A DNA stretch of 64,000 bases. Source: Centipeda artemidis DSM 19719 (GTDB taxonomy: Bacteria > Bacillota > Negativicutes > Selenomonadales > Selenomonadaceae). Positions within the stretch are counted from its first letter, which is position 1, and every line of letters begins with the position of its first letter. Under the pieces are notes generated by a model that had not been told where the DNA came from, ran no database searches, and saw only the letters and a list, made by a program, of their open reading frames with translations. Positions 1 through 64,000 of this stretch are shown piece after piece. Position numbers and translations under genes: made by a program. The stretch covers positions 1-64,000 of the forward strand of contig NZ_AUFU01000003.1 in the NCBI RefSeq assembly GCF_000426665.1. Direction: 5' to 3'.

Positions 1-170
1 TAGCATTCCTTTCGGAATGTTGTCCCCATCTGATCGGCAGGTTGTCTACGTGTTACTCACCCGTTTGCCACTAAGCTCATAAAAGCAAGCTTTCATTCGC
101 TCCGTTCGACTTGCATGTGTTAAGCACGCCGCCAGCGTTCGTCCTGAGCCAGGATCAAACTCTCCGTAAA
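1..170 (-). rRNA. rrs: 16S ribosomal RNA, 5' end only
   Basis: Reading the minus strand, the sequence begins near 170 and soon contains the universal 16S 5' primer site (complement at about 144-163, AGAGTTTGATCCTGGCTCAG). It continues through the helix-6 region to the window edge, so only the first ~170 nt are present. A promoter lies about 180 nt upstream. The exact mature 5' end is estimated from alignment by memory to other Firmicute 16S genes. Confidence 0.97.
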
Positions 171-352
171 AGAAGAGTCTCACTCGACTCATTAATGTCA
201 TTCTGTAAAAGAATTGTTTTCGTTGACCTAATTATCAACGATGTTGCATCTGGCTTCGGTTAGATTATCTCTAACCTCTCTGCATTGTGTAGTTTTCAGG
301 GTACATCTCGTGCCGTTTTCAGATTATTTCCTCATATCGGCGCGGTTTATAT
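171..352 (-). other. rRNA operon leader
   Basis: This is the transcribed leader between the putative rRNA promoter and the 16S 5' end. It has no plausible coding frame. It is expected to hold processing and antitermination signals, but I did not identify a convincing boxB/boxA pair by eye. Confidence 0.6.
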
Positions 353-381
353 AATATAACATAGGTCTTTTTTTGCGTCAA
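353..381 (-). promoter_or_regulatory. rRNA operon promoter
   Basis: Minus strand: TTGACG, 17-nt spacer, TATATT, in an AT-rich stretch upstream of the 16S leader. It is a near-consensus housekeeping-sigma promoter. A second TTGACA (complement at 410-415) lies further upstream but has no good -10. Confidence 0.75.
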
Positions 382-402
382 GCCCCTTTTTGATAATTTT
401 CA

Positions 403-432
403 TTGTTTATGTCAAAAATCTTATGCTATAAT
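403..432 (+). promoter_or_regulatory. thiN promoter
   Basis: TTGTTT, 18-nt spacer, TATAAT, followed 18 nt later by an AAAGGAG ribosome binding site (about 446-452) and the thiN ATG. The promoter diverges from the rRNA promoter. I see no TPP riboswitch in the short leader. Confidence 0.65.
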
Positions 433-460
433 TCATAATACATAGAAAGGAGCAGCGTCT

Positions 461-1186
461 ATGCATACGCTTTCTCTTTCCGGAATACATGTCACTCTTC
501 CCTGTGCTGCTGCAGAACTACTGATTTGTATAGGGGGCGGACGTGCTCCCTCTCCGACATGGTTCACAGATCTTCTATCCGCAATGGAAAAGTCCGGCAT
601 TACATCTCATATTTTGGCAATTGACAAAGGTGTCAATCTGTGTCGTGCAGTCTCAAAGTCCCCCTCCCTACTGATTGGTGACGGAGACAGCGCTTCTCCA
701 GAAGCATGGGCTTGGGCGGTCGAGCACGGAGCAGAGGTATATCGCTTCCCTGTGGAAAAAGACGATTCGGATACGGCTCTTTCTCTCCGAATTGCGGCAC
801 AGCATTTCACGCGCCCACTGATCATTTTGACGGCGGCGTTTGGCGGTCGTTTGGATCATCTTTTCAGTACTGCTGCGATCTGCGCGCACGCGCCCGTTCC
901 GTGCATTTTGATTGATGAAAAGGAAGCGCTCCTCTATTTACACGGCGGTGAATCGATTTCTATCGCATGTGACGAGATGCCACGCGCCATTTCCTTACTC
1001 CCCTTTACGGAGGAATGTGCGGGGGTAACGACACAGGGGCTGCATTGGGAGCTAACAGGCACAGTGATCTCCGCACGTGCATCAACAACCATTAGCAATA
1101 TCATTTCTCCGAAGAATACGGCACGGCGCTTCTCCATTCATTTAGAGCGCGGCATTCTCGGCGTCTATCTCTGCTGGCAGGAATAG
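461..1186 (+). CDS. thiN: thiamine pyrophosphokinase
   Basis: It transfers pyrophosphate from ATP to thiamine to give TPP, in the cytoplasm. The 241-aa protein shows the family landmarks: GDGDS near residue 73 (metal/ATP site), EKDDSDT near 100, and GGRLDH near 125, the thiamine/catalytic region. Length is typical (about 210-250 aa). The start ATG has an AAAGGAG site 8-9 nt upstream. It is followed directly by the TtcA-like gene and preceded by the divergent rRNA promoter. Firmicutes often keep thiN near translation or ribosome-biogenesis genes. Confidence 0.9.
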   Translation: MHTLSLSGIHVTLPCAAAELLICIGGGRAPSPTWFTDLLSAMEKSGITSHILAIDKGVNLCRAVSKSPSLLIGDGDSASPEAWAWAVEHGAEVYRFPVEKDDSDTALSLRIAAQHFTRPLIILTAAFGGRLDHLFSTAAICAHAPVPCILIDEKEALLYLHGGESISIACDEMPRAISLLPFTEECAGVTTQGLHWELTGTVISARASTTISNIISPKNTARRFSIHLERGILGVYLCWQE

Positions 1187-1204
1187 GTGGGAGTTTTAGG
1201 ATTC

Positions 1205-1987
1205 ATGAATATCAATATACCGCAGTCTTATTTCAGCAAACTCATGCGCGCGGTGGTCGAGTTCGAACTCATCGAGAACGGCGACCGCATTCTCATTGGT
1301 GTTTCGGGCGGCAAGGACAGCATCTTCCTAACCTATGCGCTCGCTATTCTGCGCGAGCGGTTAAAAAAAGATTTCTCCATCGCGGCATTTACGGTAAACC
1401 CGCAGTTCGACGAGCCGTTCGATACGGATGCCATCGCCGCGTTCTGCAAAAGCCTTGACGTCTCCTATGAGGTTGTAGATGTGGACATTGCGGGAACGAT
1501 AGCGGCACAGGACGATAAAAGCCCCTGTTTCACCTGTGCATTCTTCCGACGTGGTGCCGTGAACCGCTACGCTGCTAAGCATAATATGAACAAGGTGGCA
1601 TACGCGCACCATCATGACGACGCAGTGGAGACATTTTTGATGAGCCTATTCTATTCGGGACAGCTCAACACATTCCGTCCAAAGACCTATCTGGAGCGGA
1701 CAAATCTGACGGTCATTCGCCCGCTCGTCTATTTCCGCGAGCAGGAACTCATCGACGCGATACGATATCATGGGTTCACACCGCTGCCGTCCCCCTGCCC
1801 GCATAACGGCAATACGACGCGTCAAACAGTGAAGGAGCTCATCGCGAGACTCGGCATGGAAAATCCGTTGCTCTACGATCACCTCTCTGCCGGAATGCGC
1901 GAGGGCGCGCTCGGCGAACTATGGCCGGCGACCAAGACACGCAAGGAAATGGAGAAAACCTACCGTGCATTTATGCAAAAGGCATAG
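1205..1987 (+). CDS. TtcA-family tRNA 2-thiolation PP-loop ATPase
   Basis: This is an adenylating PP-loop ATPase of the TtcA/TtuA superfamily, expected to thiolate a tRNA base. The SGGKDS PP-loop lies near residue 35 and is the diagnostic motif. A CFTC pair (about residue 103) and HHHDD follow, as in TtcA-like proteins that hold an Fe-S cluster; a third Cys in PSPCPH fits the usual CXXC + C arrangement. The frame is open from a GTG at 1187, which touches the thiN stop, but the ATG at 1205 gives the expected MNI...PQSYFSKL start and has an upstream TAGGA. Which nucleotide is modified cannot be told from this sequence. Confidence 0.82.
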   Translation: MNINIPQSYFSKLMRAVVEFELIENGDRILIGVSGGKDSIFLTYALAILRERLKKDFSIAAFTVNPQFDEPFDTDAIAAFCKSLDVSYEVVDVDIAGTIAAQDDKSPCFTCAFFRRGAVNRYAAKHNMNKVAYAHHHDDAVETFLMSLFYSGQLNTFRPKTYLERTNLTVIRPLVYFREQELIDAIRYHGFTPLPSPCPHNGNTTRQTVKELIARLGMENPLLYDHLSAGMREGALGELWPATKTRKEMEKTYRAFMQKA

Positions 1988-2038
1988 AAAAATCCGGTAT
2001 TCGATGTAAATATAAGTTACGTCGAATACCGGATTTTT
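1988..2038 (+). terminator. strong intrinsic terminator after the TtcA-like gene
   Basis: A 22-bp stem with one G-T pair (1988-2009 with 2017-2038) and a 7-nt loop, flanked by A and T runs, begins immediately after the stop codon. It could work on both strands. The right arm also forms part of the 136-bp repeat described next. Confidence 0.85.
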
Positions 2039-2345
2039 CGCAGCAACACAGCTATGCGCCAAAATCGCGCGTTTTACCGTAACCCAAGTGACGCGCTAGA
2101 TTTGATGCATAGCAAGGAATGAGGAGAATGCGAGCGACGGCGTAGTCAAAAGCTACTCCTAGCGAAGCATTCGACGACATGACACCGCTGTGCGCCAAGA
2201 TCGCGCCTTATACCGCAACCTGAGTGACGCGGAAGTTTGGATGCAGCGCAAGGAACAAGAAAAATACAAGGGAAGGCGTAGATGAAACCTACGTCGACCG
2301 CAGGATTTTTCGCAGTGACACAGCGATGCGCCAAAATCGCGTGTC
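1993..2345. repeat. degenerate tandem array, 136-bp period, about 2.6 copies
   Basis: Landmarks recur at exactly 136-bp steps: TGCGCCAA(A/G)ATCGCG at 2055, 2191 and 2327; GTGACGCG at about 2089 and 2225; and a small hairpin starting near 2005, 2141 (CGTAG...CTACT) and 2277 (CGTAG...CTACG). The units align without gaps over most of their length, with roughly two thirds identity by eye. There is no credible coding frame. The array fills the whole 366-bp gap between the two convergent genes, so no other element is proposed here. Confidence 0.8.
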
Positions 2346-2353
2346 ACGCCTTC

Positions 2354-3859
2354 TTAGTCGCGACCGAGCTTGTCGCGCAATATCACATCATGCGCCCCGC
2401 CCTCGACAATACTGGTCGAGGAGACAAGCGTCAACTTTGCCTTGTCACGGAACTCCGGCAAGGAGAGTGCACCGCAGTTGCACATGGTTGAGCGAATCTT
2501 CGAAAGCGTTGTCTCGACGTTTTCCTTTAGAGGTCCTGCATAAGGCACATACGAATCCACGCCCTCTTCAAAGGAAAGTTTTTTACTGCCGCCGAGGTCA
2601 TAGCGCTGCCAGTTGCGCGCACGGTTCGACCCTTCGCCCCAATATTCCTTATAATAGGTACCGTTCACCATGACGCGATCTGTCGGACTCTCGTCGAACC
2701 GGGAGAAGTAGCGCCCGAGCATCAGGAAATCTGCCCCCATCGCGAGCGCGAGCGTCATATGATAATCGTAAACAATGCCGCCGTCGGAACAGATGGGAAT
2801 GTAGACGCCCGTTTCCTTATAATATTTATCGCGCTCCGCACAAACGTCAATGAGCGCCGTCGCCTGCCCGCGCCCGATGCCCTTTGTCTCGCGCGTGATG
2901 CAGATAGAACCGCCGCCGATACCGACCTTGATAAAGTCTGCGCCTGCATTTGCAAGGAAGCGGAATCCCTCCCCGTCTACAACGTTGCCCGCACCAACCT
3001 TTACCGCATCGCCAAATTCCTCACGAATATGCTGTATCGTGAGCCGCTGCCACTCGGAAAAGCCCTCGGAGGAATCGATGCAGAGGACGTCCACGCCCGC
3101 CGCTATAAGTGCAGGCACGCGTTCGGCATAATCGCGCGTATTGATGCCCGCACCGACAATATAGCTCTTGTTGTCGTCCGTCAGCTCGAGATCGTTTTCC
3201 TTATTATCCGTATAGTCTTTGCGGAACACCATATAGCGAAGACGTTGATTTTTATCTACGAGCGGGAGCATATTGAGCTTATGATCCCAAATGAGATCGT
3301 TCGCATGTGTCAGCGTCGTGGAATCTGCATCCGCCCAAACGAGTTTTTCGAACGGCGTCATAAATGTAGCGACTTTCGTATCGAGCGACATGCGCGATAC
3401 GCGATAATCGCGGCTCGTCACAATTCCGACAAGTTTCCCGTTGGCAGAACCGTCCTCGGTTACTGCCATCGTCGAATGCCCTGTCTTTGCGAGCAAATCG
3501 AGCACGCCGCCGAGCGTCGTCTCCGGACTGATATTCGAATCACTGCTGACAAACCCGGATTTATAATTTTTTACACGGGAAACCATCGCCGCTTCCTCTG
3601 CGATACTCTGCGATCCATAAATGAATGAAATACCGCCCTGTTTAGCAAGCGCAATTGCCATCGTATCGTTCGAAACTGCCTGCATGATTGCAGATGTGAG
3701 CGGAATATTCATTGAAAGCGCCGGCTCTTCATCTCGGTGAAATTTGACGAGCGGCGTGCGCAGAGAAACATTCGCTGGAAAGCATTCTGCCGAGGAGTAT
3801 CCCGGAATGAGCAAATACTCTCCAAATGTGTGGGATGGCTCCGTGTAATAATGTGCCAA
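2354..3859 (-). CDS. guaB: inosine-5'-monophosphate dehydrogenase
   Basis: It oxidises IMP to XMP with NAD, the committed step of GMP synthesis. A TIM barrel is interrupted by a CBS pair at about residues 95-220. The catalytic loop [17 protein letters not shown] carries the active-site Cys, and [12 protein letters not shown] provides the flap Arg-Tyr dyad. The start is set at TTG 3859: GAAAGGAAGGG lies 6 nt upstream and the protein then begins [11 protein letters not shown]. The first ATG (3889) would lie only about 6 nt after the predicted transcription start. The protein is about 501 aa. The residues resemble the divergent IMPDH of Tritrichomonas foetus, including Arg three residues after the catalytic Cys. 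It is a single-gene unit. Confidence 0.93.
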
Positions 3860-3901
3860 CTTGACCCTTCCTTTCTGTTTCTTCATCAAATTTTTCTGTC
3901 A

Positions 3902-3930
3902 AATATACACGTTTCCGACGTATGTGTCAA
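3902..3930 (-). promoter_or_regulatory. guaB promoter
   Basis: Minus strand: TTGACA, 17-nt spacer, TATATT, which is close to consensus. The transcript would start near 3895, giving a leader of about 36 nt to the TTG start. That supports rejecting the in-frame ATG codons at 3887-3889 and 3884-3886. There is no room for a guanine riboswitch. Confidence 0.8.
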
Positions 3931-3990
3931 CCCGTCGCGGCCGAATATTACCCGTGATATAGGTATAGTTTCAAGTGTTTTGACTTGCTG

Positions 3991-4028
3991 TAAAAAAATC
4001 CCTAAGAGCTCTGCGCTGCTCTTAGGGA
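3991..4028 (-). terminator. terminator downstream of tRNA-Leu
   Basis: An 11-bp perfect stem (3999-4009 with 4018-4028) is followed on the minus strand by seven T. It lies 25 nt past the tRNA-Leu 3' end and insulates guaB. Confidence 0.88.
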
Positions 4029-4053
4029 GATTACCCCGTAGGGATATTTGCTG

Positions 4054-4140
4054 TGGTGCCGAAGGCCGGGGTCGAACCGGCACGTTGTTGCCAACGGCAG
4101 ATTTTGAGTCTGCTGCGTCTGCCAATTCCGCCACTTCGGC
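4054..4140 (-). tRNA. tRNA-Leu (anticodon CAA)
   Basis: An 87-nt class II cloverleaf with acceptor GCCGAAG/CTTCGGC, a long variable arm, a TTCGA T-loop and an encoded CCA. The anticodon loop CTCAAAA gives CAA, reading UUG. Confidence 0.97.
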
Positions 4141-4166
4141 GCGTGGAGCCTGTCGGCTCGCTGTGT

Positions 4167-4196
4167 ATTATAGCATTGCAAAGGGAGCATTGTCAA
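4167..4196 (-). promoter_or_regulatory. tRNA-Leu promoter
   Basis: Minus strand: TTGACA, 18-nt spacer, TATAAT. Both hexamers are consensus. The -35 overlaps the stop codon of the Nudix gene. A GC-rich discriminator-like stretch follows. Confidence 0.85.
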
Positions 4197-4594
4197 CGCA
4201 GATATGCTTCAAGCCGGCGGATGAGTTCCGCATCCGCTTCAAACCATCGCACCGTATAAAGATCCTGCAGCCCAAGCCATCGTCCCTCCGAGTGTACCCG
4301 CAGCTCCGGCTCGCCGGATACATAGCGGCAGATATAGAGGCGCATATTCATGTGGAACTCCGGATAGTCGTGATCCAGTGTGCCCAGCAGCTCCTCCACA
4401 GTAACCTCAATGCCGAGTTCCTCACGAATCTCTCTGATAAGCGCCGCTTCGTCTGTCTCGCCCGGCTCCACCTTGCCGCCCGTGAACTCCCACGTCCCCG
4501 CGTAGTCACCGTAACTGCGGCAGGCGCCGTATACCTTTCCTTCGCGCAGGATCGCGCCGGCAACGACATCGATATGTTTTCGTATTTCGCTCAT
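4193..4594 (-). CDS. Nudix hydrolase, MutT-like (deoxy)nucleoside triphosphate pyrophosphohydrolase
   Basis: The 133-aa single-domain protein has a complete Nudix box, GGKVEPGETDEAALIREI running into REELGI, at about residues 39-61. This matches GX5EX7REUXEEXGU. It is the same size as MutT and the CTP pyrophosphohydrolases; WEFTGGKVEPGE is the usual MutT-type lead-in. The likely role is cleaning the nucleotide pool, for example oxidised dGTP, but substrate cannot be fixed from sequence. The gene starts 3 nt after the gpsA stop, so it is probably the last gene of the tcdA-gpsA transcript. Confidence 0.88.
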   Translation of the reverse strand: MSEIRKHIDVVAGAILREGKVYGACRSYGDYAGTWEFTGGKVEPGETDEAALIREIREELGIEVTVEELLGTLDHDYPEFHMNMRLYICRYVSGEPELRVHSEGRWLGLQDLYTVRWFEADAELIRRLEAYLR

Positions 4595-4597
4595 ATC

Positions 4598-5578
4598 CTA
4601 ATCCTTCTCCCCCTTGGTCGCGCGGAGGAACAGCCGTGTCAGCTGCTCCCGCGGATCGGCACCGCGTACGACAATCTCATAGACGGTCTCGGAGATGGGC
4701 AAATCAACGCCGTATTTCTGCGAGAGCGCCATGAGAGCCTCCGACGTATAGACCCCCTCGGCAATCTTATGAAACTCATCCGCCGTGCCGCGTACCACCG
4801 CTTCGCCATAGCGGCGGTTGTTGCTGTGCGGCGAAAACAGCGTTGCCTCATAGTCGCCGAGATGCGAAAGTCCGTAGATGGTCTCACCGTCGCCGCCCAT
4901 CGCCTGCACGAGCCGATAGAGCTCTCGCGTGCCGCGCGCCATGAGCGCGCCCTTGAGGCTGCCATAAGACAACCCGTCCAGCATCCCTGCGGCAAGACCA
5001 ATGACGTTCTTTGCCGCCGCACCAACCTCCGTGCCGAGCAGATCCTCTCCATAATAGAAACGAATCAAGGGGCTTGAAAGTTCTTCAACAAGCGCGCGCA
5101 GCTCCTCGCGTTCCTCCCCCGCAATCACCATACAGTTTGGAATCTCGCGTACAAAATCCTGCACATGCCCGGGGCCCACCCATACGAGGGGACGCACCGT
5201 ATCGCCAAGCTCCTCATGCACCACTGTTGTCAGCCGCTTTCCTGTGCCGATCTCGATCCCCTTCATGCAGAGGATCACCTGCTTTCCTGTGAGCAGACCG
5301 GTCATTCCCGCAGCATTGAGATCACGCAGGAAGCTGCGCAGCGCCTGTGCATGAATCGAGATGATCACTGTATCCGCAAATCGAAGCGCCGCCGCAAGAT
5401 CATCCGTGAGCCGCACCGCCTCGGGCATCGTCAGGAACTCGTTCCGCCGCGACGCATAGAGCTGCGCGAGATGCGGCGAGCCTTCCCGTCCCCACAGCAT
5501 GACCTCATGTCCGATCCGATGTGCATACCACGCATGAAAGGAGCCCCAACGCCCGCATCCAAGTACAGAAATCTTCAT
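4598..5578 (-). CDS. gpsA: NAD(P)-dependent glycerol-3-phosphate dehydrogenase
   Basis: It reduces dihydroxyacetone phosphate to sn-glycerol-3-phosphate for phospholipid synthesis. The Rossmann motif is GCGRWGSF at residues 7-14. CMKGIE and VGPGH resemble the family KG and GP motifs, and GAAAKNVIGLAAG near 190 carries the catalytic Lys. The length of 326 aa is normal for GpsA. The start overlaps the tcdA stop by 4 nt (ATGA), so the two are translationally coupled. PlsX in this window feeds the next step of the same pathway. Confidence 0.9.
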   Translation of the reverse strand: MKISVLGCGRWGSFHAWYAHRIGHEVMLWGREGSPHLAQLYASRRNEFLTMPEAVRLTDDLAAALRFADTVIISIHAQALRSFLRDLNAAGMTGLLTGKQVILCMKGIEIGTGKRLTTVVHEELGDTVRPLVWVGPGHVQDFVREIPNCMVIAGEEREELRALVEELSSPLIRFYYGEDLLGTEVGAAAKNVIGLAAGMLDGLSYGSLKGALMARGTRELYRLVQAMGGDGETIYGLSHLGDYEATLFSPHSNNRRYGEAVVRGTADEFHKIAEGVYTSEALMALSQKYGVDLPISETVYEIVVRGADPREQLTRLFLRATKGEKD

Positions 5579-6312
5579 GCCGATACCTCCACATGAATCC
5601 CCAACAGATCACGAATGACTTCGCCCGCCATAATCATCCCCACGACCGGCGGAACAAAAGAGACGCTCCCCGGCACACTGTTCCTGCCGGGAGCAGGGGG
5701 CTCTTTTCCGCCGGTCGGATGCTGCGGACGTTCGCGCGAGCAGACGACCTTGAGATGCGGCACGTTATACTCCTTAAGTTTTTTCCGCATCACACGTGCG
5801 AGCGGATCCACCTTCGTCTCGTAGATGTCCAATACCTCGAACAGTGTCGGATCGAGTTTGTTCGCCGCCCCCATGCTCGAGATGATCGGTATACCGCGTG
5901 CGCAGCACCGGCGCGCCAGATCAATCTTTGCCGACACCGTATCCACCGCATCCACGACATAATCATAACGCTGCGCAAAAAAATCATCCGCATTCTCCGG
6001 CAGATAAAACGCCTGTATCCCTGTCACCTTGCAGTGCGGGGTGATACCGTGAATGCGCACCGTCATTGCTTCGACCTTCGGCATCCCAATGGTATCCGTA
6101 CATGCGTGGATCTGCCGGTTGATATTCGTCACATCGACGCAGTCGTTGTCAACGAGTGTCAAATGCCCAACACCCGCACGGGCAAGAGCCTCGGCGGTAA
6201 ACGAACCGACGCCGCCAATACCAAACACAGCGATGGAGGCGCCGGCAAGCCGCGCCATACCGGCCACGCCGAGCAACATCTCAGTCCGCATAAAGCGGCT
6301 GCGCACATCCAT
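5575..6312 (-). CDS. tcdA: tRNA threonylcarbamoyladenosine dehydratase (TcdA/YgdL, ThiF-like)
   Basis: An E1-like adenylating enzyme that cyclises t6A37 of tRNA to ct6A. Visible features are the nucleotide-binding GIGGVGSF near residue 31, DNDCVDVTNINRQ near 55, and VVDAVDTVSAKIDL near 118, which are hallmarks of the YgdL branch. The 245-aa length fits. A loop with PGRNSVPGSVSFVPP is typical of TcdA, which makes ThiF or MoeB unlikely. The tsaD gene at the other end of the window makes the t6A that this enzyme would modify. Confidence 0.88.
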   Translation of the reverse strand: MDVRSRFMRTEMLLGVAGMARLAGASIAVFGIGGVGSFTAEALARAGVGHLTLVDNDCVDVTNINRQIHACTDTIGMPKVEAMTVRIHGITPHCKVTGIQAFYLPENADDFFAQRYDYVVDAVDTVSAKIDLARRCCARGIPIISSMGAANKLDPTLFEVLDIYETKVDPLARVMRKKLKEYNVPHLKVVCSRERPQHPTGGKEPPAPGRNSVPGSVSFVPPVVGMIMAGEVIRDLLGIHVEVSA

Positions 6313-6407
6313 AGACCTCTGCCTTTCTCTCCTAAAATCCCGGCATACACGACAAAGGGAGCTGCCGCGAACATACGCCGCAGCAGCCCCACAGAAATTT
6401 ACAAAAT

Positions 6408-6824
6408 TTACTTAACCACGAGCACAGGGCATTTTGCCTGTTCTACAACGTACTGACTGACGCTGCCGAGGAGTACACCCTTGACAACACCAAGCCCGCG
6501 GCTGCCCATGACGATGAGGTCGATGTTGTTCGACTCCGCAAAGTCGAGGACAACGACCGCCGGCGAACCGGTATCCGAGAACGACTCCTTCTCGACGCCC
6601 TCCGGCACCATCTCCATCGCGCGCTCGAGAATCACATTCCCCGCTTTCGTTACGGAGTCCAAAATCGCATCCGAGAGCACCGCGTTGATGGCGAGCTGAT
6701 TAATATTTGCAACGTAGAGGAAGTTTACCTTCGCATTGCAGAGCTTTGCCAGCATGACCGCCTTTTCAATGGCGCGGTCAGCGCCTTCCGAACCGTCCAC
6801 CGGCACCAAAATATTCTTCATCAT
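6408..6824 (-). CDS. universal stress protein, UspA family
   Basis: A single 138-aa Usp domain. It begins NILVPVDGSEGADRAIEKA and ends with GSRGLGVVKGVLLGSVSQ, matching the ATP-binding GX2GX9G(S/T) signature, so this is probably a nucleotide-binding Usp. The start ATG is preceded by AAGGAGGAA. A second, related Usp gene lies 49 nt upstream on the same strand. Confidence 0.9.
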   Translation of the reverse strand: MMKNILVPVDGSEGADRAIEKAVMLAKLCNAKVNFLYVANINQLAINAVLSDAILDSVTKAGNVILERAMEMVPEGVEKESFSDTGSPAVVVLDFAESNNIDLIVMGSRGLGVVKGVLLGSVSQYVVEQAKCPVLVVK

Positions 6825-6873
6825 GGCAGTTCCTCCTTTTCCTCAAAGAACCTAAACCACTCTATCGCAAAAC

Positions 6874-7320
6874 TCACGCCCGCCCCGCCACTAAGATACG
6901 CGTATGCGCACGTTCGAGCACTGCCTGCGAAACGCTCCCGAGCAGAATACCGCTCACGCGCGAAGTTTTTCTCCCGCCGATGGCAATCAGTGCGCTCTTC
7001 TCCTCATCGGCAAAGCGCAGAATCTCTTCAACAGTACTCCCGACACGCAGGAAGCTGCTATACGCGACACCTGCGGGCAAAACCGCCGCCGCTGCGGAGA
7101 AAATCTCCTGCGCACGTGCCGATGCAGAAGCAGTCACCGTCTCCGGGAGCCATGATGCCGCACCGTCGTCCGTGCGCTCGTCAAAGGGCGTGACGTAGAG
7201 GAAGTCTATCGTGCTGCCCGTCACGCGGGCAATTTCCCCTGCGCTTTGCGCTGCGCGAAGCGCTCCCTCCGAGCCGTCGACAGGAACGAGAATCCGTGCA
7301 TACAGCAAACAAGCGTCCAT
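6874..7320 (-). CDS. universal stress protein, UspA family (second copy)
   Basis: A 148-aa Usp-domain protein. It shares the ARILVPVDGSEGALRAAQSA opening and ends with GGRKTSRVSGILLGSVSQ, again the ATP-binding signature but with GGRKTS in place of GSRGLG. The frame extends upstream to 7503, but the extension looks non-coding; the ATG at 7320 has GAAGGGGG about 5 nt upstream and aligns with the neighbouring Usp start. The pair probably arose by duplication. Confidence 0.87.
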   Translation of the reverse strand: MDACLLYARILVPVDGSEGALRAAQSAGEIARVTGSTIDFLYVTPFDERTDDGAASWLPETVTASASARAQEIFSAAAAVLPAGVAYSSFLRVGSTVEEILRFADEEKSALIAIGGRKTSRVSGILLGSVSQAVLERAHTRILVAGRA

Positions 7321-7404
7321 CACGTCCCCCTTCCTGTTATAGTATTTATTCTTGAAAATGCGTCGAAATCCTTCTTTATTCTGACTGCTTTTGTGCAAAA
7401 ATAT

Positions 7405-7433
7405 TTGACGTTCCACGGCGAAAATGATAGACT
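7405..7433 (+). promoter_or_regulatory. ilvA promoter
   Basis: TTGACG, 17-nt spacer, TAGACT, 34 nt before the ilvA start. I see no T-box or leader peptide in the short leader. Confidence 0.6.
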
Positions 7434-7467
7434 GACCTAAATAAAGAGCAGGTAATATGGAGGCAGC

Positions 7468-8721
7468 ATGCACATGGGAGACGATCAAACACAACCGGAA
7501 CAAGAGGTCATCGTTTCATCGACAGGGATTGCGAGCATCTATGCCGCCGCAAAACAGCTCGAGGGCATTGTGCGAAAGACCCCGCTCATATACAGCGAGT
7601 ACTTCTCCGATCTCTCCGGCAACGCCGCCTATCTCAAACTCGAAAACCTCCAAATCACCGGTGCATTCAAACTGCGCGGCGCTTACAACCGCATCAGCAT
7701 GCTCACCGAGGAGGAGCGGAGTCGCGGCGTCATCACCGCCTCGGCGGGCAATCATGCGCAGGGAGTCGCCTATGCCGCACAAAAACTCGGTGTTGCCGCC
7801 GTCATCTGTATGCCTGCCACGACACCGATTCTAAAGGTCGAGGCGACCCGCGCACTAGGTGCGACGGTTATTCTGCACGGCAATGGCTTTGACGACGCCT
7901 ACGCGCACAGTCTATCGCTCCAAAAGGAGAAAGGTTTCGTCTACATCCACCCGTTCAACGACCGCGATGTCATTGTTGGTCAAGGCACGATCGCACTCGA
8001 GATCATCGACGCACTCAAGGACGTGGATGCAATTCTTGTCCCTATCGGCGGCGGCGGTCTTGTCTCAGGCGTAGCCCTTGGAACAAAGCTCGTCAACCCG
8101 CATGTGAAGATCATCGGCGTCGAGCCGGAAAACGCCGCCTGCATGAAGGCGGCGCTCTCCGGAGGAAAGCTCATCACGCTCCCCTCCGCCGATACCGTTG
8201 CCGACGGCTGCGCTGTCAAGACGGCGGGCACGCTCACATTCGAGTTCTGTCGCCGTTATCTTGATGAGATCATCACCGTCTCCGAGATGGAGATCATGAG
8301 TGCCCTGCTCTCCCTCATTGAGAAGCACAAACTCATCGCCGAAGGCGCTGGCGTACTCCCCCTCGCCGCACTGCCAAAACTCAACATACGCGGCAAGAAG
8401 ATCGCCGTTCTCGTCAGCGGCGGCAACATAGACATCTCAACGATTTCCGCACTCATCTCCAAGGCACTCATCTCGCGCGGACGCGTCTTCCGCTTCGCCG
8501 TGCAGCTCCCGGACAAGCCCGGTCAGCTGCTCAACGTCGCACAGATCCTCACCGATTTGGACGCGAATGTCATTCGTCTCGACCACGATCAGAGCATGGT
8601 CACGGACAGCTTCAAAAAAGTGCAGCTCACCGTCACTGTCGAGGCGCACGGTCAGGAACACATCGACCACATCATTCGCGCCCTCGCAGAGAATGGATTT
8701 GAGATTAACAAGATTTATTGA
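7468..8721 (+). CDS. ilvA: threonine dehydratase (threonine ammonia-lyase) with C-terminal ACT domain
   Basis: It converts threonine to 2-oxobutyrate plus ammonia using PLP. The PLP-lysine motif is GAFKLRGA near residue 67, the phosphate loop is GGGGLVSG near 195, and SAGNHAQG is near 93. Residues about 345-417 form one ACT domain (FAVQLPDKPGQLLNVAQIL). The fold therefore matches the 400-aa TdcB-like/Firmicute IlvA form rather than the E. coli form with two ACT-like domains. Biosynthetic and catabolic roles cannot be separated. GGAGG lies 4 nt before the ATG. An ArsR gene follows 20 nt downstream. Confidence 0.9.
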   Translation: MHMGDDQTQPEQEVIVSSTGIASIYAAAKQLEGIVRKTPLIYSEYFSDLSGNAAYLKLENLQITGAFKLRGAYNRISMLTEEERSRGVITASAGNHAQGVAYAAQKLGVAAVICMPATTPILKVEATRALGATVILHGNGFDDAYAHSLSLQKEKGFVYIHPFNDRDVIVGQGTIALEIIDALKDVDAILVPIGGGGLVSGVALGTKLVNPHVKIIGVEPENAACMKAALSGGKLITLPSADTVADGCAVKTAGTLTFEFCRRYLDEIITVSEMEIMSALLSLIEKHKLIAEGAGVLPLAALPKLNIRGKKIAVLVSGGNIDISTISALISKALISRGRVFRFAVQLPDKPGQLLNVAQILTDLDANVIRLDHDQSMVTDSFKKVQLTVTVEAHGQEHIDHIIRALAENGFEINKIY

Positions 8722-8741
8722 TAAGAAAGGACTCCGGAAGA

Positions 8742-9056
8742 ATGACTTCTGCCGCCCCTCTGAAATGCATTGACCAAGACACCGCACAGCATCTCGCCGA
8801 CCTCTTTAAGACGCTCGGCGATCCCACACGCATCAAAATCATCTCATTGCTCGCTGCAGAGCAGGAACTGCGCGTCTATGACATCGCCGACGGTCTCGGC
8901 ATGGGACAATCCGCGATCTCACATCAGCTGCGCGTCCTGCGCAACGCACGCCTCGTCAAGTTCCGCCGCGACGGCAAGGAAGTTCTCTACTCCGTAGACG
9001 ACGAGCATGTGCTCAGCTTCCTGAGTCAAGGACTCGAACACGTCCGGCACGGATAA
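8742..9056 (+). CDS. ArsR/SmtB-family regulator with a CzrA-type zinc site
   Basis: A 104-aa winged-helix repressor. The recognition region is GMGQSAISHQLRVLRNARLV at about residues 56-75. In the last helix, DEHVLSFLSQGLEHVRH places Asp, His, His and His at offsets 0, 2, 13 and 16. That is exactly the alpha-5 Zn/Co site spacing of CzrA and SmtB. The alpha-3 ELCV(C/G)D cysteine site is absent (ELRVYDIA). The likely role is a zinc-responsive repressor. ATG 8742 is chosen because GAAAGGA lies about 10 nt upstream; the in-frame TTG at 8718 overlaps the ilvA stop. No metal transporter is adjacent, so its targets are unknown. Confidence 0.85.
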   Translation: MTSAAPLKCIDQDTAQHLADLFKTLGDPTRIKIISLLAAEQELRVYDIADGLGMGQSAISHQLRVLRNARLVKFRRDGKEVLYSVDDEHVLSFLSQGLEHVRHG

Positions 9057-9092
9057 CAAACTTCCGCATTGATACGGAAAGGAAGAACCGTC

Positions 9093-9833
9093 ATGAAACG
9101 CCTCGCAAAACTCCTCATCGGCACCGGCATTGCATTCTCACTCGCAGCCGGCACGGCATCCGCGTCGCCGACGCTCCGGGAAGGCTCGCACGGACACGAA
9201 GTACTCGTCCTCCAGCAAGCGCTCCAAAACGCAGGCTATAAGATCAAAAATGCCAACGGCGTCTTTGATAAAGATACCGAACGCGCTGTTGCCGAATTCC
9301 AACGTGACAGCAAAATAAAAATCACGGGCGTCGTCAACAACGCAACATGGCGTGCACTCAAGGATGCACCTGCCACGCGCCCGTGGGGCGTCGACGTTCC
9401 GCCGCCGGCAAAGCAGGATACCCTGCCTCTTGCACCGAACGGCAAGCCCATCCTCCCCGCGAGCAAAGTCTCGAGCATCATTAAAACGGCGAAGGCATAT
9501 ATGGGGACGCCCTATGTATTCGGCGGCGCAACACCAAAGGGATTCGACTGCTCCGGCTACCTCCAGTACGTCTTTCAAAAGCAGGGCATCGCCATCCCCC
9601 GTACAGCGGATGAGCAGTATAAACTGGGGCTTAGGACAAAGAGTGCAAAGGAGCTCGTCCCCGGTGACCTCGTCTTTTTCGAAACGTATGAAAAAGGTGC
9701 TTCCCACTGCGGCATCTATCTCGGCAAGGGCGAATTTATCCACGCCTCCACGAGCAAAGGTGTCCGCATCGACACTCTTTCGAACGACTACTGGAAACCG
9801 CGCTTCCTCGGCGGCAAGCATATTGTGAAATAG
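9093..9833 (+). CDS. secreted peptidoglycan-binding NlpC/P60 cell-wall hydrolase
   Basis: The signal peptide is residues 1 to about 24, cleaved after TASA. A PG_binding_1 domain follows (about 28-95; LREGSHGHEVLVLQQAL), then a linker, then an NlpC/P60 domain (about 135-246). The catalytic triad is visible: Cys in GFDCSGYL, His in ASHCGIYLG and a polar His in EFIHAS. The expected activity is cleavage of D-Glu-diaminopimelate or related stem-peptide bonds. ATG 9093 has AAAGGAAG upstream. The gene is 36 nt after arsR and may be cotranscribed. Confidence 0.9.
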   Translation: MKRLAKLLIGTGIAFSLAAGTASASPTLREGSHGHEVLVLQQALQNAGYKIKNANGVFDKDTERAVAEFQRDSKIKITGVVNNATWRALKDAPATRPWGVDVPPPAKQDTLPLAPNGKPILPASKVSSIIKTAKAYMGTPYVFGGATPKGFDCSGYLQYVFQKQGIAIPRTADEQYKLGLRTKSAKELVPGDLVFFETYEKGASHCGIYLGKGEFIHASTSKGVRIDTLSNDYWKPRFLGGKHIVK

Positions 9834-9860
9834 GACGCCTCTTCAAGTCGGCTCTCTGTA

Positions 9861-9889
9861 TTGACTTTTCCCGTATCGCTCATTATAAT
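9861..9889 (+). promoter_or_regulatory. promoter of the tRNA-Pro/tRNA-Arg pair
   Basis: TTGACT, 17-nt spacer, TATAAT, 10 nt before the tRNA-Pro 5' end. This is a strong stable-RNA-type promoter. Confidence 0.88.
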
Positions 9890-9899
9890 AGTGCGGTAT

Positions 9900-9976
9900 C
9901 GGGATGTAGCGCAGTTTGGCAGCGCGCTTGCTTTGGGAGCAAGATGTCGCAGGTTCGAATCCTGTCATCCCGACCA
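9900..9976 (+). tRNA. tRNA-Pro (anticodon TGG)
   Basis: Acceptor CGGGATG/CATCCCG, anticodon stem-loop TTGCTTTGGGAGCAA with TGG, T-arm CAGGTTCGAATCCTG and encoded CCA. Confidence 0.97.
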
Positions 9977-9978
9977 GC

Positions 9979-10055
<77 letters not shown>

Positions 10056-10066
10056 TTGATATGAAT

Positions 10067-10101
10067 CCGTATCGCTTTGAGAAGCGATGCGGTTTTTATT
10101 T
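10067..10101 (+). terminator. terminator of the tRNA-Pro/Arg transcript
   Basis: An 11-bp stem with a G-T pair (10067-10077 with 10082-10092) and tetraloop TGAG is followed by TTTTTATTTT. Confidence 0.88.
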
Positions 10102-10111
10102 TACCAAAAGC

Positions 10112-10143
10112 AAACAAAAAAGATGCGAGATTTCTCTCACATC
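10112..10143 (-). terminator. terminator of tRNA-Ala
   Basis: Minus strand: a 9-bp stem (10122-10130 with 10135-10143) with a GAAA loop is followed by six T. It faces the plus-strand tRNA terminator, so the two tRNA transcripts converge. Confidence 0.85.
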
Positions 10144-10158
10144 CTCTAGCATCCGATA

Positions 10159-10234
<76 letters not shown>

Positions 10235-10257
10235 GCGCCTAAGCGCTGACAAATGGT

Positions 10258-10286
10258 AGTATAGCGAAAAGCCTACACAATGTCAA
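10258..10286 (-). promoter_or_regulatory. tRNA-Ala promoter
   Basis: Minus strand: TTGACA, 17-nt spacer, TATACT, ending about 24 nt before the tRNA-Ala 5' end. It lies just downstream of the rfbB stop. Confidence 0.85.
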
Positions 10287-10316
10287 TACTGAATTTTCGG
10301 TACAAAGAGCCCCGTC

Positions 10317-11327
10317 TTATCTCGCAACCTCGTTGCGCAGCCGGTACGATCCGCTCACGATGTCTTCCCACCATTCCTGATGTTCCTCATACCAGCGAAT
10401 CGTGCTGCGGATGCCATCCTCGAACGAGGTCTCCGGCTGCCAGCCGAGATCGCGCCCGATCTTCGCGGGATCAATGGCATAGCGGCGATCATGCCCCTTG
10501 CGATCCTCGACATAGGAGATGAGCTCCTCCCCTTTGCCAAGTAAGCGAAGAATAGTACGAACGACGTCGATATTCGACCGCTCGTTATGACCGCCGACGT
10601 TGTAGATCTCCCCTGCGTTCCCCCGGCGTACGATGGCATCGATCGCCGCGCAGTGATCGTCCACATGGAGCCAATCGCGCACATTGAGACCGTCGCCGTA
10701 GACGGGCAGCTTCTCCCCGCGCAGCGCGCGGATGATCATGAGCGGGATCAGTTTCTCCGGGAACTGGAATGCACCGTAGTTGTTCGAGCAGCGAGAGATC
10801 GATACGGGTATGCCGTAGGTGCGCGCATATGCCTGCACGAGGAGATCCGCGCCCGCCTTTGAGGAGGAATACGGGCTCGATGTGTGCAGGGGTGTCTCCT
10901 CGGTAAAGAAGAGGTCAGGACGGTCGAGCGGCAGGTCACCGTAGACCTCGTCCGTCGAAACCTGATGATAGCGTTCGATGCCGTATTTGCGGCACGCGTC
11001 GAGCAGGATGCTCGTGCCGATGATATTTGTCTGCAAAAATATCTCAGGATTCTCTATGGAGCGATCCACATGCGACTCGGCGGCAAAATTAATCACAACG
11101 TCGGGCTTCTCGCGTTCAAACAGCGCATACACCGCCGCACGGTCGGCAATATCGCCACGCACAAAGGTGAAGTTCGGCGACCGCTTCGCCTCGTCGAGTG
11201 TCGCAATATTCCCCGCATAGGTCAGCACATCATAACAGACAATGCGATCCTCCGGATGCGTACGCAGCTCGTAGTAGATAAAATTCGCACCGATAAATCC
11301 GGCGCCGCCCGTGACGATGAGATTCAT
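10317..11327 (-). CDS. rfbB: dTDP-glucose 4,6-dehydratase
   Basis: It converts dTDP-glucose to dTDP-4-keto-6-deoxyglucose, a precursor of L-rhamnose and other deoxysugars of LPS or capsule. The short-chain dehydrogenase fold has GGAGFIGANF near residue 7, STDEVYGD near 125 (Thr-Asp-Glu catalytic residues) and YSSSK near 150. The length of 336 aa is normal. ATG 11327 has AAAGGAG upstream; the longer frame to 11408 lacks a site. No rfbA, rfbC or rfbD is adjacent, so the remaining pathway genes must lie elsewhere. Confidence 0.92.
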   Translation of the reverse strand: MNLIVTGGAGFIGANFIYYELRTHPEDRIVCYDVLTYAGNIATLDEAKRSPNFTFVRGDIADRAAVYALFEREKPDVVINFAAESHVDRSIENPEIFLQTNIIGTSILLDACRKYGIERYHQVSTDEVYGDLPLDRPDLFFTEETPLHTSSPYSSSKAGADLLVQAYARTYGIPVSISRCSNNYGAFQFPEKLIPLMIIRALRGEKLPVYGDGLNVRDWLHVDDHCAAIDAIVRRGNAGEIYNVGGHNERSNIDVVRTILRLLGKGEELISYVEDRKGHDRRYAIDPAKIGRDLGWQPETSFEDGIRSTIRWYEEHQEWWEDIVSGSYRLRNEVAR

Positions 11328-11413
11328 GAGATTTGCTCCTTTGGCGTTTATTCTATGAAAAATATTCGACAACAAGTCCTTTTTCCCTTTTTCAGTACTT
11401 CGGATCAAAATGA

Positions 11414-11443
11414 TTTACATTTTACAAACGCACGTGCTATACT
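11414..11443 (+). promoter_or_regulatory. putative promoter of the Y-family polymerase gene
   Basis: TTTACA, 18-nt spacer, TATACT. An alternative TATACA with a second TTTACA is offset by a few bases. I looked for a LexA box of the Bacillus type (GAACN4GTTC) and did not see one. Confidence 0.55.
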
Positions 11444-11465
11444 ATACAAAAAGGAGGAGCCCAAT

Positions 11466-12980
11466 GTGCAGCAACATACCTATATCGCGATCGATCTCAA
11501 ATCATTCTACGCTTCCGTCGAGTGTATTGAGCGCGGACTCAATCCCCTAACGACCAATCTCGTTGTCGCGGATGAAAGCCGTACGAGCAAAACCATCTGT
11601 CTCGCCGTCTCCCCCGCACTCAAGGCACACGGCATCGGAGGACGTCCGCGGCTCTTTGAGGTCATCCGCCAAATCGAACAAGTCAACCGGAGACGGCGTA
11701 TCCGCGCTCCCCACCGGAAACTCACAGGTGAAAGCACAGACGCAAATGAGCTCGCAAATCATCCGTCCCTCGCGGTGGCCTACCATATTGCGCCGCCGCG
11801 CATGGCGCTCTATATGGATTACAGTATGCGCATCTATGAGATTTATCTCCGGCGCATCGCCCCTGCCGACATTCATATCTATTCCATCGACGAAGTATTC
11901 ATCGACGCAACGAGTTATCTGGACACAGAGGGCACATCGGCACATGCGTTTACCATTCGTCTCATCCGTGATGTGCTCCGTGAAACCGGCATCACCGCCA
12001 CGGCGGGCATCGGCACAAATCTCTATCTTGCCAAAATTGCCATGGATATTGTAGCGAAGCATATTCCGCCCGATGCGGACGGCGTACGCATCGCAGAACT
12101 CGACGCATTGGAGTACCGCCGCCGCCTTTGGGCACATACGCCGCTCACTGATTTTTGGCGCATCGGCAGAGGAACGGCCAAGAAGCTTGAAGCTCACGGT
12201 CTCTATACCATGGGCGACATCGCACGCTGTTCTCTCGGCAATCCGCGGGAACCGCTTAACGAAGACCTGCTCTACCGGCTCTTCGGCATTCAAGCCGAAC
12301 TTCTCATCGACCATGCCTGGGGACATGAACCTGTCCGCATGGAGGACATCAAAAACTATCGCCCGAAATCTCGCAGCACTCATATGGGACAAGTTCTTCA
12401 AAATCCTTACAGTGCGGATAAAGCACGCCTGATTGTCTGGGAAATGGCAGATGCGCTGTCCCTTGAGCTCACGGAGAAGAAGCTGACCACCGACCGCCTT
12501 GAACTGACCGTCGGCTATGACATCGAGTGTCTGACACGTCCCGAAATCAGCACCGCATACCGGGGACGTATCCGTCTCGACCGCTACGGTCGCCGTGTTC
12601 CGTGGCCGGCACACGGCAGCGCGCTCATCGAACGAAGTGTTTCTACGCATACCATAACGAAGGCGCTCACCTCCCTCTACGACGAGATTGTAAATCCCGC
12701 GCTCCTCATCCGCCGCCTTAGCATCTCCGCACAACATCTCATACGTGCGGACGAGATTCCGCCGACCGAGCAGATTGACCTGTTTTCCGCAGAAGAAACC
12801 GCGCAGGCGGCACTCACAGAAGCGGAGAAAAAATCTCACGCGAAAAATCATGCTCTACAGGAAGCCATTGTCGCTATCAAAAAGAACTATGGAAAGAATG
12901 CGATTCTGCGCGGCGCGAATCTCCTTGAAGACGCTACCGCACGGCTGCGCAACAGCCAAATCGGCGGACATAAAGCATAA
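11466..12980 (+). CDS. Y-family translesion DNA polymerase (UmuC/YqjW type)
   Basis: It synthesises DNA past lesions. The catalytic motifs are AIDLKSFYASVE at the N-terminus (first Asp) and IYSIDEVFIDAT near residue 140 (Asp-Glu). GIGTNLYLAKIAMD is the thumb lead-in, then a little-finger domain. The 504-aa length is longer than DinB (about 350-410) and fits the UvrX/YqjW/UmuC-like group of Firmicutes. The start is a GTG with AAGGAGGAG about 5-9 nt upstream; an ATG two bases earlier is out of frame, and the frame upstream of 11466 is antisense to rfbB. The YolD-like small gene follows. Confidence 0.9.
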   Translation: MQQHTYIAIDLKSFYASVECIERGLNPLTTNLVVADESRTSKTICLAVSPALKAHGIGGRPRLFEVIRQIEQVNRRRRIRAPHRKLTGESTDANELANHPSLAVAYHIAPPRMALYMDYSMRIYEIYLRRIAPADIHIYSIDEVFIDATSYLDTEGTSAHAFTIRLIRDVLRETGITATAGIGTNLYLAKIAMDIVAKHIPPDADGVRIAELDALEYRRRLWAHTPLTDFWRIGRGTAKKLEAHGLYTMGDIARCSLGNPREPLNEDLLYRLFGIQAELLIDHAWGHEPVRMEDIKNYRPKSRSTHMGQVLQNPYSADKARLIVWEMADALSLELTEKKLTTDRLELTVGYDIECLTRPEISTAYRGRIRLDRYGRRVPWPAHGSALIERSVSTHTITKALTSLYDEIVNPALLIRRLSISAQHLIRADEIPPTEQIDLFSAEETAQAALTEAEKKSHAKNHALQEAIVAIKKNYGKNAILRGANLLEDATARLRNSQIGGHKA

Positions 12981-13002
12981 CGAAGTAAAAAGGAGTATAT
13001 AG

Positions 13003-13218
13003 ATGCAACGACCCGTATGCAGCATTTCAGACTATGCGGACATCATACGATTACCGCACCATGTCTCAAAGCGACATCCCCCCATGTCCCTCAGGGATCG
13101 TGCCGGACAGTTTGCCCCGTTTTCCGCGCTGACAGGTCTCCATGCTGCGGCAAAACATACAGCCGCGCGCAGTGATGCCGCCTTTGATGATCCTCAGGAA
13201 TCGGATGAACCCTGTTGA
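13003..13218 (+). CDS. YolD-like small protein, partner of the Y-family polymerase
   Basis: A 71-aa protein with IIRLPHHVSKRHPPMSLRD running into RAGQFAPFSALTG, the pattern I know from the short YolD-like proteins that follow UmuC/UvrX genes in Firmicutes. An AAAAAGGAG site precedes the ATG and only 22 nt separate it from the polymerase gene, so the two form an operon. Its biochemical role is not established; a regulatory or accessory function in translesion synthesis is inferred from linkage. Confidence 0.75.
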   Translation: MQRPVCSISDYADIIRLPHHVSKRHPPMSLRDRAGQFAPFSALTGLHAAAKHTAARSDAAFDDPQESDEPC

Positions 13219-13243
13219 CAACAAATACAATTTTCTCTAGAAT
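13215..13243 (+). promoter_or_regulatory. promoter overlapping the end of the YolD-like gene, upstream of tag
   Basis: TTGACA, 17-nt spacer, TAGAAT. The -35 overlaps the preceding stop codon. The transcript would begin near 13250 and immediately meet the hairpin at 13262. Confidence 0.65.
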
Positions 13244-13261
13244 ATAAGCATAACATCGACG

Positions 13262-13292
13262 AGCCGGAGCCCCGACGAGCACCGGCTTTTTC
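13262..13292 (+). terminator. short hairpin with T run in front of tag
   Basis: Stem AGCCGG/CCGGCT (13262-13267 with 13282-13287) and a run of T ending at about 13291. It could end the polymerase transcript or attenuate the promoter just upstream. The stem is short (6 bp) with a 14-nt loop, so it is only moderately convincing. Confidence 0.5.
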
Positions 13293-13312
13293 TTATCGAA
13301 GGAGGCGGGACA

Positions 13313-13873
13313 ATGACGGTCGGGTGTAAGCAGCGGTGCCCTTGGGTGAGGTTAAACGATCCTATCTATATAAAATATCACGATGAGGAGTGGGGCGTTC
13401 CGCTCCACGACGACCGTGCGCTCTATGAGCTGCTGATTCTCGAGACGTTCCAAGCGGGGCTCTCATGGGCGACAATTCTAAGCAAGCGGGAGAATTTTCG
13501 CCGCGCGTACGAGGGATTCGTCCCCGAACGAGTCGCGGCGTTTGATGCGGCGAAGGTCAACACCTTGTTGCAGGATGCGGGCATTGTCCGCAATCGCCGC
13601 AAGATCGAGGCGAGCATCGTAAACAGCCGCACCTTCCTTGCGATCGCGGCGGAGTTCGGCAGTTTTGACCGCTATATTTGGGGCTTTACGGACGGCAAAT
13701 CCATCCGCGAGAGCTGTATTCTGCGGACAACTTCTCCCCTCTCTGACACGATCTCAAAGGATCTCAAAAAACGCGGGATGAAATTCGTCGGCTCGACCTG
13801 CATCTATTCGACGCTCCAAGCGATCGGCGTGCTCGCCGCGCATACGGACGAATGCGATTGGAGCAAAACGTGA
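13313..13873 (+). CDS. tag: DNA-3-methyladenine glycosylase I
   Basis: It excises 3-methyladenine from alkylated DNA. The 186-aa protein begins with CPWV...YIKYHDEEWG at about residues 9-27, with the Zn-binding Cys and His. FQAGLSWATILSKRENFR is the HhH-family core near 48, and a C-terminal HTDECD carries the other Zn ligands. GGAGGCGG precedes the ATG. It sits behind the translesion polymerase, making a small DNA-damage group. Its end overlaps the azlC start. Confidence 0.93.
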   Translation: MTVGCKQRCPWVRLNDPIYIKYHDEEWGVPLHDDRALYELLILETFQAGLSWATILSKRENFRRAYEGFVPERVAAFDAAKVNTLLQDAGIVRNRRKIEASIVNSRTFLAIAAEFGSFDRYIWGFTDGKSIRESCILRTTSPLSDTISKDLKKRGMKFVGSTCIYSTLQAIGVLAAHTDECDWSKT

Positions 13874-14577
13874 ACGATAAGAGTACGCGGCTTTCTGCCC
13901 TGCGTGCCGCGTTCCCCTATACCGTTCCCATCTTCGCCGGATTTTGGTTTGTCGGCGTCGCGTACGGCGTCTATATGAATGCGTCGGGATTTTCGTTTTG
14001 GTATCCTCTCTTTATGAGCGCGCTGATTTTCGGCGGCTCGCTCGAGTTCATTGCCGTGGCGCTCCTCCTCAGTCCCTTTGCCCCGATGCAGACGTTCCTC
14101 CTCGCGCTCATGGTACAAGCGCGCCATATATTTTACGGGCTCTCCATGTTTGAAAAATACGGCGGTACAGGATGGAAGAAGCCCTATCTCATCTTCGGTA
14201 TGTGCGACGAATCCTTTGCGGTCAATTATACGGCAAAGATCCCGCATAACGTCGATGCGGGCTGGTTTATGTTCTTCGTCACGCTGCTCAATCACGTTTA
14301 CTGGGTAGCGGGCGCGGTCTTCGGCGGTCTCATCGGCGGCAGTCTGCCGTTTGATACGACAGGCATCAATTTTGTAATGACCGCGATGTTCGTGGTCATT
14401 TTCATTGAGCAGTGGATGAATGACACACAGCATTATACCGGTGTTTTGGGGCTTGCTGCGGCGGGTATCTGTCTTACGGTATTTGGCAGGGATGCTTTTA
14501 TGATCCCCACGATGGCGGTCATCCTAACGGTCTGCCTGATCGCGCGCCCCTATCTTGAGAGGAGGGCGGCGAAATGA
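13870..14577 (+). CDS. azlC: AzlC-family branched-chain amino acid exporter, large subunit
   Basis: A polytopic membrane protein of about 235 aa with the AzlC signature region YTVPIFAGFWFVGVAYGVY at the N-terminus and several hydrophobic helices. AzlC and AzlD together export branched-chain amino acids or their analogues. The start is GTG 13870, which overlaps the tag stop as GTGA and has TTGGAG 7 nt upstream; an ATG at 13852 is possible but further inside tag. It is coupled to azlD downstream by an ATGA overlap. Confidence 0.88.
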   Translation: MNDKSTRLSALRAAFPYTVPIFAGFWFVGVAYGVYMNASGFSFWYPLFMSALIFGGSLEFIAVALLLSPFAPMQTFLLALMVQARHIFYGLSMFEKYGGTGWKKPYLIFGMCDESFAVNYTAKIPHNVDAGWFMFFVTLLNHVYWVAGAVFGGLIGGSLPFDTTGINFVMTAMFVVIFIEQWMNDTQHYTGVLGLAAAGICLTVFGRDAFMIPTMAVILTVCLIARPYLERRAAK

Positions 14578-14906
14578 CCTTTTTCGAGCAATGCATTACG
14601 ATTGCGCTCTGTATTCTCGCTAGTGTTCTGACGCGCGCGCTTCCCTTCCTCTTTCTCACCGGCAATAAGCCTGCACCGCCGCTCGTGCGCTATCTCGGGA
14701 ATGTGCTGCCCGCCGCCGTCTTCGGGATGCTCGTCGTCTACTGTCTCAAAGACACCTCATTCCTCCGCGCCGACCACGGTCTCCCCGAGCTCATCGGTAT
14801 TGCCGTCACCGCGATTCTCCACATCCGCCTGCGGCAAATGCTGATCTCCATGGCGGGAGGAACAATCGTTTATATGCTCCTGGTTCAGCTGATATTCCCC
14901 CACTGA
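14574..14906 (+). CDS. azlD: AzlD-family branched-chain amino acid exporter, small subunit
   Basis: A 110-aa protein with three to four hydrophobic segments and the AzlD-type RALPFLFL and LPAAVFGMLVVYCLKD stretches. It overlaps azlC by 4 nt. Small size and pairing with azlC support the call. Confidence 0.88.
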   Translation: MTFFEQCITIALCILASVLTRALPFLFLTGNKPAPPLVRYLGNVLPAAVFGMLVVYCLKDTSFLRADHGLPELIGIAVTAILHIRLRQMLISMAGGTIVYMLLVQLIFPH

Positions 14907-14926
14907 TCTCATACGATTCATACGTG

Positions 14927-14964
14927 AAAAGGACGCCTGCGCAAACCGTGCAAGCGTCCTTTTT
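14927..14964. terminator. bidirectional terminator between azlD and the RND pump gene
   Basis: Inverted repeat AAAAGGACGC / GCGTCCTTTT (14927-14936 with 14954-14963) with A and T flanks, placed between convergent genes. Confidence 0.85.
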
Positions 14965-14991
14965 CCAACGGATCGTCGTTTGATTCAGTTT

Positions 14992-17900
14992 TTACATGTA
15001 CTCATCTGCAGTCTTTATCTTTGGTTTCTTTCTGCCGCCAAGCATTCGCGCGATACGATCGACAACGACATAGAAGGCCGGAATGAGGAAGATGCCGAGG
15101 GCGGTTGCGAAGAGCATACCGCCGACGACGGCGACGCCCATACCGTTACGCGCAGCAGCGCCTGCGCCGGATGCGACGGCAAGCGGCAGACAGCCAATGA
15201 TGAACGCAAATGACGTCATAAGGATCGGGCGAAGCCGCAGCCCCGCCGCTTGAATTGCAGCTTTCAGTGGATCCATGCCGCGATCCACACGAACCTTTGC
15301 AAATTCAACAATCAGGATTGCATTCTTTGCCGCAAGACCAATGACCATGATGACACCGATCTGCATATAAACGCTGTTCTGGAAGCCCGCGGCGGGTATC
15401 CCGATCATACCGAAGATGAACGCGAGCGCGTACTCAGAGAAGAGCGCCCCAAAGATGCCGGTCGGTACGGTGAGCAGGACAGCGAACGGTACGCTCCAGC
15501 TCTCATAGAGCGCTGCGAGCGCGAGAAATACGAATACGAGGGCAAGCGCGAGCACCTGCATGGTGGAATCCGCAGATTTCCGCTCTTCGCGGCTCTGCCC
15601 CGACCATTCGATGTTGTAGCCCGAGGGGGCGTGTTTCTGCACGATCTCGGTGATGGCGTTCATCGCCTGACCGGAGCTATAGCCCTGCCCCGCGCTCCCC
15701 TGAATGGTGATCGAGCGCGCACCGTTAAATCTGCTGATCTGGGTCGGTCCCGTTGTGAGTGTGGGCTTTAGGAGCGTGTCGAGTGGAACCATGCCGCCTG
15801 AGGAGTTGCGGACAAAGACGAACTTTGCCGCCTCCGCCTCCGTGCGATAGGTGACGTCGGACTGAAGAACAACCTTGTAGGTGCGTCCAAATTGGTTGAA
15901 GTCGTTGACTTCATAGCCGCCGAAGTTGACTTGGAGTGCGGTGAATACATCGGTGAGCTCGACGCCAAGATTTTTGACCTTCTCACGGTCGATCTCGTAC
16001 CGATAACTCGGCGCGTTGATCTTAAACGTCGTACGCACGCCCTGTAGCTCAGGACGCGTATTCGCCTCGGCGAGAATCCCGTTCACGAGATCGTTGAGTT
16101 CGAGATCTGTATGACCGGTCATATCCTGAAGTTCGAGCGACCAACCGCCAACGTTGCCGAGTCCCGGAAGCGCCGGCGGATTGATGGCGATGACGAGCGC
16201 TTCGGGCGCTTCCATCGCGCCGACGCGGAACATCTTATATACCGCTGCCGTGACAGACTGTGCAAAGGCCGGACGCTGCGACCAATCCTTCATGCCGACA
16301 AAGATGACGGCGCCGTTGGAGTTCGCGCCGCCCGCGAGGATGTCAAATCCGTTGATGGACATGACAGCGCTCTGCCCATCAATCTCGCGCTGCGCCGCCT
16401 GCTGGATCTTGTCCACAACTTTTTGCGTTTGGTTCGTGGAGGTTCCCGAGGGGAGCTGAATCGCAATCATCATATAGCCCTGATCTTCTTCGGGAACAAA
16501 GGTGGACGGGAGATTCTTATAGATGAGCGCAGTCACGCCGCAGACGATCAGCAGGAACACAATGGCAATCCTCGATTTGCGGATCGAGTTTGTGACGATG
16601 CCGATATAGCCTTTGCGGGCACGGTTGAACCAATTGTTGAATCCATCGAAGAAGCGATCGAGGAATCCCTTTTTCGCATTTTCCTTCTTCGGCTTCAGCA
16701 TGAGCGCGCAGAGCGCGGGTGTGAGTGTGAGTGCAACGAACGCGGAAAGCGCCATCGAGATGGCGATGGTGAGTGCAAACTGTTTATACAGGACGCCCAT
16801 CATGCCGCCGAGGAATGCAACGGGGACAAAGACCGCCGCGAGGACGAACGCGATCGCGACGACAGGTCCCTGCACCTCCGCCATCGCGCGCTCGGTGGCG
16901 TCAATCGGCGAGAGTCCGCTTTCCATATGATGCTCGACGTTCTCAATGACGACGATCGCGTCATCGACGACGAGACCGATCGCAAGAACCATCGCAAACA
17001 GTGTCAGTGTGTTGATAGAGAAATCGAGCAGCACAAACGCGCCGAACGTTCCGATAAGAGACACCGGAACCGCGAGCAGAGGGATCACCGTCGCGCGCCA
17101 GCTTTGCAGGAACACGAAGATGACAAGAACGACGAGGAGCAACGCCTCGACAAAGGTATGCACAACTTCGCTAATGGAGGCGTTGATGTAGTCCGTACTG
17201 TCAAAGATAGACTTCATCTTGAGTCCGGGCGGGAAATTCGCCTCGGCATCATCCAAAATCTTGCGCACCTCGGCGATGGTCGTCATTGCGTTCGCATCGG
17301 AGGTGAGCTGAATGCCGAAACCGACGGCAGGATAGCCGTTAAATTTTGCGACAATATTGTTCTGCCGCTGTCCTGTCTCGATTCGCGCGACGTCCTTCAG
17401 ACGAACGAAGGAGCCGTCCTTGCCCGAGGCGATGATAACGTTGCCAAACTCCTCGGGCGTCGTGAGTCGTCCCTGTACCTTGCCCGTGAACTGCTTTTCC
17501 TGACCGTTGACCGTCGGCATTCCGCCGACCGTGCCCGCGGGCGCCTGCACGTTCTGCTCGTTGATCGCCGCCGTGATGTCCGCGACGGTGAGTCCTAGCT
17601 CTGCGAGGCGATCCGGATTCAGCCAGACGCGCATGGCGTAATCCGCACCAAAGACCTGAACCTCGCCGACACCGTTGACGCGCTTGATGGCGTCGAGGAA
17701 GTAGAGCGTCGCATAGTTCTTCATAAACGCGCGGTCATAGCTGCCATCCTCGGAGTACAGCGAGACGAAGTACGCCATCTGCCCCGAGGATTTGCGCGTG
17801 GTCACGCCTGCGGACTGCACGGAGGACGGGAGACTGGCGTTTGCTCCCGCCGCGTTGTTCTGCACCTTCACGGCGTCCATGTCGCCGTCCGTGCCGACCT

Positions 17901-18183
17901 CAAAGGTCACGGAGAGACTATAGCGTCCAGTATCGTCGGACGTGGAGTCCATATAATCCATGCCCTGCGTTCCGTTGACCTGTTCCTCGATGACCTGCGC
18001 AACGGTTTCGTTGACAACGGCTGCGCTTGCCCCCGTATAAGACGCAGAGACCGCGACCGTCGGCGGCGAGATCTGCGGGTACTGCGCGATCGGCAGAGAA
18101 AATCCTGCAATCGTTCCGACAATGACGATCATCAACGCGATGACAATCGCAAAGATCGGACGATGAATGAAAAATTTTGCCAA
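14992..18183 (-). CDS. RND multidrug efflux transporter, HAE1 (AcrB/MexB) family
   Basis: An inner-membrane proton/drug antiporter of 1063 aa, normal for AcrB. It begins with FFIHRPIFAIVIALMIVIVG (TM1), has a large periplasmic loop, then TM4 GLVVDDAIVVIENVE with the paired Asp of the proton relay, and TM10 GLAAKNAILIVEFAK with the relay Lys. It lies 12 nt after the membrane-fusion gene. No TolC-type outer-membrane channel is encoded next to it, so an unlinked one must be used. Its presence shows that the organism has an outer membrane. Confidence 0.95.
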   Translation of the reverse strand: MAKFFIHRPIFAIVIALMIVIVGTIAGFSLPIAQYPQISPPTVAVSASYTGASAAVVNETVAQVIEEQVNGTQGMDYMDSTSDDTGRYSLSVTFEVGTDGDMDAVKVQNNAAGANASLPSSVQSAGVTTRKSSGQMAYFVSLYSEDGSYDRAFMKNYATLYFLDAIKRVNGVGEVQVFGADYAMRVWLNPDRLAELGLTVADITAAINEQNVQAPAGTVGGMPTVNGQEKQFTGKVQGRLTTPEEFGNVIIASGKDGSFVRLKDVARIETGQRQNNIVAKFNGYPAVGFGIQLTSDANAMTTIAEVRKILDDAEANFPPGLKMKSIFDSTDYINASISEVVHTFVEALLLVVLVIFVFLQSWRATVIPLLAVPVSLIGTFGAFVLLDFSINTLTLFAMVLAIGLVVDDAIVVIENVEHHMESGLSPIDATERAMAEVQGPVVAIAFVLAAVFVPVAFLGGMMGVLYKQFALTIAISMALSAFVALTLTPALCALMLKPKKENAKKGFLDRFFDGFNNWFNRARKGYIGIVTNSIRKSRIAIVFLLIVCGVTALIYKNLPSTFVPEEDQGYMMIAIQLPSGTSTNQTQKVVDKIQQAAQREIDGQSAVMSINGFDILAGGANSNGAVIFVGMKDWSQRPAFAQSVTAAVYKMFRVGAMEAPEALVIAINPPALPGLGNVGGWSLELQDMTGHTDLELNDLVNGILAEANTRPELQGVRTTFKINAPSYRYEIDREKVKNLGVELTDVFTALQVNFGGYEVNDFNQFGRTYKVVLQSDVTYRTEAEAAKFVFVRNSSGGMVPLDTLLKPTLTTGPTQISRFNGARSITIQGSAGQGYSSGQAMNAITEIVQKHAPSGYNIEWSGQSREERKSADSTMQVLALALVFVFLALAALYESWSVPFAVLLTVPTGIFGALFSEYALAFIFGMIGIPAAGFQNSVYMQIGVIMVIGLAAKNAILIVEFAKVRVDRGMDPLKAAIQAAGLRLRPILMTSFAFIIGCLPLAVASGAGAAARNGMGVAVVGGMLFATALGIFLIPAFYVVVDRIARMLGGRKKPKIKTADEYM

Positions 18184-18195
18184 AGGGTTTCCTCC

Positions 18196-19383
18196 TTACT
18201 CCGCGGGCGTGAGGGCACGCGTGTTAAAGTCGGAATCATCCCCGTCGATGGAGAAGCCCATCTCGTCCGGCGTCACCATGGTTACGGCAAGATCGCCGCC
18301 TTCCTGGAGTGTCGTAAGTCCCTCGACAACAACAATATCGGAGGCATCTATACCGTCCTTGATGACATAGTAGCTGCCGACCTTATCACCAAGTGTCACC
18401 GTGCGTGCGGCGGCCTTATTTCCGTCGCCGACGACCATGACGAAGGATTTGCCGAGGAGCTGCTGCACTGCACGCTCCGGGACGAGCAGTGCGTTTGGAA
18501 TGGTATCGCCGATGAGGCTGACGCGGGCAAACATGCCCGGAAGGAGGAGTCCGTCGGGGTTGTCAAAGAGCGCCTTGAGCGTCAGTGTTCCCGTATTTGC
18601 AGCGAGCGCGCGATCTGCCGTTGCGATGTGTCCGGTGAGCGGATATTTCGATCCGTTCGAAAGGGTCAGCTGTACGATGACGCCGCCGATACCGCTCTGC
18701 TGCGCCGCCTGTTCCACGAAGTTCAGGTATTCGTTCTCAGAGAGACTGAACTGCGCATAGATGGGATCCGATGTCCCCATGGAGACGAGCGTTGTCGTCC
18801 CTGCCGAGACAAAGGTGCCGACGCCCACATCGTTCACAGAAAGCTGCCCCGTCATAGGAGCATAGACGGTCGTATCGTCGAGGTTTTCCTGTGCCTGGCG
18901 CAGAAGTGCGGCATTCGCGGCTGCCGCCGCCTCGTAGGCGCTCACCTGCGCGCGCTGGGTCGTCAACGTCTGTTCGGAGATCGCGGCATCGGCATAGAGC
19001 TGCTCGTATCGAGAGAGATCCATACGCGCGTTGTTAAGTGTCGCCTCGGACTGCGCGAGCGTCGCCTGCGCCTGAAGCACCGCGCTGCGGTACTGGCGGT
19101 CGTCAATGCGGTAGAGAGGCTGCCCCGCCGTGACAAGTTGTCCGCCCTGCACATATTTCTCCACGATGTTGCCGGAAACACGCGACTGGATATTCACCTC
19201 GTCTGTTCCGACAATCTGTCCTGCGTACACATGCGTGAGCGGCGTATCCTGCTGCAGGACATTCATCGCCTTGACCTGGGTCGCACGCGTACCGCTCTGC
19301 TGCCCGCCGCCGCACCCTGCCATGAGTATGCTGCATACGAGCACAGAAATAAGTGCAAATACGCTCTTCTTGATGCCAAACAA
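18196..19383 (-). CDS. RND efflux membrane-fusion lipoprotein (AcrA/MexA family)
   Basis: A 395-aa periplasmic adaptor with a lipoprotein signal: hydrophobic SVFALISVLVCSILMAGC with Cys at about residue 23 and a Gly-rich stretch after it. The biotinyl-lipoyl part (IVEKYVQGGQLVTAGQPLY), an alpha-helical hairpin (about 95-160) and beta-barrel and membrane-proximal domains follow. The start is TTG at 19383, supported by AGAGGAGG 8 nt upstream; no ATG lies nearby in frame. It is the first gene of the pump operon. Confidence 0.92.
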   Translation of the reverse strand: MFGIKKSVFALISVLVCSILMAGCGGGQQSGTRATQVKAMNVLQQDTPLTHVYAGQIVGTDEVNIQSRVSGNIVEKYVQGGQLVTAGQPLYRIDDRQYRSAVLQAQATLAQSEATLNNARMDLSRYEQLYADAAISEQTLTTQRAQVSAYEAAAAANAALLRQAQENLDDTTVYAPMTGQLSVNDVGVGTFVSAGTTTLVSMGTSDPIYAQFSLSENEYLNFVEQAAQQSGIGGVIVQLTLSNGSKYPLTGHIATADRALAANTGTLTLKALFDNPDGLLLPGMFARVSLIGDTIPNALLVPERAVQQLLGKSFVMVVGDGNKAAARTVTLGDKVGSYYVIKDGIDASDIVVVEGLTTLQEGGDLAVTMVTPDEMGFSIDGDDSDFNTRALTPAE

Positions 19384-19446
19384 ATAAAAAACCTCCTCTT
19401 TGTCCCATTCCCTCGGACAATGTTTCTTCTCCGCTAAATATGCTCT

Positions 19447-19490
19447 CTATGAAGAAACGGCAGGTATCCGCACGGGACTCCCTGCCATAG
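19447..19490 (-). other. hairpin in the leader of the RND pump operon
   Basis: The leader between the promoter and the TTG start carries a bulged inverted repeat: CTATG/CATAG outside and GGCAGG/CCTGCC inside, with a 16-nt loop. There is no T run, so it is not a terminator. It may stabilise the mRNA or be a regulator site. Confidence 0.45.
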
Positions 19491-19497
19491 CAACTTT

Positions 19498-19526
19498 ATA
19501 TTATCGAATCATGTTGGAAAAGTCAA
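19498..19526 (-). promoter_or_regulatory. RND pump operon promoter
   Basis: Minus strand: TTGACT, 17-nt spacer, TAATAT. The leader to the TTG start is about 108 nt. No regulator gene is adjacent. Confidence 0.75.
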
Positions 19527-19565
19527 GGAATGAAATCCCACACACCGATAAGTTTAACTGAAATT

Positions 19566-20282
19566 TTAGCTCTGTCCGAGCTTCGAAAGCGCGTGCGCAG
19601 CCGCCTGCTGCTCAGCCTTTTTCTTGCTTGGGCCCGTTCCCTCGCCGAGTGTTTCTCCGCCGACCAAAACACGGGTCGTAAACCGTTTGTCATGATCCGG
19701 CCCGCTCTCTCCGACAAGCTCGTAGGCAACCGACATGTGCCGATCCTTCTGCACGTGCTCCTGCAAGGTAGTTTTATAGTCGCACCGCACCTGTGCGGGC
19801 TGCACATTTCCAATCTCCGGTACAAGCTGCGTGCATACATAATCTCGTGCAGATTCCCATCCGCGGTCAAGATAAACGGCGCCAATGACTGCCTCGAATA
19901 CATTTTCAAGGTTGTTCTGCCGATCGGCACCGCCGCCGCGCAGCTCTCCATGCCCGAGACGCAGATGCCTCCCCAGATGCAGCCGACGCGCAAGCCGCGC
20001 AAGCGTATCGCTCTGCACAAGGCTTGCGCGCATCTTGGTCAGCTCCCCCTCGCTGCATTGTGGAAAGTGCTTATATAAATATGTGCTGGAGGCAAGCTCC
20101 AGCACAGCATCGCCTAAAAACTCCAGGCGCTCATTATGCGGTATAGAGTCACGCGACTCGTTTGCATAGGACGGATGGGTCAGCGCCTCGTCGAGCAGGG
20201 CGATATTGGAAAACGCAACGCCCATATGCACGGCAAGCCGTTCCAGCTCTGCACGCCGTGCGGGCGATAGTCCTTCCGCCAT
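19566..20282 (-). CDS. rnc: ribonuclease III
   Basis: It cleaves double-stranded RNA, including rRNA precursors. The 238-aa protein has the signature NERLEFLGDAVLEL near residue 49, a second acidic motif ENVFEAVIGAVYLD near 125, and a C-terminal dsRNA-binding domain (about 165-235; GPDHDKRFTTRVLV, GPSKKKAEQQAA). The start ATG 20282 is 5 nt after the fabF stop; the longer frame to 20459 is antisense-like and lies inside fabF. It ends the fatty-acid cluster, as in many Firmicutes. Confidence 0.95.
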   Translation of the reverse strand: MAEGLSPARRAELERLAVHMGVAFSNIALLDEALTHPSYANESRDSIPHNERLEFLGDAVLELASSTYLYKHFPQCSEGELTKMRASLVQSDTLARLARRLHLGRHLRLGHGELRGGGADRQNNLENVFEAVIGAVYLDRGWESARDYVCTQLVPEIGNVQPAQVRCDYKTTLQEHVQKDRHMSVAYELVGESGPDHDKRFTTRVLVGGETLGEGTGPSKKKAEQQAAAHALSKLGQS

Positions 20283-20286
20283 TGCG

Positions 20287-21531
20287 CTACTTCTCAAATT
20301 TTTTAACGACGAGACATGCATTATGTCCGCCGAAACCAAAGGAATTCGAAATCGCGGCACGAACCGTCTTTGCACGTGCGACGTTCGGCACATAGTCAAG
20401 ATCCAGCCCCTCGTCCGGCGTCTCGTAATTAATTGTCGGCGGCAGCATGTCGTTTTCAACGGCGAGTACGGTTGCGATCAGCTCTACGCTGCCCGCAGCA
20501 CCGAGCAGATGTCCGGTCATGGATTTAACGGAGGATACGGAAACATCCTTTGCCGCTGTGCCCCACACCGTTTTAATCGCCTCGGTTTCGCAGAGATCGT
20601 TCATATGCGTCGAGGTACCGTGCGCATTAATATAGTCGATATCCTCGGGCTGCATCTCTGCATCCGAGAGGGCAAGACGCATACATTTCGCCTGATATTC
20701 GCCCTGCGGTGCCGGACTTGTAATATGGTAGCCATCCGAGTTTGAACCATAGCCGACAAGCTCCGCATAGATATGCGCGCCGCGTGCCTCGGCATGTTCG
20801 AGGGTCTCGAGCACGACCAGCCCCGCACCCTCGCCCATGACGAAGCCCGAGCGGTTTTTATCAAACGGGCGGGATGCATGTGCAGGATCGTCGTTATGAT
20901 CGGTACAGAGCGCCTTCATCGCCGCAAAGCCCGCACTGGCGGCCTCGGAAATCGATGCCTCCGTACCGCCCGCGATCATAATGTCCGCTTCCCCGCGCTG
21001 CATCACACGGAACGCATCGCCGATGCAGTTCGCCCCCGTCGCGCATGCCGTCACGACACAAGAGACAGGCCCGTGCAGACCGTAGTTGATGGCAACCTGT
21101 CCTGCCGCCATATTGGCAATCATCATCGGAATGAAGAAGGGGCTGACGCGCTCGGGACCTTTGTCGAAAAGCCGCTCATAGGTACTATGCATGGTCTCGA
21201 TGCCGCCGATGCCCGCACCGACATAGGCGCCGATGCGGTCATGATCCTCTGCATTGAGGTCAAGCCCCGCATCCGCGATCGCCATGCCTGCGGACACAAC
21301 GGCGAACTGGGCATAGCGATCCATGCGCTTTGCCTCTTTCTTATCGATATAACCGTCGATACTAAAGTCCTTGACTTCGCCTGCAATCTGCGCGGCGTAG
21401 CGCGTCGCATCAAAACGAGTGATCTTATCAATACCGTTTTTCCCCGCAAGCAAGGCGTCCCAAAAGGCGTCCTTTCCAATGCCGATCGGCGTAATGGGAC
21501 CAACCCCCGTAACGACAATTCTCTTCTTCAA
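20287..21531 (-). CDS. fabF: 3-oxoacyl-ACP synthase II
   Basis: It condenses malonyl-ACP with acyl-ACP during elongation. The catalytic Cys is in VVTACATGANCIG near residue 163, and the two His are in NAHGTSTHMND near 303 and SMTGHLLGAAG near 338. The protein is about 414 aa. The start is taken as TTG 21531, giving a KKRIVVTGVGPITPIG N-terminus, with GGAAAGGAG 9 nt upstream. The ATG at 21567 would add 12 residues not seen in the family and overlaps the preceding stop. Confidence 0.94.
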   Translation of the reverse strand: MKKRIVVTGVGPITPIGIGKDAFWDALLAGKNGIDKITRFDATRYAAQIAGEVKDFSIDGYIDKKEAKRMDRYAQFAVVSAGMAIADAGLDLNAEDHDRIGAYVGAGIGGIETMHSTYERLFDKGPERVSPFFIPMMIANMAAGQVAINYGLHGPVSCVVTACATGANCIGDAFRVMQRGEADIMIAGGTEASISEAASAGFAAMKALCTDHNDDPAHASRPFDKNRSGFVMGEGAGLVVLETLEHAEARGAHIYAELVGYGSNSDGYHITSPAPQGEYQAKCMRLALSDAEMQPEDIDYINAHGTSTHMNDLCETEAIKTVWGTAAKDVSVSSVKSMTGHLLGAAGSVELIATVLAVENDMLPPTINYETPDEGLDLDYVPNVARAKTVRAAISNSFGFGGHNACLVVKKFEK

Positions 21532-21568
21532 ACCAATCGACTCCTTTCCCGGAGCATCCTCGGACACT

Positions 21569-22516
21569 CTAGTTCGCTGCCTCGAGCTGTTGTTTCAGCT
21601 CTTCAAATATCTCATGAACACTCAAAATCCGGTCGATGCGCGGCATGTATTCGCCTGTAAACACGAGCCCTGTCTCGAGATCCCCCTGCTGTGCACGCGA
21701 GAGCGCACGGATAATGCAGAAGTGATGATCGCAGTGCTTAAGACACCGATCGCAGACCGTCGGCGGTACGGGTCCCTCCATGATCCGCGCCGAAAACGGT
21801 GTGCGAACGGCGCGCCCCGGCAACCCCACGGGGCTGTGAATAATCACGATGTCATCTTTTTTCGATTTCAAATAGTATCTTTTGAGCGACGGTGCCGCGT
21901 TGGACTCCACGCAGGCGGCAAAACGAGAGCCGAGCTGTACGCCGTCGGCGCCCTGTTTATGCAGATCTGCGATATCCTGTCCCGTCAGGATGCCGCCTGC
22001 CGCAAAGACGGGAATCTTCACCGCGGCGCGGACATCGGAGATAATGCTGCGGACGGATTGATCCGTTCCAAGATGTCCCCCTGCCTCCTTCCCTTCAACG
22101 ACAACTGCCGCCGCACCGAGCTTTTCGGCAATCTTTGCCAGTTTTGGCGTAGATACGATCGGCACAATTGGTGTGCCGGATTCCTTGCCAAGCTGGAACA
22201 TATCGCGGGAAAATCCCGCACCCGCGACGACGAGGTCAATGCCCTCTTCGATCGCAATTTGAACGGCCTCGGAAAAGTCGCTTGCCGCGACCATTTCGTT
22301 GATGCCGATAATACCATGTGGGGAAAGTGAGCGCGCAAGCCGGATTTCATACCGCAGTTCCTTGTGTTTCATACCGGAAGCCGCGATGAGTCCGATGCCG
22401 CCTTCGTTTGCAACAGCGGCGGCGAGCCGCGCCGTTGTGATGCGAATCGCCATACCGCCCTGAATGATGGGGACGGTGGCAACTTTGCTGCCAATCCTCA
22501 CCTCGGGTAGTCTCAT
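21569..22516 (-). CDS. FMN-dependent TIM-barrel enzyme of the nitronate monooxygenase / FabK family
   Basis: A 315-aa protein beginning MRLPEVRIGSKVATVPIIQG, with GGMAIRIT, VVVEGKEAGGHLG and FAAGGILTG, which are the FMN phosphate-site pattern of 2-nitropropane dioxygenase-like enzymes. Unlike FabK it has a Cys-rich tail, VCDRCLKHCDHHFCII at about residues 255-270, and ends with an acidic-basic helix. It is related to but distinct from the FabK at 24789-25736. The reaction in this cluster is unknown; reduction or detoxification of a fatty-acid or nitro compound is a guess. ATG 22516 has GGAGGG upstream. Confidence 0.8.
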   Translation of the reverse strand: MRLPEVRIGSKVATVPIIQGGMAIRITTARLAAAVANEGGIGLIAASGMKHKELRYEIRLARSLSPHGIIGINEMVAASDFSEAVQIAIEEGIDLVVAGAGFSRDMFQLGKESGTPIVPIVSTPKLAKIAEKLGAAAVVVEGKEAGGHLGTDQSVRSIISDVRAAVKIPVFAAGGILTGQDIADLHKQGADGVQLGSRFAACVESNAAPSLKRYYLKSKKDDIVIIHSPVGLPGRAVRTPFSARIMEGPVPPTVCDRCLKHCDHHFCIIRALSRAQQGDLETGLVFTGEYMPRIDRILSVHEIFEELKQQLEAAN

Positions 22517-22654
22517 ATAAGCCCTCCAATCGCGTGAGAATACGCCACACAGCGGCGTGCCGCACACGGCGGCTTCGTTCTCTCCGCAAGAAGTTCAATC
22601 TCCCCTTCCGTCATATTCGTCCGGTTCCGCCGGGCGGGGATAAATGTATCATAG

Positions 22655-22672
22655 CGGGACAGTACTGTCCCG
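22655..22672. promoter_or_regulatory. 18-bp perfect palindrome, operator candidate
   Basis: CGGGACAGTACTGTCCCG is a perfect palindrome. On the minus strand it ends one base before a -10-like TATGAT (complement at 22648-22653). At the normal distance there is no recognisable -35. It lies after the acpP terminator and ahead of the FMN enzyme, fabF and rnc. It does not match the FapR box. Confidence 0.65.
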
Positions 22673-22703
22673 GTGTTATGCGAATTCATAGATGCCTTTT
22701 GAG

Positions 22704-22738
22704 AAAAATCCCGTGCGCCTGAGCTGTCACGGGATTTC
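22704..22738 (-). terminator. intrinsic terminator after acpP
   Basis: Stem AAATCCCGTG/CACGGGATTT with a 12-nt loop and a following T run on the minus strand. It splits the fatty-acid cluster into an upstream part ending at acpP and a downstream part starting with the FMN enzyme. Confidence 0.82.
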
Positions 22739-22785
22739 CCTAAAAGACCGTTTTGTGGGCGGATACCGTCCGCCCGAAAGGCTTC

Positions 22786-23016
22786 TTATTTGTTCTGATC
22801 GATGTAGTTGACGACATCCTGAACAGTTTTAATCTTTTCAGCTGCCTCATCCGGGATCTCTACGTTAAATTCTTCTTCGAACGCCATGATGAGCTCAACG
22901 ATGTCGAGCGAGTCTGCGCCAAGATCGTCAATGAAGGTGGACTCAAGGGTGACTTCGTCAGCCTCCGAGCCAAGCTGTTCCACGACGATGTCGCGAACCT
23001 TGTCAAACGTTGCCAT
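22786..23016 (-). CDS. acpP: acyl carrier protein
   Basis: A 76-aa acidic protein with the phosphopantetheine site [12 protein letters not shown] near residue 36 (Ser). ATG 23016 has GGAGGTGAG at the right distance and removes a spurious 7-residue extension. It lies just downstream of fabG and ahead of a terminator, consistent with the high expression expected of ACP. Confidence 0.97.
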
Positions 23017-23053
23017 GCAGTATCTCACCTCCTTCAAATGAATTGATTATATG

Positions 23054-23797
23054 CTACATAACCATGCCGCCGTCTACATTCAGCGTTTGGCCAGTAATAT
23101 AAGATGCCGCGTCACTTACGAGGAAGAGAACGGCATCGGCGACATGCTCAGGTTTTCCGAGCGCACCGAGGGGAATTCCCTCGACGATCTTTTCACGAAT
23201 ATTGTCCTTGAGGACTGCTGTCATGTCTGTGTCGATGAATCCCGGCGCGACCGCGTTGACCGTCACGCCGCGCGGGGCGAGTTCCTTCGCCGCCGCCTTC
23301 GTGAACCCGATGACACCCGCTTTTGCGGCCGCATAATTCGTCTGACCAACGTTGCCGATCTCGCCGACAACGGAGGTAAGGTTCACGATGCGTCCGCTGC
23401 GCTGCTTCGTCATCAGCTTGGCCGCGGCTTTTGTGCAGGCATACACGCCCTTAAGGTTGGTATTGATCACAGTGTCAAAGTCCTCATCCTTCATGCGAAG
23501 GAGCAAGGTGTCACGTGTGATTCCCGCGTTGTTGACGAGGATATCAAGACCGCCGAATTCCTCATGAACCCGTGCGACCATCTCCGCCGCAGCGACAGCA
23601 TCCGACACATCCGTTTGGATGAGCATCGCCGTACCGCCGCTTTGCTCAATAGCGGCTTTGACCTCCTCGGCAGCTGCGGTGTTGCCCGCATAGTTGACGG
23701 CAATCTTTGCGCCCTCCGCCGCGAGGCGGATTGCAATGGCACGCCCGATGCCGCGGGATGCGCCCGTTATGAGGGCGACTTTCCCACCAAGAATCAT
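23054..23797 (-). CDS. fabG: 3-oxoacyl-ACP reductase
   Basis: It makes 3-hydroxyacyl-ACP with NADPH. The short-chain dehydrogenase motifs are TGASRGIGRAIA near residue 11, NNAGIT near 89, catalytic Ser in LTSVVG near 141, and YAAAKAG near 154 (Tyr and Lys). Its 247-aa length is standard. The gene lies between fabD and acpP. Confidence 0.96.
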   Translation of the reverse strand: MILGGKVALITGASRGIGRAIAIRLAAEGAKIAVNYAGNTAAAEEVKAAIEQSGGTAMLIQTDVSDAVAAAEMVARVHEEFGGLDILVNNAGITRDTLLLRMKDEDFDTVINTNLKGVYACTKAAAKLMTKQRSGRIVNLTSVVGEIGNVGQTNYAAAKAGVIGFTKAAAKELAPRGVTVNAVAPGFIDTDMTAVLKDNIREKIVEGIPLGALGKPEHVADAVLFLVSDAASYITGQTLNVDGGMVM

Positions 23798-23842
23798 GAA
23801 TGTCCTCCTTCTTGATTCCTTTCGACCGAACTCATTTAATCA

Positions 23843-24778
23843 TTACTTCTTTAGTGTGTCAAGTGTTTTTTGCAGAGAATCGACATTCTCGACGTTCATG
23901 CTGACAAGCGATTTGTCGATGCGCTTGTTGAATCCCGCAAGAGTCTTGCCGGGGCCGCACTCAACGTAGGTGTCCGCGCCGAACTCCTTCATAGTCTCAA
24001 CACAGGCAATCCAGCGCACGGGGTGATCCGCCTGCGCGATTAGATTTTTCTTGATCTCCGCTGCGCTCTGCTGGAGTTTGCCCGTATAGTTCGAGACGAC
24101 CGGGAATGCCGCGTCGCGGATCTCTACTTTGTCCAGCTCTGCCGCAAGTTTTTGCGCCGCCGGCGCCATGAGTGTCGAATGGAACGGTGCAGAGACCGGA
24201 AGAATGACCGCCTTCTTCGCCCCCTGTTCCTTGAGCAGCTCTACTGCCCGTTCAACGCCCCTCACAGTACCCGCGATAACCGTCTGCCCCGGGCAGTTAA
24301 AGTTGACCGCCTGTACTGCGCCGGCGCTGCTCGCCTCGGCACATACGGCGACGATACGCTCGTCATCGAGCCCGATAACCGCAGCCATTGCACCCTCGCC
24401 GACAGGAACGGCTTCCTGCATATAGGCGCCGCGCTTATGCACAAGCAAGACGGCATCCTGAAACGACATCACGCCCGCGAGAACGAGCGCGCCATATTCG
24501 CCGAGGCTGTGTCCACCCGCCACTTCGGGTGTCACTCCCGCTTCGCGCAGCAGCTCTGCGGCGATGACCTCGACGGTCAAGATCGCCGGCTGCGTATGCT
24601 CCGTGAGCTGAAGTTTTTCCGCAGGACCTTCAAAGCAGAGTGTACTGATGGAATAGCCGAGCGCTGCATCTGCTTCGACAAAGCGCTGTTTCGCAAGATC
24701 GTAGCGGTCGAACAGATCCTTTCCCATACCGACGACCTGCGCGCCCTGCCCCGGAAAAATAAATGCTAGTTTTCCCAT
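23843..24778 (-). CDS. fabD: malonyl-CoA:ACP transacylase
   Basis: It loads malonate onto ACP. AFIFPGQGAQVVGMGKDL opens the protein. The active-site Ser is in GHSLGEYGAL near residue 92 and the catalytic His in VSAPFHSTLM near 200. The 311-aa length fits. ATG 24778 has GAGGAG upstream; it follows fabK by 10 nt. Confidence 0.96.
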   Translation of the reverse strand: MGKLAFIFPGQGAQVVGMGKDLFDRYDLAKQRFVEADAALGYSISTLCFEGPAEKLQLTEHTQPAILTVEVIAAELLREAGVTPEVAGGHSLGEYGALVLAGVMSFQDAVLLVHKRGAYMQEAVPVGEGAMAAVIGLDDERIVAVCAEASSAGAVQAVNFNCPGQTVIAGTVRGVERAVELLKEQGAKKAVILPVSAPFHSTLMAPAAQKLAAELDKVEIRDAAFPVVSNYTGKLQQSAAEIKKNLIAQADHPVRWIACVETMKEFGADTYVECGPGKTLAGFNKRIDKSLVSMNVENVDSLQKTLDTLKK

Positions 24779-24788
24779 AGCGATCTCC

Positions 24789-25736
24789 TCACCGATAGAC
24801 GGCACACGCCCGATCAAAGGCATCCGGCAGACCGCCGACAATGTCCTCGATGATCTGCTTGACCGGCTTGATGTCAGAGAGCATCCCCGAGATCTCGCCG
24901 ATCATGACGGAGCCGTTGTCCACGTCTCCATCGTGGGTTGCGCGGCGCAGACTTCCTACACCGAGCTGCTCGAGTTCCTCGTGCGAGGCGCCCGCCGCTT
25001 CCATTTCCTCATATTTACGCGAGAGTTTGTTCTGCAAAACGCGCGCGGGATGCCCGAGCGAGCGTCCGGTGACGACAGTCGAACGATCCTTTGCCTTCAG
25101 GACGGCTTTCTTGTAATTCGGATGCGCAATACACTCTTCGCTCATCACAAAGCGCGAGCCCATCTGAATTGCCTGTGCGCCGAGCGCAAATGCCGCCGCC
25201 ATACCGCGGGAATCGGCGATGCCGCCCGCACCGATGACGGGTACATCCACGGCATCCACGACCTGCGGCAAGAGCGCCATGGTCGTGATCTCGCCGATAT
25301 GTCCGCCGGACTCCGTTCCCTCCGCGATCACGGCATCCACGCCGGTACGCACGAGGCGGCGTGCAAGGGCGACAGAGGCGACCACGGGGATCACCTTCGA
25401 GCCGATCTCCTTGAGCGCCGGAACATATTCGCCAGGGTTGCCTGCCCCCGTCGTAATGACGGGCACACGCTCCTCAAGCACGACCTGCATGACTTCCTTC
25501 ACAAAGGGACTCATGAGCATGACGTTGACGCCAAAGGGGTTCTTCGTCCGATCCTTGACCTTGTGGATCTCACTCCGCAGCGCATCAGGCGGCATGTGTC
25601 CCGCCCCAATGAGGCCAAGCCCTCCGGCATTTGAGACGGCAGAGGCAAGCTCAGCTGTGCCGATCCACGCCATACCGCCTTGGAAGATTGGATACTTGAT
25701 ACCAAGCATCCGGCAAACCGGATTGTTTTCAAACAT
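24789..25736 (-). CDS. fabK: enoyl-ACP reductase II (FMN-dependent)
   Basis: It reduces trans-2-enoyl-ACP at the last step of elongation. The 315-aa TIM barrel begins with a conserved YPIFQGGMAWIGTAELA stretch, has VIAEGTESGGHIGEITT near 140, GAGGIADSRGMAAA near 176 and the family SRFVMSEEC. It overlaps the fabH stop by one base (TAATG). Its place between fabH and fabD, with no fabI seen in the window, supports FabK as the enoyl reductase. Confidence 0.93.
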   Translation of the reverse strand: MFENNPVCRMLGIKYPIFQGGMAWIGTAELASAVSNAGGLGLIGAGHMPPDALRSEIHKVKDRTKNPFGVNVMLMSPFVKEVMQVVLEERVPVITTGAGNPGEYVPALKEIGSKVIPVVASVALARRLVRTGVDAVIAEGTESGGHIGEITTMALLPQVVDAVDVPVIGAGGIADSRGMAAAFALGAQAIQMGSRFVMSEECIAHPNYKKAVLKAKDRSTVVTGRSLGHPARVLQNKLSRKYEEMEAAGASHEELEQLGVGSLRRATHDGDVDNGSVMIGEISGMLSDIKPVKQIIEDIVGGLPDAFDRACAVYR

Positions 25737-26740
25737 TAATTGTTTTCCTCCTTCGCCCACTTCATAATACACGATGCCCATGTAAGTCCCGCACCGAAAC
25801 CTGCGAGGGCTATATGATCTCCCTTTTTGAAGCGCTTAGCGTGCGCCGCCTCCGCGAGGGCGACAGGGATGGATGCGGCAGACATATTGCCGTAACGATG
25901 AATATTTATAATAACTTTGTCCATCGGCATATGAAGACGCTTCGCCGCCGATTGGATAATACGGATATTCGCTTGGTGCGGTACGAGGAAATCGAGTTCC
26001 TCGCGCTGCATCCCCGCCCGTGCAAGGGATGTTTCAACAGTTTTTCCCATGACCTTGGTCGCAAAGCGGAAAACCGCCTTGCCGTCCATGTGGACATAGG
26101 TGAGACGCTGTTCGATGGTCTCAGGCGTCACGGGGCACAGGCTGCCGCTCGACGGAATATCGAGCGTGTCGCCGCCCGAGCCGTCACTGCCGAGGTCAAA
26201 GGCGCGCACGCCGTAGCCGTCCTCCACGGGGCCAAAGACTGCTGCGCCTGCGCCGTCACCGAACAGGATGCAGGTATTGCGATCCTGCCAGTCGATGACG
26301 CGCGAGAGTGTCTCACCGCCAATGACAAGCACATGGCGGTAAATGCCGCTCTCAATGAACTGTGCCGCAATGGAAGATGCGTAGACAAACCCGGAGCATG
26401 CCGCCGAGAGATCAAACGCCGCCGCATGCACCGCGCCGAGACGATCCTGCAGGATACAAGCCGTCGCCGGAATGATGCGGTCGGAGGTGAGCGTCGCCAT
26501 GATGATGAGGTCAAGATCTGCGCCCGTAATCCCGGCATCGGCAAGCGCCATCTCTGCTGCACGCTGTGCGAGCGCCGAGACAGGCTCATCATCCGCTGCG
26601 ATGCGGCGCTCATGAATCCCTGTGCGCTCAACAATCCATGCATCATTGGTCTGCACCATCTTTTCAAGGTCAAAGTTTGTCAGCACCTTCTCCGGGAGAT
26701 AATACCCCGTCCCGATGATGCCCGCGCTGATCTTATGCAT
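25736..26740 (-). CDS. fabH: 3-oxoacyl-ACP synthase III
   Basis: It starts fatty-acid synthesis by condensing acetyl-CoA or a branched primer with malonyl-ACP. The Cys-His-Asn triad is visible: DLSAACSGFVYA near residue 116, PHQANIRI near 250 and RYGNMSAAS near 280. The protein is 334 aa. ATG 26740 has GAGGAG upstream and overlaps plsX by 8 nt. Confidence 0.95.
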   Translation of the reverse strand: MHKISAGIIGTGYYLPEKVLTNFDLEKMVQTNDAWIVERTGIHERRIAADDEPVSALAQRAAEMALADAGITGADLDLIIMATLTSDRIIPATACILQDRLGAVHAAAFDLSAACSGFVYASSIAAQFIESGIYRHVLVIGGETLSRVIDWQDRNTCILFGDGAGAAVFGPVEDGYGVRAFDLGSDGSGGDTLDIPSSGSLCPVTPETIEQRLTYVHMDGKAVFRFATKVMGKTVETSLARAGMQREELDFLVPHQANIRIIQSAAKRLHMPMDKVIINIHRYGNMSAASIPVALAEAAHAKRFKKGDHIALAGFGAGLTWASCIMKWAKEENN

Positions 26741-27743
26741 TCGAACGCTCCTCCTTCGCGAGAGCCTCGCGTATCTGATCGAGCACCTTTCCGTTGACAT
26801 AGTCTACGGTTGCACCGATCGCGCTCGCAACGGATTTTGCATCGGACGAGCCATGCCCGATGACGCAGCAGCCATCTACGCCGAGCAGCGGCGCCCCGCC
26901 GTATTCCCGGACGTCAAGGCGTTTGCCGAGACGCCGCAGGGTCGGCACGAGGAGCAGTGCGCCGAGCTTTGCCATGAGGCCGCCGCTGCGCACTTCTTCC
27001 TTGATAAGACCCAAAATCGTCTTTGCAAGCCCCTCTGCAAATTTTAGCACAACATTGCCAACAAATCCATCACAAACGACAACATCAAAGCTGCCTTTCG
27101 GTACATCTCGCCCCTCGGCGTTGCCGCAGAAGTGAATATTCCGTTCAGCGGCAAGCAGTTCATAGGTTTCTTTCGCCTGTTCGTTCCCCTTCGTCGCCTC
27201 CTCACCGATATTGAGAAGACCGATGCGGGGCCGGCGCACGCCGAATACGTACTGTGCGTAAAAGGAGCCCATGACGGCGCTCTGTACGATATGCTCGGGC
27301 TTCGAATCCACATTCGCACCGGAGTCGAGCATGAGCGTGACGCCGTCCGGCGTTGGCATTGGCGTCGCGATGGCGGGGCGGCCGACACCTTTGATCCGCC
27401 GCAGGATGAGCTGTGCCGCCGCAACCGCCGCCCCTGTCGAGCCTGCCGAGAATACAGCGTCGCACGTCCCGTCCTTTACCAGGTGCGTCGCGACAACGAC
27501 GGAAGCGTCTTTCTTAGCACGCACAGCCTCCGCTGGGTGTTCGTTCATTCCGATCACCTCGGCGGCATGGACGATGGAAATGTGCAGCGCGTCGATATTC
27601 TCTCCATGCAGCTCGGTGCGGATCTTCTCCTCATCGCCGACGAGAAGAATCTCACAGTCGTATTTCTTTGCTGCCTCCAGCGCCCCCCGAACGATTTCCT
27701 TCGGGGCAAAATCTCCGCCCATCGCATCGACCGCTATCCGCAT
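26733..27743 (-). CDS. plsX: phosphate acyltransferase
   Basis: It makes acyl-phosphate from acyl-ACP for phosphatidic acid synthesis. It begins MRIAVDAMGGDFAPKEIVRG, the family N-terminus, and carries FSAGSTGAAVA near 92, DSGANVDSKPEH near 125 and GRDVPKGSFDVVVCDGFVGN near 200. The length is 336 aa. ATG 27743 has GAAGGGAG upstream. It follows fapR by 32 nt; FapR, PlsX and the Fab proteins form one lipid-homeostasis unit. Confidence 0.95.
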   Translation of the reverse strand: MRIAVDAMGGDFAPKEIVRGALEAAKKYDCEILLVGDEEKIRTELHGENIDALHISIVHAAEVIGMNEHPAEAVRAKKDASVVVATHLVKDGTCDAVFSAGSTGAAVAAAQLILRRIKGVGRPAIATPMPTPDGVTLMLDSGANVDSKPEHIVQSAVMGSFYAQYVFGVRRPRIGLLNIGEEATKGNEQAKETYELLAAERNIHFCGNAEGRDVPKGSFDVVVCDGFVGNVVLKFAEGLAKTILGLIKEEVRSGGLMAKLGALLLVPTLRRLGKRLDVREYGGAPLLGVDGCCVIGHGSSDAKSVASAIGATVDYVNGKVLDQIREALAKEERSNA

Positions 27744-27775
27744 CCTGCACTCCCTTCTCCTATGAGAATCCCGCG

Positions 27776-28330
27776 TTATTTTTCCAATGATACCACAATA
27801 AATTTTGCACGAAATACTTCTTTGTCTTCGCGGTACGTCTTGACCCACACAAAGGTCTTGTTTCCGCGTACTTTAACAATCTCCGCACGCGCAATCACCG
27901 TATCGCCCTTCCGAATCGGAACTTTATATTTCACATTTGCGACACCCGTCATAGCGACGGGGGCGTCGATGATTGCAAGAGCGAGTGAATTTGCCTGCGA
28001 GAAGAGCGCCGTTCCGCGCGCGACATCCAAATCTGCAAAGAGCAGGTCGTCCGTCACCTTGAGCGCCGACGTTCCGCAGCGCCCCAGATCGAGCGAGAGG
28101 AGGTCGCCGACAACCTCAGTGTGGGGGATGGCGCGAACCTTCTCGCGTGCGTGCTCGGCGAGCGTACGCACGCGTGCACGGAGCTCCGGTATCCCGAGCT
28201 CCGTCCGATCCAGGCGCACCGTCTGCACGCTGACGGCCAGTTTTTTGGCAAGCGCTTCATCCGTTAAAAAAGGTTCTTTGTGCACCGCACTGACCAGTAT
28301 CTCCTGTCGGCGTCGTTTTTTTTCTGTCAA
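27776..28330 (-). CDS. fapR: FapR, malonyl-CoA-responsive repressor of lipid synthesis
   Basis: An N-terminal HTH (about residues 20-45; LTDEALAKKLAVSVQTVRLD) is joined to a hotdog-fold malonyl-CoA-binding domain (about 75-184; SANSLALAIID-like region and TFVWVKTYR). The 184-aa length fits FapR. The start is TTG 28330 with AGGAGG 9 nt upstream. Two FapR-type boxes flank its own promoter, so it is probably self-regulated and controls the plsX-fab genes below it. Confidence 0.94.
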   Translation of the reverse strand: MTEKKRRRQEILVSAVHKEPFLTDEALAKKLAVSVQTVRLDRTELGIPELRARVRTLAEHAREKVRAIPHTEVVGDLLSLDLGRCGTSALKVTDDLLFADLDVARGTALFSQANSLALAIIDAPVAMTGVANVKYKVPIRKGDTVIARAEIVKVRGNKTFVWVKTYREDKEVFRAKFIVVSLEK

Positions 28331-28356
28331 AACGCAGCCCCTCCTCTCTCATAAAT

Positions 28357-28373
28357 TTAGCACCTGATGCTAT
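28357..28373. promoter_or_regulatory. FapR box 2 (leader side)
   Basis: TTAGCACCTGATGCTAT resembles the 17-bp FapR operator (TTAGTACCTrrTACTAA as I recall it). It lies downstream of the predicted fapR transcription start. Confidence 0.7.
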
Positions 28374-28385
28374 CAGTATAAAAGC

Positions 28386-28414
28386 ATTATACTAGGTACT
28401 AAAAAGAAAAGCAA
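28386..28414 (-). promoter_or_regulatory. fapR promoter with embedded FapR box 1
   Basis: Minus strand: TTGCTT, 17-nt spacer, TATAAT. The spacer and -10 contain TTAGTACCTAGTAT (complement at about 28390-28403), the best FapR-box match in the region. Repressor bound here would occlude the polymerase, and malonyl-CoA would release it. Confidence 0.82.
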
Positions 28415-28427
28415 GAGGTATCGGGCA

Positions 28428-28461
28428 AAAAATAAAAAGCCGCCGCAAAAAGCGCATAGGC
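28428..28461 (-). terminator. terminator after rpmF
   Basis: Minus strand: AAGCC...GGCTT outer stem with GCG/CGC inner pairing, followed by TTTTTATTTTTT. It separates rpmF from the fapR promoter. Confidence 0.7.
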
Positions 28462-28485
28462 TTCTTACAGCAGCTTCGTGTGGTC

Positions 28486-28665
28486 TCATTCAGCAGCCTC
28501 GGCCACAGGTTTTCCGTCATAATAGCCGCACTCCAGGCACACATGATGCGGGAGCTTCGGTTCATGACACTGCGGGCACGCGACATAGTTCGGTGCCTCG
28601 AGCTTCCAGTTTGCACGGCGACGATCGCGGCGTGCTTTCGATGTTTTTCTCTTTGGTACTGCCAC
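28486..28665 (-). CDS. rpmF: 50S ribosomal protein L32
   Basis: A 59-aa basic protein starting at GTG with AAGGAGG about 11 nt upstream. It reads [20 protein letters not shown] at the N-terminus, then a zinc ribbon with CPQC near residue 30 and CLEC near 45. This is the CXXC-CXXC form of L32. It follows the DUF177 gene by 15 nt, the classical yceD-rpmF pair. Confidence 0.96.
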
Positions 28666-28680
28666 TTTGGATACACCTCC

Positions 28681-29181
28681 TTAGTCGTTCTTCAGCAGAC
28701 TCTCTAAAGCCGCCAGTCGAGGATCGGGTACGAACGTATTGCAGCCGCACGCCCCCTCGTTCAGGTTCTGTCCGCAGACCAGACAAAGCCCTTTGCAGTC
28801 AGACTTACACAGCTCACGCAGCGGCTCAGCCACAAGGAGGGTATCACGCACGAGGTCGTCGATGACGATCTCGTCGCCCTCAACCACATTCTCCCCGTCC
28901 GCTTCTCCCGTAGTCTTCGCATAGTCTTCAGAAAAATCATGCGCAATGTCCCGCACGCCTTCGGTGAGACAGCGGTCACAAACGAACTCCTTCGACGCCG
29001 TAATGTGCCCCGCCACACGGAACGTCCGTCCCGTGTTCATCACCGTTCCCGCAACGCAAATATCACCGCGGAACTGAGGTGCGTCTGCCCCCATATCGAG
29101 CGAGACAGGGGATGCCGTGAACGCAAATGCGCGGCTTTCACCGAGCGCAAAAGCGGGTGCGGCAACGTCTATTTTCATCAT
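28681..29181 (-). CDS. DUF177 (YceD) family protein
   Basis: A 166-aa protein with a Cys pair in FVCDRCLTEG near residue 68 and a second Cys set near the C-terminus (ELCKSDCKGLCLVCGQNLN), as in YceD proteins that precede rpmF. The role is not firmly known; involvement in large-subunit rRNA maturation has been proposed for the family. It is cotranscribed with rpmF. Confidence 0.9.
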   Translation of the reverse strand: MMKIDVAAPAFALGESRAFAFTASPVSLDMGADAPQFRGDICVAGTVMNTGRTFRVAGHITASKEFVCDRCLTEGVRDIAHDFSEDYAKTTGEADGENVVEGDEIVIDDLVRDTLLVAEPLRELCKSDCKGLCLVCGQNLNEGACGCNTFVPDPRLAALESLLKND

Positions 29182-29265
29182 GACGCATGACCTTTCACAT
29201 TATAGCGATGCTTTTCTGCATTGTCAAGGAGCGTTTTTTATAGTTCCGCACTCCGATTGTTAAAA

Positions 29266-29799
29266 TTACTGCTGTTCTCCCTGCGGCGCATTCATCTGTG
29301 CTTTTGCCGTACGCAGCACGTTCATCGCCTGATTCAGCCCCGCTTCCGCCTGTTGCACCCCCTTAAATGTGCTGCCAACGTGTGCGATCAGCTGCTCGAA
29401 CACCTGATTTGCATAAGCGTCTGCATCACTCTGCAGTCGTGCTGCACTTGCCTGCGTCTGCTCCATCAGTTCGCGCGCCTGTTCCTGCGTTTGCTGTACA
29501 ATGGCACGCGCCCGCTCCTTCGCCTGGATGACGATCTCGCTCTCCTCTAGGATCTGATTTGCACGCGCCTGCGCGGATTCGACAATATTCTTCGCCTCTT
29601 CCTGCGCCGTGCCGAGGATGCTGTCCTTCTCCGCTACGATCTGCGCCGCATTGTTCAGCTCTTTTGGAAGATCCGTGCGCAGTTCTTCCACCAGATGCAC
29701 GATCTCATCGTCATTGACGAGCGCCTTATCCGTAAAGGGAAAGTGCGAAGCATCCGCTACCAAATCTTCCAGTTTTTTGAGCGTGTCCGTTACTGCCAT
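29266..29799 (-). CDS. conserved coiled-coil protein between coaD and the yceD-rpmF pair
   Basis: A 177-aa soluble protein with no signal or membrane segment. Residues about 45-140 form a long charged coiled coil rich in Ala, Glu and Gln (AKNIVESAQARANQILEESE). This pattern resembles the stalk of ATP synthase subunit b and DivIVA-type proteins. The N-terminus (LVADASHFPFTDKALVNDDE) is a feature I associate with an uncharacterised Firmicute family near coaD, often named only ATPase without any visible nucleotide motif. There is no Walker motif here. The function is unknown. Confidence 0.75.
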   Translation of the reverse strand: MAVTDTLKKLEDLVADASHFPFTDKALVNDDEIVHLVEELRTDLPKELNNAAQIVAEKDSILGTAQEEAKNIVESAQARANQILEESEIVIQAKERARAIVQQTQEQARELMEQTQASAARLQSDADAYANQVFEQLIAHVGSTFKGVQQAEAGLNQAMNVLRTAKAQMNAPQGEQQ

Positions 29800-29843
29800 A
29801 AATAAACTCCTTTACCAGTGCGCTGCGGCGCGTGAATCACTGC

Positions 29844-30326
29844 TTATTTTTTTCCATATAGCTTCAAAACTGCCCGCTCGACTGACGGCGGCACAATCCC
29901 CTGCACCGGACCGCGGAAACGGATAAGTTCCCGAACGCCCGAGGAACTGACAAAGGTCAGATCCGGGCGGGTCAGTAAAAAGATGGTATCACTCTCCGGC
30001 ATGAGGTGGCGAATCATCGCCGCATGGTTCTCCTCATACTCAAAGTCCTTGACCGAGCGCAGCCCGCGCACCACAACGCGCGCATTTTCCTGCTGCATGT
30101 AGTCTGTGAGAAGTCCCGAGGAAACATCCACGCGGACATTTGGCACATGTGACGTCGCCTCGCGCAAAAATCGAATGCGTTCGTTTACAGGGAAGCAGCC
30201 TTCCTTTTGGATATTGTGAAAAATGCAGACGATGAGCTCGTCAAACATCGCTGCTGAACGCTCGATAATATCAATATGCCCTGTTGTTACGGGATCAAAG
30301 CTTCCGGCAAATACCGCCCGCCTCAT
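29844..30326 (-). CDS. coaD: phosphopantetheine adenylyltransferase
   Basis: The penultimate step of coenzyme A synthesis. The 160-aa protein has GSFDPVTTGHIDIIERS near residue 8, the TXGH nucleotidyl-transfer motif, and VRGLRSVKDFEYE near 88 with VSSSGVREL near 127. It overlaps rsmD by an ATGA, the usual rsmD-coaD pair. Confidence 0.96.
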   Translation of the reverse strand: MRRAVFAGSFDPVTTGHIDIIERSAAMFDELIVCIFHNIQKEGCFPVNERIRFLREATSHVPNVRVDVSSGLLTDYMQQENARVVVRGLRSVKDFEYEENHAAMIRHLMPESDTIFLLTRPDLTFVSSSGVRELIRFRGPVQGIVPPSVERAVLKLYGKK

Positions 30327-30880
30327 ATTGCAGCCTCCCGACGTTCATAAAAACAGATGCGCGCCGCGCCGTAACGCCGCTCCCGTATGAGTGAGAGCGC
30401 ACCCACATGCTCTGCACATTCCTCTCCTGCCCCCTGCTCAAGAACAAAAAGTCCGTCTGCGGCAAGCAGGACGCCGGAATCCACTGCCCTAAGCACGCAG
30501 AGCGCATCACCCTTCGCATACGGAGGATCGGCAAAAATGAGATCAAAGGTGCGGCCTGCACGTGCAAGCTCTGCAGCATGTCCATAGACATCGCCGCGGC
30601 GGAGCTCAACACGCTGCGCGAGCTTCGTCCGCCTGGCATTCTCCACGAGGACATCATGTGTTGCGCGGTCGATCATCACGGCATGCGCCGCGCCGCGCGA
30701 GAGTGCTTCAAGGGCGAGCGCCCCCGTCCCCGCAAAGAGATCGAGTACCTGCGCATCCATGACACGGCTTCCCAGCATACTGAACAGCGCCTCGCGCGTG
30801 CGATCCGCAGTCGGGCGCGTTGCCTCTCCCGGCGGGGCTTTCAAACGGCATCCGCGCGCACTGCCGGTAATGATCCGCAT
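30323..30880 (-). CDS. rsmD: 16S rRNA (guanine966-N2)-methyltransferase
   Basis: A 185-aa SAM-dependent methyltransferase. It opens RIITGSARGCRLKAPPG, has the SAM loop LDLFAGTGALALEALSRG near residue 44 and the catalytic DPPY motif (IFADPPYAKG) near 115. The start has GGGAGG upstream. It is the first gene of the minus-strand cluster, divergent from the DUF4127 gene. Confidence 0.94.
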   Translation of the reverse strand: MRIITGSARGCRLKAPPGEATRPTADRTREALFSMLGSRVMDAQVLDLFAGTGALALEALSRGAAHAVMIDRATHDVLVENARRTKLAQRVELRRGDVYGHAAELARAGRTFDLIFADPPYAKGDALCVLRAVDSGVLLAADGLFVLEQGAGEECAEHVGALSLIRERRYGAARICFYERREAAI

Positions 30881-30997
30881 TGTATCCCTCCCGGTATCCT
30901 ACCATAGGTCTTGTTATTTTACCACATTTCCTATCCTTATTTCAACCTGTTGCGCCGCACTCGTTACCCTGTGATGAAAAATTGATGCACATGCATC

Positions 30998-31026
30998 TTT
31001 TCAGCCTGTGCGCGCTGTGCTATACT
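30998..31026 (+). promoter_or_regulatory. promoter of the DUF4127 gene
   Basis: TTTTCA, 17-nt spacer, TATACT, about 30 nt before the TTG start. The -35 is weak. Confidence 0.5.
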
Positions 31027-31056
31027 GTGCGGCAATGAAGAGAGGAGGCAGAAATT

Positions 31057-32739
31057 TTGCGTAAAGAATGGATTGTAATTATTTTTGCCCTCGTCTGCGC
31101 CGTTCTCTTCTTCCGATACATTCTGCACTCCCGCCCGGAGGGCATTCTCTATCCCCCCGTCCTCTCTGTGCAGGAGGGCGATCGCCCTATTCTCCTCGTA
31201 CCGCTCGACTCACGCCCCCCGTGTACGGATTTCGTTGTGAACGGCGGAAAAATAGTCAGCCGCGAGATTCTCCTCCCTCCGTCTGAAATCATGGACTACT
31301 ACACACAGCCCGGCAGCACGGCTGATATGCGCGCATGGCTCGCCGCACACATAGAGGATTCCTCCGCCGTCATACTCTCCGTCGACCAACTCCTCTCGGG
31401 GGGGCTCATCGCCGCACGTGAGGCTCATATTTCCAGGGAGGATATCGAGGGACTTGCCTCATATCTGCGCGCTCTGCACGGCGCACATCCTGATGTCCCC
31501 CTCCACGCCTTTTATATCCTCCCGCGCGCCGCGGCGCAGGACAGCATCGACGGGCTGCGCGCGCGCCGCGCTCTCCTCTCCTACGCGCGCCTCCTCGGGC
31601 GCATGGGCGAAGGAGTTCCCGTAGATGCCGACGAATTATCGCGTCTGCATGAGGACTTTACCAACGACGAATTAGAAAAATATCTCGCCCACTTCGAAGA
31701 GAGCACGGCGCTTGCCGCCATGCTCATTGAGCTTACGGAGGAGGGGGTGCTCGCGCGGCTCGTGCTCGGTCAGGATGACGGCGAACCGTATTCCGTGGGC
31801 AATCTAAAAAAGCAGAAACTGAGCGCCCTGCTTTCTGCGAAACATATTCCCGCCGACCGTGCCGTCATTGTGCATGGTGCCGACGAAATCGCACTCACCA
31901 TGCTCGCGCGGCTCGCCGTCGACGAGATGCGCGAGCGTGGTACGGATGCGCCGCGCATCGCCCTCCGCTATGCTGCGCCGCCCATGGCGAATGCCGTATT
32001 CCCCTTCATGGCAGTCTCCAATGACGAAACGGCGCGCGAAAAGATCGCCCTGCTCGGATGCGCGGCGGACGACTCAGGCGCTGCGGACATCACGCTCTTC
32101 ATCTCCGCGGGCGACCGCAGCGCGGATACGCTCGGCACGCGAGCTCCCGCCGCCGCATACATCAAAGGGCAGCTTGCAGCAAGAAAGCATATCGCGCTTG
32201 TCGACCTCTCCCGCAGGTTCAGCGCTGAGGAGACACTGCTCCCCATTCTCGTTGAGCATAATGTCCCCGTAAACGCTCTCAGCGCCTATGCGGGCTGGAA
32301 CACGGCGAGCAATGCCATCGGTACGGCGCTCTCGGAGGCAGTACTCTATCACTGCGCGCTCGCACAGGCACAGATGCAGGAAGAACGTGAAGCGGCAACC
32401 TATGCCAACGTCACCTTCCTCACAGGGCGCATCGCGGAGGACGAATTTTATCTCAAGGAGGGCATCGACCGCATCAATGGGACACTGCATACTGCAGGTT
32501 TTACGAACACCGCCGATCTCGACCTAGAGAAAAATGCGCGCTGGGCGAACGATCTGCTCGCCCGTGATCTCACGCGCCGCATCGCCGCTTACGAATCGAC
32601 CGCCGCATTCCGCGCCCCGTTCCGCGTCGGAAATACGACGTTCCAATTACACCGCTCAAATGCCGCGGCGTACTTCCCGTGGCCGCGCACCTTCGAGATC
32701 CGAATGCATACCGCACCGGAGATGACGATCGCGAGATAA
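31057..32739 (+). CDS. DUF4127 family protein, membrane-anchored
   Basis: A 560-aa protein with an N-terminal anchor or signal (about residues 4-22) and an extracytoplasmic body starting near 45 (ILLVPLDSRPPCTDFV, the DUF4127 opening). IVHGADEIALTMLARL, AYAGWNTASNAIGTALS and SAVILSVDQLLSGGLIA are typical of the family. The start is TTG with AGAGGAGG upstream. The function is unknown. The gene is monocistronic between a divergent promoter and a bidirectional terminator. Confidence 0.88.
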   Translation: MRKEWIVIIFALVCAVLFFRYILHSRPEGILYPPVLSVQEGDRPILLVPLDSRPPCTDFVVNGGKIVSREILLPPSEIMDYYTQPGSTADMRAWLAAHIEDSSAVILSVDQLLSGGLIAAREAHISREDIEGLASYLRALHGAHPDVPLHAFYILPRAAAQDSIDGLRARRALLSYARLLGRMGEGVPVDADELSRLHEDFTNDELEKYLAHFEESTALAAMLIELTEEGVLARLVLGQDDGEPYSVGNLKKQKLSALLSAKHIPADRAVIVHGADEIALTMLARLAVDEMRERGTDAPRIALRYAAPPMANAVFPFMAVSNDETAREKIALLGCAADDSGAADITLFISAGDRSADTLGTRAPAAAYIKGQLAARKHIALVDLSRRFSAEETLLPILVEHNVPVNALSAYAGWNTASNAIGTALSEAVLYHCALAQAQMQEEREAATYANVTFLTGRIAEDEFYLKEGIDRINGTLHTAGFTNTADLDLEKNARWANDLLARDLTRRIAAYESTAAFRAPFRVGNTTFQLHRSNAAAYFPWPRTFEIRMHTAPEMTIAR

Positions 32740-32777
32740 AAGTGGAGCCGCTGCACGAACGCAGCAGCTCCACTTTT
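32738..32777. terminator. bidirectional terminator between the DUF4127 gene and the ABC ATPase
   Basis: An 11-bp perfect stem (32738-32748 with 32767-32777), extended inside by GCTGC/GCAGC, with A and T flanks. Confidence 0.9.
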
Positions 32778-32780
32778 CTA

Positions 32781-33548
32781 CTACAGTAATGTCAGCAGCC
32801 CGCGCTGCGTCTCACCGTCGACCTGCGCCTCAAGCACACGGCAGTCGATGTCAAAAAAGCGGCGCAGATTTTCCTCCGTGAGGATGGTCTGCGTCTCGCC
32901 GAATACATATGCGCCGCGGCGCATCATGAGGCTTTTATCTGATATTTTCAGCGCATTCTCGGGGGAGTGCGTATTCATAACAATCGTCATGTTCCGCTCG
33001 CTTGCCAGTTTTTTGAGCAGGCGCAGTACGATGAGCTGATTGTGGAAGTCGAGATGCGCTTCCGGCTCATCAAGGATCATGATCTTCGGTTCGGTCGCAA
33101 GCGCGCGCCCGATGTAGACCATCTGCAGCTGGCCGCCGCTGAGTTCGGTCGCACGCCGATCCGCGAGTGCCGAGGCGCCGACCAGCGCAAGCAGTTCCGT
33201 CACGCGGCGGCGATCCTCCTCGCTCGGCGTCCGAAAGAGTCCGATGCGCCGCGCCCGCCCCATCATGACCATCTCAAAGACGGTATAGGGAAACGCGGGG
33301 GCATGACTCTGCGGCACATACCCGATCTTGTCGCTGACGGCGTCGGGTACGGGAGGTTCCCCGGCCACCAAACAGCCGCCGCGCGTCCACGGCAGGATGC
33401 CGAGCAGACAGCGGAGGAATGTGGTCTTGCCGATGCCGTTGCGTCCGAGAATCGTCAGTATCTCGCCTGCGGCGAGGGAGAAGTTCAGCCCGGAAAAGAG
33501 TTCTGTTTTGCCGTCGTAAGAAAATGCGGCGTCCTTCACCTCGATCAT
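32781..33548 (-). CDS. ABC transporter ATPase, FecE/BtuD family
   Basis: The 255-aa ATPase of an iron-chelate, heme or cobalamin importer. Walker A is GRNGIGKTT near residue 36, Q-loop VPQSHAP near 80, signature LSGGQLQM near 134, and Walker B IMILDEPEAHLD near 155. Note EAHLD where most transporters have TSHLD. The true start is ATG 33548, overlapping the permease stop as ATGA; the longer upstream frame is antisense-like. It forms one unit with the permease, binding protein and TonB-dependent receptor. Confidence 0.92.
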   Translation of the reverse strand: MIEVKDAAFSYDGKTELFSGLNFSLAAGEILTILGRNGIGKTTFLRCLLGILPWTRGGCLVAGEPPVPDAVSDKIGYVPQSHAPAFPYTVFEMVMMGRARRIGLFRTPSEEDRRRVTELLALVGASALADRRATELSGGQLQMVYIGRALATEPKIMILDEPEAHLDFHNQLIVLRLLKKLASERNMTIVMNTHSPENALKISDKSLMMRRGAYVFGETQTILTEENLRRFFDIDCRVLEAQVDGETQRGLLTLL

Positions 33549-34558
33549 GACCAATCCCCCATTTTTTCCCGCGTACGCTTGAGGAGTACGGCAAAGAAGG
33601 GTGCGCCGAGCAGTGCGGTGAGGATGCCGATCGGCAGCTCCGCTGCGAGCAGGCTGCGCGCACAGATGTCGACGAGTGCAAGAAAGATCGCGCCCACGAA
33701 GCAGGTTGCCGGCAGCAGCCGCTGATGATCGACGCCGACCATCCGGCGGCACATATGCGGAATGACGAGTCCGACCCAGCCGACGATGCCGCAGCTGGTC
33801 ACGGAGAGCGCCGTGAGAACCGTCGCCGCGACGATGGCAATGTTGCGGATGCGCGCGGGATTCACCCCGAGGCTGCGTGCCTCCTCCTCGCCGAGCGAGA
33901 GGATGTTGATGCGCCAGCGGATCGCGATCAGGAGCGCGCCTGCGGCAATCATGGGCAGTCCGATGATCTGGAGTTTATCAAAGTCCGCCTTCCCAAGACT
34001 GCCCATGAGCCAGTAGGTGATGGCGGGCAGCTTGTCGTAGGGGTCGGCCGAGTATTTCACCAGCGAGATGAGCGCAGAGAAAATCGACGAGATGATGATG
34101 CCCGAAAGCACGAGCGACATCATCGAGACAGCCCCGCGGCTGCGCGAGAAGTAGTACGCAAGCCCGACACTCGCCATGCCGCAGGCGAAGGCGATGACCG
34201 ACGTCCCCATGCCCGTCCCCCAGAGCAGGATGCCGAGCACCGCACCGAAACCCGCGCCGCTGCTGACGCCGAGCACATCGGGACTGACGAGCGGATTGCG
34301 GAAGATCCCCTGATATACCGCACCCGAGAGCGAAAGCCCCGCACCGACGAGCATGGCGAGGAGCGTACGCGGCAGGCGCAGTTCCAGTACAACGGTCGAT
34401 GCCATATCCGTCCCTGCATTGCCTCCGGCCGCACGCACGAGAATGTCAAAGACGGCCCCCGGCTCGATCGCAAAGCGCCCCGCCGCAAGCGAAAGAAAGA
34501 ATACGGCGATGAGCAGTACCGTCATGATCGTCCAGAGAGCTGCATTGCTTTGTTTCAT
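33545..34558 (-). CDS. ABC transporter permease, FecCD family
   Basis: An inner-membrane permease of about 337 aa with ten predicted helices. LRLPRTLLAMLVGAGLSLSG near residue 60, the GAVYQGIFRNPLVSPDVLGV stretch and LGVNPARIRN near 230 (coupling-helix region) are FecCD signatures. GTG 34570, overlapping the binding-protein stop, is an alternative start; ATG 34558 was chosen by codon. Only one permease gene is present, so it probably works as a homodimer, as BtuC does. Confidence 0.92.
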   Translation of the reverse strand: MKQSNAALWTIMTVLLIAVFFLSLAAGRFAIEPGAVFDILVRAAGGNAGTDMASTVVLELRLPRTLLAMLVGAGLSLSGAVYQGIFRNPLVSPDVLGVSSGAGFGAVLGILLWGTGMGTSVIAFACGMASVGLAYYFSRSRGAVSMMSLVLSGIIISSIFSALISLVKYSADPYDKLPAITYWLMGSLGKADFDKLQIIGLPMIAAGALLIAIRWRINILSLGEEEARSLGVNPARIRNIAIVAATVLTALSVTSCGIVGWVGLVIPHMCRRMVGVDHQRLLPATCFVGAIFLALVDICARSLLAAELPIGILTALLGAPFFAVLLKRTREKMGDWS

Positions 34559-34566
34559 AGGGCAGC

Positions 34567-35631
34567 TCACTCGTGCAGAATCATCTTGAGGTCGGCATCC
34601 GTCAGCGTGTATGAGAAGAATTTCTCATAGAAGCTGCGCAGATCGTCCGTCAGACGGTAGTCGCCGAACACATCCGGATGCAGTTTCTGCGCGACCCACT
34701 TGATCATCAGCGGCGTCTCGACGCAGGGCGCATCCCAGCGATAGAGGCCATTCGGCGCCTTGTAGACACGTCCCTCGCGCACCGCCTTGATGTTCTTCCA
34801 GTTCTGCCCCTCCAGTTTATCCTCGAAGAGATCGGCTGGCTGAATCGGATCAAAATTGCTGAGGATGATGACATCAGGATCCCACGCGGCAATCTGCTCC
34901 ATCGTGACGGGCGTCCACTGCACCTGCACGTCCTTTGCAGGGTTCGTGCCGCCCGCCGTCTCGATCATCATCGTGTTGACGCTTCCGCCCGCTGCAACCT
35001 TCAGATCACGATCGCGCAGGTAGAGCACCTTCGGCTTCGCCTTGCCTGCAAGCGCCGCTTTTTTCCCGTCGAAATACGCCATCGTGTCCTGCTGAAACCC
35101 CACCAGATCCTCGGCGCGCTGCTCCTTGCCGAGCACCTGCCCGAGGACGCGGATGCCCTGCTGGACGTCCTCCATTGTGCCGTATTTCAGCGCAATCGTT
35201 GGAACCTTCAGCTTCTCGAGCTGCGCGATCTCATCCTCCTGATAGTTCCAGACGATGATGGCGCTCGGGTTCAGCTTGCCAAGCTCCTCCATGTGGAGGG
35301 AGAAATCCTGCCCGACGAAGTCTGTTGCGGCATTCGCCATCCCCGGCGCAAGCACCTTGAGCATGGACTTCTCATACGACGCCTTCGCCGACGGGTGCAT
35401 GCCCGCAATGCGATCCCCCGAGCCGTCCACCGCAAAGACAACGGATGCCCACGGGATCGGTACGACGGCCAGGCTCTTGACCTCTCCCGGCAAATGTACC
35501 TCACGCCCGGTCGTATCCGTCACGACCCGCTCCGCCTTGGGCGCGGGTGTCTGCTGCTGCCCGCATCCCGCGAGCACAGCGCAGAGGAGCATCAGCGCTG
35601 CAAGAAAACCAATTGGCAAACGATGTTTCAT
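34567..35631 (-). CDS. periplasmic substrate-binding lipoprotein of the FecB/BtuF class
   Basis: A 354-aa lipoprotein with signal and lipobox LCAVLAGCG (Cys near residue 23). Residues about 35-310 are the two-lobed helical-backbone fold (VVTDTTGREVHLPGEVKSLA opening). ATG 35631 is preferred over 35637 because GGAGG then sits 6 nt upstream. The ligand is unknown; iron-siderophore, heme, corrinoid and molybdate-type chelates are all handled by this fold. It lies between the receptor and the permease. Confidence 0.9.
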   Translation of the reverse strand: MKHRLPIGFLAALMLLCAVLAGCGQQQTPAPKAERVVTDTTGREVHLPGEVKSLAVVPIPWASVVFAVDGSGDRIAGMHPSAKASYEKSMLKVLAPGMANAATDFVGQDFSLHMEELGKLNPSAIIVWNYQEDEIAQLEKLKVPTIALKYGTMEDVQQGIRVLGQVLGKEQRAEDLVGFQQDTMAYFDGKKAALAGKAKPKVLYLRDRDLKVAAGGSVNTMMIETAGGTNPAKDVQVQWTPVTMEQIAAWDPDVIILSNFDPIQPADLFEDKLEGQNWKNIKAVREGRVYKAPNGLYRWDAPCVETPLMIKWVAQKLHPDVFGDYRLTDDLRSFYEKFFSYTLTDADLKMILHE

Positions 35632-35730
35632 GATCATCCTCCGAATCCGAATAAATTAGAATACGGGACCGCACCCCGCAGGCATATTCGCCTCAGAAAC
35701 GGTCCCGTCTGTATCTTCTGTGCTGCGCCG

Positions 35731-37944
35731 TCAGAGATCAAACGTCGCGGAGAGCATAAACGTCCGCGGCATCGAGAGCAGCAGCTTGCTCCCCTGTCCC
35801 GGCTGCAGAATCCAGTAGCTGCGGTTGAATACGTTGTAGACGGATGCCTGCACGGAGACCGGCGTCGTCCCGATCTTCGTCCGGTAGTTTGCAAAGAGAT
35901 CAAATACCGCCGAGGACGGCACAGAGAGTTCGCGGCGGCCGGTGCCGATGATCGTGCCGCGCGAGACGTAGTTCAGACGCCCCGTGATGGTCCAGTCCGC
36001 ATTCGGCATATACTCAACCCCCGCAACGGCGCTCCACGGCGCCGAGCTGTCCGTCGGCAGGCCGTCGTTTACGCCGCCCTGCGTCCGCTGCTGGCGCGCA
36101 TGGAGGTACTGAATCCCGCCGAATACGTTCCACTTCGGCGCGGCTGCGCCCGTGACGCTGAGATCGACGCCGCGGTAGCGGTTCTCGCCGTTGAGGCGGC
36201 GGAACTTCGTCCCCGGAACGGCAGGATTCGCGACATCGACATAGTTCGGCTGGTTCACGTCGAAATAGGCGAGCGCGGCATACATGCTGCCGAACTTGTA
36301 CTTTACGCCGACTTCCTTCTGCGTGACCTTTACTGCGGGGAGAATCGCCCCCTCGTTGACATAGCCGCTGCCGACCACCTGCCCGCGTGTCGTGGCTTTT
36401 GCATACGCGCCGTAGACCGAGAGGCGGTCCGTCGGCGCATAGGTCACGCCGAACGTGGGCGCATACTGCGTATCCTTTGTCTCGCTGCCTGCAGCTGCGC
36501 CGCGGTAGTTTCCGTGGCGGCGCGTGACGGCCGCGAGCAGATTCCACTTCCCGATCTTTACATTGTCCATCAGGTTGATGCTCGTATCCATCTCCTGATA
36601 CTGGAACTTCTGGCCAAGGCTGTCGGAGATGTCGTAGCTGTAGATCGAGGGCCGATAGATGATGCCGGAGTAGATATTGCCCGACACCTGCGCCCCCGCC
36701 CCATCGCGCCGCGTATTGTTGTACTGGACGCGCCACGAGCGGTCCACGGCGAGCGTCACGTCATGCTCCGCTGCGCCCGTGCGGAATTTATGGTTTACCC
36801 CGATCTGTCCGTAGCGGCTCTTGAGATAGAAATACTGCGACCAGACGCGGTTGTCGCGCAGGTTGCCGTCCCCATCGATCGTAACCTGAGTCCAGTAGAT
36901 GAAGCGGCGGTTCGTCATGTCGTTCGTACCCGCGTTCAGGAACCACTTCGTATGCGGATTGATCTTCTGCTCGTGGTTGAGCGTGATCTGATAGCCGTCC
37001 CAGTCGCTGTGCATGAGGTTCGGATCATCGTAGCTGCGGCTCGCATCGGGCGCATTCGGCACCTGCCGCGCCGTGCGCTGAATCTGGAAGCGCCGCTCCG
37101 TCCCGCGCAGATGATCCTTGTAATAGCCGCCGAAAAGATTCGTCGTGGTCTTCGGTGTCTCGCGGCTCACATCGACAAAGAGGTTGCTCTTTCTCCGTCC
37201 CGCACCGCTGACGGAGAAGTTCCCCTCGCTGTGCTCGCCGTAGACACGCACGCCGAACGTACCGTCACCGAGACCGCTGCGGTTCACATCGATATAGCTG
37301 CCGTAGTGGCCGTAGCCGCCCATCGTCTGCCGGTAGCGCGTGAAGTCGCCCTTCTCCGGGCGTTTCGTATAGAGATACACGGAGACCGGCTGACCCCCGT
37401 CCGGACCATTGTACGACTGCACCGAGCCGGACAGCGTCGCTGCAGGCCCGACCATCACATCGGCACGTCCAATCGTATTCGTCACGGGACCCGCTGCCAT
37501 GATGAAGAAGCCGGGCACATTGTTGAGGTACATCGCCGAACCGTTTGCAAGCATCCCGCGCGCGGAAAAATCCGTCTTAATGAGCGAAGTACCCACGCGC
37601 AGCGACGGCACATTGGCGAGTGCCTGATTGATGTCGCCCGCAGGCGCAACAAACGTGTCAAAATTCTTCGTCGTGAGGCTCTGCGCCGTATAGGGCACCT
37701 GCATCACATCCCGGTCGCCGAGGAGTCCGAAATGTGTCTCCTGCGCCTGAAATCCGCCCGGCAAAACGAGCCGTCCGTCCGTATCGGCAAGTGCACGCGT
37801 CCCCGTCACCGTAACTGCGGGCAGTTCATAGGTATCGACTTCCGCCTGCATCCTATCGCTCTGTATCTCAGGCTGTTCCGCACTTGCGATTCCGCTGCCC
37901 GCAAGCCATAGCGTAAGAAGAGATGCAATTTTTTTCTTTGTCAT
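35731..37944 (-). CDS. TonB-dependent outer-membrane receptor
   Basis: A 737-aa receptor. The signal peptide is about residues 1-22 (cleaved after ASA). A TonB-box-like ELPAVTVTG lies near 40-48. The plug is about 70-190 (VPYTAQSLTTKNF, INQALANVPSLRVG) and the 22-strand barrel runs to the end (SMPRTFMLSATFDL). The plug text resembles the siderophore-receptor subfamily. It shows an outer membrane and gives the importer below it a way in. Its own promoter lies upstream. Confidence 0.93.
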   Translation of the reverse strand: MTKKKIASLLTLWLAGSGIASAEQPEIQSDRMQAEVDTYELPAVTVTGTRALADTDGRLVLPGGFQAQETHFGLLGDRDVMQVPYTAQSLTTKNFDTFVAPAGDINQALANVPSLRVGTSLIKTDFSARGMLANGSAMYLNNVPGFFIMAAGPVTNTIGRADVMVGPAATLSGSVQSYNGPDGGQPVSVYLYTKRPEKGDFTRYRQTMGGYGHYGSYIDVNRSGLGDGTFGVRVYGEHSEGNFSVSGAGRRKSNLFVDVSRETPKTTTNLFGGYYKDHLRGTERRFQIQRTARQVPNAPDASRSYDDPNLMHSDWDGYQITLNHEQKINPHTKWFLNAGTNDMTNRRFIYWTQVTIDGDGNLRDNRVWSQYFYLKSRYGQIGVNHKFRTGAAEHDVTLAVDRSWRVQYNNTRRDGAGAQVSGNIYSGIIYRPSIYSYDISDSLGQKFQYQEMDTSINLMDNVKIGKWNLLAAVTRRHGNYRGAAAGSETKDTQYAPTFGVTYAPTDRLSVYGAYAKATTRGQVVGSGYVNEGAILPAVKVTQKEVGVKYKFGSMYAALAYFDVNQPNYVDVANPAVPGTKFRRLNGENRYRGVDLSVTGAAAPKWNVFGGIQYLHARQQRTQGGVNDGLPTDSSAPWSAVAGVEYMPNADWTITGRLNYVSRGTIIGTGRRELSVPSSAVFDLFANYRTKIGTTPVSVQASVYNVFNRSYWILQPGQGSKLLLSMPRTFMLSATFDL

Positions 37945-37985
37945 GTTCTAATCCCCTTTGATGTCGTCAACTAGAATTGTTTCAT

Positions 37986-38014
37986 ACTTTATCATAATCA
38001 CTTGATTAGAACAA
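37986..38014 (-). promoter_or_regulatory. promoter of the TonB-dependent receptor gene with Fur-like box
   Basis: Minus strand: TTGTTC, 17-nt spacer, TAAAGT. A stretch at 37987-38005 matches the 19-bp E. coli Fur consensus at 11 positions, with a good core (ATCATAATCA). A 9-bp inverted repeat GTTCTAATC (37945-37953) / GATTAGAAC (38004-38012) spans the promoter and the start region. Confidence 0.6.
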
Positions 38015-38032
38015 TCGAAAAGATTAAAATCA

Positions 38033-39664
38033 TTATTTCAGTTTTTTTGAAGTATCCCCCCCTCCCTGTATGCCAAGAAATGCGGCGAGCGCCCTCCGGA
38101 ACGCCGCACCCAAGACGCCCCCGTCCGCGCACACAGCATCTCTGCCGGAGAGGTACCCGGTCGGTAGCGGCAACAGGCGTTTCTCGCCGAACACGATACA
38201 GAATGCAGGATCAGCGACCACGATATCAGCCGCATTCCACAGCGGCTCTAATTCTTCACGGGTTTGAAAGCACAATATTTCCTCACGCCCTGCCGCACGG
38301 CGATAGAGTTCCGCCGTCTCATCCGTCCACGCGTACGCCGCGCACCGAATGTCACAATACCCGTAAGCGCGCAGGACGCACACGATGGCACGCGAGGCAA
38401 TCGGATCGCCGATGAGGAGAATACGTTCGCTGTTCCGCCCATATGATTTACTCCCTGCGGTCTCCTGCGCCGCATTCGCCCGGTACGTCCTGCCGAGCAT
38501 CTTTGCCGCCGTCCGCTCCCATGCCGCTTTGCCCTGCGCACCGAGCGGCAGCGTTTGCAGCACAGGAATATCGTAAGTGTCATGCAGCCAGTCTGCCGCA
38601 GGCAGTCCCGCAGCTGATACGCACCAAGCAAGCACGGGGCGTTCCGAAAGAACATCTCGCCCCGCTATATGCATCCTATATCCGCGCTTTGCAAAAAAAT
38701 CTTCCGCCGCTGCAAACTGTGCGCACGCACCGACAAGCATCTCGCTCCAACCGAGCACATACACACAGGATGATGTCGTCCCCCAATCTGCCGCAGCCTC
38801 CCATACCAAGGACAGAGACGCCGCCGCAATCCCCGTGACGGCATCCTGAAAGCCGCTCGTCGGGAAAAACTTCCCCTTGCAGCCGCAGGACGACAAATTT
38901 TCTAAGATAAATTCCTCCTGCATCCCCATGAATGCAGGCACGGGTGAGCCGAGAAGGTTCAGCTTTTGGAATGCGGCGCCCTCCGCAAGTTCTTCCACCT
39001 GCGTGCGTATCGTCTCTTCCATGCCGAAGATATAGTCCTCCGCCGCGGGAAGCGCGGCATAGACGTCCCGCCGTTCCCGCGTCATATCCATACGCGCGAT
39101 GGGGCTGCGGCAGCCCGACGGTGTGACAAGCACATTCGCCGTATCCGCTGCGCGCAGGAAATCCGCTGCGCCCGCAATATCGCTCATGGGCGGCGGCAGA
39201 GATATATCCGCCTCGATGCACGTCTCCTCCGGCGGCAGGCTGCGCAGTATATCCTCCGCCGTCTCGTGCGGCATGGCGTCCGCCTTGGCAAGAGGTCCGC
39301 GGAAAAAACAGCGCACGACGCATCCCGTCTCCGCCGAAAGGCGCGCCTCTATATCCGCGAAGTCAAGCCGCACGAGGATATCGAGGCAGGAGAGATAGAT
39401 GACGATCACACGCACACCGGGGAGATTTCCCGCCGCGCGCACCACATCCCGCAGCTTTTCCTCCATCGTACCGACGACATAGTCCTCCTCGCGCAGGATA
39501 ACATAACGCAGCTGCGAAAGCACGCCGCGCAGCGCGGCTCTTTGATAGAGGCTGCGCAGACAGATCAGCGCTCCCGGGATGACGAGAACGAGATCGCGGC
39601 GCCGGCACAGAAGATCCATACTCGTATCAAACGACGTGATTTCCTCGGCAGCTATCTGTTCCAT
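38033..39664 (-). CDS. nitrogenase-component-1-like protein with duplicated N-terminal module
   Basis: About 543 aa, resembling the nitrogenase/protochlorophyllide-reductase component 1 superfamily. Counting from the upstream Met at 39670, one module has Cys37 (PGALICLR), EEDYVVGTMEEKL at 61-73 and Cys95 (IYLSCLDIL). A second has Cys187 (PSGCRSPI), AEDYIFGMEETI at 210-221 and GSPVPAFMG at 241-249, where the second Cys is replaced. A Rossmann-type remainder follows (QDAVTGIAAASLSLV, ERILLIGDPIASRAI). ATG 39664 has GAGGAG 8 nt upstream. No NifH-like ATPase or second subunit is encoded nearby, so nitrogen fixation is not implied. The role is unknown; it may process the imported chelate. Confidence 0.72.
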   Translation of the reverse strand: MEQIAAEEITSFDTSMDLLCRRRDLVLVIPGALICLRSLYQRAALRGVLSQLRYVILREEDYVVGTMEEKLRDVVRAAGNLPGVRVIVIYLSCLDILVRLDFADIEARLSAETGCVVRCFFRGPLAKADAMPHETAEDILRSLPPEETCIEADISLPPPMSDIAGAADFLRAADTANVLVTPSGCRSPIARMDMTRERRDVYAALPAAEDYIFGMEETIRTQVEELAEGAAFQKLNLLGSPVPAFMGMQEEFILENLSSCGCKGKFFPTSGFQDAVTGIAAASLSLVWEAAADWGTTSSCVYVLGWSEMLVGACAQFAAAEDFFAKRGYRMHIAGRDVLSERPVLAWCVSAAGLPAADWLHDTYDIPVLQTLPLGAQGKAAWERTAAKMLGRTYRANAAQETAGSKSYGRNSERILLIGDPIASRAIVCVLRAYGYCDIRCAAYAWTDETAELYRRAAGREEILCFQTREELEPLWNAADIVVADPAFCIVFGEKRLLPLPTGYLSGRDAVCADGGVLGAAFRRALAAFLGIQGGGDTSKKLK

Positions 39665-39680
39665 ACGCATCTCTCCTCAA

Positions 39681-39715
39681 TAAAAAAAGCACCCCGGCGC
39701 ATCGCTGCGCCGAGA
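39681..39715 (-). terminator. hairpin terminator between lysR and the nitrogenase-like gene
   Basis: A 10-bp stem with two G-T pairs (39692-39701 with 39706-39715) and tetraloop, then GTGC and seven T on the minus strand. The T run ends 18 nt before the next start codon, leaving no room for another promoter. Confidence 0.75.
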
Positions 39716-39729
39716 CCTCCGGTCAACCG

Positions 39730-40629
39730 CTAGCAACTGTCCGCCGTGTCCTTATACTCCGACAAAACGTCGAAAAAGAGTGTCATCGCGGGGCTGTGCC
39801 ATTTATTTTTTCGTGTGCCGCAAAAGGATCGGACGTGTATCTTTTCCGACGGAACGACGGCAAGCGCCTTGCGCGTTACGCGATCCTGCACGACGAAATC
39901 CGGCAGGAGCGCGACGCCCATGTCGTTTTCGATAAGGTTGATGATGGTCTGCGTGCTGCGCAGCTCGATGGTATTGTCAAATGTGATCTCTTTTTTGCTC
40001 AGATAATCGTCGAGCAGGGCGCGAATCTCTCCCGGCATCGGCGTCGAAACGCGCGTGATGTCCGCGACGGTTTGTCCGCTCGTCTTCATATCGGGGCAGC
40101 GCATGGCAACCGACGGCGACGCGTAAAAATGCGCCGTGCTGCTCTCAAATGCCCGAAAATCGAGTTGTTCCCGGTCTTTCTCATGCACGCTGTAGACAAA
40201 CCCGATGTCGACGGTATCCTCGTGCAGCGCCGTCACGACATCGCGGCTCGTCAGCGAACGCAGGCGCAGATCCACGTGGGGCGCCTGTCTGTGCAGGCGC
40301 TTGAGGAGTGCGGGCAGGCGAAAACAGAGCATGGATTCGGGCGCGCCGATGGTAAGCGCCCCGCGATAATCCGAAATGTCGTATTGAAAATTTTGGATCT
40401 TGTGCGCGGCTTCGAGCACCTCGTCCACATACGGAACAAGAGCCTCCCCCGCCTGCGTTAAAATCATGCGGCGGCCGCTCTTTTCAAAGATCCGCACGCC
40501 CGCAGCCTCCTCGAGCTGCGCAACGTGAAAGGTGATCGTGGACGGGGTATAGTTGAGCCGCCGAGCTGCCTTTGAAAAACTGCCCGTGCGGATAATGGTC
40601 TTAAATGTCGTCAGGATTTTGAGTTCCAT
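39730..40629 (-). CDS. LysR-family transcriptional regulator
   Basis: A 299-aa regulator with an N-terminal winged HTH (about residues 15-60; GSFSKAARRLNYTPSTITFH) and a LysR substrate-binding domain (about 90-290). It is on the same strand and directly upstream of the nitrogenase-like gene. LysR genes are more often divergent from their targets, so autoregulated co-expression is possible. Its effector is not evident. Confidence 0.9.
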   Translation of the reverse strand: MELKILTTFKTIIRTGSFSKAARRLNYTPSTITFHVAQLEEAAGVRIFEKSGRRMILTQAGEALVPYVDEVLEAAHKIQNFQYDISDYRGALTIGAPESMLCFRLPALLKRLHRQAPHVDLRLRSLTSRDVVTALHEDTVDIGFVYSVHEKDREQLDFRAFESSTAHFYASPSVAMRCPDMKTSGQTVADITRVSTPMPGEIRALLDDYLSKKEITFDNTIELRSTQTIINLIENDMGVALLPDFVVQDRVTRKALAVVPSEKIHVRSFCGTRKNKWHSPAMTLFFDVLSEYKDTADSC

Positions 40630-40741
40630 GCGTTTTCCTCATAATATACGCGCAATATACGGCAGATTCGGATGGAAAAGGCTGCAACTCATCTTTTCAT
40701 ATGTATTTTCTATCTCTAGCGTGACGGCTTTCCCTGCGGGT

Positions 40742-41275
40742 TTATTTCTTTCTGCGCAGTTCCTCGAGACGCGCGACGGTATCGGTGTCCAGCCGCTCAT
40801 GCACCTCGATGCGTCCTGCGGGCTGCGTATGCGTGCCGATGTATTCCGCCTTCATCAGTTTCTTTGCTTTTTTGACGGCGCGGCGCAGTTCGGGCGAGGG
40901 GATGCGGTAAGCGCCCGCGCCGAGGATAACGCTCTGCTCGGCGCCGTCGGAGGTGACGACGTGAACTTCACGCCCATCGCGTACCGCACGATAGGCGAGG
41001 CGCTCGATGCAGCTGTCCGCCGTCTCGCCCGCGCCGGTGTAAATCACGCGCAGGCGTCGTCCGAGCTCGATGACGCGCTCTTCATCTTCAGTAAAGAGTG
41101 CATCAAAGACAATCGTCATTTCGTAGTTTTCAAATGCACCGTATTCGGCGAGAATGCGAACGAGCACGTCGCGCGCCTCGTCGAGGTTGCCGCGCAGCCG
41201 GATCAGCTCCGGCCACGCGTTGATGACATTGTAGCCGTCGACGATATAGTATTCGCATTCCCTTATCCTAGCCAT
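40742..41275 (-). CDS. YacP-like NYN-domain ribonuclease
   Basis: A 177-aa protein with a PIN/NYN fold: EYYIVDGYNVINAWPEL near residue 8 with the first acidic residue, TIVFDAL near 55, and VVTSDGAEQ near 106. YacP (Rae1) of Bacillus cleaves mRNA in the ribosomal A site. ATG 41275 overlaps the rlmB stop by 8 nt. The cysS-mrnC-rlmB-yacP order, with thyX inserted here, is conserved in Firmicutes. Confidence 0.88.
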   Translation of the reverse strand: MARIRECEYYIVDGYNVINAWPELIRLRGNLDEARDVLVRILAEYGAFENYEMTIVFDALFTEDEERVIELGRRLRVIYTGAGETADSCIERLAYRAVRDGREVHVVTSDGAEQSVILGAGAYRIPSPELRRAVKKAKKLMKAEYIGTHTQPAGRIEVHERLDTDTVARLEELRRKK

Positions 41276-42068
41276 GCGGCACCGCGTCTTTCGCTGTGCG
41301 CTGGCGCATCGCCTCGTACATGAGGATCGCCCCTGCGACGGACGCATTAAGCGAGTTGATCTTCCCGCGCATGGGCAGGCGCACGGTAAAGTCGCAGAGC
41401 TCGCGCGTGAGGCGGCTCATACCGCGTCCCTCGCTGCCGATGACGAGAACGAGCGCACCCGTCAGGTTCGCCTTGTCATAGGTATCGCTTCCCGCCATAT
41501 CCGCCCCCGCGATCCAAAAGCCCTCTTCCTTCAGTGCGCGCATGGTCTGCGCGACGTTGCCGATGTGCGCGACGGGGACGTATTCGAGCGCACCTGCGGA
41601 GACGCGTGCCACCGTCTCGGTGAGCGGGACACTGTGCCGGCGCGGGAGGAGAATACCATGTACCCCCGCCGCGTCCGCCGTCCGCAGCAAGGCGCCGAGG
41701 TTGTGCGGATCTTCGATGCCGTCGAGGAGCAGCAGCAACGGCTCTTCTCCACGCGCCCGTACCGCAGAGATGATCTCTTCGACCGGCACATAGGAGACGG
41801 GTGCGGCGTAGGCAAGCATCCCACCGTGCCGTGCCCCCTGCGCCGCCGCATCAAGCTTTGCGCGCGATACGATGTCGACCGTAATGTCATGCGCGCGGGC
41901 AAGATCGCGCAGCTCCCGCACGCCGCTGCCATGCAGTCCGTCCGCGATGAGAATGCGGTTGATTCCGCGCCCCGCCTTGATCGCCTCGGTGATCGCATGA
42001 CGCCCCGCGAGGATTCCCGCAGGAGGATCGACCGAATGCTCCTCAATGTGCCGGTTTTCCTGTTTCAT
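41268..42068 (-). CDS. rlmB: 23S rRNA (guanosine2251-2'-O)-methyltransferase
   Basis: A SPOUT methyltransferase of 266 aa. An N-terminal substrate-binding domain starts with ILAGRHAITEAIKAG. The SpoU motifs are LDGIEDPHNLGALLRTADAA near residue 115, LVIGSEGRGMSRL near 210 and MRGKINSLNASVAGAI near 240. ATG 42068 has GAGAGGAG upstream and removes a 19-residue extension that overlaps thyX. Confidence 0.92.
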   Translation of the reverse strand: MKQENRHIEEHSVDPPAGILAGRHAITEAIKAGRGINRILIADGLHGSGVRELRDLARAHDITVDIVSRAKLDAAAQGARHGGMLAYAAPVSYVPVEEIISAVRARGEEPLLLLLDGIEDPHNLGALLRTADAAGVHGILLPRRHSVPLTETVARVSAGALEYVPVAHIGNVAQTMRALKEEGFWIAGADMAGSDTYDKANLTGALVLVIGSEGRGMSRLTRELCDFTVRLPMRGKINSLNASVAGAILMYEAMRQRTAKDAVPHG

Positions 42069-42117
42069 GCCCGCGCTCCTCTCAGCGTTCCTATATGTAT
42101 TCTCAGCCGCACGGCGC

Positions 42118-42756
42118 TTATGCACGCGGGATATATGTTTCGAGCCATGGTTCCTCTGCGACGATGAGATCGCGCATACGGAGCATCATTTCTTTGATCT
42201 CCCACTGCGCCCCCGGCGTCGTGACACGTTTTTCATAGACGTCCATGAAGGAGCGCAGATTGAGCGTCGTAACGAAATTCGTGCACGCGCCGCCCGGCAG
42301 AACAAACCGCGCATCCTGTTTAGCAACGCCGAGCGAGAGCAGATCGTCATACGCCGATTGGATCGCCTTCATGCACTCCATATAACGTGTATGCGCTTCC
42401 CCGTTTTCCATCACGGTATGTGGAACGACATGACCAAAGAGACCGCCCGGCTGCTTCTCGGACTGCTCGGAAACATAGCGTTGGCTCTGCACGCTCAGCG
42501 ACACCCCGATGCGGTGGCGGCTGTACTGCGCGAGGAGTGTGCGCGAGACGTTCTTCACTGCAAATGTCATGGCGCAGTGCTCGATGACGCTCAGGTGCTT
42601 GCTCTTCATAATGCGGTCGATGAGGCGCAGCATCTCTTCGTCCGTCTTTTCCTGTACGATGAGCTCGATAGGGGAGTCCGCACTGTAGCAGGTGCGCGCT
42701 GCTGTCCAGCAGGTTCTGAGGTAGTTTGGCGTCTTTGAAATGAGTTTAATTTCCAT
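42118..42756 (-). CDS. thyX: flavin-dependent thymidylate synthase
   Basis: It makes dTMP from dUMP using FAD and methylenetetrahydrofolate. The 212-aa protein has the ThyX signature RHRIGVSLSVQSQRY near residue 80, with HLSVIEHCAMTF upstream for dUMP/FAD binding. It overlaps mrnC by 11 nt. It is inserted in an otherwise standard cysS-mrnC-rlmB-yacP order. Confidence 0.95.
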   Translation of the reverse strand: MEIKLISKTPNYLRTCWTAARTCYSADSPIELIVQEKTDEEMLRLIDRIMKSKHLSVIEHCAMTFAVKNVSRTLLAQYSRHRIGVSLSVQSQRYVSEQSEKQPGGLFGHVVPHTVMENGEAHTRYMECMKAIQSAYDDLLSLGVAKQDARFVLPGGACTNFVTTLNLRSFMDVYEKRVTTPGAQWEIKEMMLRMRDLIVAEEPWLETYIPRA

Positions 42757-43243
42757 TGTGATTGTTCCTTATCTGTTCCATCATCTCTTTAGCGATGATT
42801 TGAAACGCTGCTTCCGCGATCTCTTCGAGCCGTGCCGTCTCTCCGCGCATATAGAACGATCCGAGCAGCGCCTCAAAACCGGTGCTCGTGTGGTACTCTG
42901 CAACCGTCGCGCTGCGCGGCGCATGGCTCTTCGTATTGCGCGCCCGGCGGTAAATTGTCCGCTCCTCCTCCGAGAGCATCGACTCGATGCCGCGGTATGC
43001 CTTCGCCTGCCAGACTGCCGAGACGATCTGCGCGCTAAACGTATCGAGGATCTGCACCTTTGCCTGCTCGTAGGCAAGCAGCCGCATCCGCACATAGAGA
43101 TGAAAATACGCGTCCCCCACGTAGGCGAGCACGAGCGGATGCACCTCCCGCGCATCAACCGTCTCGTAGCGTGTGATGATATTCCCCTCAGCATCCGGCG
43201 CGAACATCATATGCACAAGCTCTTGAAAGCGTTCAAATTTCAT
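42746..43243 (-). CDS. mrnC: mini-ribonuclease III
   Basis: It matures 23S rRNA ends. The 165-aa protein has one RNase III domain without a dsRNA-binding domain. LVLAYVGDAYFHLYVRMRLL near residue 38 carries the catalytic Asp, and STGFEALLGSFYMRGET near 120 is the second acidic motif. The true start is ATG 43243, 7 nt after the cysS stop; the long in-frame extension upstream is inside cysS. Confidence 0.93.
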   Translation of the reverse strand: MKFERFQELVHMMFAPDAEGNIITRYETVDAREVHPLVLAYVGDAYFHLYVRMRLLAYEQAKVQILDTFSAQIVSAVWQAKAYRGIESMLSEEERTIYRRARNTKSHAPRSATVAEYHTSTGFEALLGSFYMRGETARLEEIAEAAFQIIAKEMMEQIRNNHNGN

Positions 43244-43250
43244 ACTGCGG

Positions 43251-44678
43251 TCATGCTCTCTTCCAGCGCACACCGGTCGGGGTGTCCTCGAGAACAACGC
43301 CACGCTCTTTGAGTTCGTCGCGGATGCGGTCGGCAAGCGCCCAGTTCTTCTGTACACGCGCGTCTTGCCTGAGAGCGATGATGATCTCCATGAGACCGTC
43401 CGCAAGACCGTCGGTTGCCGCAGCCGGCTCCTGCTCAAAGATGCCGATGATCTCCGCCATCGTACGGTAGGCGTCCGCCGCCTCCGCGAAATGTGCCGCA
43501 TCGAACGCCGTGCCGTGCTCGAGCTCCTGTCGGTATCGGTTAATTTCCTTGGACAACCCGAACATCTGACTGAGGGCGAGTGCCGTGTTAAAGTCGTCGT
43601 CCATCGCCGCGTCGAATGCCTCGAGGAAATCTTTTGCCTGCGCCGCAAGCGCGGCGGCTGTATCCGCCGTTCCCTCGCGTCCCGAGAGCTCGTCGACCAC
43701 CTCTTTCGTATGGGCAAGGCGCGCGAGCGCCGCCTGTGCCTCGCGCAGGCGCTCGTCGCTGAAATCAAGCGGGCTGCGGTAATGTGTCTGGAGGATGAAG
43801 AAGCGAATCACTTCTCCCGGGAACTCCTTGAGGATGTCCTTCACTGTAAAGAAGTTGTTCTTTGACTTCGACATCTTTTCGTTGTCAATCGTAATGAACC
43901 CATTGTGCAGCCAATAGCGTGCAAATTTCTCATGTCCGTCGATGCACGGCTCCGCCTGCGCGATCTCGTTCTCATGATGCGGGAAGATGAGGTCGCTGCC
44001 GCCCCCGTGAAAGTCAAATGCCTCGCCGAGGTACTTCACCGACATCGCGGAGCATTCGATGTGCCATCCGGGGCGTCCCTTCCCCCACGGGCTGTCCCAT
44101 GCGGGTTCGCCCGGCTTTGCCGCTTTCCACAGGGCAAAGTCCATCGGGTGACGCTTCGTCTCGTTGATCTCGACCCGCGCGCCCGCCTCCATATCGTCGA
44201 GGCTGCGCCCGCTCAGTCTTCCGTAATGCGCGAATTTCTCCACGCTGTAGTAAACGTCGCCCTCGCTCGTCGCGTAGGCATAGCCGCGTGCGATCAGAGT
44301 CCCAACCATGCGAATGATGTCCTCCATCGTCTCTGAAACGCGCGGGAACACGTCGGCACGATGCACGTTCAGTGCATCCATCGCCGTGAAATACGCTGCG
44401 ATATAGCGATCCGAGATCTCCTTCCACGTCACGCCCTCGCGATTCGCAGCATTGATGATCTTATCGTCCACATCGGTGAAGTTTTGAATGTAGCGCACGC
44501 GATAGCCCTTGCGCGCGAGATAGCGGCGAATGACGTCCCACGTGACAAAGGGGCGCGCATTGCCGATGTGCGGATCATTGTACGGCGTCACACCGCAGCA
44601 GTAGATGCTGACTTCGCCCTCCTTCAGCGGATGAAATTCCTCTTTCTTTCGCGTCATTGTATTATACACAGTAAGCAT
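43251..44678 (-). CDS. cysS: cysteinyl-tRNA synthetase
   Basis: A 475-aa class I synthetase. The HIGH-like motif is PYNDPHIGNARP near residue 33, with the Zn-binding CCGVTPYN just before; KMSKSKNN lies near 268. It charges tRNA-Cys and sits 12 nt after cysE, the classical cysE-cysS pair. Confidence 0.97.
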   Translation of the reverse strand: MLTVYNTMTRKKEEFHPLKEGEVSIYCCGVTPYNDPHIGNARPFVTWDVIRRYLARKGYRVRYIQNFTDVDDKIINAANREGVTWKEISDRYIAAYFTAMDALNVHRADVFPRVSETMEDIIRMVGTLIARGYAYATSEGDVYYSVEKFAHYGRLSGRSLDDMEAGARVEINETKRHPMDFALWKAAKPGEPAWDSPWGKGRPGWHIECSAMSVKYLGEAFDFHGGGSDLIFPHHENEIAQAEPCIDGHEKFARYWLHNGFITIDNEKMSKSKNNFFTVKDILKEFPGEVIRFFILQTHYRSPLDFSDERLREAQAALARLAHTKEVVDELSGREGTADTAAALAAQAKDFLEAFDAAMDDDFNTALALSQMFGLSKEINRYRQELEHGTAFDAAHFAEAADAYRTMAEIIGIFEQEPAAATDGLADGLMEIIIALRQDARVQKNWALADRIRDELKERGVVLEDTPTGVRWKRA

Positions 44679-44690
44679 GATAGGACTCCT

Positions 44691-45413
44691 CTATGATCTT
44701 TCCTCAAGGGCATGTAGGCGTTCTTTGAGGATCTCGATTTCCTGCCGCATCAGCTCGATGCCCTCTGCGATCGGATCGGGTAGGATATCGTGGTCGAGGT
44801 CGACGTCCAGCTCTGCGGCGATCTCCTCGACACTCTCCCCTTCTTCCGCCGACAGCGCACGTGCGCGAAGGAGCTCTTCCTCCGTACGGACACGGTGCCC
44901 CTTCATCATGACGATGCGTCCCGGGATGCCGACGACCGTCGCATGGGCGGGCACGGGTCTGAGTACGACCGAACCCGCACCGATCTTCGCATGGTCTCCG
45001 ACGGTAAACGAGCCCAGCACCTTAGCGCCTGAGGCGACGACGACATTGTTGCCGATCGTCGGGTGGCGCTTTCCCTTTTCTTTGCCCGTGCCGCCTAGCG
45101 TTACGCCCTGATAGAGCGTGACGTTCCTGCCGATCTCCGCCGTCTCGCCGATGACGATGCCTGTGCCGTGGTCGATGAAAAGACCCTCGCCGATCGTCGC
45201 ACCGGGATGAATCTCGATCCCCGTCAAAAAGCGAGCGACATTTGAAATCAAACGCGGTACGAGCACCCAGCCGCGCAGATAGAGCGCGTGCGCAAGGCGA
45301 TGTGCCCAGATCGCGTGCAGCCCCGAATAGCAGAGTACGACCTCAAGCGTACTCTGCGCGGCAGGGTCGCGCTCAAAGATAACGCGAATATCGCGGCGAA
45401 TCCTCGCGAACAT
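44691..45413 (-). CDS. cysE: serine O-acetyltransferase
   Basis: It makes O-acetylserine for cysteine synthesis. The 240-aa protein has the N-terminal helical domain ([19 protein letters not shown]) and a left-handed beta-helix ([40 protein letters not shown]), with the catalytic His and Asp in it. The C-terminal 50 residues are acidic coiled coil, longer than in short bacterial CysE. ATG 45413 has GAGAGGA upstream. No T-box was found in the leader. Confidence 0.95.
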
Positions 45414-45508
45414 AGCAGCATCCTCTCCCGGTAACAAACAGCCCGCAAAAGAAATGCGTCCGCACCCGCTTGGACGCCGACGCACAGATTTTCTTTGCAG
45501 TCGTTCTT

Positions 45509-45537
45509 ATTCTACCAAAAAAACACCCGCTTGACAA
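45509..45537 (-). promoter_or_regulatory. cysE-cysS promoter
   Basis: Minus strand: TTGTCA, 17-nt spacer, TAGAAT. The -35 lies in the loop and the spacer in the stem and T run of the comFB terminator. Confidence 0.75.
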
Positions 45538-45556
45538 ATTTTTATCAGCGGGTGTT
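45515..45556 (-). terminator. terminator of the comFB gene
   Basis: Stem AACACCCGCT/AGCGGGTGTT (45547-45556 with 45522-45531 in complement) followed by TTTTTTT. It is interleaved with the cysE promoter. Confidence 0.88.
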
Positions 45557-45574
45557 CCTATTCCTATGATAAGG

Positions 45575-45871
45575 TCAGATCCCTTCCTCGTTGCGGTTAT
45601 GATGCGGCTGTCCGTGTACGATCTGCATCGCGCGCACGGTCTCCGTCAGCACCTCCACATCGTACGACATCTCCATGCTCTCAACGCGCCGCAGAACGTC
45701 CGCCTTATGCGTCGAGACATACCGCGGCGGGAGATTGTTCAGCGCGATCATCATCATATCCGTACGGCAGCGCTCGCACATACAAATGTGCGGATATTGC
45801 GGCGCCAGCCGATTCAGCATATGATTGACGGCGTCCTCCATATAGTTTTTGAACGGCAAATGATGCATCAC
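45575..45871 (-). CDS. ComFB-family late competence protein
   Basis: A 98-aa protein with CMCERCRTDMMMIALNNLPP at about residues 30-49, a Zn-binding Cys set and helix typical of ComFB. It opens MHHLPFKNYMEDAVNHML. The exact function is unknown; the fold is small, helical and zinc-containing. RBS AGGAG lies 7 nt before the ATG. It is downstream of the large Hsp70-like gene (26-nt gap) and ends at a terminator, so the two are probably one transcript. Confidence 0.85.
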   Translation of the reverse strand: MMHHLPFKNYMEDAVNHMLNRLAPQYPHICMCERCRTDMMMIALNNLPPRYVSTHKADVLRRVESMEMSYDVEVLTETVRAMQIVHGQPHHNRNEEGI

Positions 45872-45897
45872 GCTGCTCCTCCCGGCACATAAAGCAA

Positions 45898-48558
45898 TTA
45901 AAGTCGGACCGTGTATATTTTCCCTTTATAATTCTTTACCCCGAGCGCTTTCTCCGAGGCGACTGTGTACTCAATGGTATTCGGTGATTTTTTACGGATA
46001 TAGACACCGACCTCATCGTCGTCGCTCACATCGTCGTCGTCGATGATACATCGCACCATGCGCACCTCGGATGCCTTCATATGTCCCTGCAGCGCGCGGG
46101 GTTCCTGTGTGTAGTAAAGCTCGAACTCGTCCTCATCTGCATAAGTAAAGTACGACCATGTACCGTAGTCGACACGTGCGTCGATATCCACGCGGAAGCA
46201 GCCGCGCTCGCTGAGGCTCCCGAGGAAATACGGAAACAGAAGCTCGTCGTGCGCGTCCACATTCTTATTGATGATCTTGATATCCTTACCGCCTTTGCGG
46301 CAGCGCAGGAGCCCGAACGCAACGCCGGTCTTGCCCGTGCGCATGCGGTCGAAATCACCGTTCAGCTTCTTTCCTTTTCCGGCCTCCTCATCCTCCATAC
46401 CGAGCGGGAGATAGAGCAGGAACGGATCGTCCTTGCGCGGCACGGCGGATTTTCCCGCATCCGCGCTCTGTTTTCCTTTCGCATCGCTCTTGCCCGTCTG
46501 CGGTACGCGCATGGTACTCTCCATCCGGCTCGTAATGTACTCCTCGAAAAGCTTGCGTACCATCGGCGCCTTGCAGGAATTGCCTGCGAGGAAAATGTGC
46601 ACCTGCCGCACAGTGCGCCCCTTGAACGCCGTTGCCATCGCTTGGAAAAAGTTTTCCACCCCGCGCCGAATCCGATCCTCAAGCGTGCGCTCGAGCTTGC
46701 GCACGTCGATGTCGATATGCACCTGCGCACGGTTGCCCGCGTTCCCGGTCTTTTCCGAGGAAAAGAGCGTGAGCGTCGTCTTGAAGCCGTCGCCTGTCGC
46801 AAATTCGTCATAGCCGGCGCCGCGCTCCCAGAACGGACGCAGCCGCTCGGCGAGGATCTTGTTGTTGAGATGTGATGCCGCGTCTCGCGTCTCGCGTACG
46901 AGCGCCTCCGCCCCTGCGAACGTCTCGCATTCGGGCGGCAGCGCAAACGTAATCTTGTGCTTGCGCATCTCTGCAAGGTTATCCTTGAACACCTCGTAGG
47001 CAAGCAGTTCGAGAATATTCTCGCCGCCGAGATACATATCGCTGCCAAAGCCGAACTGCTCGATGATGAACTTGCGCCGCCGGTTCTCCGGCACATACTC
47101 CACCCCAAAGTCAAAATCTGTCGTGCCGCCGCCGAAATCAAAAACACCGTAGGCAACTTCTTCGCCCGGATTCTTCGGCTCGAGCCCGTACGCCTCGAGT
47201 GCGCTGACAGCGTAGGCGGCAGGTTCGCTTGCCCCGTCGTAGACACGGAAGCGGCGCATCATCTCCGTATCGTCGAGCAGCGCTTTGGGCAGCGTCTTCT
47301 TCAGTCCACGCTCAAAACTCATGCGGATATGCTCGCGCACGTCCTTCTCATAGCCTACCGGGAACGAGAGAATATAGTCGAGATAGATGCTGCGGTGCAT
47401 ATTATTGATGTAAAGTCCAAGGTAATATGCATAGATCTCAATGGGGTCAAATCCGCCCGCATCGAGCGGCAGTGTCTCGGCATAGGGCTTTACCTCTTGG
47501 ATGTAACCGTGCCGGTCTTTGAGGATCGGTGAGTTCGCCGTATCGCGCGTCCAGCGTTTCAACTCGCTGAATACGGAGTAGTAGACCGAGATCCCCTCTG
47601 TAGACTGACGCTCGAAGATCGCATCCGCCGCCTGATGCGACGCAGTAACCTGCGCCCACTCCGTATAGGGACGCCCTTCGCGCGCACGGTAGAGCATCTT
47701 GAACTTCTCGATATCAATCAACTCGATTGCCGTCGGATTTTCATAGTCTTGAATGGTCGGCTCATGGGAATAATCTCCCTTGCCGATGCGCAGGAGACGC
47801 GCATCGCGGTCGCGGCAGACGACAACCGTACTGCGTGTGCCGAAGTCAATGGCGCACGTTCCGTTCATGATCACGTCGAGCTGCGGCGGACGCGCCACGA
47901 GGAAATCCGTCGGCGGCAGGCGCAGACATACGCTGTCCTCACGTCCGTCGTCCGTCAGTTCCTCATACAGCTCCCAATGTCCAAGACTCATATCGGTGAG
48001 AAGGCGTTCCGGATAGGGCTGGATGTTCGCCCGCACATGGTCGCACAGCAGGAGTTCTTTCTTGAATGGCTCAATGGAAAAATCAAGCGCCACGGATCCG
48101 GTGTTGATCGCCGTCTCAATAATACTTTGAATATCAAAGGTCAGTCCGAAGATCGTCTCTTTGAAGCGTCCGGCGACCACATCCTCGGCAAATCGTTCAT
48201 GATCAAAAACGAGCTGATCTGCATCGACACGGATGTATGCACGGATCTTCGGATACTCCGCCACAAGCCGGCGCAGGCGCTCTTCCTGCTCATGGGACAC
48301 GTCCTCTGCGTTGAACTCATCCGCAATCCATTTGAGGAAGCTTTGCGCGCCGCTCCTGTCCGTTCCGAATGAAAACATATACTTCTTATTGACAATAGAT
48401 GCCGTCTCGTCTTTAAGCGCAGCAATATCACGTCCGATCTGCGCACCGAAGCGGAGCGAACTCTCGTAGAAAAACTGCCGAAAGGTATTCTTTTTCAAAT
48501 ACAGCGTCCGCATGAGCATTGGCCGCAGCGTTGCTCCCTGCACCTCTCTCCGCGTCAT
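45898..48558 (-). CDS. large Hsp70-like ATPase with N-terminal extension
   Basis: An 886-aa protein. An actin/Hsp70 ATPase core begins late, at about residue 234: CAIDFGTRSTVVVCRD (phosphate 1), YILSFPVGYEKDVREH near 395, EPAAYAVSALEAYG near 445, VFDFGGGTTDFDFG near 472 (phosphate 2) and VHIFLAGNSCKAPMVRKLFE near 680 (adenosine motif). The first ~230 residues and the last ~150 (very acidic DDDDVSDDDEV) match no domain I recognise. There is no EEVD-type tail, DnaJ or GrpE nearby. It resembles very large Hsp70-like proteins of uncertain role. AGGAG lies 8 nt before the ATG. Confidence 0.72.
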   Translation of the reverse strand: MTRREVQGATLRPMLMRTLYLKKNTFRQFFYESSLRFGAQIGRDIAALKDETASIVNKKYMFSFGTDRSGAQSFLKWIADEFNAEDVSHEQEERLRRLVAEYPKIRAYIRVDADQLVFDHERFAEDVVAGRFKETIFGLTFDIQSIIETAINTGSVALDFSIEPFKKELLLCDHVRANIQPYPERLLTDMSLGHWELYEELTDDGREDSVCLRLPPTDFLVARPPQLDVIMNGTCAIDFGTRSTVVVCRDRDARLLRIGKGDYSHEPTIQDYENPTAIELIDIEKFKMLYRAREGRPYTEWAQVTASHQAADAIFERQSTEGISVYYSVFSELKRWTRDTANSPILKDRHGYIQEVKPYAETLPLDAGGFDPIEIYAYYLGLYINNMHRSIYLDYILSFPVGYEKDVREHIRMSFERGLKKTLPKALLDDTEMMRRFRVYDGASEPAAYAVSALEAYGLEPKNPGEEVAYGVFDFGGGTTDFDFGVEYVPENRRRKFIIEQFGFGSDMYLGGENILELLAYEVFKDNLAEMRKHKITFALPPECETFAGAEALVRETRDAASHLNNKILAERLRPFWERGAGYDEFATGDGFKTTLTLFSSEKTGNAGNRAQVHIDIDVRKLERTLEDRIRRGVENFFQAMATAFKGRTVRQVHIFLAGNSCKAPMVRKLFEEYITSRMESTMRVPQTGKSDAKGKQSADAGKSAVPRKDDPFLLYLPLGMEDEEAGKGKKLNGDFDRMRTGKTGVAFGLLRCRKGGKDIKIINKNVDAHDELLFPYFLGSLSERGCFRVDIDARVDYGTWSYFTYADEDEFELYYTQEPRALQGHMKASEVRMVRCIIDDDDVSDDDEVGVYIRKKSPNTIEYTVASEKALGVKNYKGKIYTVRL

Positions 48559-48633
48559 TCATTCATCTCCTAGCGAAAATAAAAAATCCCTTGCTGTAAT
48601 ATTCTTCGCATTCTGTTAAAATCCTTTTTCAGA

Positions 48634-48667
48634 CAAAAAAAGCCCTGCGTCAAATTTGCAGGGCAAT
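48634..48667 (-). terminator. terminator of tRNA-Arg(CCG)
   Basis: Stem GCCCTGC/GCAGGGC with a 9-nt loop, followed by seven T on the minus strand, 11 nt past the tRNA. Confidence 0.9.
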
Positions 48668-48677
48668 AATTCAAAAG

Positions 48678-48752
48678 TGGTGCGCTCGGCGGGAGTCGAA
48701 CCCACGCTTTCAGCTCCGGAGGCTAACGTCCTATCCACTGGACTACGAGCGC
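48678..48752 (-). tRNA. tRNA-Arg (anticodon CCG)
   Basis: A 75-nt cloverleaf with acceptor GCGCTCG/CGAGCGC, anticodon loop CTCCGGA giving CCG, T-arm with GGGTTCGACTCCC and encoded CCA. Confidence 0.96.
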
Positions 48753-48812
48753 GCTGCCGTATGGCACAAGCCGTATTATAACGTAAAAAAAGGAGCTTGT
48801 CGAGATATTTTT

Positions 48813-49508
48813 CTAATCGTTTGTCTTTTTCGTGGTTTCATCCGGTTCCACACGCTCATCGCGATGCGCGGCAGAAACAGGCGCAAGATACTTACGCACC
48901 GCACCGATCTCATCCTCAATAAAGAGCGCGACAGGCGACTCGCGCAGCATGACGAGTTCGAGCAGTCGTGCCTGCTCCGCAGGCTTTTTCTCCTGCATTG
49001 CCGCAGGATCGACTGCAGCGCGTGTCAGCGTGACCGCTTTCTGCTCCGCTGCCACATACGCGTCCGTCTTGACAACGATGCTCGCGACAGGATTATAGAT
49101 CTCGTCCGAAAGTGTCACGGGCGGCACATTCTTGTCCATACGCGCGCGCAGATCCTGCATATCGCGTTCAAGCTCGGAGAGACGCGCATAGGTCGCCCTG
49201 ATGTCGCTCTCCCCATTCTTTGCATCAGCAAGGATCTGATGGTAGCGCGTCCAGCAGCGATCCAGCTCCCCGATTCCCTTCTGATAATCGTTCCACCACG
49301 GCACGAAGAGCTCCTGATCGCGGTTCATCGCGGCAAGACGTTCCTGTGTAAGCGGCGGCTCTTCACGCTTTTCCGTCTGGGTGTGAAACAGCACGCCTCC
49401 CATAATGGCGGTTAAGAAAGCAAAGATGAAAAAGACACGTCCCGGCAGGTAGCGAAACAGAATGACAAGCAGCAACAAGGCAATGACTGCCGGAACATAA
49501 TGCAGCAT
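48813..49508 (-). CDS. uncharacterised membrane protein with periplasmic coiled coil
   Basis: A 231-aa protein. Two hydrophobic segments lie at about residues 4-20 and 26-42 (VPAVIALLLLVILFRYL; RVFFIFAFLTAIMGGVLFH), and the rest is soluble and helical. Residues about 95-130 look like a coiled coil (RLSELERDMQDLRARMD). No known domain was recognised. It lies between the Crp/Fnr gene and a tRNA, with a start next to GGAGG. Confidence 0.75.
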   Translation of the reverse strand: MLHYVPAVIALLLLVILFRYLPGRVFFIFAFLTAIMGGVLFHTQTEKREEPPLTQERLAAMNRDQELFVPWWNDYQKGIGELDRCWTRYHQILADAKNGESDIRATYARLSELERDMQDLRARMDKNVPPVTLSDEIYNPVASIVVKTDAYVAAEQKAVTLTRAAVDPAAMQEKKPAEQARLLELVMLRESPVALFIEDEIGAVRKYLAPVSAAHRDERVEPDETTKKTND

Positions 49509-49540
49509 AGAGACCTCCGCAAAATCAATGACGGGAATTT

Positions 49541-50233
49541 TTAAGCGCCCGCACGCTTTTGGAGCGCAGCTCGGTCGAGGATCCGAATCCGCCCGCGCGA
49601 CGCCTGAACCAATCCCTCATGCCCGTATTCCCGAATAAGTCGGCTGACGACCTCACGCGCAGTGCCCAGATAGTGCGCCGTCTGTTCATGGGTAAAGTTT
49701 ACCTCATCGCGCTCCGTACGTTCTGATTCTTCGATCAGGAACTTGGCGAGACGCCGATCCGCTGAGGTAAAGAGCATCTGCTGAAATTTCCACAGCGTCT
49801 CGGAAAGCCGTGTTACTGCCGTCTCATAGGCTCTGAGATGCGCAACGGTATTCGCCTCAAAAATACGGCGCACCACTGCCGTATCGGACACAAACACTTC
49901 CGTATCCTCATTGGCATCAATATAGACGTCTCCCGTCAGCGTTTCAAGTACGCAGGTACTGGAGACAATGGTAATATCACCTTTTCGGACAAAATACAGG
50001 GTGAGTTCGCGCCCCTCCTCTGAAAGGAGATAGACACGCAGACTGCCGGACATAATGTGCATGGTCGCCACCCGTGCCAATCCGCCGCGATGTACCATCG
50101 CTCCTTTTGGATAGTGAACGTACTGCGTATGTGCGGCAAGGAGTTCCTTCTCCTCTTCTGTCAGCGTATTCCACAGAGGAAACGCTTGGATGTATTCTCT
50201 AAATTGGCAGCCATCCCTTACTCGCGCCGACAT
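49541..50233 (-). CDS. Crp/Fnr-family transcriptional regulator
   Basis: A 230-aa regulator with a cyclic-nucleotide-type beta roll (about residues 25-125) and a C-terminal winged HTH (about 165-215). In the recognition helix, TAREVVSRL gives Arg-Glu-X-X-X-Arg, the same residues that E. coli CRP uses to read TGTGA. No Cys cluster of the FNR type is seen. ATG 50233 (MSARV) has GGGAGG 6 nt upstream; the long extension above it overlaps the flavoprotein gene. A candidate target lies at the cupin gene (58379-58394). Confidence 0.88.
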   Translation of the reverse strand: MSARVRDGCQFREYIQAFPLWNTLTEEEKELLAAHTQYVHYPKGAMVHRGGLARVATMHIMSGSLRVYLLSEEGRELTLYFVRKGDITIVSSTCVLETLTGDVYIDANEDTEVFVSDTAVVRRIFEANTVAHLRAYETAVTRLSETLWKFQQMLFTSADRRLAKFLIEESERTERDEVNFTHEQTAHYLGTAREVVSRLIREYGHEGLVQASRGRIRILDRAALQKRAGA

Positions 50234-50273
50234 ATCCATCCTCCCCTTTTTCCATATCTCTGCAAATCCCGGC

Positions 50274-51134
50274 TTATTTCTTCTTGTGCATACAGCGTAC
50301 GGTGGAAAGTCCCGCCTGCGCTCCCTCGTAAGCGGCTTTGACAATCTGCAGCAACCCGCCCGTACAGTCGCCTGCCGCATACACCCCGGGGACGTTCGTC
50401 TCCATCTGCGCATTGACGACAATTTTGCCGTCTTCCACGAGCACTCCGAGCTTACGTGCAAGCTCCGCCGTCCCCGCTGTACCGATCGCAAGGAATACGC
50501 CCACGGTATCCGCCGCCGTCCCGTCCGCAAATACAACGCGCGCAACACGCCGATCTCCCTCAATGCGGGCAATGCGCTCCGTATAGACCGTAACCTCCGG
50601 CGGAATACCGGCGGGCGGCTCTCCCCCGTTTGTGAGGAGCTGCACCTGCGCCGCGTGAGGTAAAAGGACTTGTACCTCGTGCAGCGCGTATTCCCCGGCA
50701 CCAATGACAGAGGTCGTCTTTCCACGATAGAAGAATGCGTCGCAGACGGCGCAGGAACTGACGCCTCGCCCTGTAAACTCGCGGATGCCGGGAATCGAGA
50801 GCGTCTTGCGTGTCGCGCCCGTTGCAAGGACAACGGCATCGCCCGTGTAGAGTTCGCTTTTCCCCTCGACGGCGAATGACGTACCGTCTCCCGTGATCCC
50901 CAGCACTTCGTCCGTCACGAACGTGACTCCGAGACGGCGAGCTCCCTCGATGCCGCGCCGTGCAAGCTCTCGCCCGGAGACGGGTTCCTCGATCCCATAG
51001 TAGTTCTCGATCGTCTCCGCCGTCCCCAGCGCACCGACCTCCTTTGCAATGACGGTGACATCGGCACCGCCGCGGCGCGCATAGAGAGCTGCCGAGACGC
51101 CCGCGGGTCCCGCTCCTATGATGAGCACATGCAT
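50274..51134 (-). CDS. thioredoxin-reductase-like NAD(P)H:FAD oxidoreductase
   Basis: A 286-aa flavoprotein. The FAD motif is IIGAGPAGVSAALYARRGG at residue 5, redox-active CAVC lies near 128, and the second FAD motif is GVYAAGDCTGG near 258. The NAD(P) loop reads IGAGEYALHEV where TrxB has GGGNSA, and the protein is about 30 residues shorter than TrxB. It may be a specialised reductase; no trxA is next to it. It is read toward the Crp/Fnr gene, 40 nt away. Confidence 0.85.
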   Translation of the reverse strand: MHVLIIGAGPAGVSAALYARRGGADVTVIAKEVGALGTAETIENYYGIEEPVSGRELARRGIEGARRLGVTFVTDEVLGITGDGTSFAVEGKSELYTGDAVVLATGATRKTLSIPGIREFTGRGVSSCAVCDAFFYRGKTTSVIGAGEYALHEVQVLLPHAAQVQLLTNGGEPPAGIPPEVTVYTERIARIEGDRRVARVVFADGTAADTVGVFLAIGTAGTAELARKLGVLVEDGKIVVNAQMETNVPGVYAAGDCTGGLLQIVKAAYEGAQAGLSTVRCMHKKK

Positions 51135-51159
51135 CGTTTTCTCCTACAAAAACCTAGAT

Positions 51160-51196
51160 GAAAAAGAGGCGTCCCCTGAGACGACACCTCTTTTTC
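51160..51196 (-). terminator. terminator after prs
   Basis: Stem AAAAAGAGG/CCTCTTTTT (51161-51169 with 51187-51195) with an inner GTC/GAC pairing. It lies just past the prs stop. Confidence 0.88.
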
Positions 51197-51218
51197 TCTC
51201 CACGGGGAACTTGCTCGG

Positions 51219-52172
51219 TCAATGATGATTAAACAGCAGGCTCACCGATCGATGACTTTGAACGCGCACGATAACGTCTGCAAGCGACTGTGCGAGGGAA
51301 AGCGTGACGAGTTTTTCGGACTGCTTCTCCGGCGGTACCGGAATGGAGTCCGTAATAACGAGTTTTTCCAGCGGAGACGCTTCGATGCGTTCGACCGCGG
51401 GATCGCTGAGAATCGCATGGGAACAGGCGGCAAGCACGCGCTTTGCTCCGCGCTCCTTGAGCGCCTTTGCCCCCTCGCAGAGAGACCCTGCTGTGTCCAC
51501 GATATCGTCGATGAGGAGTGCCGTCTTTCCCTCCACCGCACCGATGAGATTCATAACCTCCGCGCGTCCCGGCTCGGGGCGCCGCTTCTCGATGATGGCA
51601 ATCGGCGCATGAAGAAAATCCGCCATGATGCGCGCACGCGTCACCCCGCCGAGATCCGGCGAGACGACGATCAGGTCTTCATAGTCCTGCTCGCGGAAAT
51701 AACCCGCAAGGACGGGTGCCGCCGCCAAATGATCCACCGGGATATCGAAAAATCCCTGGATCTGCCCCGCATGGAGATCAACCGTCACAACGCGAGTCAC
51801 GCCCGCAGTTGTCATGAGGTTCGCGACGAGTTTTGCCGAGATAGGTTCGCGTCCGCGCGTCTTGCGATCTTGACGCGCATATGCGTAATACGGAACGACC
51901 GCCGTGATGCTGTGTGCGGAAGCGCGCTTGCACGCGTCGGTTAAGATGAGGAGTTCCATCAGGTTGTCGTTGACCGGAAAGCTCGTGGACTGAATAATGA
52001 AAATATCCTTGCCCCTGATGCTCTCTTCGATCATCACCTGTGTCTCGCCATTATTGAAATGCCCGACGAAAGCCTCACAGAGCGGAACGCCAATCCGTTC
52101 GGCAATATCTGCCGCCAGTTTCGGATTCGCATTTCCCGTCAGGATGCAAACGTTGTCGGTTTCAAAACTCAT
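51219..52172 (-). CDS. prs: ribose-phosphate pyrophosphokinase
   Basis: It makes PRPP from ribose-5-phosphate and ATP. The 317-aa protein has the ATP/flexible-loop KRRPEPG near residue 195, [16 protein letters not shown] near 170 and the PRPP-site [14 protein letters not shown] near 220. It lies downstream of glmU, as in many Firmicutes. Confidence 0.97.
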
Positions 52173-52303
52173 CTTTCTGTTCCTCCTAAAATCTGCATGC
52201 GCACTCTCTTATATACACCGCATACAGTATAACACGCACCGAATACTTTTGGAAGTGTATTCATCTTGCTTTTTCACGGGAATCACAAAACTGATCGAGG
52301 CTC

Positions 52304-53668
52304 TTATTTTCTCTTGTCTTTCCAGCCCTCGATCTCTTTCTGACGTGCACGCGCCACTGCAAGCGTCCCTGCAGGTACGTCGCGCGTGATGGTGGAGCCG
52401 GCTGCAACATAGGCGTCGTTTCCAAGCGTCACGGGCGCGACAAGGTTGGAATTGCAGCCGACGAAGGCGCGGTCGCCGATCACCGTGCGGAATTTCGACT
52501 TACCGTCATAGTTGACCGTGATCGTCCCGCATCCCATATTAACGTCTGTCCCCATGTCGCAGTCACCGATGTAGGAAAGATGTGGAAGTTTCGCCCCTGC
52601 ACCGATTTCAGAGTTTTTAACCTCGACAAAGTTCCCGATCTTGACATTCTCGCCGATATGCGTATTGGGGCGAATATGAGTGAATTGCCCAAGATCCGCC
52701 CGGCTGTCGATCTCCGCATCATGCGCATAAGCATAATGCGCCTTCACTCCGTCCCCAACGACGACGTTTTGGAAGCGCACATGCGGTCCGATGCAGCAGT
52801 CCTCGCCGATCACCGTATCCCCCTCAAGAAGCGTGAAGGGATAAATAATTGTATCCATGCCGACGCGTACATCCGCATCGACAAAGGTTGTCTTGGGATC
52901 AATGATCGTCACCCCGTCCGCCATCAACTCCTCAACCTTGCGCTTGCGCAGAATCCGCTCCGCCACGGCAAGCTGGCTGCGAGAATTGATCCCGAGCGTG
53001 CACTCGTAGTTATCGGCAACGACCGCCCAGATCTTTTCTCCCGCATCACGGAGGATGCTGAGCACATCCGGCAGATAGTATTCGCCCTGCGCGTTGTTGT
53101 TCGTCACCTTGGCAAGCGCAGAAAAGAGCGCGTCGGCATCAAAGCAGTAAATGCCTGCGTTGACCTCGTGGATCTCAAGCTCTTCGGGCGCAGCGTCCTT
53201 GTGCTCGACGATTTTCAGCACCTCGCCGTTTTCGCGGCGGACGATGCGCCCGTATCCCTTGGCATTCGGCATGATTGCCGTAAGCACCGTCGCCTTTGCC
53301 CCCGCCTGCACGTGTTCTTCATGGAAGCGTGCAAGCAGCTCTGCTGTGAGCAGCGGTGTGTCACCACAGAGCACCATGATCGTCCCATGTTCGCCCGCCA
53401 GGAGATCCTTCGCCTGCAAGACGGCGTGTCCCGTCCCGAGCTGCTGCTGCTGCTCCACATACTCAACGCTGTCGCCAATGGCCTTTCGCACGGTCTCGCC
53501 GCCAAATCCTGTGATGACAATATTGCGCCGCGCACCGGCTGCATATGCCGCATCAATGACATGCTGAAGCATGGATTTTCCCGCCGCACGATGCAGTACC
53601 TTCGGCAGCTTTGACTTCATGCGCGTGCCCTTGCCCGCCGCCAGTATGACCGTAATAAAGTCCAACAT
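52304..53668 (-). CDS. glmU: bifunctional UDP-GlcNAc pyrophosphorylase / glucosamine-1-phosphate N-acetyltransferase
   Basis: It makes UDP-GlcNAc for peptidoglycan and LPS. The N-terminal nucleotidyltransferase has LAAGKGTRMKSKLPKVLH near residue 8. The C-terminal left-handed beta-helix (about 250-454; VVGDGVKAHYAYAHDAEID, GCGTITVNYDGK) is the acetyltransferase. The 454-aa length is standard. ATG 53668 has GGAGG 5 nt upstream. Confidence 0.96.
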   Translation of the reverse strand: MLDFITVILAAGKGTRMKSKLPKVLHRAAGKSMLQHVIDAAYAAGARRNIVITGFGGETVRKAIGDSVEYVEQQQQLGTGHAVLQAKDLLAGEHGTIMVLCGDTPLLTAELLARFHEEHVQAGAKATVLTAIMPNAKGYGRIVRRENGEVLKIVEHKDAAPEELEIHEVNAGIYCFDADALFSALAKVTNNNAQGEYYLPDVLSILRDAGEKIWAVVADNYECTLGINSRSQLAVAERILRKRKVEELMADGVTIIDPKTTFVDADVRVGMDTIIYPFTLLEGDTVIGEDCCIGPHVRFQNVVVGDGVKAHYAYAHDAEIDSRADLGQFTHIRPNTHIGENVKIGNFVEVKNSEIGAGAKLPHLSYIGDCDMGTDVNMGCGTITVNYDGKSKFRTVIGDRAFVGCNSNLVAPVTLGNDAYVAAGSTITRDVPAGTLAVARARQKEIEGWKDKRK

Positions 53669-53693
53669 ATATGCCTCCAATCTTGAAGGATAC

Positions 53694-54431
53694 CTATTCG
53701 GGATCCCCTTTGCTTTTCTTGCTTTTGCGCTTAATCAGCGATGTACCCGTCTTTTTTTCCTGCTCTTCGATTGCATAGAGAAGCGTCTGTTCCGAATGCT
53801 CCATATGCTTTGCCCCAACTTTACGGGCAAGCCGGGCATCTCCGGAACCGATAGCATCCACAATGGCACGATGCTCTTCAAGCGTCGCCTTGAGGCGTCC
53901 GGGGTACGACATGGAAATCGTACGAAACCGCGTGAGCTGTTCGCGCAGATTGCCGATGATGAGCAGGAGACGCTGATTGCGCGCAGCTTGATAGAGGAGT
54001 TCGTGAAACTCGATATCCGTCTGTACGATCCGATCCATGTCATGCTCTTCGATGGCGCGTCCGATAGCGACCAGCAGACGCTCCAGACGCTCCTGCTCCT
54101 CCTCGGTGATGCGCTCTGCTGCAAGCTCGCACGCCAACGCCTCAAGCGCCGCGCGAATCTCAAAAATCTCGTTGATGTCGCGGATAGATACGCTTGCTAC
54201 ATAGGCACCGCGCCGCGGAACAGTGACGACATACCCCTCCTGCTCAAGCTTGCGAATCGCCTCGCGCACGGGGGTGCGGCTGACCAGAAGTTCGTTTGCG
54301 AGATCATTTTCCTTCAGCCATTCGCCGGGTTTCAAGACTCCGCTGCGAATGGCATCCCGCAGCACCTCGCAGACAATATCGCGCAGCGGCTGGTAGCTGT
54401 TGACGACAACAGGTGATAGTTTTCCGTTCAT
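53694..54431 (-). CDS. GntR-family regulator (FadR/FCD class)
   Basis: A 245-aa regulator with an N-terminal winged HTH (about residues 35-75; LLVSRTPVREAIRKLEQEG) and a helical FCD effector domain (about 85-225; DIEFHELLYQAARN carries metal-site His). The C-terminal tail is basic (KRKSKKSKG). It sits between ispE and glmU, where Bacillus has purR, but it is unrelated to PurR. The effector is unknown. Confidence 0.88.
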   Translation of the reverse strand: MNGKLSPVVVNSYQPLRDIVCEVLRDAIRSGVLKPGEWLKENDLANELLVSRTPVREAIRKLEQEGYVVTVPRRGAYVASVSIRDINEIFEIRAALEALACELAAERITEEEQERLERLLVAIGRAIEEHDMDRIVQTDIEFHELLYQAARNQRLLLIIGNLREQLTRFRTISMSYPGRLKATLEEHRAIVDAIGSGDARLARKVGAKHMEHSEQTLLYAIEEQEKKTGTSLIKRKSKKSKGDPE

Positions 54432-54455
54432 AAAGATCCCTTCAATGCAGATTGC

Positions 54456-55325
54456 TCATACCATTTCGTTCCGGCGTCCTGCCGTCCGTGTCAAATGTAC
54501 CTCGGCGTCCGTCTCAGCGCGGAACGTCTCAAAGGTACGCACAGCGGCATCCGCATCGGCAAAGAGCCCGAATACTGTAGGTCCGCTGCCCGACATCATC
54601 GCGCAGACGGCGCCTCCTCGGCGCATCCGCGCACGGTACGCCGCGATCACGGGATGTGCCGCTTCCGTCACCGGCTCGAGCACGTTGACGGCAAGTTTGG
54701 CGCAGGATGCCGCATCGCCGCGTGCAAGCGCCTCTAAAAAAGCTGCATTATCAGGATGCTGTTCCGGCGGATGTGCGTCATAAGAACGGTACGCCCACGG
54801 CGTCGAAACCGCAACCGGAGGTTTTGCGAGCAAAACTGTCGTTTCCGGAAAATCCGCGAGCCGCCGCATCACCTCTCCCCGCCCTGTGGCAAACACAGTG
54901 CCGCCCATGATGGAAAAGGGGATATCCGATCCGATCCGTGCGCCAAAACCGCAAAGTTCCTCATCCGTAAGTCCGAGATCATACAATGCGTTCATCCCGC
55001 GCAGTGTGGCAGCCGCATCCGCACTCCCGCCGGCGAGCCCTGCCGCCACGGGAATACGCTTTACAATATCGATGTCCACTCCGCCGCGCACACCGCACGC
55101 CTCTATGAGAAGCGCTGCGGCACGATACGCTAGGTTGCGCTCGTCCGACTCTAGTCCCGGCACATCTACACTAAGACCGATGCCCTCCTCTCTGCGCCGC
55201 AATGTCAGTGTATCCTTGAGTGCCAATGACTGCATGACTGTCGCAATCTCATGATAGCCGTCATCCCGGAGTCCCAAGATGTCGAGCGTCAAATTGATCT
55301 TCGCATATCCGAAAATCGTCACCAT
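54456..55325 (-). CDS. ispE: 4-diphosphocytidyl-2-C-methyl-D-erythritol kinase
   Basis: A GHMP kinase of the MEP isoprenoid pathway. YAKINLTLDILG opens the 289-aa protein, the ATP loop is PVAAGLAGGSADAAATL near residue 95, and MMSGSGPTVFGLF near 242 is the third GHMP motif. It has its own promoter and is followed by the GntR gene. Confidence 0.95.
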   Translation of the reverse strand: MVTIFGYAKINLTLDILGLRDDGYHEIATVMQSLALKDTLTLRRREEGIGLSVDVPGLESDERNLAYRAAALLIEACGVRGGVDIDIVKRIPVAAGLAGGSADAAATLRGMNALYDLGLTDEELCGFGARIGSDIPFSIMGGTVFATGRGEVMRRLADFPETTVLLAKPPVAVSTPWAYRSYDAHPPEQHPDNAAFLEALARGDAASCAKLAVNVLEPVTEAAHPVIAAYRARMRRGGAVCAMMSGSGPTVFGLFADADAAVRTFETFRAETDAEVHLTRTAGRRNEMV

Positions 55326-55355
55326 TCGGCTTCCCCCATTGTCCTATCTGTTTCA

Positions 55356-55384
55356 AGATTACCATGATTTATAATTATTTACAA
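55356..55384 (-). promoter_or_regulatory. ispE promoter
   Basis: Minus strand: TTGTAA, 17-nt spacer, TAATCT, beginning just past the priA stop, with a leader of about 24 nt. Confidence 0.6.
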
Positions 55385-55392
55385 TGGCTTTT

Positions 55393-57810
55393 TCAAAAAA
55401 TTACGGCAGGGTCAATATCAATCGCGATATTATTATTCAAATGAACATCTTGTTCATATAAAAATTCCCGTACAGGCGCGAGCGCGTCCGTCTTTATCAA
55501 TACGACAAACCGATACTCATTCCGTTCTTTTTCGATGAGCGCAGGCGACGGTCCTATAACGGCACGCCCCTGTCCGTCACAAAAATAGTTTCTATAGGCG
55601 GCGACAAACGACTCCGCCATCCTCCACGCCTCCTCGCGCCGTACGGCATGAAAAAGCAGCTTCACGATGCTGCTGAACGGAGGATAAAAGAGTTCGCGCC
55701 GCAGTTCAATCTCCTTCTCATAAAAAGAGATATAATCCTGCCGCATGGCACACTGTACCGCATAGTGCTCCGGGTTGTACGTCTGCACAACGACTTCGCC
55801 CTGCGTGCCGTGACGCCCTGCGCGCCCCGCCGTCTGCGTAATGAGCATGAAACACCGTTCCGATGCACGGAAATCCGGTAAATTGAGACTCGCATCTGCG
55901 CTGATGATACCGACGGATTGAACGCCGGGCAGATCATGTCCCTTCGCCACCATCTGCGTGCCGAGAAGAATATCATATCCCCTGTTGCGGAACTGCTCCA
56001 GGATTTCATCGTGTGCAAACTTTCGCCCCGTCGTATCGCGATCCATGCGCAGGACACGCGCCGTCGGCAGAAGCTGCCGAAGTTCCTCCTCGAGTTTTTC
56101 CGTGCCTGATCCAAAGTATTTGATATAGCGGCTGCCACAAGAAGGGCATGTCTCCGGAACGGCGGCACGTTCGTCACAGTGATGGCAAAGCAAGACGCCG
56201 TTCCGATGGTAGACAAGCGGCAGTCCGCAGTCCTTACAGGTGATGACCTTTCCACACGCGCGGCACATAACAAAGGTCGAATAGCCGCGGCGGTTGAGCA
56301 TGATGATCGCCTGCTCGCCGCGCGCGAGGGTCTCTGTGAGGAGCGCGCGCAGCGTCTCCGAAATGATCGTGCGCCGCCCGCGCCGCAGTTCCTCGCGCAT
56401 ATCGACGGTACGCACGCGCGGCAGCGGTTGCCTTCCGATGCGCTCCGGCATCGTGAGCAGGGTCAGCTCGCCCGTGTGCGCGCGGGCATAAGTCTCAAGT
56501 GCGGGCGTCGCACTGCCAAGCAGAAGGATTGCTTCAAAGCGCCGTGCAAGGATCTCCGCGACCGTACGTGCATGATAGCGCGGCGACTCGTCCTGCTTAT
56601 ACGACATATCCTGCTCCTCGTCGAGGATAATACAGCCGATATTGTCGGCAGGTACGAAGAGCGCCGATCGCGCACCGATGATGATGCCCGCCTCGCCGCA
56701 CCGCACACGAAAGATCGCATCGTTGCGCTCCGCGAGTGACAGTCGGCTGTGCATGACAACGATGTCGCCGGCGAATATCTCTTGAAATGCCGTGATGAGC
56801 TGCCCTGTGAGCGCGATCTCCGGCACGAGGACGACGACCTGCCGCCCGCGTGCGCGTATGGCACGCGCCATTTCAATGTAGACACGCGTCTTACCGCTGC
56901 CTGTAACTCCGTGCAGCAGATAGCCGCGGTAGATGCCTGCTGCGACGCCCTCCCGCAGGGCATCTGCCGCATGCGCCTGCGCCGCCGTCAGCGGCACCTC
57001 TCTCTGCGCCGTCTCCGCCTGCGTACCGTAGCTGTCGCGTGCCTTACGCCGCCGATGCTCCACGATGAGATTTGCCGCGAGCAGGTGTTTGATAGTCGCG
57101 CGTGTAACGCCCGCCTCCTTCAGCACCGCCGCCGAAGGCTCTGCCGTATCCGCAAAGAGGCGCAGCGCGCGCGCCTGTGCCGGTTTGCGCGTAAGCGCAG
57201 CGAAATGTTCTTCTGTGAGTGCTTCGGCGGCACTATAGTATTTTTCATAGCGCGCCCGATCTCGGCGATCCGCATGGTATTCCTTGCTTATAATCCGATA
57301 GCGGAGGAGTTTTTCTACCGTTTCCTCCGCCGGAACATCCGGCAGTGCACGGCGGAGCTCCGCGATGCGCCGCCCGCCCTTCCGCAGGAGGAAGTCATAG
57401 ACGGTGCGCGCACAGGAGTCGGCAAGCACCGGATGCCCTTCGTTCGCCGCCTCCGCCTCGTAGACGGGAAAAATCCGCAGTCCGCTCTTCCCGGGCATGA
57501 AAAGCCGCATCATCTCCGCTAGAGAGCAGAGATAAAAATCCGCCAGTTCCCTCGCTGCCGCAAGAAGAGCGGGTGAAAACCACGCCTCCTCATCCACCGC
57601 CGCGAGCACGGCACGCAGCCGGTGCGCAGCGTCCCGCGCCGCGTCGTAAGGGCGCACCGCAACGACGAAGCCCTCCACACGCACCTTGCCGAACGGTACG
57701 AATACGCGCCAACCAGCGCCGACCTGCGAAAGCTCCGGCGGAAGGAGATAGGTGAACGCACGGGCGATGCTTTTCACAGGGATATTGATATAGACATCAG
57801 CTACCGTCAT
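55393..57810 (-). CDS. priA: primosomal replication-restart helicase PriA
   Basis: A superfamily 2 helicase that reloads the replisome at stalled forks. Of its 805 aa, residues about 1-100 form the 3'BD (VADVYINIPVKSIARAFTYL). Walker A is LHGVTGSGKTRVYIE near 303, and the DEAH-like box is ILDEEQDMSYKQ near 393. Two Zn knuckles are CRACGKVITCKDCG and CHHCDERAAVPETCPSCGS near 515-555. The fit to PriA is complete. Confidence 0.96.
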   Translation of the reverse strand: MTVADVYINIPVKSIARAFTYLLPPELSQVGAGWRVFVPFGKVRVEGFVVAVRPYDAARDAAHRLRAVLAAVDEEAWFSPALLAAARELADFYLCSLAEMMRLFMPGKSGLRIFPVYEAEAANEGHPVLADSCARTVYDFLLRKGGRRIAELRRALPDVPAEETVEKLLRYRIISKEYHADRRDRARYEKYYSAAEALTEEHFAALTRKPAQARALRLFADTAEPSAAVLKEAGVTRATIKHLLAANLIVEHRRRKARDSYGTQAETAQREVPLTAAQAHAADALREGVAAGIYRGYLLHGVTGSGKTRVYIEMARAIRARGRQVVVLVPEIALTGQLITAFQEIFAGDIVVMHSRLSLAERNDAIFRVRCGEAGIIIGARSALFVPADNIGCIILDEEQDMSYKQDESPRYHARTVAEILARRFEAILLLGSATPALETYARAHTGELTLLTMPERIGRQPLPRVRTVDMREELRRGRRTIISETLRALLTETLARGEQAIIMLNRRGYSTFVMCRACGKVITCKDCGLPLVYHRNGVLLCHHCDERAAVPETCPSCGSRYIKYFGSGTEKLEEELRQLLPTARVLRMDRDTTGRKFAHDEILEQFRNRGYDILLGTQMVAKGHDLPGVQSVGIISADASLNLPDFRASERCFMLITQTAGRAGRHGTQGEVVVQTYNPEHYAVQCAMRQDYISFYEKEIELRRELFYPPFSSIVKLLFHAVRREEAWRMAESFVAAYRNYFCDGQGRAVIGPSPALIEKERNEYRFVVLIKTDALAPVREFLYEQDVHLNNNIAIDIDPAVIF

Positions 57811-57827
57811 GCATTCCTCTTCTCACA

Positions 57828-57864
57828 TAAAAAAGCTGTTACACGAATCATTCGTGCAGCAGCT
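57828..57864 (-). terminator. terminator between the small Cys-pair gene and priA
   Basis: A bulged stem with CACGAA/TTCGTG inside and AGCTG/CAGCT outside, followed by TTTTTTAT on the minus strand. Confidence 0.78.
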
Positions 57865-57887
57865 CCTTTCCCTAACGTCGTTTTTCT

Positions 57888-58244
57888 TTATGAGGCAATT
57901 GCCGTCCTATTCTCGAGAATGACTTTCCCCGCCTGACACGCGGGACAAATACAAGTCGTCTCGCCTTGCGACTTTGCCTTTTTTGCCGCAATCGTCAGCC
58001 CGCTCGCTTTTTTCTCGCCGAACGCGGCAATTCCCTCCGGGGAATCCGTGAATCCGATGAGCTGATCGATCGTGAGAACGTCGCTCTTGATTTCATCAAT
58101 CAAAGCTGCATACGCGGGCTTCTCCCCCGGCGTATCCACAGCCCTTAGAAAGGCTTGCGCCTTTTCCTTCAGCCCCTCATAGACAGAGGGCGCTTCGCTG
58201 AGTTTCTCCACCTGCTTGATGACGCCGTCGCGATCCAAAGCCAT
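57888..58244 (-). CDS. small conserved protein with C-terminal Cys pair
   Basis: A 118-aa helical soluble protein. It begins ALDRDGVIKQVEKLSEAPS and ends with TTCICPACQAGKVIL, in which CIC-P-AC suggests a metal or redox site. I associate this pattern with a Negativicute/Clostridia family often labelled Hsp90 in databases, although it has no Hsp90 domain. ATG 58244 has AAGGAGG upstream. The function is unknown. It is a single gene ending at its own terminator. Confidence 0.7.
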   Translation of the reverse strand: MALDRDGVIKQVEKLSEAPSVYEGLKEKAQAFLRAVDTPGEKPAYAALIDEIKSDVLTIDQLIGFTDSPEGIAAFGEKKASGLTIAAKKAKSQGETTCICPACQAGKVILENRTAIAS

Positions 58245-58354
58245 ATCGTCGACCTCCTTCTCCAAGTAATATGTCTGAGTTATAAAAATAATCTATCCGT
58301 ATTATAGGGCAATGTACGCCGTTTGACAATAAGAAAAAAGATTTGCACATCCGT

Positions 58355-58379
58355 AATTCCGAGTAATTTTCTCGGAATT
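58355..58379. promoter_or_regulatory. inverted repeat upstream of the cupin gene
   Basis: AATTCCGAG, 7-nt spacer, CTCGGAATT: a perfect 9-bp inverted repeat between divergent genes. There is no T run, so it looks like an operator rather than a terminator. Confidence 0.55.
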
Positions 58380-58394
58380 GTGGTTTGAATCACA
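58379..58394. promoter_or_regulatory. CRP-like site upstream of the cupin gene
   Basis: TGTGGTTTGAATCACA has the 5-6-5 layout TGTGA-N6-TCACA with one mismatch. It is a candidate for the Crp/Fnr regulator encoded at 49541-50233. It starts one base inside the end of the 58355 repeat. Confidence 0.5.
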
Positions 58395-58463
58395 GTCACA
58401 CGTTCCCATGCGGTGTATGCTAAAGTCACAATTTACAAGACGATTTACAGAGGAGGAACAATC

Positions 58464-58808
58464 ATGGCAATTCTAAACAACATTGCGCATACACAGACGC
58501 TCTTGCTCAAGGAACAGGTCGCCTACGCGGACGGACAGGTTATCAGCAAGACACTTGTTCAGAATAAAGGGCTCGGAATCACACTCTTCGCTTTTGCCAA
58601 GGGCGAAGGCGTCAGCACACACGAATCGAAGGGTGACGCACTCGTCACAGCTCTTGAGGGCGAGGGCGTCATCACGATCGACGACACCGTCTACAACATT
58701 AAAGAGGGAGAAAGTATCGTTATGCCCGCACGGCATCCGCACTCCGTCTACGCATCAAAGGACAGCGGCTTCAAGATGCTTCTTGTCGTAGCTTTCCCCG
58801 AAGCCTGA
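58464..58808 (+). CDS. cupin-domain protein
   Basis: A 114-aa single cupin barrel. GEGVSTHESKGDALVTALEG near residue 48 carries a His and Glu of metal motif 1, and MPARHPHSVYA near 90 is motif 2. The function is not specific; small cupins of this type occur in stress and sugar genes. ATG 58464 has AGGAGGA upstream. The upstream region holds two operator-like sequences. Confidence 0.85.
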   Translation: MAILNNIAHTQTLLLKEQVAYADGQVISKTLVQNKGLGITLFAFAKGEGVSTHESKGDALVTALEGEGVITIDDTVYNIKEGESIVMPARHPHSVYASKDSGFKMLLVVAFPEA

Positions 58809-58860
58809 TGATATATAAGCCATCTGCTGTATAAAATACTACATTGGATTGCTTTGTCCA

Positions 58861-58905
58861 TAATAAAAGACGACCGCAGGAATATTCTTCGGTCGTCTTT
58901 TATTA
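58861..58905. terminator. bidirectional terminator between the cupin gene and mtlD
   Basis: A 16-bp perfect stem (58861-58876 with 58890-58905) with A and T flanks, between convergent genes. Confidence 0.9.
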
Positions 58906-58931
58906 TGTTGTGGATGGAGTATAAATCGGTG

Positions 58932-60083
58932 CTAACGATTCAACTCCGCATTTTTCTCAACGATGAGCTTAAACAGCTCCGTGTCCGCAGGAATCTCTGT
59001 GAAATGCGTGAGCGCGGCGTCAAAGCCGTGTTCTTTCACATAGTTCTGCACCTCGACCGCTTCCGGGTCGTCCGCGTAGTCGAAGTGAAGCGCGGCGGCA
59101 ATCACCGTCGCGAGTGCTTCGGGTTTCTTCCCCAGTCCCATCAGCTGCACGGCGGGAGAGACAAGTCGATCCGCTACGCCGAGCTTGCGCTTCGGGCCGC
59201 GGGCGACGCGCGTCACGGCATCGGAGAGATGCGGATTTTTGAACCGTTCCTCTGCCGTTCTGATATATGCGGCGTGTTTTTCACGGTCAAAGCCGTATTT
59301 CTCGATAAGTAGTTCGCTCGTCTCCCCCCACACGCGTCGAACAAAGGAGACGATCTCCTCGTCGCGCATCGCGGCGGCGATGTCCTCGATCCCCTTGAGA
59401 TACGCCATGTAGGCGATGGAAGCGTGCCCCGTGTTGACCGAGAAGAGCTTGCGCTCGATGTAAGCGGTGAGGTTGTCCACCCACATCAGCCCCTCGATGC
59501 CAGGCGGCGTGCCGACCGCCCCCTTGCGGTCGACATCCCACTCGGCAAAGGGCTCGACCTTGACGAGGAGCGGATCCTCGTTGTGCTGGATCGGAACGAT
59601 GCGGTCAACCGCCGCATCGGGGAATCCGATGCAGCGACTTGCTTTCTCCTTCACATCGTCCGGGAGATGTTCATATACAAAATTTTTGAGCACGGTCGAG
59701 CCGCCGACCATGTTCTCACACGCGATGATGTTGAGCGGTGCATCGTTCTTCGCGAGACGGCGCGCAAGCCCCTTTGCAATGTTCGGCGCGATGAATTTGA
59801 GGATGTTCGGCCCGATCGCCGTCGTCACGATATCTGCCGTGACAAACGCATCGAGCAGCTCCTCAAGGTTCGTATTGCTGTTGATCGCCCGCACATGCTC
59901 CACATGGATTTTTTTCGGCGTATCGCCGACAATCTCAATGTCGTAAGCGCGGCGCGCGTTGATCTCGTCGACGAGCGCCTCCGCCACATCGACGAACGTG
60001 ACCTCGTAGCCCGAGCGGACGAGGAGCTCGCCGATGAAGCCGCGGCCGATATTGCCGCCGCCGAAATGAATGGCCTGTTTCAT
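58932..60083 (-). CDS. mtlD: mannitol-1-phosphate 5-dehydrogenase
   Basis: It oxidises mannitol-1-phosphate to fructose-6-phosphate. The 383-aa protein opens AIHFGGGNIGRGFIGELL (NAD loop) and has KLFSVNTGHASIAYMAYLKG near residue 210, with the family's Lys, Asn and His. It lies 2 nt after the PTS gene, so both are one operon. Confidence 0.95.
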   Translation of the reverse strand: MKQAIHFGGGNIGRGFIGELLVRSGYEVTFVDVAEALVDEINARRAYDIEIVGDTPKKIHVEHVRAINSNTNLEELLDAFVTADIVTTAIGPNILKFIAPNIAKGLARRLAKNDAPLNIIACENMVGGSTVLKNFVYEHLPDDVKEKASRCIGFPDAAVDRIVPIQHNEDPLLVKVEPFAEWDVDRKGAVGTPPGIEGLMWVDNLTAYIERKLFSVNTGHASIAYMAYLKGIEDIAAAMRDEEIVSFVRRVWGETSELLIEKYGFDREKHAAYIRTAEERFKNPHLSDAVTRVARGPKRKLGVADRLVSPAVQLMGLGKKPEALATVIAAALHFDYADDPEAVEVQNYVKEHGFDAALTHFTEIPADTELFKLIVEKNAELNR

Positions 60084-60085
60084 CC

Positions 60086-61984
60086 TCAGTCCTCCTGCAT
60101 AAAAACGGCATAGAGTTCATCCGCGCTCTTGGTCGCAAATAGCGCCGCAAGCTGCTCGTCGCTGTAGTCGCCGACCATGGTCGCGATGTTCGCGAGGATC
60201 GCGAGATGATCGTTGCCCATGCCTGCGATGCCGATGACGAGATGCGCGGTCTCATCGCCGAACTTCACCCCTTCGGGGTACTGGAGGACGACGATGCCCG
60301 TCTTTTTAATGGTATCCTTGACGGCGTTCTCCCCGTGCGGGATTGCAATCCCCTTGCCGATGAAGGTCGAAAGCTCCTTCTCGCGGTTGAGCATCCCCTG
60401 CACATACCCCTCGTCAACGTAGCCGCCCGCCACAAGCAGTTTTCCCGCCGCGGTGACCGCCTCTTCTCGGCTGACCGAGGGGAGACCGACCTTGACGTTC
60501 TCTTTCAGCAGGACGCCCACGCCGATTTTCGGCTCTGCGGACGCGTCGGCTTCGCTCGTCGGCGCGGAGGTATCGACCGCAGCGGCCTTCAGCCGCTCGG
60601 TGACGATGTCGTAGACGTTGTTCTGCGTGAAGTCGCGTACCCAGATGTGCTCCGCCTGCGGCGAATCCGCAAGTGCGCGCTCGGCGAGTTTTTCATGTGA
60701 GATAACGAGCTGCGCTTCCTGCGGAATCGCACCGATCGCACAGTTTGTCACCGAAATGTCAGTGTATCCGTCCTTCTTGAGCTTCTTGCGCAGCGCCGCC
60801 GCGCCGAGTGCCGAGGAGCCCATACCCGCGTCGCAGGCGTAGACGATGACCTTCAGATCCTTGCCCGAGACTTTCTTCTCAGCCGGGAGATCTTTGCCGC
60901 GGTTCTTCATATCCGTCATGCTCTCACGCGCATTCTCAAGAGAGTCGTCGTCCACATCCTTGGACATCTTGATAAAGACGGAAGCCACCGCGCACGATAC
61001 TGCCGTCGCAACGGCAACCGCCGACATGTTTGCAAACAGCGCCGTACTGTTCGGCGTCATGGCAATAATCGCAAAGATCGAACCGGGTGACGAGGGCGCA
61101 ATAAGCCCACCGTTCAGCATCACAAGCGTAAAGACACCGGACATTCCGCCCGCGATCGCCGCGATGATGAGGATCGGCTTCATGAGTATGTACGGGAAAT
61201 AGATTTCGTGAATACCGCCGAGGAAGTGGATGATCATCGCACCCGGCGCCGACGACTTTGCCATGCCCTTACCGAAGAGCCAGTAAGCAAGCAGAATCCC
61301 TAAACCCGGTCCCGGATTTGCCTCAAGCAGGAAGAATGTGGACTTGCCGAACTCCTGCGCCTGCTGAATACCAAGCGGGCTTAGGACACCGTGGTTCAAC
61401 GCATTATTGAGGAAGAGTACCTTTGCCGGCTCGATGATGATGGATGCCAGCGGCAATAAGCCCGCCGCAACGATACCTTCAACGCCGGAGCGCAGGACAT
61501 CGTTCGCCGCACTGACGATCGGCCCCACGACCTCAAACGCGAGGATCGCGAGAATGCCGCCGAGGATGCCGAGTGAGAAGTTATTGACGAGCATCTCAAA
61601 GCCGCCCGGGATGCTGTCGCGGATGGCGTTGTCAAATTTCTTGATGACTGCGCCGCCCAAAGGACCCATGATCATCGCCCCGAGGAACATCGGGATGTCG
61701 GAACCTGCGATCACGCCCGAGGTCGCAATCGCCCCCATCACGCCGCCGCGGTGTCCGTTAACGGCGAATCCGCCCGTGAATCCGATGAGCAGCGGTATCA
61801 GCCATTTGCTCATGGGGCCGCCGACCTGTGCGAGCGTCTCGTTCGGCATCCACCCGGTTGGAATAAATAATGCGGTGAGGAAGCCCCACGCGATAAATGC
61901 GCCGATATTCGGCATCACCATTCCGGACAGGAAGCGGCCAAATTTCTGCATGGCCTCCTGCGCCCCTCCGCCCTGTTGACTCAT
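60086..61984 (-). CDS. mtlA: PTS mannitol transporter, EIICBA
   Basis: A 632-aa permease that phosphorylates mannitol on entry. EIIC (residues about 10-340) spans the membrane. EIIB (about 375-465) has the phospho-Cys in YACDAGMGSSALGAAA, and EIIA (about 485-630) the phospho-His in GIAIPHGENA. Domain order C-B-A matches E. coli MtlA. No mtlR is adjacent, so control depends on the promoter region and a distant regulator. Confidence 0.95.
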   Translation of the reverse strand: MSQQGGGAQEAMQKFGRFLSGMVMPNIGAFIAWGFLTALFIPTGWMPNETLAQVGGPMSKWLIPLLIGFTGGFAVNGHRGGVMGAIATSGVIAGSDIPMFLGAMIMGPLGGAVIKKFDNAIRDSIPGGFEMLVNNFSLGILGGILAILAFEVVGPIVSAANDVLRSGVEGIVAAGLLPLASIIIEPAKVLFLNNALNHGVLSPLGIQQAQEFGKSTFFLLEANPGPGLGILLAYWLFGKGMAKSSAPGAMIIHFLGGIHEIYFPYILMKPILIIAAIAGGMSGVFTLVMLNGGLIAPSSPGSIFAIIAMTPNSTALFANMSAVAVATAVSCAVASVFIKMSKDVDDDSLENARESMTDMKNRGKDLPAEKKVSGKDLKVIVYACDAGMGSSALGAAALRKKLKKDGYTDISVTNCAIGAIPQEAQLVISHEKLAERALADSPQAEHIWVRDFTQNNVYDIVTERLKAAAVDTSAPTSEADASAEPKIGVGVLLKENVKVGLPSVSREEAVTAAGKLLVAGGYVDEGYVQGMLNREKELSTFIGKGIAIPHGENAVKDTIKKTGIVVLQYPEGVKFGDETAHLVIGIAGMGNDHLAILANIATMVGDYSDEQLAALFATKSADELYAVFMQED

Positions 61985-62112
61985 AAAAATCCCCCTCTAT
62001 ATAATAAAAATATGGTAAGAGCCGTCCCAAAACTTTCTAGGAAGAACTCCCCCAAACCAAACGGTACATATGCGCCCCATTCCCACATAGTGCACGATAT
62101 ACTATAAATCTC

Positions 62113-62141
62113 ATTATAGCGAATCTTTTTCATTCGCACAA
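62113..62141 (-). promoter_or_regulatory. mtlA-mtlD promoter
   Basis: Minus strand: TTGTGC, 17-nt spacer, TATAAT. The leader is about 120 nt and has no clear hairpin. Confidence 0.75.
62119..62137. promoter_or_regulatory. operator-like inverted repeat in the mtl promoter spacer
   Basis: GCGAAT, 7 nt, ATTCGC: a perfect 6-bp inverted repeat that fills the spacer between -35 and -10. Bound protein would block the promoter. Confidence 0.6.
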
Positions 62142-62187
62142 TATAGAGATCCCTCATTCAAGTATAAAATAATTCTATATATAAAAG

Positions 62188-62223
62188 AAAAAAGTCAATG
62201 CGCAACATATATTGCACATCGAC
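62188..62223 (-). terminator. terminator after tsaD
   Basis: A 12-bp stem with two G-T pairs (62194-62205 with 62212-62223) and a 6-nt loop, followed by TTTTTTCTTTT on the minus strand, 15 nt past the tsaD stop. Confidence 0.8.
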
Positions 62224-62237
62224 ATGATTCATTTTTA

Positions 62238-63254
62238 TTATACCCCAAAATCCAGTCCCGGCACGGCATTCAAATATAGGTTATCGTAATGCACCGCCGC
62301 CGCTTGATAGGCGCCGCGGCAGGCGATCATCGCGGCGTTGTCCGTACAGAGACGCGGCGAGGGATAGAGGTAGCGAATGCCGCGCTCCACCGCGGTCTCG
62401 CGCAGACGGTTCTCGAGCGCGGCGTTCGCCGCGACGCCGCCTGCGAGGACGAGCGTATCGCGCCCCGCTTCCCGGATCGCCTCGAACGCCTTGTGCACGA
62501 GCACCTCCACGACGGCGGACTGGAACGACGCGGCGATGTCCGCCCGATGCAGCTCATGCCCTTTCATTTTCTCGCTGTTGATATAGTTCAGGACGGCGGA
62601 TTTCAGTCCGCTGAAGCTGAACTCATAGTTCCCCTCCTGTGCGAGGGCGCGCGGAAAATCGATCGCGGCGGCATTTCCTTCCCGAGCGAGTTTATCGATC
62701 TCAGGCCCCCCGGGATACGGCAACCCCATCACGCGCGCGACCTTGTCAAACGCCTCGCCCGCCGCATCGTCACGCGTCTTTCCCATCTGACGGAAGCTAT
62801 CGTAGTCCGCAACGTCGACGAGCGCCGTATGCCCGCCCGAGACGACGAGCGCCATAAAGGGCGGCGTGAGATCCTTCGTCTCAAGGAAATTTGCAAAGAT
62901 ATGCCCCTCAAGATGATTGACCCCGATGAGCGGCACACCGAGGGAAAATGCAAGCGATTTCGCCGCTGATACGCCGACGAGAAGCGCGCCGACGAGCCCG
63001 GGACCATAGGTGACGGCGACTTGATTGATATCCGAAAGTTCTATGCCCGCCTCTTTGACCGCTCGATCCACGACGGGCAGGATGCTCAGGATGTGGTTGC
63101 GCGAGGCAATCTCCGGCACAACGCCGCCGTATTTCCGATGAATCGGTATCTGCGTCGCAGTCACGCAGGAGAGCAGCTCCCGCGTCCCGCGCAGCACCGC
63201 CGCCGAGGTCTCGTCGCAGCTTGTCTCGATGCCGAGGGTAATTTTTTCGCGCAT
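62238..63254 (-). CDS. tsaD: tRNA N6-threonylcarbamoyladenosine synthase subunit TsaD
   Basis: It makes t6A37 in ANN-decoding tRNAs. The 338-aa ASKHA-fold protein has the metal site NHLEGHIFANFLE near residue 108 and the family opening TLGIETSCDETSAAVL. The chain VLAGGVAANAALENRLRE near 270 is the ATP-binding region. TcdA at the other end of the window uses its product. Confidence 0.96.
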   Translation of the reverse strand: MREKITLGIETSCDETSAAVLRGTRELLSCVTATQIPIHRKYGGVVPEIASRNHILSILPVVDRAVKEAGIELSDINQVAVTYGPGLVGALLVGVSAAKSLAFSLGVPLIGVNHLEGHIFANFLETKDLTPPFMALVVSGGHTALVDVADYDSFRQMGKTRDDAAGEAFDKVARVMGLPYPGGPEIDKLAREGNAAAIDFPRALAQEGNYEFSFSGLKSAVLNYINSEKMKGHELHRADIAASFQSAVVEVLVHKAFEAIREAGRDTLVLAGGVAANAALENRLRETAVERGIRYLYPSPRLCTDNAAMIACRGAYQAAAVHYDNLYLNAVPGLDFGV

Positions 63255-63287
63255 GACCGCCCTCCCTTCCCCGCGTCCGTTTTTCTT

Positions 63288-64000
63288 TTATTCATCCTCA
63301 TCCGCCGGAAGCAGCTCTCTCTCTTTCGTTCGGAAAATATCCGCGGCGTCGTACGCGGGCGCGACGACAAACGCGCCGGCATGATCCATATAGCCCCACA
63401 GTTTTCCGACCCGCACCGGCATCAGTCCCGCGGCAAAGGGGCCGAGATCCGTCACGCCGTCGGGCAGTGTCAAAATATCTTTGCCGTCTTTGTCGATCAC
63501 ATGCCACGTTCCATCCTTGCATACACTCGCCGCACCCTCGCCGAAGCTCACGACCTGATCGTATGCCGGCGGAATAATAGCGGCACCCGCGCGGTCGATA
63601 AAGCCCCATCGATCGTTGAGGCGCACCGCGAAAAGCCCTTCGGTCAGCGGATAGATTCTTTCATACCGCGGTTCGATCACATAGGCACCCGTCCTGTCCA
63701 TGACGCCCCACTTTCCCTTTGTCATGACATAGGAAAGGCCGTTCTTATCAAAAGGACTCACATAGTCGTTCTTCGTCGAAATGATTTCTTTTCCCGCGGC
63801 ATCGACATAGCCTCGCTTTAAGACATCGTTGCCGATGCTCGTATAGATTTTATCGTCGTAGATCTTATCCCACTTGCTGCCGACCAACATGGTCGAAATC
63901 GCGTTGAAGCTATAAGTTCCGACGCGGTTATATACCGCGGCCAGCCCGTCCTTATAAGGTTCCATGCGGTCATAGGTCGACGGCCACAGAATCGTTCCCG
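63288..64000 (-). CDS. WG (KWG) repeat protein, N-terminal part cut by the window edge
   Basis: The reading frame is open to 64000, so the ATG at 63965 is probably internal: upstream codons read GTILWPSTYDR, another repeat start. At least 237 aa are visible, made of WG beta repeats (LNDRWGFIDRAGAAIIPPAY, KGKWGVMDRTGAYVIEPRY, GKLWGYMDHAGAFVVAPAYD). These repeats form a repeat barrel or propeller in secreted or surface proteins. The function is unknown, and the start and any signal peptide lie outside the window. It ends 33 nt before tsaD. Confidence 0.85.
   Translation of the reverse strand, partial: GTILWPSTYDRMEPYKDGLAAVYNRVGTYSFNAISTMLVGSKWDKIYDDKIYTSIGNDVLKRGYVDAAGKEIISTKNDYVSPFDKNGLSYVMTKGKWGVMDRTGAYVIEPRYERIYPLTEGLFAVRLNDRWGFIDRAGAAIIPPAYDQVVSFGEGAASVCKDGTWHVIDKDGKDILTLPDGVTDLGPFAAGLMPVRVGKLWGYMDHAGAFVVAPAYDAADIFRTKERELLPADEDE

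Follow-up and report, generated by a model that had tools for sequence, protein, structure and literature searches.

A gene on the minus strand of Centipeda artemidis DSM 19719, a relative of oral Selenomonas, very probably encodes a nitrogenase component-1-like protein in which domain I of an alpha-type chain is joined to a complete beta-type chain, with alpha domains II and III lost, since profiles built via relatives, a tree of domain I and structure searches agree on this arrangement. The alpha- and beta-type identities of the two parts, and the absence of alpha domains II and III, are established at the level of sequence comparison, tree and predicted fold; the structure is firm, and the function is one that we infer. 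The gene lies in the window, which is the whole stretch of 64,000 nucleotides that was analysed (contig NZ_AUFU01000003.1, positions 1 to 64,000). Its open reading frame encodes 545 aa from 39670; the ATG at 39664 is adopted as the start, which matches the starts adopted for the orthologues and gives 543 codons plus stop. Cys37, Cys95, Cys187 and Ser242 of the 545-aa numbering correspond to Cys35, Cys93, Cys185 and Ser240 of the 543-aa numbering used here. The features of the gene are:

38033..39664, minus strand: coding sequence of the nitrogenase component-1-like alpha(domain I)-beta fusion, very probably, 543 aa (PF00148 and full-length orthologues)
39215..39664, minus strand: predicted alpha-type domain I alone, residues 1-150, alpha domains II and III absent (hhalign, tree, AlphaFold2 and structural matches)
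38036..39214, minus strand: predicted complete beta-type chain, residues 151-543 (hhalign and whole-model structure search)
39560..39562, minus strand: codon of Cys35, at the position of NifD Cys88 (alignments and the pattern of PMC3464626)
39470..39490, minus strand: EEDYVVG motif of the alpha-type module, starting at residue 59 and aligning with the E-x-D-x-x-x-G-like motif of unfused alphas
39386..39388, minus strand: codon of Cys93, at the position of NifD Cys154 (Cys in all aligned fused and alpha rows)
39110..39112, minus strand: codon of Cys185, at the position of NifK Cys95 (alignment of fused and beta rows)
39023..39043, minus strand: AEDYIFG motif of the beta-type module, starting at residue 208 and aligning with unfused-beta motifs like REIDAVLG
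38945..38947, minus strand: codon of Ser240, at the position of NifK Cys153 (alignment; Cys in no row)

On its own, the fusion protein belongs to PF00148 (33.2 bits against a gathering cut-off of 28.6, best stretch 170-403) and comes near the cut-off of no NCBIfam model. A sequence search of solved structures with this protein alone gives a weak BchN match as the best (residues 21-124, E 0.08) and no match below that value, and a scan of genome contigs with it as the sole query gives no match. Direct comparison of the modules by hhalign pairs 16-119 with 19-116 of the C module at a probability of only 1.2%; the register that the first-pass annotation had proposed for residues 20-130 and 170-280 is recovered, but the alignment is not significant, and an internal repeat read from the two segments alone is rejected as sole evidence. 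This non-significant comparison, together with the modest Pfam score of 33 bits and the lack of a solved-structure sequence match below E 0.08, would suit a chance resemblance, in which one nitrogenase-like chain carries an unrelated N-terminal domain. Such an explanation is scarcely credible against the comparisons made via relatives. The profile of the N module (10 sequences, residues 1-150) matches that of the alpha family (21 sequences) at 97.6% (E 4e-12) and that of the beta family (24 sequences) at 30%. For the C module, the probability is 100% with the beta family (E 7e-46, 368 columns) and 97.4% with the alpha family (E 1e-11), and the two families match one another at 99.1% (E 1e-18). 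The 21 alpha and 24 beta rows of the profiles and tree are a selection from the fetched loci: the alphas of L043, L046, L097 and L099 are among those omitted, and the beta row of L100 is a partial frame. The fused set excludes a copy with an in-frame stop (G019) and a truncated copy (G005), the second set omits L056, which is on the same contig as the G019 copy, and L051-L054 and L057 duplicate L031, L033-L035 and L038 and are counted once.

In the maximum-likelihood tree, built from domain I (66 rows, L124-L128 not among them, and 119 columns), alpha and beta are separate; all ten N modules are on the alpha side (31-row branch, 99/99) and all ten C modules on the beta side (33-row branch, 100/99). 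The N modules are sister to the short alpha of L087 (100/100). L087 is a split homologue, with an alpha and a beta of this kind encoded by separate adjacent genes, which also argues against chance. The tree draws warnings for its few columns, for long branches that meet (the C modules of L038 and L055) and for odd letter composition in L038, and the alpha and beta of L102, its most distant rows, attach outside the alpha and beta branches.

AlphaFold2 predicts the full fusion (7 sequences) with a mean pLDDT of 81.6 and a pTM of 0.86, as one alternating beta-alpha stretch at residues 15-142 followed by a larger part, and the N module alone (residues 1-154) with a pLDDT of 84.2 and a pTM of 0.82. 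Compared with solved structures, the whole model matches BchB-type chains of dark-operative protochlorophyllide reductase (DPOR) in the first 12 rows (rank 1: Z 22.2, rmsd 4.0, 381 aligned) and thereafter mostly chains of NifN or beta type; the alignment begins at residue 53 in most of the top rows and at 151-161 in others. The N-module model matches NifE, BchN, NifD and MarD-type chains (best Z 12.9, rmsd 2.7, 127 aligned), with NifE on top and the top NifE, BchN and NifD rows tied within 1 Z, and its best Foldseek match is BchN (E 3.4e-5). Nearly all of the N-module matches listed are alpha-type by chain letter, the beta-type exceptions including 9i0f_B in the search with Z scores and, in the set of 17 Foldseek rows at E 0.001 or lower, 1qgu_B and 4wes_B; the reading of chain letters as alpha or beta is in part our assumption. 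CfbD is missing from the structural matches listed, which is uninformative either way. An unrelated extra N-terminal domain is thus rejected by the profile match, the tree placement and the structural match to alpha-type chains. The first-pass annotation had proposed that two nitrogenase-type modules lie about 150 residues from each other in the chain, and the relatives' profiles, the tree and the structure searches bear this out; profiles and structure searches find both modules rather than a single domain I and a second match by chance.

The spacings on which that proposal was based hold, with 30 residues from Cys35 to Gly65, 28 from Gly65 to Cys93, 29 from Cys185 to Gly214 and 26 from Gly214 to Ser240. 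The shared layout of Cys, E-D-x-x-x-G and Cys-or-Ser is likewise real and is nitrogenase-wide, as the same columns of two other component-1 frames of the genome read VVGC ... ESDVLYGG ... SGC and PRAC ... EDEAVFGG ... SSC. The annotation had explained the layout as a tandem duplication; the modules are instead two ancient paralogues that have been joined, and the duplication is not a recent one. Its alternative wording, a fused or decayed alpha-beta pair, is supported by profiles, tree and structure, with the correction that alpha alone is reduced, and that its remaining domain I is conserved.

Three cysteines singled out by the first-pass annotation are conserved in the relatives examined. 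In the alignment, Cys35 and Cys93 are Cys in 10/10 fused proteins and 21/21 unfused alphas, and Cys185 is Cys in 10/10 fused proteins and 23 of the 24 betas (the exception is L102); with three further fused proteins added, all three positions are Cys in 13/13, a count that includes the truncated L126. The 10 fused and 24 unfused beta rows all have S, T or A at position 240, and none has Cys there (S 11, T 11 and A 2 in the 24 betas; S 11 and T 2 in the 13 fused proteins). The second Cys of module 2, said earlier to have been lost, is therefore not a case of simple decay, which is rejected because S/T/A is common to the fused and unfused rows, 34 in all on the beta side. Excerpts of PMC3464626 describe an uncharacterised clade with aC88 and aC154 in alpha and bC95 alone in beta, in which a non-Cys residue may complete the cluster. 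As the fusion has the Cys pattern of that clade, the absence of a second Cys from module 2 is old and shared.

The trimmed alpha looks like working sequence because its dN/dS is low and the N module is the better conserved half. The alpha-type module is better conserved in 59/66 pairs of the 12 full-length members (L126 being left out of these pairs) and in 28/28 pairs of g1/g20 orthologues. In the six closest g1/g20 pairs, the N module has a dN/dS of about 0.11-0.25 and the C module one of about 0.22-0.30; dN is below dS in both modules wherever dS is defined, with saturated dS in many other pairs and undefined dS in one. These values of about 0.11-0.30 argue against a decaying pseudogene, as do reading frames that stay open in 8/8 g1/g20 orthologues despite C modules that are 45-85% identical, and 32 positions that are invariant over the 12 full-length members from Selenomonas-type, Anaerovibrio and Lachnospiraceae-type loci. 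A pseudogene is highly improbable on this evidence; what speaks for it is the patchy presence of the gene (7/14 genomes of the genus), broken copies in two of three Anaerovibrio genomes (in-frame stop in G019, truncation in G005, G008 intact) and the early end of L126 at 317 aa.

The relatives of the fusion form a graded series: (a) an alpha of ~420-440 aa and a beta of ~380-400 aa encoded side by side, accompanied by a NifH-like gene and a FecCD-type importer (L088, L091, L094, L098 and L128 are examples), (b) at L087, a NifH-like protein of 279 aa, an alpha of 273 aa and a beta of 405 aa, followed by binding protein, permease and ATPase, (c) a NifH-like gene directly before a fused gene for 551, 595 or 546 aa (L055, L124 and L125, respectively), with importer, and the similar L126, and (d) the fused protein of the window, its seven near relatives (L031-L037) and that of Anaerovibrio (L038), the named records being Selenomonas sp. 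F0473, S. flueggei, S. noxia, Selenomonas sp. oral taxon 892 and Anaerovibrio. The short alpha of L087 covers positions 10-244 of the 399 of PF00148 and seems, from its sequence, to end before the last domain; a second short alpha was not found in the class of G273 (4 genomes). L055 is a Lachnospiraceae metagenome-assembled genome, and L124 and L125 are from genomes of the same family. The series may be read from (a) to (d) as a historical order.

The fused form is rare, and separate alpha and beta are the rule. Intact fused copies are present in 9/189 genomes of the window's family, namely 7/14 in its genus, one g20 genome and G008. Of 398 genomes sampled evenly from the phylum, 26 match the profile of the family and full-length copies occur only in G000, G032 and G008; among 397 genomes of the Lachnospiraceae-type family, 54 match, of which three are full length (G576, G815 and G755), and the copy of G709 is cut short.

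The fusion gene is set among transport genes on the same strand, in the order LysR, fusion, TonB receptor, binding protein, FecCD permease and ATPase:

39730..40629, minus strand: LysR-type regulator, upstream neighbour (PF00126 and PF03466)
35731..37944, minus strand: TonB-dependent receptor, siderophore type (Pfam; TIGR01783 at 183.5 bits, below the cut-off of 223.5)
34567..35637, minus strand: substrate-binding protein of a FecCD-type importer (PF01497)
33545..34570, minus strand: FecCD/BtuC-type permease (PF01032, 304.8 bits)
32781..33548, minus strand: importer ATPase, with ATG at 33548 and the longest frame from GTG 33752 (PF00005)

Genes for a FecCD-type binding protein, permease and ATPase thus adjoin the fusion gene, and this linkage recurs: binding-protein and FecCD permease genes are at 15/15 examined loci with a fused form or remnant (the window, L031-L040, L055 and L124-L126), and the ATPase is at 14/15, not being found at L040, where the permease is also incomplete. 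LysR is at 8/8 g1/g20 loci and the TonB receptor at 7/8 (not found at L033). Neighbour gene calls at the loci are the longest non-overlapping frames, with some neighbours masked, and the tblastn re-check covers loci other than L124-L128. The solved structures nearest to the receptor are BauA and FemA, and this likeness suggests a siderophore as the ligand; those nearest to the binding protein are 4ovk, for which no ligand is named, and then HI_1472, which we take to be a molybdate binder. Rfam at the gathering threshold gives no match in 32500-41000 and therefore no cobalamin riboswitch that would back a B12 ligand.

The distribution of NifH is uneven among carriers of the fusion. A NifH-like gene adjoins the fused gene or remnant at 4/4 Lachnospiraceae-type loci (L055 and L124-L126), that is, at 4/15 of all such loci, and was not found near the window gene or at L031-L040 in the stretches examined with a tblastn check of neighbours. 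The genome has four other PF00148 matches, arranged as two adjacent pairs with one true NifH beside one pair, and among these matches no separate alpha II/III that would complete the alpha chain is seen. True NifH is present in all 14 genomes of the genus, only seven of which carry the fusion gene, and in the g20 carrier G140; NifH co-occurrence is thus uninformative as a discriminator within the genus. No true NifH was found in Anaerovibrio G008, G019 or G005, the best PF00142 match being E 4e-15 in G008. As G008 has an intact copy, either NifH dependence is not universal or the G008 copy is a relic.

The overall explanation that we favour, with somewhat better than even confidence, is a single-chain reductase with a trimmed alpha, a whole beta, an interface cluster, a NifH-type electron donor and an imported substrate. 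The two domain-I modules would face one another like those of an alpha-beta pair, with one [4Fe-4S] cluster held between them by Cys35 and Cys93 on the alpha side, Cys185 on the beta side and one non-Cys ligand. By analogy to DPOR and nitrogenase, a NifH-type ATPase dimer would dock over both domain-I modules and pass electrons to the cluster, the donor being the NifH-like protein of their own operon in the Lachnospiraceae-type relatives and the NifH of the nif cluster in the Selenomonas type. The substrate would be a compound from the neighbouring importer, a metal chelate resembling a siderophore or a cofactor, and its reduction would take place in the beta-chain cavity and the room vacated by alpha domains II and III. 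In NifD and NifE, alpha domains II and III help to cage the cofactor, and alpha domain I forms half of the NifH docking face. Retention of alpha domain I alone makes sense because this domain carries the cluster ligands and that half of the docking face. Taken part by part, a reductase that acts on an imported ligand, as drawn from analogy, falls just short of an even chance, and NifH as the electron donor in the Selenomonas type is more tentative still. The most specific form of the proposal, a minimal single-chain reductase for an imported metal chelate that would be the ATP-driven anaerobic counterpart of ferric-siderophore reductases and borrow NifH in Selenomonas-type bacteria, is a speculative and rather unlikely one; if true, the nitrogen-fixation machinery would also serve metal acquisition.

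In a second possible role, the Selenomonas/Anaerovibrio form would have become a non-redox cytosolic receptor or chaperone for the imported ligand once its NifH-like partner was lost, with the cysteines kept for metal. The lack of a detected NifH-like gene in the examined stretches of the window and L031-L040, and the intact copy of G008 without true NifH, fit this role, yet we consider it doubtful: its conserved cysteines are the same ones that occur in forms having a NifH-like partner (13/13), NifH is in every g1/g20 carrier genome, and domain I, with its docking face for NifH, is the better conserved part in 59/66 pairs. A third role is that of a NifEN-like metallocluster scaffold, which would hold or build a metal cluster and couple metal import to cofactor assembly, as proposed for nitrogenase-like genes beside ABC transporters in excerpts of Dos Santos et al. 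2012 (PMC3464626). In keeping with a scaffold are NifE as the first-ranked alpha-type structural match, though BchN and NifD chains are within 1 Z of it, and the two other component-1 pairs and nifH of the host. It is nonetheless improbable, as only three cysteines are conserved, the alpha domains II and III of the cofactor cage are absent, the neighbours of the window gene are importer, receptor and regulator rather than nif genes, and 7/14 genomes of the genus have NifH without the fusion gene.

DPOR is one of the known systems closest to the fusion. The whole model is nearest to BchB-type chains and the N part is close to BchN, and the single [4Fe-4S] cluster at the alpha-beta interface of DPOR would be the expected analogue for the fusion. 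DPOR (BchN-BchB) differs in its cluster ligands, three Cys and one Asp, and in being made of two full chains, and the NCBIfam BchN and BchB models score the fusion protein at 12.7 of 324 and 10.4 of 509 bits, which sets it apart from DPOR. The nitrogenases NifDK, AnfDK and VnfDK differ further, with six P-cluster cysteines compared to the three conserved cysteines of the fusion, and their cofactor ligands Cys275 and His442 are in alpha (numbers per excerpts of PMC3464626), of which the fusion has nothing past domain I.

Its cysteine pattern is shared with a Group IV nitrogenase-like (NifHEN-like) clade, described in excerpts of PMC3464626 from Methanocorpusculum labreanum, Desulfitobacterium hafniense and Coprococcus catus, which has two alpha Cys and one beta Cys. 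The fusion has Cys at the aC88, aC154 and bC95 positions and none at bC153, a likeness to the published pattern rather than to the named proteins. The same excerpts note ABC transporters beside some nitrogenase-like genes, those of M. labreanum included, and link related genes to hydrogenase maturation. By contrast with the fusion, in which alpha is domain I only and is joined to beta, the alpha and beta of this clade are described there as separate proteins; the clade also has a NifH-like partner gene, whereas none was found near the window gene, though NifH is elsewhere in the genome. CfbD of F430 biosynthesis, in the available description, is a homodimer of one chain that works with a NifH-type partner and so resembles the fusion in being a single gene product as component 1, but it differs from an alpha-beta fusion in having one kind of chain. 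The CfbD model TIGR03282 (NCBIfam) gives no match to the fusion protein at E up to 1 and scores the unfused relatives L087, L088 and L048 at 22-31 bits of 268 needed. A likeness on the partner side is that the CfbC model gives the NifH-like proteins of L055 and L087 scores of 277.6 and 323.6 bits, respectively, although these fall short of the required 402.

Earlier work covers the parent clade with its Cys pattern and ABC link (PMC3464626), and whole nifE-nifN fusion (PMC8399215). The literature excerpts available here describe component-1 proteins either as an alpha with a beta, be they separate or fused (nifE-nifN), or as the CfbD homodimer, and among open-licence PMC papers no report was found of a beta joined to an alpha that is cut down to its domain I. 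A conserved domain-I-only alpha would show which part of alpha is indispensable (the cluster ligands and the Fe-protein docking face) and which is dispensable (domains II and III). The fusion would also be a compact natural system in which to study how NifH passes electrons to a component-1 cluster, and its importer linkage a handle on the substrate of a large uncharacterised nitrogenase-like clade.

Fusion of alpha to beta has other precedents. Fused nifE-nifN is described in 29 assemblies of Cyanobacteria and Nitrospira in excerpts of PMC8399215, and whole alpha-beta fusions are also present among the relatives (L048 of 835 aa, L049 of 791 aa, L101 and L127). Fused NifEN, L048 and L049 are single polypeptides like the window fusion but keep all of alpha, of which the window fusion lacks ~280 residues; fused NifEN (NF011047) is ~900 aa with both chains complete, compared to 543 aa with an alpha part of 150 aa. 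From its sequence the trimmed fusion looks independent of L048 and L049, because in the tree its alpha part is next to the short alpha of L087, which is a separate chain.

The binding protein encoded in the window at 34567-35637 (-), near the fused nitrogenase-like gene, has HI_1472 (E 1e-22) as its best match among solved structures after 4ovk. Because HI_1472, a molybdate/tungstate binder, ranks next after 4ovk, the ligand imported via this protein might not be a siderophore but an oxyanion. A strong terminator-like hairpin separates the fused gene from the LysR-type regulator gene:

39691-39716 (-), hairpin of 11 pairs with a T run

The hairpin lies only about 27 bases upstream of the start codon of the fusion and may act as a leaky terminator or an attenuator.

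Several related copies of the fused gene are broken or shortened. Of three Anaerovibrio genomes, G019 (locus L039) has a stop codon interrupting the gene, G005 (locus L040) has a truncated copy beside a permease gene that is itself incomplete, and the third (locus L038) has an intact copy; true NifH is absent from all three genomes. At the Lachnospiraceae-type locus L126, the fused protein (8752-9705) is only 317 aa and ends within the beta part, which would reflect a real shortening, a frameshift or an assembly error, while the NifH-like and importer genes are open despite the short fused protein. A second locus of this type, L055, carries an additional 233-aa gene (8257-8955) between the importer ATPase and NifH-like genes, the product of which matches the Pfam model PF03599 (CO dehydrogenase/acetyl-CoA synthase delta subunit) in its C-terminal part (E 1.7e-11).

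A separate nitrogenase-like set (NifH-like, alpha and beta) directly precedes the hydrogenase-maturation gene hypF at 12 loci (L043, L045-L050, L095, L099, L101, L103 and L127). The NifH-like gene of this set was not found at L049, where the locus is at a contig end. The alpha and beta parts form one fused chain in L048, L049, L101 and L127; hypD is present at 10 of the 12 loci (the exceptions, L050 and L127, both end nearby), and a HypE-type (AIRS) gene at L047, L095, L101 and L103. A passage of Dos Santos et al. (2012; PMC3464626) already notes that the NifHEN-like genes of Coprococcus catus are tied to hydrogenase maturation.

A second nitrogenase-like alpha-beta type is found near genes for HydF, the [FeFe]-hydrogenase maturation GTPase, at three loci:

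L089, 10951-13262, HydF-associated alpha-beta type
L093, 5582-6793 and 11160-12206, HydF-associated alpha-beta type
L095, 6001-7203, HydF-associated alpha-beta type

In L089 and L093 this type is also close to a FecCD importer and to a gene for a radical SAM protein. Based on these surroundings, the second type could serve as a scaffold in hydrogenase cofactor assembly.
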